DNA of 38,563 nucleotides from an uncultured bacterium (GTDB lineage: Bacteria > Armatimonadota > UBA5829): positions 1 to 38,563 of the forward strand of contig CALJES010000010.1 of the NCBI GenBank assembly GCA_938074205.1, given 5' to 3'. Shown in pieces: positions 1-38,563 of this stretch. The position numbers and the translations under genes were made by a program. The notes under the pieces are model-generated. The model saw only the letters and a list, made by a program, of their open reading frames with translations, was not told the origin of the DNA and ran no database searches. The stretch's first letter is position 1; each line of letters opens with the position of its first letter.

Positions 1-168
1 TTTCAGAATCTTCTCTGTCCACAGCATCTCGATCGCCCGATTGCACCCAAGCCTACCTTCATCCTCAGCGCTGTTGATCCACAACAGCCACAGCTTGTTC
101 TGAATGTAGTAGTCTCGCTCGCAGTGGAATTTCTCTCCCGGAGGTGGAGAATCAAGGGATATCCTCAA
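1..168 (-). CDS. possible partial CDS at left edge, unknown function
   Basis: A minus-strand frame is open from the left edge to at least position 168, where an in-frame TTG could be the start; no Shine-Dalgarno is visible, so the start is uncertain. The conceptual protein includes the stretch DYYIQNKLWLLWINSAEDEG and has acidic, basic and Trp residues in protein-like proportion with mostly G/C third positions. The opposite strand is also open here, up to a stop at 193-195, but its product is Pro/Leu/Val-rich and looks like an antisense shadow. The C-terminus lies outside the window. If real, the gene is divergent from the rpsF operon. I do not recognise the family. Confidence 0.3.
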   Translation of the reverse strand, partial: MRISLDSPPPGEKFHCERDYYIQNKLWLLWINSAEDEGRLGCNRAIEMLWTEKILK

Positions 169-172
169 GTAG

Positions 173-201
173 TTGCTTTTGAACTGTCGAAGTGATATAA
201 T
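173..201 (+). promoter_or_regulatory. sigma70-type promoter of the rpsF operon
   Basis: A TTGCTT -35 box (173-178) and a perfect TATAAT -10 box (196-201) are separated by 17 bases. The expected transcription start is about 208, leaving a leader of about 100 nt before rpsF. Confidence 0.75.
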
Positions 202-207
202 TGCACC

Positions 208-221
208 GCTTGACGTCAAGC
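208..221. promoter_or_regulatory. 14-bp perfect palindrome at the predicted rpsF transcription start
   Basis: GCTTGACGTCAAGC is a perfect 14-bp palindrome that begins about seven bases after the TATAAT box, on the expected transcription start. Its GACGTC core recurs at 231-236. It could be a repressor operator or a hairpin at the 5' end of the mRNA. No regulator is identified in the window. Confidence 0.45.
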
Positions 222-252
222 CGAAGGGCCGACGTCCCGATGGGAGCTATTA

Positions 253-300
253 CTCTCCGTTCCGACCGGCAGTCGGAACCGAAAAACGACCGAGGGGAGG
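253..300 (+). promoter_or_regulatory. candidate S6:S18 ribosomal leader hairpin sequestering the rpsF Shine-Dalgarno
   Basis: An inner stem of 8 bp, GTTCCGAC (259-266) with GTCGGAAC (272-279), closes a CGGCA loop. An outer stem pairs CTCTCC (253-258) with GGGGAG (294-299), which is the core of the rpsF Shine-Dalgarno. The 3' side between the stems is an unpaired 14-nt segment (280-293) containing CCG. Published S6:S18 autoregulatory leaders are described as a stem with an internal loop carrying a conserved CCG. The geometry fits that class, but the assignment is from pattern only; no covariance check was possible. Confidence 0.55.
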
Positions 301-309
301 TGTACACAC

Positions 310-849
310 ATTAATACGCGCACGTACGAGACTTTCTACATTGTAGACCCCAACCTTAGCGACCAACAGGTCGAGGAGATCATCTCCAAATACTCTGCAA
401 TCATCAGCGAGCAAGGGGGCAAGGTAACCGCCGCCGGCAAGTGGGATAAGCGTCGACTTGCTTACGAGATCAAACACTACCGCGAAGGCATCTACATCCT
501 GATGTTTTTCGAGGGGACTCCTGCTGTTGCCAGAGAGCTCAACCGTGTTATGCGGATCAGCGATGACATAATTCGACACGCGATTTATCGGGTTGAGCCG
601 AAACACGTTGACACTACCCGTATTGAGAAACCCTCTGAGCCGCCACTGGAGGAGCTTACGCCTGAAGATATGGAAGCAGAGCAAGCAGAAGCGTTTGAGG
701 AGGAAACTGCAGTCGAACAGATAGACGAATTGCAAGAGGACAGTGAAGCTGCATCCGAAGAAGAAACAACGGAGTCTGCTGAGGTGACCGAGCCGATTTC
801 TGAAGAGGTCGTTGAAGCAGCAAAGGAAACCATCGAAAAAGAAAGCTAA
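310..849 (+). CDS. rpsF: 30S ribosomal protein bS6, apparent AUU start
   Basis: This is ribosomal protein bS6, which binds 16S rRNA together with bS18 in the small-subunit platform. Conserved features are RTYETFYIVDPNL near the N-terminus, GKWDKRRLAYEIKHYREGIY in the middle and ISDDIIRHAIYR near residue 85. The frame contains no ATG, GTG or TTG between the in-frame stop at 211-213 and the ATG at 502, and starting at 502 would delete about 64 conserved residues. The family N-terminus falls on an ATT codon at 310, nine bases after a strong GGGGAGG (294-300), so AUU is the likely initiator. The last ~75 residues form a Glu-rich acidic tail beyond the core fold. It is first in an operon with ssb and rpsR. 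A sequencing error changing ATG to ATT is the main alternative. Confidence 0.93.
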   Translation: MNTRTYETFYIVDPNLSDQQVEEIISKYSAIISEQGGKVTAAGKWDKRRLAYEIKHYREGIYILMFFEGTPAVARELNRVMRISDDIIRHAIYRVEPKHVDTTRIEKPSEPPLEELTPEDMEAEQAEAFEEETAVEQIDELQEDSEAASEEETTESAEVTEPISEEVVEAAKETIEKES

Positions 850-918
850 GATCCCGGCACTCAGCTTTGACTTGACAAGTCGGCGCAGCTTTAAAATGTC
901 CGGGGAGGGACTCATTAA

Positions 919-1350
919 ATGAATGTGGTTGTGCTCATTGGAAGGTTGGTGGCAGACCCGGAGTTGAAATATACACCATCGGGGATCGCAGTATGCAGTT
1001 TCCGCATCGCTGTTGACAGGCGCACGCGGTCTGAAACGAACGAACAGCAGACCGATTTCATAGACATAGTCGCGTGGCGACAGCAGGCGGAACTCGTCGC
1101 AAACTACTTGGGCAAAGGAAGACTTGTAGGGGTCCATGGCAGACTGCAGATCCGGTCTTGGGTACAGGCTGACGGTCAGAGAAGATCAAAGGCAGAAATA
1201 GTGGCAGATCAGATACAATTTCTCGACAGACCAAAAGACGTTCAAGCCGAACAGCCCGTATCAGTCAGTGCGCCGGAGGATTTCGCTGTCGAGCCTATAG
1301 ACGAAATCGCAGAAGCTGATATGGACTACGATCCGTTCGCAGAGGAATAA
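919..1350 (+). CDS. ssb: single-stranded DNA-binding protein
   Basis: The 143-residue protein coats single-stranded DNA during replication, recombination and repair. It starts with MNVVVLIGRLVADPELKYTP and continues through FRIAVDR, DFIDIVAW and a GRLVGVHGRLQIRSW strand, the standard SSB OB-fold (residues 1-105). The start follows a GGGGAGGGA Shine-Dalgarno about ten bases upstream. The linker is short and acidic. The C-terminal tip, which in most bacteria ends DDDIPF and recruits partner proteins, reads MDYDPFAEE here, so the Pro-Phe pair is followed by three more residues. It sits between rpsF and rpsR, a common bacterial arrangement. Confidence 0.96.
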   Translation: MNVVVLIGRLVADPELKYTPSGIAVCSFRIAVDRRTRSETNEQQTDFIDIVAWRQQAELVANYLGKGRLVGVHGRLQIRSWVQADGQRRSKAEIVADQIQFLDRPKDVQAEQPVSVSAPEDFAVEPIDEIAEADMDYDPFAEE

Positions 1351-1409
1351 TACGCTGAACAATGACTGCAGATTGTTAACAACGCTAATATGAGTAATGG
1401 GGTGTAATA

Positions 1410-1685
1410 ATGACGGCATCAAAGAAATCCGCCGACTCTTCTAAGGATAAACAGGCAGCAGCAAAATACTACAGAAGGGTTCGACGCAAAGTCTGTGCGT
1501 TCTGCGTAGAAAAAATCGATTACATCGACTACAAGAACGTCAGTAGACTGCGAAGATTCATCACCGACCGTGGCAAAATTATACCGCGCAGACAAACTGG
1601 AACGTGCACCTTGCACCAGCGAGAGCTCGCGCGGGCAATCAAGAGAGCCAGGGAGATGGCGCTACTTCCGTTTGTAGCTGAATAA
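1410..1685 (+). CDS. rpsR: 30S ribosomal protein bS18
   Basis: The 91-residue product is bS18, the partner of bS6 on the 30S platform. Diagnostic segments are [17 protein letters not shown] (residues ~29-45), [20 protein letters not shown] and [20 protein letters not shown]. The N-terminal ~24 residues form a Lys/Ser-rich extension, as in many bacteria. A GGGGTG precedes the ATG. It follows ssb by 59 bases and is followed 28 bases later by the SIS-family gene, so all four are probably co-transcribed. If the rpsF leader hairpin is a true S6:S18 site, this protein takes part in feedback control of its own operon. Confidence 0.96.
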
Positions 1686-1713
1686 CGCGCTACGAAACAG
1701 TGGGGGCAACAGG

Positions 1714-2859
1714 ATGACGACAGGTGAGCCTACGCCGACCCTAGACGACCTTGGAAGAGTTCAATCGCTGGACAGTCGAAACGTGTTTCGGCTACTACAC
1801 GAGATACCGGAACACTGTGAGACTGCTCTGGCAATAGGTCGAAACTTTCCAGTCGAACGTCTTGCACTAAAGCCCAACGTGCTGTTGTTTGTTGGTGTTG
1901 GGGACTCAGGCTTTGCAGCAGACGTTGCAGCAGAGCTGCTGGTTGACGACGTGGAAGTTCCAGTGGTTACGGTGCACTCTGCCACTATGCCAGCCTGTGT
2001 CAACGAACAATCTGTAGTCTTCATCATAGACTACTTTGGCAATACTCCTACGGTACTTCGCGCCTTCAAAGCCGCCCAAGAATGCGGCGCAAATGTCATA
2101 TGTGTCACCAGCGGTGGTAAGCTGCGCGAACGTGCCGCCGGCTATGCCCGAGTGTTAAGCATCCCAGCCGGTCAGCCATCGAGGTTTGGATTGGTTTATA
2201 TGGCATTGGCACCTGTTGCGGCTGTTCAGGCAACCGGGCTAACAACAACGGTAGAGCAAAAAGTGTCAGCAGCGATATTGCTTGCAAAAAACGCGCGCGA
2301 ATTCTTGCGGTTTGAAGCCCCGACTACCAGAAACCAAGCTAAACAAGTCGCTGAGATGCTGTTTGGTAAGATCCCAGTAGTTATAGGAGGCTCCGACTAT
2401 CGGGCGCTCGTAAGCAGGCGATGGGTGAACCAAATAGCTGCAAACGCGAAACAATTCGCGTTGAGCTGCACCCTAAATGATCTTGCAGATGGACAAGTAT
2501 GTGCGTGGGAACAGCTGGGGTCCTCAAGTTGCGAACCCGGTTTTGTCTATCTTGTAGACGAGCTCGACTGGACAACAGAGAACGAAATCATCCGTCAAGC
2601 AAGCTCTGAAGCGCTGTCCAGTTTTATGCATATCGATCTGCAAATGAAAGGCGCCAATAAGATTGAGAAACTGTTCTACGGGCTGTACCTTGGCGATTAC
2701 GTAAGCTACTATCTTGCTTTAATGCGCGAGGTGGATCCCTATAAGACTGACGGCGCGCGCTTTATTGCAAGTCGGATTGCACGGCGGGAAACCCCAACTT
2801 ATACGGAAACTGTTTCAACTACGGAAACAACAGCAAGTGAAGAAACGCAGGCTGTGTAA
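1714..2859 (+). CDS. SIS-domain protein, degenerate bifunctional PGI/PMI-like
   Basis: This 381-residue protein resembles the SIS-fold bifunctional phosphoglucose/phosphomannose isomerases. Recognisable landmarks are GVGDSGFAAD (~62-71; family form GMGGSGIGGD), DYFGNTPT (~111-118; family SYSGNTEE), NQAKQVAEMLFGKIPVV and a C-terminal LGDYVSYYLALMREVDP. Several catalytic positions look altered. The segment that normally reads about PELNHNE, with the catalytic His, is TLNDLADGQVCAW here, and the Ser of SYSGNT is replaced by Asp. It may bind a phosphosugar without isomerising it, or catalyse something different. It follows rpsR by 28 bases with a purine-rich Shine-Dalgarno, where rplI or other housekeeping genes are often found. 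Confidence 0.75.
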   Translation: MTTGEPTPTLDDLGRVQSLDSRNVFRLLHEIPEHCETALAIGRNFPVERLALKPNVLLFVGVGDSGFAADVAAELLVDDVEVPVVTVHSATMPACVNEQSVVFIIDYFGNTPTVLRAFKAAQECGANVICVTSGGKLRERAAGYARVLSIPAGQPSRFGLVYMALAPVAAVQATGLTTTVEQKVSAAILLAKNAREFLRFEAPTTRNQAKQVAEMLFGKIPVVIGGSDYRALVSRRWVNQIAANAKQFALSCTLNDLADGQVCAWEQLGSSSCEPGFVYLVDELDWTTENEIIRQASSEALSSFMHIDLQMKGANKIEKLFYGLYLGDYVSYYLALMREVDPYKTDGARFIASRIARRETPTYTETVSTTETTASEETQAV

Positions 2860-3010
2860 GTTCCGCATCGCCGTCTGACCCGGACAGAGTGACCACCTTA
2901 AATAGTTGTGAGCATCACATAAATCGCTAGCTGCTGCCACAAGCGCCAAAATAATCTCGTCCATAAGAACCTAACGACCGTAGTACCATTCAGATTCGTC
3001 TTTGATAGGA

Positions 3011-4036
3011 CTAGAGATAAACCGGCCTGCCAGTCCTTGCAGATTCATAGACAGCTAGTATGATCTCTACCGCCTTCCTAGCTTCTTCACCCGTTACCAT
3101 CGGCTCGCGGTCTTCCCTGATGGCATAACATAGGTCACGAATCTGAATGCGGTGCCCCTCAGTCGCGATTGACTTCGGATCACTTTCCGACGAGCCAATC
3201 TGGACTTTTTGCTCCATTGACGGCTCTTCTTCCCCAGGAACAGCCCATTTCACTATTCGTTCGCCCTCTGTAAGAATGCTGCCCAGTTCGCCGTGGAACT
3301 CCAATCTGTGAGGCATTCCTGGGGTTACTGAAGTGGTGCCTTGAAGAACACCGAAAGCTCCGCTTTTCCACTTGATAACTGCGCACGCTGTATCTTCCAC
3401 TTCTATCCTACGTACCAAGTGATCAGCTAACGCATAGACACTTTCGACAGGACCCATTATCCACCTCAGAATGTCCACCATGTGAACACCCTGGTTCATT
3501 AGAGCGCCGCCGCCGTCGAGTTCCCACGTGCCACGCCACTCACCGCTGTCATAATACTCTTGGGAACGGTAGTACTTGAGATACGCATCGCCTAGGACCA
3601 TTTTGCCCAATTTGCCTGCTTCAATGGTCTCTTTGATCTTGTGCCAAACTGGTGAAGTGCGCCGCTGGAAGATCACCCCCAGTTTAACACCGGCTTCCCT
3701 GCAAGCCTGAATCGTCGCATCGATTTTGGGCAGGGTGATCTCGATAGGCTTCTCGCACATTATGTGTTTGCCAGCATGGGCAGCGTCTATCGCGATGGGA
3801 CCATGCAGCCCACTCGGCGTGCAAATGCAAACCGCATCTATGTCCGGATCTGCTAAAAGCTCTTTGTGGTTTGTGTATACCCTAGGCACGCCAAATTCTT
3901 CAGCGAGTTTCTCAGCGCGCTCGCGTATGATGTCGCAGCATGCCAGAAGTTCGGCTTCCTCAATGTCTACAATCGACCGCGCATGCCACGGCGCGATTAC
4001 ACCACAACCGATAATACCGAATCTGACCTTGTCCAA
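3011..4036 (-). CDS. Gfo/Idh/MocA family NAD(P)-dependent oxidoreductase
   Basis: The 341-residue protein belongs to the Gfo/Idh/MocA dehydrogenases, which oxidise or reduce sugars, inositols and related polyols. The Rossmann motif is GIIGCGVIAPWH at residues 7-18, the cofactor and catalytic motif is CEKPIE (94-99), and the second domain carries GGGALMNQGVHMVDILRW with His185 and Asp188. The start is TTG, with AGGAGG 11 bases upstream and no better in-frame ATG. The substrate cannot be read from sequence. It appears to be a single-gene unit, with the terminator of the next minus-strand gene upstream. Confidence 0.9.
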   Translation of the reverse strand: MDKVRFGIIGCGVIAPWHARSIVDIEEAELLACCDIIRERAEKLAEEFGVPRVYTNHKELLADPDIDAVCICTPSGLHGPIAIDAAHAGKHIMCEKPIEITLPKIDATIQACREAGVKLGVIFQRRTSPVWHKIKETIEAGKLGKMVLGDAYLKYYRSQEYYDSGEWRGTWELDGGGALMNQGVHMVDILRWIMGPVESVYALADHLVRRIEVEDTACAVIKWKSGAFGVLQGTTSVTPGMPHRLEFHGELGSILTEGERIVKWAVPGEEEPSMEQKVQIGSSESDPKSIATEGHRIQIRDLCYAIREDREPMVTGEEARKAVEIILAVYESARTGRPVYL

Positions 4037-4186
4037 GTCGCCGAAGTCCTCCTTGAGATTGTGCCTCGTTAACGGAGCAGACCCAGGCTCCGTCTTTGTA
4101 GTTCTGTTTCACTCATGAGTTAGCCGATCGCGACGAGGTTCCTGCCGATGGTAAAGAAACACGGTGGAATACCGTACTCTATCGGA

Positions 4187-4245
4187 TAAAAAATTTGCGG
4201 GCTCTCTTTCGGAGCGTTTGGTCCGCGCTGCGAAACAGAGCCCGC
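4187..4245 (-). terminator. Rho-independent terminator of the 64-residue gene
   Basis: GCGGGCTCT (4197-4205) pairs with AGAGCCCGC (4237-4245). The stem extends inward through TTTCG/CGAAA after one C-C mismatch. On the minus strand the stem is followed by AAATTTTTTATCC, giving a six-T run. It lies about 30 bases after the stop of the upstream minus-strand gene. Confidence 0.85.
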
Positions 4246-4274
4246 CTGGCTGGGAGGTCCGAAAGGAGATGGAC

Positions 4275-4469
4275 CTATTCGAGAACGCTTATACCGGTCA
4301 CGCGGTCTAAGTAGATATCCTCAACATCACCGATCAAGTAAGCACCATAGAGCGGCACATACGTAACATCCTCTACACGGAGGTTCCTGGTCACTTCACC
4401 GCCGTGCCGATCGACATAAGTAACCTTGCAGCGTTTGCCCAAATATTGCTTGGCTTCCGGTATTTTCAT
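4275..4469 (-). CDS. small conserved-looking protein, possible SH3-like beta fold
   Basis: The 64-residue protein starts at an ATG preceded by GGGAGG at about ten bases, a convincing ribosome binding site, and ends just before a strong terminator. This supports a real gene. The sequence alternates hydrophobic and polar residues (CKVTYVDRHGGEVTRNLRVE, then VTYVPLYGAYLIGDVEDI), which suggests a small all-beta barrel such as an SH3-like or KOW-like fold. No signal peptide, membrane segment or cysteine cluster is present. It is divergent from the methyltransferase gene. I do not recognise a named family and assign no function. Confidence 0.7.
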   Translation of the reverse strand: MKIPEAKQYLGKRCKVTYVDRHGGEVTRNLRVEDVTYVPLYGAYLIGDVEDIYLDRVTGISVLE

Positions 4470-4680
4470 AGGCGACGACCTCCCTTTCTCCTTGGCGGCG
4501 ATACCTGGATGCTGCAGTCGCGTATATCAAGACAGCCGATGGGACAAACCCAGGGACAAATTCGCTTCCACTTACCATATGCCGCCTCTCAAAGCAGTGC
4601 CGCGCTGTGTGGAATACCTGTTTGTCAGCCTGCTGCGAAGGAAGAGTTTTTGCGGGCCGATAAGCGTAAAAACTGAGAGA

Positions 4681-6927
4681 ATGGCTGAACAAACAAAACA
4701 ATTAACAGAGGATAGAAGCCGACTGGACTGGCTAGTACGGCACTGCAGAGAAATTATTCGTGACGCATGCGCAAGCTCGTCAATGGAAGATGTGCGCCAC
4801 TTGGTACGCGGGTTGTTCCGTGCGCTAGCGGTGCTGATAGCCGAGGCAAAGATGCCTCTTGAAAGTAGATATTATCACAGCATTGTTGATGCGGCTGATT
4901 TGATCCGTATCGCTGGTGCCGGTGGACATGCCGATATCGCCGACAAATTTGATGACTCGTGCGCCGCTGCTGCACGCGCCACAGGTGTAGACCTGCTAGA
5001 TCCGAGCTCCGACCCTACGGACCCCAATATCATCCATTCGATCGCTCGCGCACTGCTTATCCCCGGCGAGGCACCATTGCATCGCATCTTCTTCCAAACC
5101 ATGCCTCTACACTGGATAGGGTGCTTGTACGAATCTTTGGTTGACTGCTATGCAGCTCCATCTAAAGCTAAGAAGCCCAAATACCCTGCCACGCGCAGGA
5201 AACGCGGGTTATACTTTACTCCACAGCCTCTTGTCGATTATGTCGTGCAAAAAGTAATGAAACTACTATCAGTTGACCGGCAGACATACGATATAGCAGA
5301 TCTAAGAATTCTTGATCCCGCTATGGGATGCGGCGCTTTTCTAATCCATGTGGTAGAGCTTCTTGGCAAACCAGCAAATGGCGACCGGCAAACCATTGCG
5401 CAGAACTGTGTGTACGGCGTGGATATCGATCCAGATGCCGTTGATATTGCCAGGTTTGCCATGTGGGCTGCCGCTGGATTTCCTGAGAACACCTCAGATT
5501 CCCTAAAAAGTCACCTAATATGCGGAGATGCCCTGAGAGGCGAGATTCCGGTTCCAGAACTAACGAGCAGGGATCGCTGTGAGGAACCTCGTTTTGACGC
5601 GGTTGTAGGAAATCCGCCCTACATTGCTTCGAAGAACGGTATCGATGCAAGCGTGAGGCGTACACGCGTAAGAGGCCAGGTTGATACTTATCTGCTCTTT
5701 CTTTCGATGGTCTTCCACCGACAGCTAGTAAGGCAAGATGGCGTTCTATCTATGGTGCTACCGGACCCAATCCTCGTCCGAACTAATGCGGAGGAGGTAA
5801 GGCGAATCCTGGCAACTGAGTGGTGCATAGAGTCGATCGTTCATATTCTGGGTGCATTTCGCGACGCAGGTGTGGCAAATGCCGTAGTTACCGCACGGAA
5901 TGCGCCTACCACACAACCGAATTTCACGGTCTCGAGGATCGAAAAGCTGTCCCAAAGACGAGAATTCGCAAAAGATCCGCTGAGAACCGCTGAGGATCTT
6001 GCAAGAAAGGTCTCACGCGCCGTAGTTACCGCTCAGCGGCGGTGCGAATTCCTATACCTTCTCGAAGAAGAGCCGTTTGTAGATATAATTAGGCGAATTC
6101 ACGGGCCGTCACTAGCACTTTCCGAATATCGAGAGCCTTTCGTACCACTTGCTAAACTTAACGTGCGCGCCATATACAGAGGCGAGGAAATAGGCAAGTC
6201 AGCAATCGTATCGCGAGAAGGTGACATGCCTATACTTAGGGGCGGGCAGAGTGTGCGACCCTACGAGATACTGTGGGAAGGTTTTCGGGTTAATTCTGAT
6301 CAGGTTCGTAAACCGCTAAACCGATATAGACGCACGAAAATCCTGATTCAGAAGAGTGCTGGGAGGATCGTAGCGGCTCTCGACGAGGTATGCGGCAGGC
6401 ATCCGGGATACGTATTTCCGCAATCCGTTTACGCAATCGAACTGGAGCCCAGCGGAATAAACCATTTATATTTGTTGTGCTTGCTGAACTCAAAAGTGAT
6501 GGGCGAATATCTTAAGCGCACTGCAACCGGTTACAAGCTAGTGCAGCCCCAGATAGAAATCGAGGATATCCGCGCCTTGCCGATTCGAAGGATCGCGTTT
6601 ACAACCCCACCTCGCAAGCGCAGGAATGAAGTTTCTCGCGCTATATCGATCTTCGCCGACGAGTGTCTTCGTGCTGACGAAGAACGGCATTTCCCAAAAC
6701 TGTGCGATCTTGTGCGTTCGTGCTTGCTGTCGAACCCCGAAAGGTCGGACGTTGTCCACGATCTGCTTGCCTATCTCGGAAGATTAGCAGTAGACTTGTC
6801 TCGAAAGCATCGCGCGTCACCTGTTCCCGGTTCAATGGAGCGAATAGAATGCGTGCGCGCTGCGATAGACTCAGTTGTTCAAGAACTGTACAGGTGTGAA
6901 CCGGCGCAGTCCGCTTTTGCCGTATGA
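4681..6927 (+). CDS. N6-adenine DNA methyltransferase, Eco57I/TaqI-like
   Basis: This 748-residue protein transfers a methyl group from S-adenosylmethionine to adenine in DNA. RGLYFTPQPLVDYVV (~174-188) precedes SAM motif I, ILDPAMGCGAFLIHVVEL (~210-227; the usual form is DPACGSG). The acidic motif II is GVDIDPDAVDIARFAMW (~246), and the catalytic motif is NPPY at 311-314. A C-terminal LLNSKVMGEYLKRTATGYKL resembles TaqI-like target-recognition domains. The helical N-terminus (1-170) shows no obvious PD-(D/E)xK nuclease, and no separate endonuclease gene is nearby. The frame is open back to 4426, but that part overlaps the divergent gene, so ATG 4681 is preferred although its Shine-Dalgarno is weak. 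The stop overlaps the next start as ATGA. Confidence 0.88.
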   Translation: MAEQTKQLTEDRSRLDWLVRHCREIIRDACASSSMEDVRHLVRGLFRALAVLIAEAKMPLESRYYHSIVDAADLIRIAGAGGHADIADKFDDSCAAAARATGVDLLDPSSDPTDPNIIHSIARALLIPGEAPLHRIFFQTMPLHWIGCLYESLVDCYAAPSKAKKPKYPATRRKRGLYFTPQPLVDYVVQKVMKLLSVDRQTYDIADLRILDPAMGCGAFLIHVVELLGKPANGDRQTIAQNCVYGVDIDPDAVDIARFAMWAAAGFPENTSDSLKSHLICGDALRGEIPVPELTSRDRCEEPRFDAVVGNPPYIASKNGIDASVRRTRVRGQVDTYLLFLSMVFHRQLVRQDGVLSMVLPDPILVRTNAEEVRRILATEWCIESIVHILGAFRDAGVANAVVTARNAPTTQPNFTVSRIEKLSQRREFAKDPLRTAEDLARKVSRAVVTAQRRCEFLYLLEEEPFVDIIRRIHGPSLALSEYREPFVPLAKLNVRAIYRGEEIGKSAIVSREGDMPILRGGQSVRPYEILWEGFRVNSDQVRKPLNRYRRTKILIQKSAGRIVAALDEVCGRHPGYVFPQSVYAIELEPSGINHLYLLCLLNSKVMGEYLKRTATGYKLVQPQIEIEDIRALPIRRIAFTTPPRKRRNEVSRAISIFADECLRADEERHFPKLCDLVRSCLLSNPERSDVVHDLLAYLGRLAVDLSRKHRASPVPGSMERIECVRAAIDSVVQELYRCEPAQSAFAV

Positions 6928-7436
6928 GACTGATCGACCTAACACATTCTATCAACAGTCGGTCAAAACCGGAGAGAGTGGCTCCCGTGATTGTTCGCTC
7001 AGCGCAGCCGGTACATCTAATACCGCTGGATCGACTTGTAACTCTGGCAACAGTAATCGATGTGCGCGACTCTCTTGATAAAGGCGTCGTCTCCCGAAAG
7101 ACCCTGGTACGCATAGGAGTCAGCGGTATCGGTGGGTGTATTTTGCGCTCAGATTGGTGCGACAAGGTAATCGCTGGCCATCGTGAGAATGCACCGTCGC
7201 TGGGAGTCGACGCGGCTTCATACCTGCTTGAAAATGAAGTGACCATTGTGGCTGCAGATTTTCCCATCACGACGGCTGCCTCAGATCTATTGCTGCACAA
7301 CAATTGCGTCTTGGTTCATTGCCTGAGCGGAATTTCTTGCATCAGTCGCCAGATTGTGCGTCTGATTGCCCTTCCGCTGAAACTCGAAGACACATACAGT
7401 GCCGAGGCACGAGTCATAGCAATCGAGGAGGAATGA
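6924..7436 (+). CDS. truncated cyclase/kynurenine formamidase-like protein lacking the metal-binding motif
   Basis: The 170-residue product opens with MRLIDLTHSI, the hallmark of the cyclase (KynB-like) family. It ends with the family-like LGVDAASYLLENEVTIVAAD and a Pro-Leu-Lys...Ala-Arg-Val-Ile-Ala-Ile tail. Characterised members are about 200-220 residues and carry HxGTHxDxPxH, which holds the metal. Here the sequence passes from SINSRSKPERVAPVIVRSAQ straight to PVHLIPLDRLVTL, so that motif is missing. The protein is probably not a standard formamidase and may be structural or differently catalytic. ATGA overlap with the methyltransferase stop and a stop abutting the next ATG indicate translational coupling on both sides. 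Confidence 0.7.
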   Translation: MRLIDLTHSINSRSKPERVAPVIVRSAQPVHLIPLDRLVTLATVIDVRDSLDKGVVSRKTLVRIGVSGIGGCILRSDWCDKVIAGHRENAPSLGVDAASYLLENEVTIVAADFPITTAASDLLLHNNCVLVHCLSGISCISRQIVRLIALPLKLEDTYSAEARVIAIEEE

Positions 7437-8342
7437 ATGAAGCTGGTCAGTTACTGCCGCAGCGACGAAACAGAGTGTGTCGGAGTTTGGCGCGAGGAAC
7501 TCAATGGCCCATACGATCTCTCGAGAGCGATGACGCTGTATGCAATCGCTACGAACTCGTACTCCTATATTGCAGACACCATGCTCGAACTGCTTGACAG
7601 TGGAGCATGTGATCCTAAGTTCTTGAAAGAAATAGACACGTTTGTTGAGAAGAGAGCTCTTCTGGACCTTTTGTCGGATGCGAATGATTTCAAGTTACTT
7701 GCTCCCATTCCAAGACCTCGGGCGATATACGCACTGGGCCGCAATTATCCGGCGCACGCCCGAGAAAGCGGAGTCGAGGTTCCTGATGAACCGATAGTGT
7801 TCGCCAAAGCATCCACAAGCGTTATCGGTCCGGATGATGATGTGGTCTATAAGAAGTGGTTAACTAGAGTTGACCCTGAAGCAGAATTGGCAGTCGTAAT
7901 AGGCAAGCAAGGGTCGAACATACCCGAGGAAGAAGCACCAGGTTACATCGCGGGATACACTTGCCTCAACGATGTCACTGCCAGAGATCTTCAAAAGAAG
8001 GACTTATCCAATGCCCACCCTTGGCTTCGAAGTAAAGGTATAGACACTTTTTGCCCAATGGGACCGTGGTTAGTGCTACCAGATGAGATTAGCCTGCCTT
8101 TGGAGCTCGATATCGAATTGCGGGTAAATGGAGAAGTGCGACAGAAAGACAACACACGCAGTATGACTTTCAGTGTTCCTTATCTCATCAGTTGGATTTC
8201 CAGATTTCACACACTCTATCCTGGCGACGTGATATCGACGGGCACACCGGAAGGAATGAAACCCGTGTTCCCTGGCGATGTGATGGAAGTTGTGGTGGAG
8301 AAGGTCGGCGTGCTGCGCAACAAGGTGGTTGCCGAGCAGTGA
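7437..8342 (+). CDS. fumarylacetoacetate hydrolase (FAH) family protein
   Basis: The 301-residue protein has the FAH-family C-terminal fold, which hydrolyses or decarboxylates beta-diketo acids and related catabolites using a divalent metal. Visible features are AIYALGRNYPAHARESG (~97-113), the metal-ligand region VDPEAELAVVIGK (~144-156), the conserved YTCLNDVTARDLQ and the C-terminal PGDVISTGTPEGMKPVFPGD. The N-terminal ~95 residues are a less conserved cap. GAGGAGG lies about seven bases before the ATG, and the start directly follows the cyclase-like stop. Its own TGA overlaps the GTG start of alr. The substrate is unknown; family members often act in aromatic or sugar-acid breakdown. Confidence 0.9.
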   Translation: MKLVSYCRSDETECVGVWREELNGPYDLSRAMTLYAIATNSYSYIADTMLELLDSGACDPKFLKEIDTFVEKRALLDLLSDANDFKLLAPIPRPRAIYALGRNYPAHARESGVEVPDEPIVFAKASTSVIGPDDDVVYKKWLTRVDPEAELAVVIGKQGSNIPEEEAPGYIAGYTCLNDVTARDLQKKDLSNAHPWLRSKGIDTFCPMGPWLVLPDEISLPLELDIELRVNGEVRQKDNTRSMTFSVPYLISWISRFHTLYPGDVISTGTPEGMKPVFPGDVMEVVVEKVGVLRNKVVAEQ

Positions 8343-9463
8343 CAAGGTCCACTGTTGCCGAGATAGATCTCTCAGCGATAAGGGAAAACATTCAGGCTAT
8401 CCGCAGGCGTGTCGGGCCGCAAGTGAAGATCATTCCCGCCGTGAAAGCCAACGCCTATGGACACGGGTCCGTACAGGTCTCGCGAGCGTGTTTGCAAGCA
8501 GGCGCCGATATGCTGGGGGTTGCTTGCCTCGACGAGGCATCAGAGCTACGCAACGCGGGCATCGAAGCACCCCTACTGATCCTAGGATGCTGCGAGCGTG
8601 ATGCGACCGAAGAAATAGTTCGACTCGAAGCTACAGCTACCTGCTGCGACTTGAAGTTTGCACAAGCCATGTCCGAAGCCGCAATAAAACAGGGAAAGCG
8701 GGCATTGGTGCATGTCAAAATCGACACTGGTATGGGACGTATCGGAATCCAGCCAGAGGAAGCTGTCGATTTTGTTCGCAAGATCTTGGCTCTACCTGGT
8801 ATAAGCGTAGAAGGCGTATTTACCCACTTCCCGAGCGCCGACGAGGCAGATTCCTCGTTCACTAAAGCTCAGATAGCACTGTTCAGGGACACTGTTGATG
8901 CCATAAGGCGAGAATGTCCAGGTGTATCGAGAAACTTGCTTGTCCACGCTTCCAACAGTGCCGCGATCTTAGCTTATCCAGAAGCAGATTTTGATGCAGT
9001 GAGACCAGGGATAATAATATACGGACTGTACCCGTCAGACAGTTCGCCTCGAACGGTGCAAGTGCGCGAATGCTTGACGTTGAAGACGCGAATTGTCTTT
9101 CTCAAAAGGGTTCGCCCAGGAACCCCAATCAGTTATGGACGCACATACGTTGCCCCAGAAGCTCGGCTTATAGCCACTATTCCGATCGGATATGCTGACG
9201 GCTACTCGCGCAGACTGTCTAACTGCGGCGAAGCGGCTGTGAAAGGGGTTAGAGTTCCTGTTGTTGGCAGGGTTTGCATGGATCAAACGATGATAGACGT
9301 GACCAACGTGTCCGGAGTAGATGTTGGTGACGAAGTAATACTCTACGGAGGAGGATACGACTATCTGAGTGTAAGTGCTATTGCATCGAGGATCGGAACT
9401 ATATCATACGAGCTGCTTTGCAACATAGGAAGCCGAGTTGCTCGTATCTATCTAGACGAGTAA
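8339..9463 (+). CDS. alr: alanine racemase
   Basis: The 374-residue PLP enzyme interconverts L- and D-alanine for peptidoglycan synthesis. The PLP-binding lysine lies in PAVKANAYGHG (Lys36) and the second catalytic residue, Tyr, in ISYGRTYVA (~266). IGYADGYSRRLSN and GRVCMDQTMIDVT complete the C-terminal domain signature. The GTG at 8339 is chosen because it overlaps the preceding stop as GTGA and the protein then begins TRSTVAEIDLSAI, the usual N-terminal strand. The frame continues upstream through FAH codons, but a longer start is implausible. It is the last gene of the coupled run starting with the methyltransferase. Confidence 0.95.
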   Translation: MTRSTVAEIDLSAIRENIQAIRRRVGPQVKIIPAVKANAYGHGSVQVSRACLQAGADMLGVACLDEASELRNAGIEAPLLILGCCERDATEEIVRLEATATCCDLKFAQAMSEAAIKQGKRALVHVKIDTGMGRIGIQPEEAVDFVRKILALPGISVEGVFTHFPSADEADSSFTKAQIALFRDTVDAIRRECPGVSRNLLVHASNSAAILAYPEADFDAVRPGIIIYGLYPSDSSPRTVQVRECLTLKTRIVFLKRVRPGTPISYGRTYVAPEARLIATIPIGYADGYSRRLSNCGEAAVKGVRVPVVGRVCMDQTMIDVTNVSGVDVGDEVILYGGGYDYLSVSAIASRIGTISYELLCNIGSRVARIYLDE

Positions 9464-9566
9464 GAGGAAATACCAAGTAGATGGGCTAACTGGTATTATA
9501 CAAATGGCCAATCAGGAAAATTGAGCGCGTCTATGCGTATCTAACTTTTAAGGAGGTAAGCCAACT

Positions 9567-10862
9567 ATGTCAATAGTTGACGAGAAGCTAGCAATTGATG
9601 GTGGCAATCCGGTTAAGACAACACCACTTCCGCCGATGTATCCCGGCGGATTGGAAATCGGTGAAGAAGAAAAAAAGGAAGTGCTGGAGGTACTCGAACA
9701 CAAGTACCTGTTCCGGTACTATGGACCTGCTGATTTTCCTTCAAAGGTGAGGCAGCTCGAAGAGAGATTTGCCGAAATGGTCGGTATGAAGTACGCGCTT
9801 GCAGTAAACTCGTGTACCTCGGCGCTTATATGTTCCCTGATTGCAGTCGGCGTAGGTCCCGGCGATGAGGTGATAATTCCCGGCTACACTTTCTTCGCAA
9901 CGTGCGCCGCGGTTGTTGCGGCCAAAGCCATACCGGTGATTGCAGAGGTAGACGATTCGCTGACGCTCGATCCCGAAGATTTCGAACGCAAGATAACCCC
10001 TCGCACTAAAGCTGTCATACCCGTACATATGCGAGGCGTCCCGTGCGATATGGACCGAATCATGGAAATCGCGCGCAAGCATGGGCTGAAGGTGATTGAA
10101 GATGTTGCTCAGTCGTGCGGCGGTAGCTACAAAGGCAAACGGCTTGGCTCATTCGGCGACTGCAATGCTTTCAGCTTACAATATCACAAGATTATCACGT
10201 CGGGCGAAGGCGGCATAGTTGTAACCAACGACCTACTGCTTTACGACCGCGCTCAAGCATATCATGACACTGCTGCGTGTTGGAGACCTGACCGGTTCGC
10301 TCTGCCTCGCTACGAGGGTGAAGTGTTTCCGGGCGTCAACTTCAGAATGAGTGAGCTTCATGGCGCGGTCGCGTTAGCTCAGCTTCGCAAGCTGGATGGT
10401 CTGCTTGCGCGGATGCGTGCTCACAAGAAGCGCATCAAGGATCAGATTTCCGACATCCCTGGCATCACCTTCCGTCGGCTCAATGACGAAGAAGGCGACA
10501 CTGGAATCTGCCTCATGTTCTTCCTAAAGGATGCCGAGACAACTGAGAAGTTCGCAAAGGCATTGACGGCGGAAGGCGTGCCCGCAGGATGCATCTATTC
10601 CAAGGGGGTTCCAGACTGGCACATTTACGCACACTGGAAGATGATAATGGACAAGGTGACAGCAACTCCTGAGGGCTGCCCGTACACTTGCCCATACTAT
10701 ACCCAAAAAGGCGGCAGGGCTGAGTACAGTCCGGATATGTGTCCTAATACGCTGGATTATCTGAGCCGCACCATACACCTGGACATCCCTCCGCAGATGA
10801 CCGAGGAAGACTGCGACCTAACGGCAATCGCTATCCGCAAGGTAGCTAAAGCTCTGCTTTAG
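9567..10862 (+). CDS. DegT/DnrJ/EryC1/StrS family PLP aminotransferase
   Basis: The 431-residue protein is a sugar-type aminotransferase that moves an amino group onto a keto-sugar or keto-cyclitol. The N-terminal part contains ALAVNSCTSALICSLIAVGV, GDEVIIPGYTFFATCAAV and KVIEDVAQSCGGSYKGK. The PLP lysine is Lys208 in FSLQYHKIITSGEGG. The C-terminal half contains GVNFRMSELHGAVALAQL and a Cys-rich insert, CPYTCPYYTQKGG, before IHLDIPPQM. A textbook AAGGAGG precedes the ATG. The same family includes enzymes for aminosugars of surface polysaccharides and for aminocyclitols; the exact substrate is not evident. The spacing to gpsA is 60 bases. Confidence 0.92.
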   Translation: MSIVDEKLAIDGGNPVKTTPLPPMYPGGLEIGEEEKKEVLEVLEHKYLFRYYGPADFPSKVRQLEERFAEMVGMKYALAVNSCTSALICSLIAVGVGPGDEVIIPGYTFFATCAAVVAAKAIPVIAEVDDSLTLDPEDFERKITPRTKAVIPVHMRGVPCDMDRIMEIARKHGLKVIEDVAQSCGGSYKGKRLGSFGDCNAFSLQYHKIITSGEGGIVVTNDLLLYDRAQAYHDTAACWRPDRFALPRYEGEVFPGVNFRMSELHGAVALAQLRKLDGLLARMRAHKKRIKDQISDIPGITFRRLNDEEGDTGICLMFFLKDAETTEKFAKALTAEGVPAGCIYSKGVPDWHIYAHWKMIMDKVTATPEGCPYTCPYYTQKGGRAEYSPDMCPNTLDYLSRTIHLDIPPQMTEEDCDLTAIAIRKVAKALL

Positions 10863-10922
10863 ACATAATTATGCGCCCGATTCTGAGACGGGCATTTCGC
10901 TTAGGAAAGTTAGGAGCAACAA

Positions 10923-11918
10923 GTGAAAACTGCCGTGTTGGGCTCCGGCAGCTGGGGCACGGCACTTGCTGTTTTGCTGGCTAGAAAAGGACACAAAGTC
11001 TGCCTCTGGGGACTGCCGGAAGAAACTGAAGCCCTTGCGCGATATCGAGAGAACCTACGTTACTTGCCTGGCACAAAGCTGCCAGACACAGTAGATCCTA
11101 CACCGTGTCTTGACGAGGCGTTGGAGGGGTGCGAAGCCGTAGTGCTGGCAGTACCGAGCACAGGTGTTCGCGAGGTTTCGCGGAAGCTGAGGGGACGCTT
11201 GGACCCAGATAAACTGCTCGTAAACGCAGGCAAGGGACTGGAAAGCCAAAGCGGACTGCGCGGATCCCAAGTAATAGCAGATGAGCTAGGCGAGGAGATA
11301 GGCACCAGCTGCGTTGTGCTATCAGGTCCTAATCTCGCAGTCGAGCTTGCAAACGGTATTCCCACAGCTACAGTGGTAGCTTCGTCCAATCCCGAAAAGG
11401 CTTTGGCAGCGCAGGAACTTTTTTCGGCGCCGAACCTACGAGTATACCGAAACTCGGACGTAGTAGGGGTAGAACTTGGAGGCGCACTAAAGAACGTGCT
11501 TGCAATCGGTGCAGGCATTTCCGACGGTCTTGGCTACGGAGATAACACCAAAGCAACACTGGTTACCCGTGGCGTAGTTGAGATGATTCGCCTGGGATCA
11601 GTCTTGGGAGCTGACCCCAGAACGTTCACTGGACTGTCAGGATTCGGCGATCTGATGGCAACTTGTGCGAGCCGTCTATCGAGAAACTTGCGCTTGGGAA
11701 TTATGCTCGGAGAAGGCAAAACGCTCACCGAAAGTCTGCAGGCGCTAGGACAGGTAGCCGAAGGCATGTATACGTGCAGAGCCGCGTATCTTCTGAGTCG
11801 GAAGCACGATGTATACATGCCTATAACGCACGAAGTGTACGCGGTGCTTTTCGAAGGGAAACCGCCGCGACAAGCAGTGGCTGATCTTATGTCGCGAGAT
11901 CACAAGGAAGAATTTTGA
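10923..11918 (+). CDS. gpsA: NAD(P)H-dependent glycerol-3-phosphate dehydrogenase
   Basis: The 331-residue enzyme reduces dihydroxyacetone phosphate to sn-glycerol 3-phosphate for phospholipid synthesis. The nucleotide-binding motif is GSGSWGTALAVLLARKGH (7-24). Family segments include VNAGKGLE, SGPNLAVELANG, the catalytic-lysine region GALKNVLAIGAGISDGLGYG and TGLSGFGDLMATC. The start is GTG, with AGGAG seven bases upstream. The length matches the family. It is probably co-transcribed with the upstream aminotransferase or served by its own promoter in the 60-base gap; I see no strong one. Confidence 0.97.
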   Translation: MKTAVLGSGSWGTALAVLLARKGHKVCLWGLPEETEALARYRENLRYLPGTKLPDTVDPTPCLDEALEGCEAVVLAVPSTGVREVSRKLRGRLDPDKLLVNAGKGLESQSGLRGSQVIADELGEEIGTSCVVLSGPNLAVELANGIPTATVVASSNPEKALAAQELFSAPNLRVYRNSDVVGVELGGALKNVLAIGAGISDGLGYGDNTKATLVTRGVVEMIRLGSVLGADPRTFTGLSGFGDLMATCASRLSRNLRLGIMLGEGKTLTESLQALGQVAEGMYTCRAAYLLSRKHDVYMPITHEVYAVLFEGKPPRQAVADLMSRDHKEEF

Positions 11919-11939
11919 AACCGAGTCGGAAAGTTCACA

Positions 11940-11968
11940 TTGACAACGAACGCTTTGTGGGGCATTCT
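11940..11968 (+). promoter_or_regulatory. putative promoter of the secreted repeat-protein gene
   Basis: A perfect TTGACA (11940-11945) is followed after 17 bases by CATTCT (11963-11968), a weak -10. The seven bases before the -10 are TGTGGGG, close to the GTTGGGG seen in the same place in the promoters at 17449-17477 and 36713-36741. Confidence 0.45.
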
Positions 11969-12024
11969 ACAAGTGGGAAATCAAACTACTGCCCAATCAG
12001 AAGACGCTGCGCGGAGGGAGTGCC

Positions 12025-12876
12025 ATGGGAAGATGGCTGGTAGTGACGATGGGTCTTGTCGGCCTGATAACTGCAGTATTGCCGAATGCACGCGCTGAAA
12101 TCACCTACCGTTTCAACGGGTTGAGCACAAGTGACGTAAGGACAGCACTCGGAGCACCTGACTCCTGCAAGAAGTACACCACATTCTCTGAAGAAGTCTG
12201 GTATTACGGCTCGATTACCATACGGTTCAAAAACGGTAGGGTCAGTGAGTGTGATATTCCCAACGTGCGATCATCCTTGACGACCACCTCGCGCCTGTCC
12301 AGTACTTCTTACGGAATTACAAGTTCGCCTTCGCTGGGAGTCAGCGCGCTCAACACCAGCGCCCGGTCGACAACATCGACGTACACAAAGAGCTCACCAA
12401 GTTGGAGTATCAATCCAATCACGCCAAGTATCGGTGGTATCGCAGGAAGCTTACAAAAAAGTACGACTACCATGCAGGTTCGAACTGATCAACGCACTTA
12501 TCTGGGTAAGCTTTCGAATAACCCTTATGACCCAGAAAGCATATCGAATCCTTATGGAAAGTACGGTAGCCCATACGCAAACAACCTGATGAACAGTTAC
12601 AGCAAATACGGAAGCCCTTACAGCACGACTAGTTGGAAGAATCCGTACGCAACAAACCCACCTAAGATCTACGCGGCAGACGGAACCTATCTAGGAAAGC
12701 TTTCGAGCAATATATACGATCCGGAAAGCATTTCGAATCCTTACGGACGTTACGGCAATCCGTATGGTAACAACCTGATGAACCCCTATAGCAGGTACGG
12801 CAGCCCGTACAGTTCACTTAGCTGGCGGAATCCCTACGCTACTAACGCCCCTAGAATCTATTCTGAAAGCAAGTAA
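12025..12876 (+). CDS. secreted protein with SmpA/BamE-like N-terminus and two 63-residue Tyr/Pro/Asn repeats
   Basis: The 283-residue protein has a signal peptide (residues 1-24, cleavage after NARA). A short domain follows, STSDVRTALGAPDSCKKY...EEVWYYG...IRFKNGRVSECD, which resembles the SmpA/OmlA/BamE small lipoprotein fold. Residues 85-150 are a Ser/Thr-rich linker. Residues 158-283 are two near-identical 63-residue repeats, each beginning TYLGKLS and containing YDPESISNPYG, LMN, KYGSPY or RYGSPY and NPYATN. Similar YLGKLS...NPYGRYGSPY proteins occur in proteobacteria and others without a known function. GGAGGG lies upstream of the ATG. The protein is probably at the cell surface or in the periplasm. 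It stands alone, with a convergent neighbour. Confidence 0.85.
   Translation: MGRWLVVTMGLVGLITAVLPNARAEITYRFNGLSTSDVRTALGAPDSCKKYTTFSEEVWYYGSITIRFKNGRVSECDIPNVRSSLTTTSRLSSTSYGITSSPSLGVSALNTSARSTTSTYTKSSPSWSINPITPSIGGIAGSLQKSTTTMQVRTDQRTYLGKLSNNPYDPESISNPYGKYGSPYANNLMNSYSKYGSPYSTTSWKNPYATNPPKIYAADGTYLGKLSSNIYDPESISNPYGRYGNPYGNNLMNPYSRYGSPYSSLSWRNPYATNAPRIYSESK
12496..12873 (+). repeat. two tandem 189-bp coding repeats
   Basis: The unit spans 12496-12684 and 12685-12873, exactly 63 codons each and in frame. The protein copies differ at about a dozen scattered positions, many conservative (Lys/Arg, Asn/Ser). The nucleotide copies differ more at third positions, so the duplication is old and under protein-level selection. 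Confidence 0.85.
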
Positions 12877-12959
12877 CGCGGGGGAAGCCGGCTACCGCTG
12901 TTCGGCGGGGTTAACCACAAAAGGTGTTTGATTCCTACTGATCGCGCGCTGACCTCAGT

Positions 12960-13745
12960 CTAACGCATCTCTTGGCCGCCGGTAACGTTTATAGCCTGAC
13001 CTGTCATATAGCTCGCTTCGTCTGAAGCGAGGAACAGGACTACATTTGCAACATCGTCGTAGGTGCAGCTTCGCCCAAGAGGTACCTGGTCAAGGTACTT
13101 CCGTCGCACTTGTTCTATTGTCAACCCCTGAGTCCTCGCATATTGCTCAAACAGGCTCTGCTGCCAAAGAGTGCCCTCCAAAATGTTCCCGGGACACACT
13201 GCATTTACCCTTACACCAAATGGTGCCATTTCAAGTGCAAGGCTTTGAGTGAGACCTATCCCGCCGAACTTGCTCGCTGCATAGGCAGAGTTTCCGAATG
13301 AGCCTTTCTTACCAGACTTTGAGTTTATCTGAATGATAACGCCGCTTCTCTGTTGCTGCATCATCTGCGCTGCGTACTTTGCGCAGATCATATAACCGAC
13401 AAGATTCACGTCTACGACCTTTCGCCATTCGCTCACTGGAAACTCCGTCAAAAGATGAGCAATGAGTATTCCTGCATTCGCAATCAATACATCCAAGCGA
13501 CCAAATTCTTGTTTTATCATCTCGTAGACGCTGCCGACTTCGGCTTCGTCTGTCACGTCCATCCTGACACCGATGGTACGTGTGCCACACTCCTTGGCTA
13601 TGCGCTCTGAAGTGGTCTCGACGCCCTGCTTGTTTATGTCGCCCAGCACTACAACAGCGCCTTCTTTTGCGAATCTGTATGAGATCGCCTCTCCAAGTCC
13701 TTGGGCTGCACCAGTTACCAGAACAACCTTGTCCTTGAACCGCAT
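12960..13745 (-). CDS. short-chain dehydrogenase, sorbitol-6-phosphate dehydrogenase (SrlD)-like
   Basis: This 261-residue classical SDR has the NAD(P) motif TGAAQGLG (11-18), the NAG motif IANAGIL and the catalytic Ser/Tyr/Lys set in INSKSGKKGSFGNSAYAASK. It matches E. coli sorbitol-6-phosphate 2-dehydrogenase well around INSKSGK.GS..NS.Y and KFGG.GLTQSLAL, and at the C-terminal YxTGQxINVTGGQ. A sugar-alcohol phosphate is the best guess for substrate. It starts two bases after the stop of the large dehydrogenase, with GGAG inside the end of that gene, so it is the third and last gene of the operon. Confidence 0.88.
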   Translation of the reverse strand: MRFKDKVVLVTGAAQGLGEAISYRFAKEGAVVVLGDINKQGVETTSERIAKECGTRTIGVRMDVTDEAEVGSVYEMIKQEFGRLDVLIANAGILIAHLLTEFPVSEWRKVVDVNLVGYMICAKYAAQMMQQQRSGVIIQINSKSGKKGSFGNSAYAASKFGGIGLTQSLALEMAPFGVRVNAVCPGNILEGTLWQQSLFEQYARTQGLTIEQVRRKYLDQVPLGRSCTYDDVANVVLFLASDEASYMTGQAINVTGGQEMR

Positions 13746-13747
13746 CT

Positions 13748-15493
13748 CTACAACTCCAACCTGCTTCTCAGAAGCTCCTCCTCAGCTTCTTTTGTCCAAA
13801 ACTTTCCATCTCTGAGCTTGGTAAATACGTTAGGTGCCACTTTGTCCAGATCAAAAAGGGCTGTCAAAGGAAGCTTTATGTGAGGGAATATAACTATCTT
13901 TCCCGGGAAACGTGCCTCCTTCACTGCCCTAACACCTTCAGCGACAGCATCGATACCGCCTATCGCAGCAAGCGAATTAACCACCGGCAACTCACCTGCT
14001 TCTGTAAGCGTCAAAGTATCAATCATATCCTGGGGTCTAGAACCGCTGGACCCAACGAACCTGTTGCCTTTCAAGTACGTTGAACTTATATCGATTGTTG
14101 CGATGGTGCCCTTGGGCACGCCGGCGAATATATTCAGTAAGCCGCCCTCTGCAAGATATCCGACCGCACCCTCTATCGTAGCAACCACTGGCGCCATTAT
14201 CACGATGTCGTCGAAGCCCCTTGCAGAGGTAAGTTCTTCGATGATCTTGTTCAGTTCCTCTTGCGTGACTTGCGTGGGGTTCACGTATCTGATATCGATA
14301 CCACGATCCCGAGCCGCTGTATCAACAGCGGCACGCAGGTAGTCTAGCCTAGAATTGTCTACATCCGTACATAGAATTTTAGCTGGTGCGCCCTTCATGC
14401 GCACCGAACGCTGAACGTGCATCTGACCCATAGGTCCGGCGGCCCCAATGAACCAGGCCGCGCCGCCGGGCGTGAGCTCGCTTGTACGACTTTTGGAATA
14501 CGCATCTATAACCCTGTGCGATCGAGAGCCGATAATGTCGATATAGTCGTAGTGGACCCTTCCCACGTCGATTTTAACTGATCGAGTAATGGGCTTTTCA
14601 GCTAATATTGCCATCACGCCGTTCTTAGCAAGAGCTGCAGCAAGATTTTCGACTAGCTCAGGTTGAGGAGTGCCCAGCACGACTATGTCATCAAAACCGC
14701 TGCCGTCAGTATGTGCATTCACCGCGGATCTTAAGGAGTCCGAATCGACTGATGGCAGCTCGGTTATCTGGACGCTAGGTCCCAAAGCAGATTTTACCAG
14801 CGATACAACCGTCTCATCCGCGCCTGAAAACAAGATCTTGTGCGGCAAACCGGCACTCCACAATTCGGAATCAAATCTGTAATCCGCGCTTTCGATTTGG
14901 ACAATGAGGACTACCCCACCCGACTTCCAAGTCTTTCTAGGTTGAATGCGGTACGCGGCTACTACACAAGTCCACGGCTCCACCAGCGCCGCCTCAGCAT
15001 AACCTGTGTCCGGCTTCACCGGTATCAAATATGAGCCTTCATCGCCCGACAGGACCGGCTCGCCGACTATGCCGTACTGCTGCATCCCGCCTTCGAGGGC
15101 ATAGCCGTAAGCAAGGTTTACACCCTTGTAGTAGACATCTGCCTGCACGATGAACCGGTCTCCCGGTTTGTAGGAAGACTTGTAGTCATCTCCGGCTTCG
15201 ACAACTGTCAGGGAGACCTCATGCCCCGGGATCACTGGTTCCTTGGCGAGATCGCGGCCGGTAATGCGCGGGTGTGACGAACCTTGGGTGATCAGCTTTA
15301 CGTCCGAAAAGCAGATCCCTATAGCATCGACGCGAACCAGAACCTCGTTTCGATTGGGACGCCTAAGCGGAATGATGTCGGGTTTGCCTGTTTTGCCGAA
15401 GTTCTCTACCCCGGCTTCGTGCATTCTCCAAGCCAGATTAGTACGGGGTAATGGGTAATCAAGATTCTTGTATCGGGTTAAGACATCAATCAT
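13748..15493 (-). CDS. zinc-type alcohol dehydrogenase family protein with duplicated Rossmann segment
   Basis: The 581-residue protein begins with a GroES-like medium-chain dehydrogenase domain (~38-180). Candidate catalytic zinc ligands are Cys61 (GICFSDVKL), His91-Glu92 (IPGHEVSLTV) and Glu172 (LVEPWTC); the four-Cys structural zinc lobe is absent. Instead of one Rossmann domain there are two related segments. The first (~190-335) lacks a Gly-rich loop but ends GFDDIVVLGTPQPEL...IDIIGSRS. The second (~343-535) has FIGAAGPMGQMHVQRS and then GFDDIVIMAPVV...FVGSSGSR. Ordinary relatives such as L-sorbose-1-phosphate reductase are about 350-420 residues. It lies between a class II aldolase (15 bases upstream) and the SrlD-like SDR, so a polyol or sugar phosphate is the likely substrate. 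Confidence 0.85.
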   Translation of the reverse strand: MIDVLTRYKNLDYPLPRTNLAWRMHEAGVENFGKTGKPDIIPLRRPNRNEVLVRVDAIGICFSDVKLITQGSSHPRITGRDLAKEPVIPGHEVSLTVVEAGDDYKSSYKPGDRFIVQADVYYKGVNLAYGYALEGGMQQYGIVGEPVLSGDEGSYLIPVKPDTGYAEAALVEPWTCVVAAYRIQPRKTWKSGGVVLIVQIESADYRFDSELWSAGLPHKILFSGADETVVSLVKSALGPSVQITELPSVDSDSLRSAVNAHTDGSGFDDIVVLGTPQPELVENLAAALAKNGVMAILAEKPITRSVKIDVGRVHYDYIDIIGSRSHRVIDAYSKSRTSELTPGGAAWFIGAAGPMGQMHVQRSVRMKGAPAKILCTDVDNSRLDYLRAAVDTAARDRGIDIRYVNPTQVTQEELNKIIEELTSARGFDDIVIMAPVVATIEGAVGYLAEGGLLNIFAGVPKGTIATIDISSTYLKGNRFVGSSGSRPQDMIDTLTLTEAGELPVVNSLAAIGGIDAVAEGVRAVKEARFPGKIVIFPHIKLPLTALFDLDKVAPNVFTKLRDGKFWTKEAEEELLRSRLEL

Positions 15494-15508
15494 TTTTATG
15501 CTCTCTTC

Positions 15509-16285
15509 TCATTGTTGGTTTCGTGCGCGTTTGATCTGCTCGAGTCTGTAAGCTTCGTCAGGACGAACATATATTCGGTCAACGTCCGCCTTTGGCAAAT
15601 AACGGACACCGCCGAAGATCACAGCGCCCATCAGTGCGCGTGCTGCTTTGCAGGCTACCGCGGTAGCTGCCAGAACTTCGTCGGCCGTCCCTGCCAAAGC
15701 TATCAATCCGTGATTTTGCACGTAGATCACCTTGGGGGTGGATCCGTATTTATCAAGGTATTGAGAAACGTTTTCCCTGATCTTTTTGCCGAGAGTGAAA
15801 CCTGGGTCACCGTACTCCACGTAGACTGACTCCGGTCCGCAAAAGACTATCTCTTCTGGACATATTCGCCCCCGGATGATGTTCTCTGCATTTACGCTGC
15901 ACATCATCGCGAGAATTGGCGTGGGGTGTGTATGCCCTACAAAATTGACCCCAGGCAGGGTCAAAAGGTAAGCGTGGAACGTGGTTTCGATTGAGGGTCT
16001 GAGGTTACTCTTTGGATCGGCACAGGCTGCAAATAGGAGTTCCTTAATCTCGTCGTCGGTGAGATTATCCTGGTCCAATATGGCCAGGGCTTCCTTCAGC
16101 CTGACATTTACGAATGTGTTTTCGTCCGAATCTGCGAGGTATTTACCACTGGCCTTAACTAAGAAATGCTCATCGTCTATCCTTGCAGAGGTATTACCCT
16201 CCCCTAGTATGACATAGTCGTTCTCGGGTCGCCCAAGCTCGCGAGACATTGTGATTAGCTGGGCGATTACTTCTTTTTCAGACAC
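15509..16285 (-). CDS. class II aldolase/adducin family protein
   Basis: The 258-residue protein belongs to the zinc-dependent class II aldolases (fuculose-, rhamnulose- and ribulose-phosphate aldolases or epimerases). It shows LGEGNTSARIDDEHFLVKASG, the metal-binding VGHTHPTP and QNHGLIALAG. The GTG at 16285 is chosen because AGGAGG lies six bases upstream; the frame extends to a TTG at 16339, but that would add an 18-residue basic leader containing the Shine-Dalgarno. It is the first gene of the three-gene minus-strand operon with the 581-residue dehydrogenase and the SrlD-like SDR. The likely job is retro-aldol cleavage of a sugar phosphate produced by the dehydrogenases. No kinase is visible nearby. 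Confidence 0.9.
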   Translation of the reverse strand: MSEKEVIAQLITMSRELGRPENDYVILGEGNTSARIDDEHFLVKASGKYLADSDENTFVNVRLKEALAILDQDNLTDDEIKELLFAACADPKSNLRPSIETTFHAYLLTLPGVNFVGHTHPTPILAMMCSVNAENIIRGRICPEEIVFCGPESVYVEYGDPGFTLGKKIRENVSQYLDKYGSTPKVIYVQNHGLIALAGTADEVLAATAVACKAARALMGAVIFGGVRYLPKADVDRIYVRPDEAYRLEQIKRARNQQ

Positions 16286-16423
16286 CGACAGCCTCCTTGT
16301 ATTCTTTTGTTTGCCGCCGCGATTGCTATTGTAAGGCAAACAGGAGCTTCTAGTCTAGAACAAAACAAATGGGGCATTTTCGGAGGGCAACGCACAGATA
16401 TGGTGAACGCCGTTACCATGCGT

Positions 16424-16452
16424 ACAAAAAGAAGGGTCGGATAAACCGACCC
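16424..16452 (-). terminator. Rho-independent terminator of the PEP-CTERM gene
   Basis: GGGTCGG (16434-16440) and CCGACCC (16446-16452) form a perfect 7-bp stem with a 5-nt loop. On the minus strand it is followed by TTCTTTTTG. It lies about 75 bases after the stop of the PEP-CTERM protein gene. Confidence 0.8.
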
Positions 16453-16525
16453 TGTTCAAGTCTGCTACTCTGTTCGGGCTAACTTGCGCCTCTGCGCAGC
16501 ATCCATTAGTAAGCCCCGCTTAGCT

Positions 16526-17212
16526 TTACCGAGCAACCAGTCTACGCAAGCCGGCGACTGTGCCGATCCCGAGCGTTGCCAGAACGAGCGTGAAAGGTTC
16601 GGGAATGGGCGGGATCTCATTCATATTCTGGCCATTCACGTAGTATACGTCGGCCGCAATTTCGGCGGCTGAAGCAGGCTGTACCACGCTTAGCAACGTG
16701 TTTGCGTAGTTAATGGCCCCCGTCGAAAATCCACTAACCACATAGAAATTACCAGTATTTAGGTCCAAGGTGTCATCCGTTATGACTTCCCATATCGCAA
16801 GTTGCAAACCCGCCGCTTTCTCCGTATCGAGCCAGCTTTCCCAACCATAGCGGTTGGTCAGCCAGACCTTGCGAGCCCATTTTTCCTCTGTCAGAGTTGG
16901 GATATTGTTATATGGGATTCCGCCCTGGACACGCTCGTACCAATCAGTTGAATCGTACCAGGCTTTGTCGATGCAATACATCCACTTATAGTACGTCGCG
17001 ATGATGTTCTGGTGGGCTGAATCGTACTGTTCGACTTTCATTTTCAAGGCACCAGCGTATGCGCTTTGCTGTGAATTCAGCCAGTAAAAAGTACCCCACT
17101 GCCATACTCCCTGAGTGAGCGTCAACTTCCAGTCTGCTGCCGTCCAGGCCGTGCAGGACACGAGTAACAGTACCAAAGCCAAGATAGGTGTCACGACTAA
17201 TACTCTCTTCAT
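16526..17212 (-). CDS. PEP-CTERM sorting-domain exported protein
   Basis: The 228-residue protein starts MKRVLVVTPILALVLLLVSC, a signal peptide, and ends with IPEPFTLVLATLGIGTVAGL followed by RRLVAR. This is the PEP-CTERM arrangement (Pro-Glu-Pro, hydrophobic helix, Arg-rich end) recognised by exosortase for surface sorting. The central part is rich in Trp and Tyr and contains GLQLAIWEVITDD, a motif common in PEP-CTERM proteins. The ATG at 17212 has AGGAGGG eight bases upstream and directly precedes the signal peptide. A GTG 57 bases further upstream also has a purine-rich site but would place a non-signal leader first. No exosortase gene is present in the window. Confidence 0.88.
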   Translation of the reverse strand: MKRVLVVTPILALVLLLVSCTAWTAADWKLTLTQGVWQWGTFYWLNSQQSAYAGALKMKVEQYDSAHQNIIATYYKWMYCIDKAWYDSTDWYERVQGGIPYNNIPTLTEEKWARKVWLTNRYGWESWLDTEKAAGLQLAIWEVITDDTLDLNTGNFYVVSGFSTGAINYANTLLSVVQPASAAEIAADVYYVNGQNMNEIPPIPEPFTLVLATLGIGTVAGLRRLVAR

Positions 17213-17448
17213 ATTGTCAACCCTCCTTTTCTCATTGGTAGCGTATCGGAAGAGGAAGCAACTATGCACTCAATGCGTCCCTCCTTTCATCTACCAGACT
17301 CTCCTGTGCGTCCATCGAGCCGCTGCGATAACATTCTAATTGTGAGCTAACGCGCTCATCGACCCGACGCACCGCACATTCCCCGGGCGAGATCACCGCC
17401 CCTGCGGTAAGTGCGCAGTTGCTAGCCCGCCCGCGTCATCTGTTTCAG
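17213..17448 (-). other. long 5' leader of the PEP-CTERM gene
   Basis: About 230 nt separate the predicted transcription start from the ATG at 17212. The leader is GC-rich, with short pairing segments such as CCGCA/TGCGG and GGGCG/CGCCC. It also holds a tiny reading frame, MKGGTH, just before an AGGAGGG. I recognise no known riboswitch. Confidence 0.35.
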
Positions 17449-17477
17449 AGTTTACCCCAACACCCCAAAGCTGTCAA
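17449..17477 (-). promoter_or_regulatory. sigma70-type promoter of the PEP-CTERM gene
   Basis: On the minus strand TTGACA (17472-17477) is followed by a 17-bp spacer and TAAACT (17449-17454). The last seven spacer bases are GTTGGGG, identical to those of the pilin-like gene promoter at 36713-36741. Confidence 0.75.
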
Positions 17478-17639
17478 GGGGCGCAAGAAAAAAAATTACA
17501 ATTCTCTTTACTCAGGCCAAGTGACAATATCGACAGTAGACTTCAAGCTTAATTACATACCGACAAAGTGAACAAGCAGTTAACCGGTTAATTTTCCATT
17601 GGTACAGAGCTTGGTGTCAGCACAAAGGAACAGCGCCTG
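17478..17639. other. intergenic region with a 12-bp palindrome
   Basis: No gene is visible. TTAACCGGTTAA at 17580-17591 is a perfect palindrome about 105 bases upstream of the PEP-CTERM promoter and 50 bases past the stop of the next minus-strand gene. It could be an operator. An A8 run lies near 17490. Confidence 0.35.
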
Positions 17640-18548
17640 TTACTTAAACCTGGTGAGGTTGAACTTCACCTCCATTTGCATCTTTATTTGGGCAGGAGCA
17701 CCTTCAGCCACCGCTGCACTCGGCATGTTTAGCGTCATATCTGCCCACATTTGACCGGTGCCTTTGAGAATTTTACCCAGGATGGGTGCGAAAATAAACG
17801 TCATTGTACCGTTCATATCCATAGTGCCGGAGATCTGCGATACCGCCTGACGCTCCTTTTCCGACCACGAAGGTGAACTAGCCAGCGACTTGACAACTTG
17901 CGCAAGATCCACCCGACCAGTGAACTTCTGCGTTATATGCGCTGTCGTATGCGACCAAAGCTGCCCTCCATATGAATCCAAAGTGGACTCCACAGACATC
18001 TCCCCCCAACCCAAGGGAAACTGAATAACCTCCTTCCAGGTGGAACCAACATCTACGGGCTCTTCAGGTAGGAGCACATAATTGGTCATCTGGTTTGTGA
18101 GAAAACTCATGTCGAAATTGGGCAAGCCCACAGACTCGAACATCCTTTTGAGCTTCTCCGCGCCCTCAACAGAGGTAACGCGTCCTTGAGGACTCATTGT
18201 GAAAACCAGCGAAAAGCTCTGCTTGGGAATTTGCGGCGTTTTGCCCTTGGGCCCTCCGGACATTTTCACCGAGGAAACGGAATAGCTTGTGCGGATCTTG
18301 GCAGAGCCGTCCGGGAGCACCTCAAGAGTACGGCTTTGCTGGACCGTTTCCATAGTAATGCTTATCGGGGGAACATTTCCTAGGCCTGGCAACGATGGCA
18401 TGATTACGTTCATCGACACGTTTGAACGATACTTGTCTAGTTCGCCCTTGGTGAACTTATAAGCAAGTTTGATTGGCTCTGCCGAAACCAAACAACCCAG
18501 ACAAAGAACCGACACAGCGACAATCAACATAGTCAAATAGCGCTTCAT
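17640..18548 (-). CDS. exported protein of unknown function, DUF6263-like
   Basis: The 302-residue protein has a signal peptide (residues 1-23, ending around CLVSA). The mature part reads AEPIKLAYKFTKGELDKYRS and is predominantly beta-like, with PEEPVDVGSTWKEVIQFPLG near residue 165. This layout (Tyr-Lys-Phe-x-x-Gly start, 'VxxGxTW' middle) recalls DUF6263-type secreted proteins, whose function is unknown; that resemblance is from memory. GAGGAGG precedes the ATG by about ten bases. It is probably a single-gene unit located in the periplasm or outer envelope. Confidence 0.75.
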   Translation of the reverse strand: MKRYLTMLIVAVSVLCLGCLVSAEPIKLAYKFTKGELDKYRSNVSMNVIMPSLPGLGNVPPISITMETVQQSRTLEVLPDGSAKIRTSYSVSSVKMSGGPKGKTPQIPKQSFSLVFTMSPQGRVTSVEGAEKLKRMFESVGLPNFDMSFLTNQMTNYVLLPEEPVDVGSTWKEVIQFPLGWGEMSVESTLDSYGGQLWSHTTAHITQKFTGRVDLAQVVKSLASSPSWSEKERQAVSQISGTMDMNGTMTFIFAPILGKILKGTGQMWADMTLNMPSAAVAEGAPAQIKMQMEVKFNLTRFK

Positions 18549-18675
18549 CTCCCAAAACCTCCTCGTAATGATCTGACGAAACAGTAGTTGAGAACAAGTG
18601 TGTTGATTAATTTGACGTAGGAAACTTCTTTTCCTTTACAATGGCAGAGCATGCTCATGTGTGTCTGAGCTAGTT

Positions 18676-18704
18676 TTGACAAGCACCTGACGGTGGAATA
18701 CTTG
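18676..18704 (+). promoter_or_regulatory. putative promoter of the glutaredoxin-like gene
   Basis: A perfect TTGACA (18676-18681) and a weak TACTTG (18699-18704) are separated by 17 bases. The predicted start leaves a leader of about 50 nt before the TTG at 18763. Confidence 0.4.
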
Positions 18705-18762
18705 AAAGGGCAGACCAGTTGCCTGCCCCGACATACGGAACAATCAAAATTGAGGTGACAAA

Positions 18763-19002
18763 TTGCTTAAGCTCTACCAAGCAGAATGGTGCCCATACTG
18801 TGCAAGGGTGCGCGCCAAGATGACCGAACTTGGAATAAACTACATTTGCATAAATGTTCCTCAGGCAAAATCCGACCGCAAGGAACTTATCGAAATCTCA
18901 GGACAAGCCGGCATCCCGACCCTGGTTTGCGAAGACGGCACCGTGATAGCGGACGATGACGACAAGATAATCGAGTATTTAGAGAAGCACTACAGGAAAT
19001 AG
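18763..19002 (+). CDS. glutaredoxin-like thiol-disulfide protein
   Basis: The 79-residue protein has the glutaredoxin fold: LKLYQAEWCPYCARVRAKM with the active-site CPYC at residues 10-13, the cis-Pro segment AGIPTLVCEDGTVI and the C-terminal helix KIIEYLEKHYRK. It probably reduces disulfides in the cytoplasm; there is no signal peptide. The start is TTG, with GAGGTGA four bases upstream and no in-frame ATG. It is a single-gene unit between divergent and convergent minus-strand neighbours. Confidence 0.9.
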   Translation: MLKLYQAEWCPYCARVRAKMTELGINYICINVPQAKSDRKELIEISGQAGIPTLVCEDGTVIADDDDKIIEYLEKHYRK

Positions 19003-19013
19003 GTGTGAAATAA

Positions 19014-19054
19014 GTGCAAATGCCGAGTCACGTTAGCCCTACGGGCATTTGCAC
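19014..19054. terminator. 11-bp perfect inverted repeat between convergent genes
   Basis: GTGCAAATGCC (19014-19024) pairs perfectly with GGCATTTGCAC (19044-19054) around a 19-nt loop. It starts 11 bases after the glutaredoxin-like stop and lies about 80 bases after the end of the minus-strand hisG-ruv-TPR operon. On the minus strand it is followed by TTATTT, so it may terminate that operon or act in both directions. There is no long U-tract. Confidence 0.5.
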
Positions 19055-19132
19055 AAATTGGAGTAATGGCCCCAGCTGGCGCTTATTTGCCGTAGTGGGC
19101 CTGATTCGATCGACCAGAAAAAGTCGGGATTG

Positions 19133-20929
19133 CTACTCGTTCGCGGGAGCAAATGACTGCGGCGATGAGGCTTCTGCTTCCGAACTCTTTTGTCCTTCGC
19201 CGGAGCCGGCCCCAGCACTGGTGAACTCTATCAAGATTTTGTTTTCGTCGAGCTTCGCAGCGCCTTGAATCTCGATTTTCGCCTGTGACGCAAATACTTC
19301 TGCATTCGTTTTAGAAGTACTCGAGTTCGTCTCCAGGTAGTCCAGCAGATTTGCAGCCGCCTGGGCCATAAGTCCGCAGGCGAGTACCCTGCGAAGGTGC
19401 GCGGGTTTTCTCAGGGGCGGGACCTGCAGAACATTCAAGAAGCCGGCCATTAGCTCCAGCCTCATCGCAATTCCCTTTACGGTGTTGTAGTAGCTCTCCC
19501 GACTTATAATCTTCTTCTCGAAATCTGCTGCAGCAGCTTCATATTGGCGTATAAGCGCGTTAAAGTAGGTATCGAAGTAGCCGCGCAAAAGTTCGTAGCG
19601 GTTTGCGACAGTTTCCGAAGGCGGACTAGGTTGTGCGGTCGACAGCTGCTCCAAAGCTTTGCGGCTTTCTCCGAAAAGCGACATCGAGGCGTTGACTACT
19701 GCCAGTCGCTCATAGGCCCGCCAATCTTTGGGATCTAGTCTTGTGGCTTCCCTGTAGGCTTCTGCCGCCTCGTCTGGCTTGCCGTCCCGCCACAGCTTGT
19801 CGCCTTCGATCATTTTTGCCACGGCGGAACTGGTGCTCTTGGTAGTCTTCGGCTCTGTCAGTGAAACTCGCGTTTCCGGAACCTGTTCGATGGTCACCTC
19901 GATCTGCGCGGATTTGAGTCGTTCCAGCCGCGCCTGCGCTTCCGCGATGAGCTTTGCGTCGCCGCCGAGCGTTTTGGCTCGTACCAATTCGTTTTCCGCT
20001 TCTTTGTACATTGCCCTGCGAGCATACGCTTCGGCGAGCTTTATGCGGATCGTGGGGTTTGTTGGATCTGCATCAACCGCCCGCTTGAACTGCTCTATTG
20101 CCAACGCCAGGTTACCCGCTTCGAGGCTCTGCTCGGCGCGAGCCGCGTAGTCTGAGGCAGTCGGTCTTGCTGCTACCGGAGGCTGATCTGCTCCGATGGC
20201 GACGCTTTCTGTGCCCGTAACTGGCTCGGGCTGCGTTACGACGGGCAGTTGTGCAAACGCCGTACGGGTTATGCTGAGAACAGCCGCACTCGCTGCAGAG
20301 TGCATCGCATTTAGCAAATCAAGCGCTCTGGTGCCAACAGCCTGCGAAGATCTGACTACCTCCCATCGGTCGCGTTTTCCACCCCCGACGCGCGCCAGCC
20401 ACAGCTTAATCTCAACAACGGCAGTCTCCATACCGGCTTCGCTGATGTCTTGATCGGCAGATGCCGCAGGTGCCGATTCCGAAGAACGCTCACCATTACT
20501 TCCAGATTCCCCTAAAGGTTTCGGAGGAAAAATCTCGAGCAAGCCAGACCCGATGGGCTTGGCCTTCACATTTTTCACGGATATTTCCGCGCCCGCTGCG
20601 TATTGGAACCCAAGTATCCGGGCAACCTCGATTCTCTCGTCCTTGCTCGCATAAGATGCCACCTTATCCGGTGTGAGCATCTTGTCCATGATGGCGCGCA
20701 AGACAGTAGGGGATTCCCGGTCAAAGATTGCAGCTTCGACGCGTTTTGTTTCTCGGAAATAGTCTCTGAGTGCTCGCGTCGTCGTCGCAGCCAAGTCTTT
20801 GTCCACGCCTTCCCCGCGATTGGCTTCGAAGACCAGCACCAGCGGACGAGATTCAGCGGCAGTTGCCGGGTAAGCGCCAAACGCGACACCTGCTATTAGG
20901 GCTAGCGCAACTGGTATTACACGGTTCAT
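19133..20929 (-). CDS. exported TPR-repeat protein
   Basis: The 598-residue protein has a signal peptide (residues 1-25, ending ATAA). An N-terminal alpha/beta domain (~30-120) begins RPLVLVFEANRGEGVDKDLA, somewhat like the CsgG/TolB N-terminal type. Low-complexity linkers follow. TPR units are near residues 260-325 (EQSLEAGNLALAIEQFKRAV, DPTNPTIRIKLAEAYARRA) and near 370-435 (DKLWRDGKPDEAAEAYREAT). The C-terminus is helical and ends with an acidic Ser/Glu-rich tail. Its ATG overlaps the previous gene's stop as ATGA, so the two are translationally coupled. It is probably a periplasmic scaffold; the partner is unknown. Confidence 0.82.
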   Translation of the reverse strand: MNRVIPVALALIAGVAFGAYPATAAESRPLVLVFEANRGEGVDKDLAATTTRALRDYFRETKRVEAAIFDRESPTVLRAIMDKMLTPDKVASYASKDERIEVARILGFQYAAGAEISVKNVKAKPIGSGLLEIFPPKPLGESGSNGERSSESAPAASADQDISEAGMETAVVEIKLWLARVGGGKRDRWEVVRSSQAVGTRALDLLNAMHSAASAAVLSITRTAFAQLPVVTQPEPVTGTESVAIGADQPPVAARPTASDYAARAEQSLEAGNLALAIEQFKRAVDADPTNPTIRIKLAEAYARRAMYKEAENELVRAKTLGGDAKLIAEAQARLERLKSAQIEVTIEQVPETRVSLTEPKTTKSTSSAVAKMIEGDKLWRDGKPDEAAEAYREATRLDPKDWRAYERLAVVNASMSLFGESRKALEQLSTAQPSPPSETVANRYELLRGYFDTYFNALIRQYEAAAADFEKKIISRESYYNTVKGIAMRLELMAGFLNVLQVPPLRKPAHLRRVLACGLMAQAAANLLDYLETNSSTSKTNAEVFASQAKIEIQGAAKLDENKILIEFTSAGAGSGEGQKSSEAEASSPQSFAPANE

Positions 20930-22095
20930 TGGACCTGATTCGATCCCGCCAAGGCTTGTTTAGAAGCTTCGATAAGCGCTTGCGCCGTCTGAAGCCCAAG
21001 CCGTGCGGCATTCACATTGGTCCCGGCTTCAATCTCCGCTTGATAGAGCCTCGCTGCCTCTTGGGCTGCAGCAAGCGCCTCGCTGTGTCTGCCTTGCCTG
21101 CGAAATTCTACTGCCTGGCGCAGTGCAGCATCCCCGCTAGGACGATTCGTGGGCCGCTCCTCCGCCTCTGGTGGTTTAGTTGCCGCGGGCGATTCGGCTT
21201 TTGACGAAGGCTTTGATTCAGTTTCCGTTTTCTTCGCCGTCGACTCCTTGGATTCAGGAACGATCTTAACATTTGCCGGCAGCGGCGGAAGTTTCAGTGG
21301 TTCTGTCGCAACTCTTGGCGGAGCGGGGCGTCCGGTGGATGATACCTGCGGTGTCCCTGAAATCGGCCCTGCTAAGCTAGCAGAGGGAGCAGCTGGGAAC
21401 GTATACACTCGCAACGCGGGAGGCTGCGGCTGAACGGAAACTGTGGTAGCAGAAGCTCGACTCTCTTTAGCAGACCTGAACTGGGCTTCCCGTATCTTCC
21501 GACTGTTGGCGCCGGGCCAAGCTATAATTGCTACGATAAGGACAATGAGAAAAGTGCCAAATGCGATCCAAACAGGTTTGGGCAGCAGATCCAGTGTCCA
21601 TGTCAGCCTTGCTCGCAGGCTGGGTTTCGGTGGTGTAACCGCAGCACCTTCCGGAAGTGCAAGCCTCATTCGCAAGGTTGCAAGTTTTTCTCTATCTGCC
21701 GCGCTGTCCGGGTTTAAGTCAATAATCTTCTCGTACTCGGCAACCGCCTGCTTGAGCAGCTCACGTGCCTCGTCCGCTTTTCCATCTTCGAAAAGCCGAT
21801 CTGCTTTGCGTTCGTAGATGAGGGCAAGCAGTGAATGAGCGGACGAGCTGTCTGGCGCCTGCTCCAGCACTTGTTTTACGCGCGCGAGAGCCGCATCCAA
21901 ATCGCCTTGCGAGTACAGCTGCCAGATCTCGAAAAGTTGTTCTCCGATAGCCAGCTCATCACGCTCAGTCACGTTGGGAGCAGCAGGTTGTGTCTGCAAC
22001 CCTTCCAGCTTGAGACCGCATCCCCGACAGAACCTGTTCGTCTTGCCGTTTATTGTTCCGCACCTAGGACACTTCATGGTCTTTTCAGTAGTCAA
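20926..22095 (-). CDS. zinc-ribbon, TPR and single-pass membrane protein
   Basis: The 389-residue protein begins with a zinc ribbon (Cys9, Cys12, Cys23, Cys26 in MKCPRCG...FCRGCG). A TPR-like helical segment follows (~50-140, with GDLDAALARVKQVLEQAPDS and KAVAEYEKIIDLNPDS-type repeats). One membrane segment lies at ~173-194 (PVWIAFGTFLIVLIVAIIAW). The second half is Pro/Ser/Lys-rich and ends with another TPR-like helix pair (FRRQGRHSEALAAAQEAARL). The start is TTG, eight bases after AGGG; ATG 18 bases later is an alternative. It lies ten bases after ruvB and overlaps the next TPR gene. The topology suggests a cytoplasmic zinc/TPR part linked to an outside TPR part. Confidence 0.8.
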   Translation of the reverse strand: MTTEKTMKCPRCGTINGKTNRFCRGCGLKLEGLQTQPAAPNVTERDELAIGEQLFEIWQLYSQGDLDAALARVKQVLEQAPDSSSAHSLLALIYERKADRLFEDGKADEARELLKQAVAEYEKIIDLNPDSAADREKLATLRMRLALPEGAAVTPPKPSLRARLTWTLDLLPKPVWIAFGTFLIVLIVAIIAWPGANSRKIREAQFRSAKESRASATTVSVQPQPPALRVYTFPAAPSASLAGPISGTPQVSSTGRPAPPRVATEPLKLPPLPANVKIVPESKESTAKKTETESKPSSKAESPAATKPPEAEERPTNRPSGDAALRQAVEFRRQGRHSEALAAAQEAARLYQAEIEAGTNVNAARLGLQTAQALIEASKQALAGSNQVQ

Positions 22096-22105
22096 AACCT
22101 TACCC

Positions 22106-23128
22106 TCAGAACAGTCCGACCTGAGAACTGTTCGTATTCAGCCCGAAATGTTCGTAAGCACGGCGCGTGGCAACGCGGCCGCGAGGAGTTCTTGCGAGAA
22201 AACCCATTTGTATCAGGTACGGCTCGTGAGCATCCTCTATGGTGTCGCGCTCCTCACCTACGGCAGCCGCAATGGTTTCAATGCCCACGGGCCCGCCGTC
22301 GAACTTTTCGATAATGGTCCTAAGCAGTCGGCGGTCTCCTTCGTCCAAACCCTGCCCGTCTATCTCGAGCATCGCCAAACCCTTGATTGCTACTTGCTTA
22401 TCTATTATTCCGTTTCCACGAACCTGTGCATAATCTCTAACCCTGCGCAAGACCCTGTTAGCGACTCTCGGTGTTCCTCTGGACCTACTGGCTATTTCGT
22501 ATGCTCCGTCGTCAGTTATTTCTATCTGAAGGATCTTCGCGGACCGCGTCACAATAGTCTTCAGGCTCTCCACGTCATAGAATTCGAAGTTGTATATGAT
22601 GCCAAAGCGTCCGCGGAGAGGCGACGTGACGAGTCCCGCGCGGGTGGTCGCTCCAATAAGGGTGAACCTGGGTAGGTCTAGTTTGATCGACCTCGCGGCA
22701 GGCCCTTTTCCGATAACCAGATCTATCTGGAAATCCTCCATGGCCGGGTAGAGTATTTCCTCTATCGGCCTGCTCAGACGATGGATCTCATCCACGAAGA
22801 GCACGCTGCACGGTTCGATATTGGTAAGGATCGCTGCCAGGTCGCCCGGCCGCTCTATGGCTGGTCCGGATGTAGCTCGTATGGGTGCGTTTAATTCATT
22901 TGCGATAATGTATGCCAGCGTAGTTTTACCCAACCCTGGGGGACCGTACAACAGCACGTGGTCCAAGGGCTCTCCGCGCCTTTTTGCCGCTTCGATGTAG
23001 ACGCTCAGGCTTTGCTTTATCTTGTCCCGGCCGATAAACTCGCTAAGTAGACGCGGTCGAAGCGAAATCTCTAACTCGGCGTCCTCATCGCGGCGAACCG
23101 GTGATATGACACGGCTTTCTGCATCCAT
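22106..23128 (-). CDS. ruvB: Holliday junction branch migration ATPase RuvB
   Basis: The 340-residue AAA+ motor drives branch migration with RuvA. It shows the Walker [14 protein letters not shown] (~61-73), Walker [11 protein letters not shown] (~110-119), [19 protein letters not shown] with the sensor and arginine-finger region, and a C-terminal winged-helix part ending [14 protein letters not shown]. The ATG at 23128 is preferred to an upstream TTG because GGAG lies ten bases before it and the protein then starts [10 protein letters not shown], like other RuvB proteins. It follows ruvA by 54 bases. RuvC is not in the window. Confidence 0.97.
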
Positions 23129-23182
23129 ACCAATACGTCTCCAGGGCGGGTATGCGCGCCATCCCAAGCACGAACTGCAATC

Positions 23183-23782
23183 TCAGCTCTTTGAAAGGAG
23201 CTTCAACGCGGCAGTCACCAGACTGCTCGTGCTGCTTCCGGGCTGTTCACCGATTACCTTCTGTACAGCTGCACGGGCATCGCTTCGAGAATAACCCAAT
23301 GCTACCAATCCCTCGACGGCATCGTCGACCACTCTCAGTTCGGCACTTTGGGCACTTCTCGTTTCAGGCGTCCATCCAAGCGCCGTCATCTTCTCCTTCA
23401 GCTCTAATACGATGCGCTGAGCGGTTTTCGTGCCTATACCAGGTACCTTACTCAGCTCAGTAAATCCGTCGTTCGATATTGCGCAAACTATTTGTTCGAC
23501 CGACATTATAGAAAGAATGTTCAGTGCGAGCCTCGGTCCCACTCCGGAAACGCCGATCATAAGCTCGAAGATTTGCTGCTGGGCTTCTTCGGTAAATCCA
23601 TAAAGAGTGATAGAGTCTTCGCGAACAACAGTTGTGATAAGCAGACTCACCTTCTCTCCGAGATTAGGCAATTGCGCTCTAACGCACAGAGGCGTGTATA
23701 CCTTATAGCCGACGCCACCGACGTCTACCACTACGTAGTCCGCATCAACTCTTCTCAGCTCACCACAAAGATGCGCGATCAA
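23183..23782 (-). CDS. ruvA: Holliday junction DNA-binding protein RuvA
   Basis: The 199-residue subunit binds the four-way junction and loads RuvB. An N-terminal OB-fold begins MIAHLCGELRRVDADYVVVD. It is followed by two helix-hairpin-helix motifs, ELMIGVSGVGPRLALNIL and LSKVPGIGTKTAQRIVLELK. A flexible linker and a C-terminal three-helix domain (~150-199, VEGLVALGYSRSDARAAV) contact RuvB. The start is TTG, with GAGGTG five bases upstream and no in-frame ATG. It lies between hisG and ruvB on one probable transcript. Confidence 0.97.
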   Translation of the reverse strand: MIAHLCGELRRVDADYVVVDVGGVGYKVYTPLCVRAQLPNLGEKVSLLITTVVREDSITLYGFTEEAQQQIFELMIGVSGVGPRLALNILSIMSVEQIVCAISNDGFTELSKVPGIGTKTAQRIVLELKEKMTALGWTPETRSAQSAELRVVDDAVEGLVALGYSRSDARAAVQKVIGEQPGSSTSSLVTAALKLLSKS

Positions 23783-23847
23783 GAAGCACCTCAGACGCCG
23801 GTTGCCAGCTTCGAACCGGCAGAACCATGATACCGCTGAAATTCAAC

Positions 23848-24717
23848 TTAATAGATGACCTTGTTAAGAGGATACTCAACTATACCAGACGCACCGGCGC
23901 GCTTGAGCTTGGGGACAAGTTCCCGCACCTTCTTTTCCTCGACGATGATTTCGACTGCCACCCACTCGTTCCCCGCAAGAGGTGATAGGGTCGGTTTCTT
24001 GAGCGAAGGGAGCACACTAAGAACTTCTTCCAGTTTCTCATTCGGCACGTTCATTTTCAGTCCCACAAAGCCCTCAGCATTCAATGCAGCTTGAAGCAGC
24101 ATCGCCAGGCTTTCCAGCTTCTGCCGCTTCCATGGATCCTTCCATGCCTCGTGGTTGGCTATCAGCCGTGTGGTCGATTCCAACAGCGTATCTATGATTT
24201 CCAACCCGTGTGCTTGCAGCGTGGTTCCTGTCTCGGTTCCATCGACTATTGCGTCAACCAGATCCGGCACCTTTACTTCAGTTGCCCCCCAGGAAAATTC
24301 AACATGCGCGTTTACGCCTCTTTCAGCAAGGTAGCGCTTGGTAAAGTTCACGAGTTCAGTAGCAATTCGCTTACCTTCCAGATCTTTTACGCTTCGGATG
24401 GGGGATCCCTTTGGCACTGCAAGCACCCATCTGAAGGGCCTCTGCGTTGCTTTCGAATAGACGAGCTCGCAGACTTCGTGAACGTCGGAGTCGCACTCCT
24501 TAACGTTGTCATAGCCGGTGATCCCGGCATCCAAAACACCCATTTCAACATAGCGGGGAATCTCCTGAGCACGCAAAAGCGTCGCCTGGATCTCTGGATC
24601 GTCGCAAGAGGGATGGTAAGAGCGCGCATCGACGCGGAAGTCCCAGCCTGCTTTCCTTAATAGCTCGAATGTCGCTTCTTGAAGGCTACCTTTGGGCAAA
24701 GCAAGTTTCAGAACCAA
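23848..24717 (-). CDS. hisG: ATP phosphoribosyltransferase, long form
   Basis: The 289-residue enzyme joins ATP and PRPP in the first step of histidine synthesis. It carries [22 protein letters not shown] at the N-terminus, [12 protein letters not shown] and the PRPP-binding [20 protein letters not shown] (~165-184). The length and the C-terminal ~75 residues ([11 protein letters not shown]...[13 protein letters not shown]) indicate the hexameric long form with the ACT-like regulatory domain that senses histidine. The start is TTG, with GGGG upstream. No other his genes are near; it heads the hisG-ruvA-ruvB-TPR transcript. Confidence 0.96.
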
Positions 24718-24749
24718 CTCAATCTACCCCGTCTTTTTCTGACGGCATC

Positions 24750-24779
24750 ATTATAAGCTTTGCCGCCTGGGATGGTCAA
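24750..24779 (-). promoter_or_regulatory. sigma70-type promoter of the hisG-ruv operon
   Basis: On the minus strand TTGACC (24774-24779) and a perfect TATAAT (24750-24755) are separated by 18 bases. The predicted transcription start is about 25-30 nt upstream of the hisG TTG codon. Confidence 0.8.
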
Positions 24780-25090
24780 TTGACATCGCAGCCGTAGGGG
24801 ACGCTATAGGGGAAAACACGGCAGCGGCCGGCTGCGGGGGAATGGGGGTGGGGGTGATAACGAAGCCGGCCGCCACACTACACAAAAGCCGCTATTCGCC
24901 TTAGGCAACGCCCATATCGACCGCTTAAGTGCTTCTAGAGAGGAGGAATTAACCGATTCGGTCAACTGCTACCACATTGGATAGCCCTGGGCGATGTGGC
25001 AATTGTTTAGACGCCTCGGGTTTCGAGAAGTTACACCATTCCTGATGGAAAAGTCCTGGTTTTACTGAAGACTACCTTTCGCTGCAGCCG
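24780..25090. other. 311-bp gene-free region with a G-rich inverted-repeat element
   Basis: GCGGCCGGCT (24824-24833) and AGCCGGCCGC (24864-24873) are perfect 10-bp inverted repeats. The loop contains three GGGGG runs (24836-24854), and two GGGG runs lie upstream at 24797 and 24809. A smaller nested hairpin lies at 24972-24999 (CCACAT/ATGTGG around GCCC-T-GGGC). An AGGAGGAATTAACC sequence near 24943 has no start codon in range. No gene or U-tract terminator is visible. Confidence 0.45.
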
Positions 25091-26344
25091 TTAGTATCCC
25101 AAAAAAGTGCCTACAAGCCATGCCAGCGTCATAGCGATCAAAACGGTCGCCATAGTCCACACAACCGCATTGTACGCGCGGGAATTGACGTAGCCGTTCA
25201 TGACATCCCTACTGTTGACGAGTTTGAGCATAAATACAAGAATAACTGGCAGCAGTATACCGTTGACTGCTTGAGCGCTGATCATCGTGTTTACAAGGTG
25301 CACGCTTGGAAGAAGAACGACAACTACCCCCACAAGTATGCAGAATGTGTAGATACTGTAAAACGTGGGGGCTTCGTTGAGCTTGCGCGATATACCGATT
25401 TCCCAACCGAATGCCTCGCAGTAAGAGTATGCTGTTGAAAGCGGCACGACAGATGCACCTAACATAGACGCTCCCAACAGCCCAATCGCAAACAATTTCT
25501 CGGCATAGCCATGCGCTGCGGGTCGCAGGGCAGCAGCTGCCTCAGCAGCGTTTTGTATAGGCACCGGACCACCGCTAGCATCGTAGATCATCACAGCCGT
25601 GGAGACTATTATGAAGAATGACACCAAGTCCGTAAGGAAAGACCCGACAAATACATCAAGCTTCTGGTAACCATAGTGCTCTACACGAACCCCTTTGTCC
25701 ACGACTGTTGCTTGTAAGAAGAACTGCATCCACGGGGTAATGGTAGTGCCAATTACGGCGATAGTGAGAAAAAGGAAATCAGGTTTCACATGCAGGCTTT
25801 CGAGATTGGGGGAATAAACGCTCCTGAAAACTTCGCCCCAGTCAGGGCGAGCTAGAAAACCGGAAACGATGTAGGTGGCGTAGAGGACCATTATCGCCAT
25901 AAACACTTTCTCTACAACTCGAAAGCTCCCCCTTACCACCAGCAACCATATAATCGCCGCGGCCGCCGGCACTGTGACATACCTTGGCAAGCCGAATATC
26001 TCCAGGCTCATGGCTATCCCTGCAAAGTTCGCCACTGTCACACCCAGGTTTGCAACAAACAGGGCGCCAAGAGCAAACATTGCCCACTTGACACCGAAGT
26101 TCTCGCGGATGAGCTCCCCAAGCCCCTTCTGAGTAACGGTACCCATCCGTGCCGACATTTCCTGAACCATTGCCAGCACGAATGTTATTAGCACAATTAC
26201 CCACAGGAGGTCGAAGCGATATTTGGCGCCGGCCTGGGCATATGTAATTATCCCTGCCGCGTCGTTGTCCGCGGCGGAAGTAATCATCCCCGGCCCAATA
26301 ACTGCAAGCAGAGCAAGCAGTTTGTGGCGGCCGAGTCGCCTCAT
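25091..26344 (-). CDS. Nramp-related divalent metal transporter, possibly Mg2+-type (NRMT-like)
   Basis: The 417-residue membrane protein has about eleven hydrophobic segments and the Nramp-family layout. The TM1 segment aligns GPGMITSAADNDAAG with the usual GPGFLVA...DPGN, so the metal-binding Asn is replaced by Gly. The TM6 motif reads GTTITPWMQFF where Mn/Fe transporters have MPHN, so the Met ligand is replaced by Thr. Loss of these transition-metal ligands is a feature of Nramp-related magnesium transporters. The ATG at 26344 is chosen because AGGAGG is eight bases upstream; a GTG nine bases earlier overlaps that site. The upstream gene encodes a PRC-barrel/MgtE-N/CBS protein, supporting Mg2+ or Mn2+ homeostasis. 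Confidence 0.85.
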   Translation of the reverse strand: MRRLGRHKLLALLAVIGPGMITSAADNDAAGIITYAQAGAKYRFDLLWVIVLITFVLAMVQEMSARMGTVTQKGLGELIRENFGVKWAMFALGALFVANLGVTVANFAGIAMSLEIFGLPRYVTVPAAAAIIWLLVVRGSFRVVEKVFMAIMVLYATYIVSGFLARPDWGEVFRSVYSPNLESLHVKPDFLFLTIAVIGTTITPWMQFFLQATVVDKGVRVEHYGYQKLDVFVGSFLTDLVSFFIIVSTAVMIYDASGGPVPIQNAAEAAAALRPAAHGYAEKLFAIGLLGASMLGASVVPLSTAYSYCEAFGWEIGISRKLNEAPTFYSIYTFCILVGVVVVLLPSVHLVNTMISAQAVNGILLPVILVFMLKLVNSRDVMNGYVNSRAYNAVVWTMATVLIAMTLAWLVGTFLGY

Positions 26345-26393
26345 ATCGCTCACCTCCTTTCAACTCAGGTGCTAAGTATAGGATTTTAGTTTG

Positions 26394-26447
26394 AGCGAGC
26401 GCGAACGTGCTACGCAAAGGCGGGTCGCCTTCGCCACCTGGCTCGCT
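26394..26447 (-). ncRNA. structured RNA candidate between the MgtE-N/CBS gene and the transporter gene
   Basis: An outer 7-bp stem pairs 26394-26400 (AGCGAGC on plus) with 26441-26447 (GCTCGCT). Inside it a 9-bp stem pairs 26414-26422 with 26426-26434 around a 3-nt loop, with one G-U pair in the minus-strand RNA. The internal loops are 13 and 6 nt. It lies about 50 nt before the transporter start and 45 nt after the upstream stop. It could be a cis-regulatory element, an RNA-processing site or an attenuator; I recognise no known riboswitch, including the M-box. Confidence 0.45.
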
Positions 26448-26491
26448 GTTTTCAGCCGACCGATTAGTTCTGCCTATCATCTGTCCAGCTT

Positions 26492-27748
26492 TCATCGCCA
26501 TATCCTCGGTACGCGCCGCCGCCAGTCTTCCGGCAGCACTTCTTCAAGCGCGTCGTCGACGGTGATGATGCCTCGGATCTTGTTTTCTTCATCAACTACC
26601 GGAACCGCCAGCAAGTTGTAGTCTGTCAGAGTTTGGATGACCTCCTCAACCGAGGCATCCGTGTGTACGTGTATCACTTTATCGATCATAAACTCTTCAA
26701 CGCGCTGGTCCGGCTTTGCGACGATTAGGTCGCGCAGTGATATAACGCCCACTAGATGCTGAGCGGAATCTACAACGTAGATGTAATAGATGGTCTCAGC
26801 ATCCGGCTCTAGTTCCCTAATTCGCTCGATAACTTCTTGGGCAGTCATATCCTTGGAAATTGCAACATATTCGGTAGTCATAAGACCGCCCGCCGTTTTC
26901 TCATCATAGGCAAGAAGTTCTTTGACCTCCTCAGCCTCCTCAGGTTCCATTTCTTCAAGGATATCTTCGCGGCGCTCCTCACTTATGTCCCCCAATACGT
27001 CCGCCGCCTCATCCGGTTCCATTTCTTCTAAGATGTCCGCGGCTAATTCGTCTTCCAAGTTTTCCACTATCGATGCCTGTACCTTCGGATCAGTTTCTAC
27101 GAGCACATCTGCAGCAGTTTGCACGTCCAGGTCTTCTATCACATCTGTTCGTTGGTCGGGGTCAAGTTCATTTAGGATGCGGGCAATATCAGCAGGATGC
27201 AGCTCGCTCAACCTCTTTGCCGAGACACGAAGCTTGATCCTTCCCACCCCGCGCTCAAAGGCTTCCACATCGTGCCAACCTATTACCTTGGAGCGCAGCT
27301 TAATACCCGTTATTTTCGCCAACTTGTCGAAGACATGCATCAGACCCATTCGCCGCAGCAGCCCTCTCGTACTGGCATCGACTCCGACCAGATACAGCCG
27401 ACCACCGGACGGCTCAAGGCGCACGTCATTCACTCGGACTACGCGGTAGTCGTGAACATCCACTATCTGCTTGTCCAGCACGTTGCGTGCAAGCAGCAAA
27501 TCTTCATCTGCAATCTCGTACTCCTCGACTTGGTCAACCGGCACTGCGAGGGAGAACCGCTCTTTTTCTGGATCGTAGTTAAAGCAGTGCCAGGCCACGT
27601 CGCGAGTCCGCCGCTTACTTACTCTGACTACCACCGCCGATACGACCGGTAGGTGCGGCCCCGGCGATACAATCAGATCAACCAACCTTCCGAATTCGCG
27701 ATCTTCGGGGTCTTTTATTACTTGTCCAAGAACATAAGAAAGGTACAT
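26492..27748 (-). CDS. soluble PRC-barrel, MgtE-N and CBS-pair protein
   Basis: The 418-residue protein has a PRC-barrel-like N-terminus (~1-115, from SYVLGQVIKDPEDREFGRLV). An MgtE N-domain superhelix follows (~175-285, repeats such as LHPADIARILNELDPDQRTD and EEMEPDEAADVLGDISEERR), then two CBS motifs (~290-345 and 350-405). MgtE Mg2+ channels have the same N and CBS domains but add five membrane helices, which are absent here. In MgtE these parts sense intracellular Mg2+ through acidic residues, so this may be a detached sensor. The ATG lies only about 12 nt after the predicted transcription start and lacks a clear Shine-Dalgarno. It precedes the Nramp-related transporter on the same strand, suggesting a partnership. 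Confidence 0.88.
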   Translation of the reverse strand: MYLSYVLGQVIKDPEDREFGRLVDLIVSPGPHLPVVSAVVVRVSKRRTRDVAWHCFNYDPEKERFSLAVPVDQVEEYEIADEDLLLARNVLDKQIVDVHDYRVVRVNDVRLEPSGGRLYLVGVDASTRGLLRRMGLMHVFDKLAKITGIKLRSKVIGWHDVEAFERGVGRIKLRVSAKRLSELHPADIARILNELDPDQRTDVIEDLDVQTAADVLVETDPKVQASIVENLEDELAADILEEMEPDEAADVLGDISEERREDILEEMEPEEAEEVKELLAYDEKTAGGLMTTEYVAISKDMTAQEVIERIRELEPDAETIYYIYVVDSAQHLVGVISLRDLIVAKPDQRVEEFMIDKVIHVHTDASVEEVIQTLTDYNLLAVPVVDEENKIRGIITVDDALEEVLPEDWRRRVPRIWR

Positions 27749-27766
27749 TTTGGCATCAGCCTATAC

Positions 27767-27794
27767 TTTATACCCGCCCTGCCGGACAAGTCAA
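27767..27794 (-). promoter_or_regulatory. sigma70-type promoter of the MgtE-N/CBS-transporter operon
   Basis: On the minus strand TTGACT (27789-27794) is followed by a 16-bp spacer ending GGGCGGG and by TATAAA (27767-27772). The predicted transcript begins about 12 nt before the ATG at 27748, giving a very short leader. Confidence 0.75.
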
Positions 27795-27904
27795 CGAGCA
27801 GTATTCTTCAATTTTTCCTGACAGCGGGCCGAGGCTTTATAGCTGCGTGCGGTCTGCCGTATTCCGCAATGAGCAGTTTTTGGATTAAACCATTCGCATG
27901 AGGG

Positions 27905-27933
27905 TAGACTATTAAAATGTATGATGCTATAAT
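27905..27933 (+). promoter_or_regulatory. promoter of the ABC transporter-DUF1854 operon
   Basis: TAGACT (27905-27910) and a perfect TATAAT (27928-27933) are separated by 17 bases. The leader to the ATG at 27984 is about 44 nt and contains GAGGA before the start. It is divergent from the promoter at 27767-27794. Confidence 0.7.
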
Positions 27934-27983
27934 GAAAAGGCTCGCTAACACAACTTTCAGTGCTGAGCGCGAGGAATTGAATA

Positions 27984-30236
27984 ATGGCTATTGTGGAACC
28001 GCTGCCAGAGAGCGTCCTGTCGGAGCTCAGGAGGCTCGAGGGAACCGACCGAGAACCTGAACTGGCTGTACGCAGCGACATCGATGGCGGTGGAAGATTC
28101 GGCGAAAGGTGGCTGGTTGCCACCAAGGAACGGGCGTACGTATTCCTACCTGAGGGTGACAAAGCTCATCTCCTTCACTGCATTCCTCTCAAGGATATAT
28201 CTGAAGTCAACACTGAGTTTCTTGTCGGCAGCGGCGTGCTGGAAGTCGGGGTCGACGGGAAAGTAGTTGATCTCATCCATTACACCCACACTCTAGCGTC
28301 TCGCTTCAACAAAGTTGCGAAGGCTCTCGAATCGCTGGTTCAGGAAGAGCGCGTTCCGGATGTAGAACTGGAAGAGGACAGACGCTGTGAAGTCTGTGGT
28401 CGATTGCTGCCCGAAGGCAGTAAGGTTTGTCCGGCCTGTCTTAACAAAGCCAAAGTTTTGAAAAGGCTCTTGAGTCTCACGAAGCCGTACTGGGGTCGGC
28501 TGCTCCTTGTCGAAGTGCTGATGCTCCTCACGACGGCTATTGGGCTTACGATTCCGTATCTTAACAAGCCTTTCTGGGATAACTTGTTCGGTCGAGCAGT
28601 GCATCTGCCGTTCGTGCTTCACCTCACAGGTAGATCGCCCCGAGTAAACATACTCGTAACCATAGTACTCGCTTATTTGTGTATTTGGCTTATCTCCTGG
28701 ATTTGTGCAATTATTCTGGGACGCCACACAGCCTGGCTGGCAAGCCGATTGACTTTGGATGTGCGCGTGCAGCTCTATCAACAGCTTCAGCGGCTGAGTT
28801 TGAGTTATTTTGACAAGCGGCAGATCGGTTCCATAATGGCGCGCGTAACTCAGGACACCAGCGCCCTCAACAGCTTTATGAACAACATCCTAACCTCCTA
28901 TGTGAGTGGGGCGCTGCTGTTGGTGGGCACTTGTGTGATGATGTTCAAAATGTCGTGGGAACTCGCCCTTTGGGTGCTGGTGCCGAGCCCGATCGTGGCG
29001 TTAATTTCCGGCATGTACTTCCGGAAAATGATGAGGCGATACCACAAGTATTGGCACATGGTATCGCGTGTGGCCGCAGTACTGCACGACTCCCTTGCCG
29101 GAATACGAGTCATAAAAGCGTTCGCCCAAGAAGCTCAGGAGATAGCGCGCTTCACAGAACGTACTAGCGCCGCCTACAATGCGGAGGTGCAACTTGCCAC
29201 TGCAGCAAGTACATTCTGGCCCACTATCAGTCTGCTCACAAACTTCAGCACTGCACTTGTGTGGCTTGTCGGCGGATACGGCGTCATTATGCATGATCAG
29301 AGCCCTGGAACATTGATGGCGTTCTTGGGATACATCGGTATGTTTTACGCCCACTTGCAAGTTATCTGTCGCAGCGGAGATTTTATGTCCTCGAGTCTGA
29401 CGGCAACCGAGCGCATTTTTGAGGTGCTTGACCAGGAGGTCGAGATAGCCGACGCTCCGGACGCGGTCAGCATGCCTGACATAAAGGGTGAAGTCGAGTT
29501 CCGAAACGTGCATTTTGGTTACGAGCCGATAAATCCTGTTCTCAAAGACATCAATCTGCATGTCAAACCCGGCGAGATGATCGGGCTCGTAGGCCACAGC
29601 GGCGCCGGCAAGACAACAATGATAAACCTTATCTGCCGCTTCTACGATGTTACCGAGGGGCAGATACTGATCGACGGCGTCGACGTTCGAAAGATCAAGC
29701 TCAGGGATCTGAGACGTCAGATCGGGGTAGTGCTTCAGGAGCCGTTCTTGTTCAATGGCACTATTGCAGAGAACATAGCTTATGCGAAGAAAGATGCCAG
29801 CCGCGAGGAGATCATTCGCGCTGCGAAAGCCGCCAATGCGCACGAGTTCATAATGCGCTTGCCCGACGGTTACGACTCCATGGTCGGCGAGCGAGGGGGG
29901 CGATTGTCCGGGGGTGAAAGGCAGCGGATTTCTATAGCCCGAGCTATACTCTGCGACCCCAAAATACTCATTCTTGATGAGGCTACCTCAAACGTAGACA
30001 CCCAGGCAGAAAGTCAGATTCAACAGGCGCTGGCGCGGTTGGTTAAGAACCGCACCACTTTCGCGATTGCGCACAGACTATCTACGCTGCGCCAAGCTGA
30101 CAGACTCGTAGTACTAGAGGAAGGACGCATTGTGGAGATGGGTACGCACGATGAACTAATGGAGCGCCACGGCGTCTATCGCAGGTTGGTGGAGATTCAA
30201 CAGGAGCTGTCCAAGATAAAGGCGGTGGACGGTTAG
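27984..30236 (+). CDS. ABC transporter, fused membrane and ATP-binding domains, with N-terminal zinc ribbon
   Basis: The 750-residue protein is a half-size exporter-type ABC transporter with an unusual N-terminus. Residues 1-125 look like a small PH/GRAM-type beta domain (GERWLVATKERAYVFLPEGD). A zinc ribbon follows (Cys135, Cys138, Cys149, Cys152 in CEVCGRLLPEGSKVCPAC). About six membrane helices lie at ~165-480. The ATPase domain has Walker A GHSGAGKTT (~537-545), signature LSGGERQ (~641), Walker B ILILDEATSNVD (~661) and IAHRLSTL (~694). It is followed two bases later by a DUF1854 gene; this pair is known in genomes with cyanophycin metabolism, though no cyanophycin gene is in the window. 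The substrate is unknown. Confidence 0.93.
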   Translation: MAIVEPLPESVLSELRRLEGTDREPELAVRSDIDGGGRFGERWLVATKERAYVFLPEGDKAHLLHCIPLKDISEVNTEFLVGSGVLEVGVDGKVVDLIHYTHTLASRFNKVAKALESLVQEERVPDVELEEDRRCEVCGRLLPEGSKVCPACLNKAKVLKRLLSLTKPYWGRLLLVEVLMLLTTAIGLTIPYLNKPFWDNLFGRAVHLPFVLHLTGRSPRVNILVTIVLAYLCIWLISWICAIILGRHTAWLASRLTLDVRVQLYQQLQRLSLSYFDKRQIGSIMARVTQDTSALNSFMNNILTSYVSGALLLVGTCVMMFKMSWELALWVLVPSPIVALISGMYFRKMMRRYHKYWHMVSRVAAVLHDSLAGIRVIKAFAQEAQEIARFTERTSAAYNAEVQLATAASTFWPTISLLTNFSTALVWLVGGYGVIMHDQSPGTLMAFLGYIGMFYAHLQVICRSGDFMSSSLTATERIFEVLDQEVEIADAPDAVSMPDIKGEVEFRNVHFGYEPINPVLKDINLHVKPGEMIGLVGHSGAGKTTMINLICRFYDVTEGQILIDGVDVRKIKLRDLRRQIGVVLQEPFLFNGTIAENIAYAKKDASREEIIRAAKAANAHEFIMRLPDGYDSMVGERGGRLSGGERQRISIARAILCDPKILILDEATSNVDTQAESQIQQALARLVKNRTTFAIAHRLSTLRQADRLVVLEEGRIVEMGTHDELMERHGVYRRLVEIQQELSKIKAVDG

Positions 30237-30237
30237 A

Positions 30238-30771
30238 ATGCCCGATTGGACACTGGATTACAAAGAAGAGACAGAAGATTCAGGCGAACTGCAGTATCTT
30301 GATCCCAAGAAACTGCGTTTCGCAAAGCGCGGCGACGCACTGATGCTAACTATCGAAAACGACAGAACTTATCTAAAGGTCAGACCTGTCCGCGCTTTTC
30401 CTTTAACGGACCTCGATAATTTCATAGGACTGATGGATGCTATAACCGGCCGCGAGATAGGCATGATTCGAAGTCTGCGCGACTTGGATGTCCCGACGCG
30501 ACAATTAATTGAAACTGAGCTCGACAAACGTTACTTTGTCCCCAAGATAACCAAGATTAATGAGGCGAAAAAGGAATTCGGGAGCATCTATTGGGATGTT
30601 GAAACAGACCGCGGAAGGCGGAAATTCATTATGCGCAACATCCGTGAGAGTATACACGAGATCGAGCCGGGGCGCTATTTGCTCATCGACATTGATGGCA
30701 ACAGGTTCGAAATCCCTCAGCTTGCCAACCTAAGTTCGCGGAGCCAGGCAATCTGGGAAAAGATTGTCTAG
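30238..30771 (+). CDS. DUF1854 family protein
   Basis: The 177-residue protein matches the DUF1854 type by its content: LRFAKRGDALMLTIENDRTYLKVRPVRAFPLTD, GREIGMIRSLRDLDVPTRQLIETELDKRYFVPKI and GRYLLIDIDGNRFEIPQL. It has no signal peptide or membrane helix and is likely cytoplasmic. The ATG is only one base after the ABC transporter stop, so the two are translationally coupled and probably act together, as in other genomes where the genes are adjacent. Its biochemical role is not established. Confidence 0.85.
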   Translation: MPDWTLDYKEETEDSGELQYLDPKKLRFAKRGDALMLTIENDRTYLKVRPVRAFPLTDLDNFIGLMDAITGREIGMIRSLRDLDVPTRQLIETELDKRYFVPKITKINEAKKEFGSIYWDVETDRGRRKFIMRNIRESIHEIEPGRYLLIDIDGNRFEIPQLANLSSRSQAIWEKIV

Positions 30772-30817
30772 CCTGCTTTTGCAAATTCCTAGCGCAGACT
30801 GTGAGGGGTTTTGCTGA

Positions 30818-32146
30818 CTAGCGAGCCACCACATTGAATGAGCCCTGAACAGTCCGTGTTTGGCCACCGATAGTTACCTCGGCCCTAACCGGCACCTGTC
30901 CCAATTCACCTATGGGCGGCTTGGCTTTGAATGTGGCAAAAGATGTGGAACCTCTCGGGTTGACTATGAACTCCCTGACATCGGCATTCTTCACGATCTC
31001 CCAACCGACCGGCAGGATTATCTTCACCTTACCGCGTGCAGACCTGCGAGTGTTGTTCTTTATCGCAACCTGGATCGTTACCCCAGCCGTATCAGCCGGC
31101 ACCTCCGTTGCGGGAAGCTTTAGCTCTAATTCGAACGGTTCTACCACGTCGAAACTCACAAGGGCTCCCCCCAACCTAGCATCTTCAGATCTAACCTCTG
31201 CACCCAGCGCCCAACTTCCTACTGGCATTTCGGAAGGTATGATAGTGCTGGTGTTGTGGGCAAAGTGTTTCTTGGGGGGCAGGCCTTCCAGCCTAATTCG
31301 CTCGCTACTTAGATATGCACCGGCTTTGCCCTCGCCCGCGATTACAAAACTCCTGACATCCAACGTCTCGGTGCCGGCATTTGTCATATGAAAACGCCCA
31401 ACCAAAGCCTCACCGTGGGCAACAGAGGAGTCTTTGAGATCGAAGCCAAGTTCCAGTGGTTTCAAAGATGCGAACTTTTTAGCAACCAGGACGCAGTGAG
31501 CGACGTCTCCTAGCAGATTAGTAGGCACCCAGGCTGTATCTTCAGGCGATGCTTTTACGTTGATTTGTAAACCTACTTTTGTTCCAGATGACGGTTTGAA
31601 GTTTCGAATAAGCACAAACGGCACTCGCATCTCAATCTCATACTGTTCGGCGGACTGCCCGCCTTTGACTTCTACCAATGAAGCTTCGCTTTCGCTCACC
31701 GGTGTCGGTGTGGGAGTCTTCACGTTTCGTGATTCGTAACGTGAGACCGCGGTGACTAAATTCCCGTCGGCGGAACGAGTGATCTTGAACTCGTAGTTTT
31801 CATCGCCGTGGAACCAGCCATCGTCGTTGGCATCCAGCGTGCAAAGTAGATCGAAGGGCTTGTTAGATCTGGCGCCGACGTAAAGGTTCTTCCAATCCCA
31901 ATCTGCGTATGTAGTCACCTGCCAGCCTTCGGACGAGAAGCTGTAGAAGACGTCCCACTCACCGTCCTCTATTCTGCCGTCCACGCAGACGGTTCGTTTA
32001 AATATCTGTGTGTCAGGGTTGATAACCGGCTGCTGACTTACAGGTGCTGGTGCAACAGGGGCAACTGCTACCTCATCTGCCGCGAGAGTTCCAAATGTGC
32101 AAAGTGTGATCGCCAACGTCAGTATCCACGCCGTGTGCCTTCTCAT
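30818..32146 (-). CDS. exported CBM9-like and NEW3-like beta-sandwich protein
   Basis: The 442-residue protein has a signal peptide (residues 1-22, ending GTLAA). A carbohydrate-binding-module-9-like domain (~50-225) includes VDGRIEDGEWDVFYSF, LYVGARSNKPFDLL, LDANDDGWFHGDENYEFKIT and a C-terminal strand VPFVLIRNFKPSSGTKVGLQ. Two immunoglobulin-like stretches follow, the last (~345-440) resembling NPCBM-associated NEW3 domains (VAIKNNTRRSARGKVKIILP, VGWEIVKNADVREF). No catalytic domain is visible. It probably acts at the cell surface or in the periplasm in polysaccharide binding. Its promoter at 32232-32260 is well formed, and it is convergent with the DUF1854 gene. Confidence 0.8.
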   Translation of the reverse strand: MRRHTAWILTLAITLCTFGTLAADEVAVAPVAPAPVSQQPVINPDTQIFKRTVCVDGRIEDGEWDVFYSFSSEGWQVTTYADWDWKNLYVGARSNKPFDLLCTLDANDDGWFHGDENYEFKITRSADGNLVTAVSRYESRNVKTPTPTPVSESEASLVEVKGGQSAEQYEIEMRVPFVLIRNFKPSSGTKVGLQINVKASPEDTAWVPTNLLGDVAHCVLVAKKFASLKPLELGFDLKDSSVAHGEALVGRFHMTNAGTETLDVRSFVIAGEGKAGAYLSSERIRLEGLPPKKHFAHNTSTIIPSEMPVGSWALGAEVRSEDARLGGALVSFDVVEPFELELKLPATEVPADTAGVTIQVAIKNNTRRSARGKVKIILPVGWEIVKNADVREFIVNPRGSTSFATFKAKPPIGELGQVPVRAEVTIGGQTRTVQGSFNVVAR

Positions 32147-32231
32147 GTGTGCCCTCCTTAATGTCTACTTCAGCACTTCGCAGATGTTTCCGGTCTGTAT
32201 CAGCAACATGAATCTGACCCGAAGCGATTAT

Positions 32232-32260
32232 ACTATATTGCGGCTCCTGCCGCGCGTCAA
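32232..32260 (-). promoter_or_regulatory. sigma70-type promoter of the CBM9-like protein gene
   Basis: On the minus strand TTGACG (32255-32260) and TATAGT (32232-32237) are separated by 17 bases. The spacer contains GCGGC-AGGA-GCCGC, a 5-bp inverted repeat. The leader to the ATG at 32146 is about 80 nt. Confidence 0.65.
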
Positions 32261-32329
32261 ATTGTGGGATGGATTTCAGATTGTGTATCGACCCTGACAG
32301 CATTTTGTGTTGCTCGCTTGGTAAGCTCT

Positions 32330-33334
32330 ATGAAGCCGAAGGTTTCCGTCTTGATGCCAGTATACAACTCAGCCTCGACCGTTGAGGCTGCAGTGCTCAG
32401 CATACTGCGTCAAACAATGCAGGATTTTGAGCTGGTAGTTGTCGACGATGGTTCGATAGACCAAACTCCCGAAATACTTGACAACCTATCTAAACAGGAT
32501 GCCCGGATCATTGTCCACCGCACCCCACACACAGGGCTCGTTTCAGCCTTGAATGAGGGACTCAAGTTTTGCAGCGGCGAGCTGATTGCCCGTATGGACG
32601 CTGATGATATCAGTCACCGCTGTCGACTGGCAGAGCAGGTTGATTTTATGGACTCGCACCCTGAGATTAGCGTCTGTAGCAGTTTGGTGCGTATCTTTCC
32701 CAGGAGTAACTTACTCGGTGGAATGGTTAGATACGAGCAGTGGCTCAATTCGCTGGTTAGTCCCGAGGAAATAGCTCGAGACATCTTCGTGGAAAGTCCT
32801 GTAGTGCACCCGAGTGTCATGCTTCGTCGCCGCGAGTTGGAAGAGCTTGGAGGTTACCGCGATGCTGGCTGGGTTGAGGACTACGATCTTTGGCTTCGGT
32901 ATCACCTGCACGGAAAGCAGATAGCAAAGGTGCCACGAACCTTGCTTTTCTGGCGGCATACTGTCGGTCGAGTAACCATGACTGATCCCCGCTGCTCCGT
33001 TGAGGCTTTTCTGCGCGCCAAAGCGCACTATCTAAGTATCCTGCTAGGGGAACTCGGGGAACCCATTGTGGTTTGGGGAGCCGGCCAGACAGGAAGACGA
33101 CTGTTGAAGCATTTGACACGCGAGGGACTTGTTCCGGTTGCTGTAGTAGATATAGATCCAAAGAAGATCGGCGGTACTCTGCGCGGGCTGCCCGTGGTTG
33201 CGCCTGACTGGCTTGTTGGAAAAGACGTGTTCGTCATCGCTGCGGTAAGCTCACTTGGCGCGCGAGGACTGATAAGGCAAAGGCTCCAAGAACTGGGATA
33301 TGCCGAGGGTAGAGACTTCCTTTGCGCAGCGTGA
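32330..33334 (+). CDS. family 2 glycosyltransferase with C-terminal Rossmann-like domain
   Basis: The 334-residue protein begins with a GT-A fold: KPKVSVLMPVYNSASTVEAA, LVVVDDGSIDQTPEIL and the metal-binding region LIARMDADDISH, with an acidic VEDYDLWLRYHLHGK near residue 180. It transfers a sugar from a nucleotide donor to a surface glycan or lipid carrier. From about residue 245, IVVWGAGQTGRRLLKHL with VVDIDPKKIGGTLRGLPVV looks like a small nucleotide-binding domain; similar fusions are found in glycosyltransferase and sugar O-acyltransferase neighbourhoods. The frame is open from 32264, but ATG 32330 places the canonical strand at the N-terminus. The ribosome binding site is weak. It stands alone. 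Confidence 0.88.
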   Translation: MKPKVSVLMPVYNSASTVEAAVLSILRQTMQDFELVVVDDGSIDQTPEILDNLSKQDARIIVHRTPHTGLVSALNEGLKFCSGELIARMDADDISHRCRLAEQVDFMDSHPEISVCSSLVRIFPRSNLLGGMVRYEQWLNSLVSPEEIARDIFVESPVVHPSVMLRRRELEELGGYRDAGWVEDYDLWLRYHLHGKQIAKVPRTLLFWRHTVGRVTMTDPRCSVEAFLRAKAHYLSILLGELGEPIVVWGAGQTGRRLLKHLTREGLVPVAVVDIDPKKIGGTLRGLPVVAPDWLVGKDVFVIAAVSSLGARGLIRQRLQELGYAEGRDFLCAA

Positions 33335-33350
33335 GCTCCAATGGCAGCGT

Positions 33351-33380
33351 TTGACGCACTACAGCTCTCGATTGTATGTT
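33351..33380 (+). promoter_or_regulatory. putative promoter of the envelope beta-barrel-like gene
   Basis: TTGACG (33351-33356) and TATGTT (33375-33380) are separated by 18 bases. The predicted start is downstream of an in-frame TTG at 33376, supporting the later start at 33448. Confidence 0.5.
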
Positions 33381-33447
33381 ATTGTTACCAGCACGGCTCG
33401 TATCCGTCATTAGCTTTTGGAAACTTGCAACCAGGGGGAATTTCGAG

Positions 33448-34452
33448 ATGATGTATCAAGCCAAGAAGCAGGAGGTGATGGGCATTCCATCTTCTATTAA
33501 ACGCGCTATGCCCTTCGCAGGACGAAGCGCAACAAATATCTTGACGATTGGAACGCTATGGTGTACACTTGGCGTTCAACTAGTGCTTGCGCAAGAAGTC
33601 CGGCAGGCCGGTAATTCATCGCAGACTGTAACTGTTCCCACAGCTTCTGAGCAAATTCGGGCTATGCCTTCCGGATCTTCAACGCAGAATCCGGCTGATG
33701 AACCCGCGAAGGCGACGTCGAAGAACATCTCTGTGCCAAAGCTATCTCAAAACCGCCGCCGCGCCTTGGCAACTACGGAGTTTGAACTGAACGCCTTCAC
33801 GTCGAAGATCTCAGACCATTTCACCGGCCGGATAAATCTTTTGCGCGACAACCGCATTCAGCGAATCTGGCTCAGGACAGGTTATAGTTTTGGTCGGAGC
33901 CGGACTTACAGCAAGACAAAGGTAAACGAAACTGATCTGAGCACATTTACTGCCGATCTGGGGCTAAGGCTTTCGTCGGGGAAAGAAGGCTACCGGTTTA
34001 TTAGGGTCGCAGCGAACTACCGCACTCGCGAACCTAACTTGCGGGACTACCCAAAGAAGGCCGGTTACTATATGTTCGCAGTGGGTTTGGGGAAGACTTT
34101 GTTCTCTGTGCTGGAGTCTGAGATATCGCTGGCGAGCGTTGCGAAGATCAATAGGGAAGGTTTCACCGAAAGGTCGTTGGTTCCGGTATACAATTTTGGA
34201 TTGAAGGTGCCTCTCACTTCCGACACCACACTCGACGGCGATCTTCGCTTCATAGAGCCGTTCACCGACAATCCACTTACAGACATTCGGCTCAATCTCA
34301 CTTACAAGTTGACCTCGTCGCTGAGTTTGAGACTAAGCTACCTAGCCAACAATATGCTCAACAACCTGCTTATACCGATAACCTCCCGCCCTGAGACCGA
34401 TTGGGACAAGTCGTTCAGAATGTCGCTGGTATTCAGCAAGTCAGCCAAATAG
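33448..34452 (+). CDS. putative outer-membrane beta-barrel protein, DUF481-like
   Basis: The 334-residue protein has a long basic N-terminus followed by a hydrophobic segment, ILTIGTLWCTLGVQLVLAQ (residues ~31-49), which fits a late signal peptide. The mature half is dominated by amphipathic beta-like strands: IQRIWLRTGYSFGRSRTY, DLGLRLSSGKEGYRFIRVAA, LEIS-type strands and a C-terminal SFRMSLVFSKSAK. This is similar to DUF481-type outer-membrane barrels. The central ~90 residues are Ser/Thr/Pro-rich. ATG 33448 is chosen because GGGGG lies nine bases upstream and the putative promoter excludes earlier codons; two later ATGs (33478, 33508) remain possible. It overlaps nothing and has no operon partner. 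Confidence 0.65.
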   Translation: MMYQAKKQEVMGIPSSIKRAMPFAGRSATNILTIGTLWCTLGVQLVLAQEVRQAGNSSQTVTVPTASEQIRAMPSGSSTQNPADEPAKATSKNISVPKLSQNRRRALATTEFELNAFTSKISDHFTGRINLLRDNRIQRIWLRTGYSFGRSRTYSKTKVNETDLSTFTADLGLRLSSGKEGYRFIRVAANYRTREPNLRDYPKKAGYYMFAVGLGKTLFSVLESEISLASVAKINREGFTERSLVPVYNFGLKVPLTSDTTLDGDLRFIEPFTDNPLTDIRLNLTYKLTSSLSLRLSYLANNMLNNLLIPITSRPETDWDKSFRMSLVFSKSAK

Positions 34453-34489
34453 AGAACTCTCCGAATCATTCGAAAGGTATCTTCGGTGC

Positions 34490-36337
34490 CTATTCGCCAA
34501 CGTCAATACCTTCGGCTAAGCGCATAAGGTCGCGCTCGGGTTCTGTTTCAGAAGGCACACATTCGGGACAGGTAAGCGCTTTCACCCACCTCACGACGCA
34601 TATTGCACTCACAACCAAAGCTAGAGTCATAATAGCTAGTGCCAGCGCTATTTTTACGAAATCGCCGACGATGTCTTTGTGCGGACCGGTCCAAAGCTTC
34701 CACGTAAACTGAACGCCGCAGGTCATTATCGTCGACGCCATGTAGACAAACGGAACGAATGTGCTCAGCGCGTACACCTTCTTAGACGAGCGGTGCAAAA
34801 TGTACGTCGTGCCGATCGCTAACGCTATCACAGATAGAAGCCCATTTGCCAAACCTAGCATTGGCCAAAGTGTGGCAATGGTGCCGCCTCTCAGCAGGTA
34901 GTACCACGAGCCTGTAACCAGGAAGCTGGTAATGGCAACTCCCGGCAACCATGTGCCGCTTTCGAAATTCTTGTAAACAGGACTAAGGATCTCCTGCAAG
35001 ATGAATCGCGCAACCCTGGTACCGGTGTCTATGGTCGTCAAGATGAAGAGCGCTTCGAACATTATGGCGAAATGGTACCAGTAACTCACCATTCCCTTCA
35101 TAGCCGGCAAACTTCTGAAAATGCTTGCCATTCCGACAGCTAGCGTCACAGCACCACCTGTGCGGCCTACCAATGTGTCCTCGCCTACTTCTCGCGCAAG
35201 CTTGGCAAGATCCGCTGCAGTAGCTGCAGATACTTGAAACCGTGCAGGGTCTGCGTTTATTGCGAAGTAGTGATCCTGATTCAGAATACAGGCCGCTATC
35301 AGAGCCAGTAGCGCCACGAGCCCTTCGACAAGCATAGCGCCGTATCCAATGGGTAGCATATCGCGCTCGTCGGAAATCATCTTGGGCGTTGTTCCGGACC
35401 CAATTAGGGTGTGGAAGCCGGATATGGCACCGCAGGCAATAGTGAGGCAGACGTAGGGCCAGACAGGTCCGGGTATCACGGGTCCGCCTCCCAGGTACTG
35501 CGTGGTAGCAGTCATACTGAGCTTCGGATGAACAAGCACGACGCCTACTGCCAGCAGCACCACCGTGCCCAGCTTCATATATGTAGAAAGATAATCCCGC
35601 GGACACAGCAGCATCCACACAGGCAAAACCGCTGCTATGAAACCATAGGTGGCCAGGGCAACCTGCAGGGCAGAGGGCGAAAGCTTGAACCAACCTGCTA
35701 TCCCACTTTGCGACACAGGATGCCCTGCTAGAACACTTATTAATAGTAGAACTACGCCAATAGCAGATGCCTCACCGACCTTTCCAGGCCTTATCTTATA
35801 CATCCACTGTCCCATTAAGAAGGCAATCGGGATTGTGCAGGCGATTGTGAACACACCCCAGGAGCTCTCCGACAAAGCGTTGACTACAACAGCAGCCAAA
35901 CCGGCTAAAGCTACTATCAGCACGAAAATAACAGCGAACGTTGTGCACCATGCGGCCGTAGGTCCTAAAAAACGCTCTGCTATTCGAGATATAGAGTGCC
36001 CCCTGTGGCGCACAGATGCGTGCAGAATGATGAAATCCTGCACTGCGCCAGCAAATACGGAGCCTATCAGTATCCAAAGCGCACCAGGTAAATAACCATA
36101 CTGTGCCGCAAGCACAGGACCCACCAGTGGTCCAGCACCGGCAATTGCCGCAAAGTGATGCCCGAAAAGGACCCATTTGTTGGTGGGATGGTAGTCCTTG
36201 CCGTCGCGAAACTCGTAAGCAGGCGTCTGCCTCTGGGCATCAATTACCGCCACTTTGGCTGCCAAAAACGCCCCATAGTATCTGTAACCCAGGGCAAGCA
36301 CACAAATACCGATGACTAGAAGAGTGAGAGAATTCAT
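34490..36337 (-). CDS. cstA: carbon starvation protein A, peptide/pyruvate transporter family
   Basis: The 615-residue membrane protein has about sixteen hydrophobic segments and the CstA-family hallmarks. These are YEFRDGKDYHPTNKWVLFGHHFAAIAGAGPLVGPVLAAQ at residues ~41-80 (given in parts: YHPTNKWVLFGHHF, AGAGPLVGPVLAAQYGYLPG), then VRHRGHSISRIAERFLG, FHTLIGSGTTPKMI and LFILTTIDTGTRVARFILQE. E. coli CstA is about 700 residues; this is closer to the shorter homologs. CstA imports peptides and some members import pyruvate. The ATG is at 36337. The leader contains a 23-nt-loop hairpin at 36451-36489. It is a single-gene unit convergent with the envelope gene. Confidence 0.95.
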   Translation of the reverse strand: MNSLTLLVIGICVLALGYRYYGAFLAAKVAVIDAQRQTPAYEFRDGKDYHPTNKWVLFGHHFAAIAGAGPLVGPVLAAQYGYLPGALWILIGSVFAGAVQDFIILHASVRHRGHSISRIAERFLGPTAAWCTTFAVIFVLIVALAGLAAVVVNALSESSWGVFTIACTIPIAFLMGQWMYKIRPGKVGEASAIGVVLLLISVLAGHPVSQSGIAGWFKLSPSALQVALATYGFIAAVLPVWMLLCPRDYLSTYMKLGTVVLLAVGVVLVHPKLSMTATTQYLGGGPVIPGPVWPYVCLTIACGAISGFHTLIGSGTTPKMISDERDMLPIGYGAMLVEGLVALLALIAACILNQDHYFAINADPARFQVSAATAADLAKLAREVGEDTLVGRTGGAVTLAVGMASIFRSLPAMKGMVSYWYHFAIMFEALFILTTIDTGTRVARFILQEILSPVYKNFESGTWLPGVAITSFLVTGSWYYLLRGGTIATLWPMLGLANGLLSVIALAIGTTYILHRSSKKVYALSTFVPFVYMASTIMTCGVQFTWKLWTGPHKDIVGDFVKIALALAIMTLALVVSAICVVRWVKALTCPECVPSETEPERDLMRLAEGIDVGE

Positions 36338-36712
36338 AAGCCAGCCTACACCTGAAAATGGATTTATGAAAAACGTGCGTGGATCTAGGAACTATTTGAC
36401 CCAGTTGGTACCGGCAGTCAGCACTAGATTCTCGCGATTGAAGAAACCGCTTTAGCTGTTTATCTATCTTAGGCTGAGTAGCAGCTAAAACCTTCTCGTG
36501 CCTCGCTCGGAGTTACGCTCGCAGTGAATTCGCCCAGGCTGCTTGCCAATAATTCTAGTGTCAGTTAGCCGAAAGACACCCCTTTTTGTTCAGAGGTGCG
36601 CCGGCACGTGGTGTAATAGGAATAGGAGTTTGCAGTCGATAACTTAGCAGAAAAATCGGGACAATTGTTTCACCATTAATGCCAGGATAACTTTTCTTTT
36701 AACTGTTTCTAG
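36338..36712. other. 375-bp gene-free region upstream of cstA, with hairpin
   Basis: TTTAGCTG (36451-36458) pairs with CAGCTAAA (36482-36489), an 8-bp stem with a 23-nt loop, likely within the cstA mRNA leader on the minus strand. A weaker GTGTC...GACAC pair near 36557-36579 is followed on the plus strand by CCCTTTTT. No clear -35/-10 pair for cstA and no gene were found. Confidence 0.35.
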
Positions 36713-36741
36713 TTGACAAGATGCTGACGTTGGGGTATATA
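36713..36741 (+). promoter_or_regulatory. sigma70-type promoter of the pilin-like gene
   Basis: A perfect TTGACA (36713-36718) and TATATA (36736-36741) are separated by 17 bases; TATACT two bases on is an alternative -10. The last seven spacer bases are GTTGGGG, identical to the PEP-CTERM promoter. The predicted transcript begins near 36748, which argues against the GTG codon at 36746. Confidence 0.75.
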
Positions 36742-36775
36742 CTATGTGACGATTGCGAAACAGGGTAACTTGAAA

Positions 36776-37450
36776 ATGGATAAACGGCGAGGTTTCACCC
36801 TAATAGAGCTGTTAGTTGTTATAGCCATAATCGCCATATTGGCTGCCATTCTATTTCCGGTATTCGTTCGCGCGAAGGAGTCCGGTCGTCGAGCGCAGTG
36901 TATAAACAACTTTAGGAACATCTACTCGGCTCTAACCATGTATGCGGACGATACCAACGGCTACATGCCATATCCGCCTACAGGCAACCAGATCTGGAGC
37001 ATCCAAATATACGGCTTCGGTATGCTTTACAAATATACGCGGAAAGGCGACGTATTCCTCTGCCCGATGGCGAGAGAATACGACGTTTTCAGACCAAATC
37101 CACCACAGACGGAAATAAACAAGTATCAACAAGATCCCGAGCCCGTATACCACTGCTATTACACCGCCGACGAATGGTTTAAAGCGAGTTATCACTTCTG
37201 GCCTCAAGTCTACCAGAAATACGGTAGCGCATTGCCCGCGCGGTTTGATGTAGACTTGAAGGACCGCGACCTCAATCTGTGGCGGTGGTTTCCGAACGCT
37301 GCTCCGCGCTGCGTCGAGCTTAAGGGTCCACTCGTCGACAACTTCCTGCATGCATATGGGGAGAAGGGTTCTTCGCAGCGAGGCGTGCTCTGTCTTTCAA
37401 TGAAGGGCCACATTCGGTTCCTGCCGGCGGATGCTTATCCCTTCTACTGA
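36776..37450 (+). CDS. type IV pilin-like/pseudopilin secreted protein
   Basis: The 224-residue protein has the prepilin peptidase signature near the N-terminus: MDKRRG followed by [18 protein letters not shown], with cleavage after Gly6 and Glu at +5 of the mature protein. The adjoining [21 protein letters not shown] is typical of the large DUF1559-like pseudopilin families in Armatimonadota and Planctomycetota. The rest is a Tyr/Trp/Pro-rich domain with scattered Cys residues, ending near [20 protein letters not shown], the usual place of an 'H-X-DG-like' tail. ATG 36776 has AGGGT about ten bases upstream and lies after the predicted transcription start, whereas GTG 36746 does not. No secretion machinery is nearby. 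Confidence 0.9.
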
Positions 37451-37510
37451 TGATAAGCGCGACGCAGCCTGAGATTCGGACACTCTTGACATTGAGAAGA
37501 GAAGCCGAGC

Positions 37511-38563
37511 TTACTGCTCCACAGGCGTTACCGAACCCGTGATGATAACTCGTTCACCGGTCTGGGTTTGAATGGTGCCCGTAACATCTACTTTTCTGCC
37601 TTCGGCCAGATTGCGACTCGGCGTTACAGCTATACCTCTTAGTGTGTTGTCACCTGCTATGTAGATTCTATCTGCGAATGTTGCGGATACTTGCTTGCCT
37701 CTCAAGAAAAGCTTGGTTAAGTCGGGCGTGGCCAATACTGAGGCGATTGTGTCGAATTCTGGCGCCGGCTGATGTCTTATCCCATCAGAGTAGCCAGGCG
37801 CTGAGGTAAGTCCTGCGCCGTTTCGAGCGCGCACGGTAAAGTAATACCTCTGCTCCGGAACCAGATTCAATCCTCTCACCCACACCTCTGTTTTCGTCCC
37901 GACGTTAGTAAGCGGCACAACATCCGTTCCGTAAGGTGCGGTCCCTATGCAGTACTCGTATGCGGCTATTCCCGATTCTGGATCGGTTGACACCCAGGTG
38001 CAATGCAGCATAGAAGGATCACCCGTGTAGTCTCCGTCGTCTATCACCGTGGGGCGCACTGGTGCGCTCAAGTCGACCTTGATACCGTCTGAAACGCCCA
38101 CTTCGCTGACCAGTCCAACACCGTTGTAAGCGCGCACGTAGAAATAATACACAACCCCATGAACCAACGTAAGCTCACAAGTCACACTGGTATTTAGTCC
38201 GCAAGGAGTCCACGGGACAACGTATCCGCTTCCTGGATCTGAAGGAGTTGTGCCGATGGCGTATTCGTAATGATCGATTCCGCTTTCTGGATCAACCGAT
38301 GACCAGGAAGCCCTCAACCTGTTGGGCGACGATGTGTAATCCCCCTCGTCCGTTACCACCGGTTTCGATGGAGGGCTTGTATCCAGCTCAGCGTCTGTGC
38401 AGATAACTCGAACGGCATCCGCAAGAACGTACTTGCCCGAATCTCCCTGTGAGGATAGTCTGATTGTCGCCGTTCCGGCTCCGAACTGGAAAGTGCCTAA
38501 CCTATTCCACCTGCCACATCGCGTCTGCTGGTTCACCGTCACAGTTGTTGTGCCGTATGCATG
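37511..38563 (-). CDS. exported-type protein with golvesin-like, fibronectin-III and OB-like domains (partial, N-terminus off the window)
   Basis: The frame is open to the right edge, so the start is missing; about 350 C-terminal residues are visible. The first ~50 (TVNQQTRCGRWNRLGTFQF, then YVLADAVRVICTDAE) match the end of a golvesin/Xly-type carbohydrate-binding domain. Two repeated ~95-residue fibronectin-III-like units follow, each with PxRPTVxDDGDYT or PxKPVVTDEGDYT, WxSxDPESGIxxYEYxIGT and YYFxVRAxNGxGL. The last ~80 residues (GRKVDVTGTIQTQTGERVII) look like an OB-type beta domain. Such proteins are usually large, secreted and surface-attached. No enzyme domain is visible in this part. 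Confidence 0.85.
   Translation of the reverse strand, partial: HAYGTTTVTVNQQTRCGRWNRLGTFQFGAGTATIRLSSQGDSGKYVLADAVRVICTDAELDTSPPSKPVVTDEGDYTSSPNRLRASWSSVDPESGIDHYEYAIGTTPSDPGSGYVVPWTPCGLNTSVTCELTLVHGVVYYFYVRAYNGVGLVSEVGVSDGIKVDLSAPVRPTVIDDGDYTGDPSMLHCTWVSTDPESGIAAYEYCIGTAPYGTDVVPLTNVGTKTEVWVRGLNLVPEQRYYFTVRARNGAGLTSAPGYSDGIRHQPAPEFDTIASVLATPDLTKLFLRGKQVSATFADRIYIAGDNTLRGIAVTPSRNLAEGRKVDVTGTIQTQTGERVIITGSVTPVEQ

Follow-up and report, generated by a model that had tools for sequence, protein, structure and literature searches.

The gene for ribosomal protein bS6 (rpsF) in the window, by which we mean the whole 38,563-nucleotide stretch of DNA that was analysed, part of the genome of an uncultured Armatimonadota bacterium, raises the question of where its translation begins and what that start means for its control. 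The rpsF reading frame is open from a TGA at 211-213 to position 849. When this frame was read codon by codon, no in-frame ATG, GTG or TTG was found between the TGA and an ATG at 502, in agreement with the preliminary description of this DNA. We propose, with a probability of roughly 60%, that rpsF has a genuine weak start codon that is rescued by an extended Shine-Dalgarno sequence, and that this weak start lowers rpsF expression or sensitises it under repression by S6:S18, probably being read by IF3.

The rpsF start codon in the window

ATG 502 is the first canonical codon in the frame, and starting there would drop 64 residues, much of the S6 domain. The features that bear on the start are as follows.

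173-178, + strand: possible -35 element (TTGCTT) of an rpsF promoter, 17 nt before the -10 element; consensus match only
196-201, + strand: possible -10 element (TATAAT) of the rpsF promoter; consensus match only
294-300, + strand: Shine-Dalgarno sequence GGGGAGG, extended as GGAGGTG to 302; also the 3' strand of leader helix H1; from sequence
310-312, + strand: proposed rpsF start codon ATT, 9 nt after the Shine-Dalgarno sequence
310-849, + strand: rpsF (bS6), 179 amino acids if started at ATT; PF01250 (105.6 bits, 3.4e-30) and orthologues

The preliminary description had placed ATT 310 nine bases past GGGGAGG, and this holds, with the Shine-Dalgarno sequence at 294-300 and the frame identified as bS6 by PF01250. 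Its statement that the conserved bS6 N-terminus begins exactly at ATT 310 has to be corrected: the conserved methionine of the family (MRxYE) falls at ACG 316, two codons downstream of ATT, indicating that the window protein has a two-residue N-terminal extension, and ATT is marked as the start by its Shine-Dalgarno spacing instead. Started at ATT, the protein would have the N-terminal peptide (M)NTRTYETFYIVDPNLSDQQ. As predictions from sequence, both the identification of ATT 310 as the sole plausible start of rpsF and the conclusion that translation from this near-cognate, non-canonical AUU is genuine are well supported. One tRNA-Met with a CAT anticodon and an initiator-type anticodon arm was detected in the window's genome, so an altered initiator need not be assumed.

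A gene caller restricted to ATG, GTG and TTG would give a truncated bS6 of 115 amino acids at 502-849.

rpsF starts in the window's order

Of the 19 genomes of the window's order, 17 yielded an rpsF gene. In 14 of these 17, the in-frame codon at a spacing of 8-9 nt from GGAGG is non-canonical: ATT in the window, ATC in its nearest relative (G002) and in G018, ATA in G015, G016 and G017, and ACG in G001 and in seven genomes of genera g2, g3, g4 and g6. Instead of its ACG, G001 might use an ATC that has a spacing of 5 nt and lines up with the G002 ATC. ATG serves as the rpsF start in genus g5 only (three genomes). Conservation of ATT in relatives, to which the preliminary description had looked as a check, is therefore absent from the order as far as ATT itself is concerned; what is conserved there is the avoidance of AUG, GUG and UUG, and ATT recurs in a second family, f22. 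The reading of AUU as a start gains from the same comparison, in that relatives carry AUC, AUA or ACG at this position and the derived clade never carries AUG.

This codon lies anywhere from 1 to 4 codons away from the conserved Arg but always 8-9 nt from the Shine-Dalgarno sequence, as expected if it is a start codon and unexpected if it is an internal one. In f3 (G016 and G018), an in-frame TGA directly follows GGAGG and leaves GTT, GCR or ATA/ATC as possible starts, so that no start can lie further upstream and a non-canonical one has to be used. Of 69 tabulated genomes, 20 have no canonical start in the interval from GGAGG to the conserved Arg, and every one of the 20 has a near-cognate codon at 8-9 nt; by this count, the constant spacing is more than chance.

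In a tree of eleven ribosomal-operon genes, for which E. coli was the sole outgroup, g5 branches as the sister group of the remaining members of the order. Since g5 has ATG, the simplest history reconstructed from these genomes is a single change in the order that none of the 14 sampled genomes has reversed. The 17 order genomes share ancestry, and the independent events are therefore few, namely one in the order and a second in f22. Most of the surveyed genomes, all from the one phylum, are fragmented assemblies.

A second lineage with ATT

Family f22, also in this phylum, has ATT 9 nt after GGAGG in six of eight genomes and five of six genera (G048, G071, G102, G119, G124 and G134), with CGC-GAY-TAC-GAG following immediately. 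The sixth genus (G061 and G096) has an insertion and an ATG. One of the ATT genomes, G124, is a single-contig assembly. A pattern search for AUH before RxYE in 291 genomes gave many chance matches elsewhere; among the matches listed, those assigned to rpsF coordinates came from f22 and the window's order only, and in some order genomes the pattern picked out an ATH codon other than the proposed start, as in G010, whose start is ATG. On the sequences at hand, f22 acquired its non-canonical rpsF start independently of the window's order.

At f22 loci L181-L186, CCTCCT or CTTCCC lies directly 5' of ATT, between GGAGG and ATT. These motifs could pair with AGGAGG or GGAAGG of the Shine-Dalgarno region, forming a small predicted hairpin and possibly an additional layer of control.

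Control genes and alternative explanations

Two genes downstream of rpsF served as controls.

919-1350, + strand: ssb, canonical ATG start; from sequence
1410-1685, + strand: rpsR (bS18, the partner of bS6 in the repressor), canonical ATG start; from sequence

The start of ssb is canonical at all 17 loci of the order, and that of rpsR is canonical at the loci that could be judged. Some rpsR starts appeared to be missing where alignments began at residue 21 or later, and two such cases checked by eye have ATG. Among the S10-spc-alpha genes of twelve genomes of the order, all 258 testable starts are canonical; eleven apparently missing rpsN starts were an artefact of alignment to the long E. coli S14 only from residue 59 on. 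At the infC loci that were read (L052-L068 and L217-L223), the start is AUA, AUC or AUU in the window's order and AUA or AUC in f22, indicating that the order tolerates such starts.

These controls bear on the possibility that the rpsF start is real and has no regulatory role, the codon drifting nearly neutrally among near-cognates behind a very strong extended Shine-Dalgarno sequence. Such drift is consistent with the different codons found inside the order (ATT, ATC, ATA and ACG), but we consider it unlikely. AUG is one mutation away, yet it recurs in none of the 14 genomes after the change, the ribosomal-protein-operon starts remain canonical without exception, and a second lineage has ATT in five of its six genera. 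Moreover, tested non-canonical starts with extended Shine-Dalgarno sequences lose about 90% of their output in poor medium (PMC13009471), which is hardly neutral.

A further alternative concerns the genomes with 8-nt spacing, which might start at an in-frame GTG inside GGAGGTG, leaving non-canonical starts in only part of the order. Of the 14 order genomes with a non-canonical codon, 10 have this GTG in frame (the ACG and f2 genomes), and it is invariant across the ACG group. It is, however, part of the extended Shine-Dalgarno sequence GGAGGTGA, and as a start it would be preceded, at about 4 nt, by no more than a weak GAGG. ACC-ACG is invariant shortly after GGAGGTG in seven ACG-group genomes (L005-L009, L011 and L014), whereas the codon immediately after GTG varies, and we therefore regard a GTG start as improbable. 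The window, G002, G016, G018 and the six f22 genomes with ATT either lack this GTG or have it in another frame, and the explanation is inapplicable to the window.

In the same gene of the same seven genomes, none of 39 amino-acid-invariant degenerate codons is nucleotide-invariant. The frozen ACC-ACG is a candidate conserved bacterial ACG start codon; initiation at ACG is expected to be very weak.

Termination-reinitiation from an upstream open reading frame of 24 codons in the window (ATG 240 to TAA 312-314), whose TAA overlaps ATT by one base, could in principle drive rpsF initiation. We think this very improbable, because the nearest relative, G002, lacks a corresponding frame and reads CACATCACA at this place, and because ATG 240 has no clear Shine-Dalgarno sequence of its own; the small frame at 240-314 is probably due to chance. 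A sequencing error or pseudogene might be suspected from the fact that the relatives with named records are metagenome-assembled, but is scarcely credible when the same pattern occurs in 20 separate assemblies from two lineages, one assembly being a single contig, and the frame is long and intact and the protein conserved.

The rpsF leader

Upstream of the proposed start, the predicted leader comprises the following elements.

253-258, + strand: 5' strand of helix H1 (CTCTCC), pairing with 294-299; 97.8% of cells paired over 45 leaders, two pairs with changes on both sides
259-279, + strand: H2 hairpin, GTTCCGAC-CGGCA-GTCGGAAC; changes on both sides in four of five core pairs
280-293, + strand: asymmetric loop containing CCG (290-292), corresponding to the part of rpsF leaders that S6:S18 contacts; GACCGA/GTCCGA is conserved across the phylum

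The earlier proposals that CTCTCC pairs with the Shine-Dalgarno sequence and that CCG is exposed in an asymmetric loop are both borne out, as 253-258 pairs with GGGGAG at 294-299, compensatory changes are present in both stems, and neither C of the loop CCG varies among 45 phylum leaders. Over both helices in these 45 leaders, 6 of 11 pairs have changes on both sides and 97.6% of cells are paired; for slid structures, paired cells fall to 52-80%. The covariation score is 0.393 versus 0.255 for shuffled leaders, and none of 500 shuffles reached 0.393. Folding of the single leader sequence gave a z of -0.15 and is uninformative, so that covariation was needed. On this comparative evidence, the predicted leader helices covary and H1 hides the Shine-Dalgarno sequence. 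At the beginning of the window, rpsF, ssb and rpsR lie on the same strand with the rpsF leader upstream, constituting an operon with rpsR.

Proposed mechanism

In the favoured reading, a weak start beneath the leader, the extended Shine-Dalgarno sequence GGGGAGGUG would recruit the 30S subunit, fMet-tRNA would mispair with the AUU of rpsF, and IF3 would reject many of the AUU complexes, making rpsF initiation slow and inefficient. Slow commitment would result in low bS6 output and would also give bS6:bS18 time to close the leader helix, so that autogenous repression would become more sensitive. The level of IF3 may be a second input to rpsF, as it is for infC. Since repression by excess IF3 offers no obviously useful feedback for a 30S protein, we prefer a role as sensitiser over pure sensing of IF3.

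Many genomes of the phylum have an S6:S18-type leader with ATG or GTG starts, indicating that the leader exists without the weak codon. The non-canonical starts in two lineages suggest a deliberately weak start beneath an S6:S18-type hairpin, and we infer that this start depends on IF3 and has a regulatory purpose. We advance more tentatively the wider proposal that two Armatimonadota lineages independently placed rpsF under infC-like, IF3-gated near-cognate control atop S6:S18 feedback, one of them with a conserved ACG.

Only a handful of genes in bacteria are known to have conserved AUU, AUC or AUA starts, and a ribosomal-protein gene would be added to them, twice in one phylum. A literature search of incomplete coverage returned no paper connecting rpsF with an AUU start. 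The proposal makes testable a weak start as part of autogenous control, as well as a tie between IF3 level and 30S protein supply. In such genomes, gene callers limited to ATG, GTG and TTG would remove a large part of bS6.

Comparison with known systems

The E. coli rpsF leader is controlled by S6:S18 (Babina et al. 2015, PMC4647458). The window leader resembles it in having a helix (H1) that includes the Shine-Dalgarno sequence, an H2 hairpin, a CCG in an asymmetric loop, and an rpsF-ssb/priB-rpsR operon. Judged by eye, the E. coli leader is laid out like the phylum leaders and carries ATCCGTAAGGAG at the place of the CCG loop. A search of the window and its leader against Rfam gave no leader-family match, and the S6:S18 leader model RF02893, on which the E. 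coli leader scores 110 bits, did not match either at E<=10. Likewise, our own covariance model (R1) did not match E. coli, so that architecture and position are all that link the two leaders. Running a covariance model for S6:S18 leaders, as had been suggested for this locus, thus gave a divided answer: RF02893 has no match in the window, and the stems do covary across the 45 phylum leaders. The predicted window leader has the S6:S18-leader architecture but is not a member of the RF02893 model. Unlike the window rpsF, E. coli rpsF starts with AUG.

The infC gene, which encodes IF3 and uses AUU or AUA in IF3 autocontrol, is like the window rpsF in having a near-cognate AUH after a Shine-Dalgarno sequence. 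It differs in that rpsF is a ribosomal-protein gene for which we infer IF3 control, and the feedback logic would differ. E. coli rpsT (S20) reportedly starts with UUG and is autoregulated, with leader and start codon both said to matter in work by Parsons and colleagues in 1988. It would share with the window rpsF a weak start on an autoregulated ribosomal-protein gene, but UUG is a canonical alternative start and not a near-cognate of the IF3 type.

Extended Shine-Dalgarno sequences accompany the non-canonical starts of ccpN (AUA), cvfC1 (AUU) and infC (AUA), and in poor medium the tested starts of this type reached about 10% of the output obtained with AUG (PMC13009471). Like rpsF, ccpN and cvfC1 of Staphylococcus (ccpN also in Bacillus) combine a conserved non-canonical start with an extended Shine-Dalgarno sequence, with reduced output; unlike rpsF, they are not ribosomal-protein genes, and PMC13009471 describes no autogenous leader. 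Streptomyces sigR has a GTC start with AGGAGGTG and is repressed by IF3, as shown by mutants (PMC5472188). It resembles rpsF in its lineage-conserved non-canonical start behind this sequence and differs in its codon (GTC), in encoding a sigma factor and in having an IF3 effect known from mutants. The window rpsF belongs with these non-canonical starts: its start is other than AUG, GUG or UUG, and the feature is conserved in 14/17 members of the order and 6/8 of f22.
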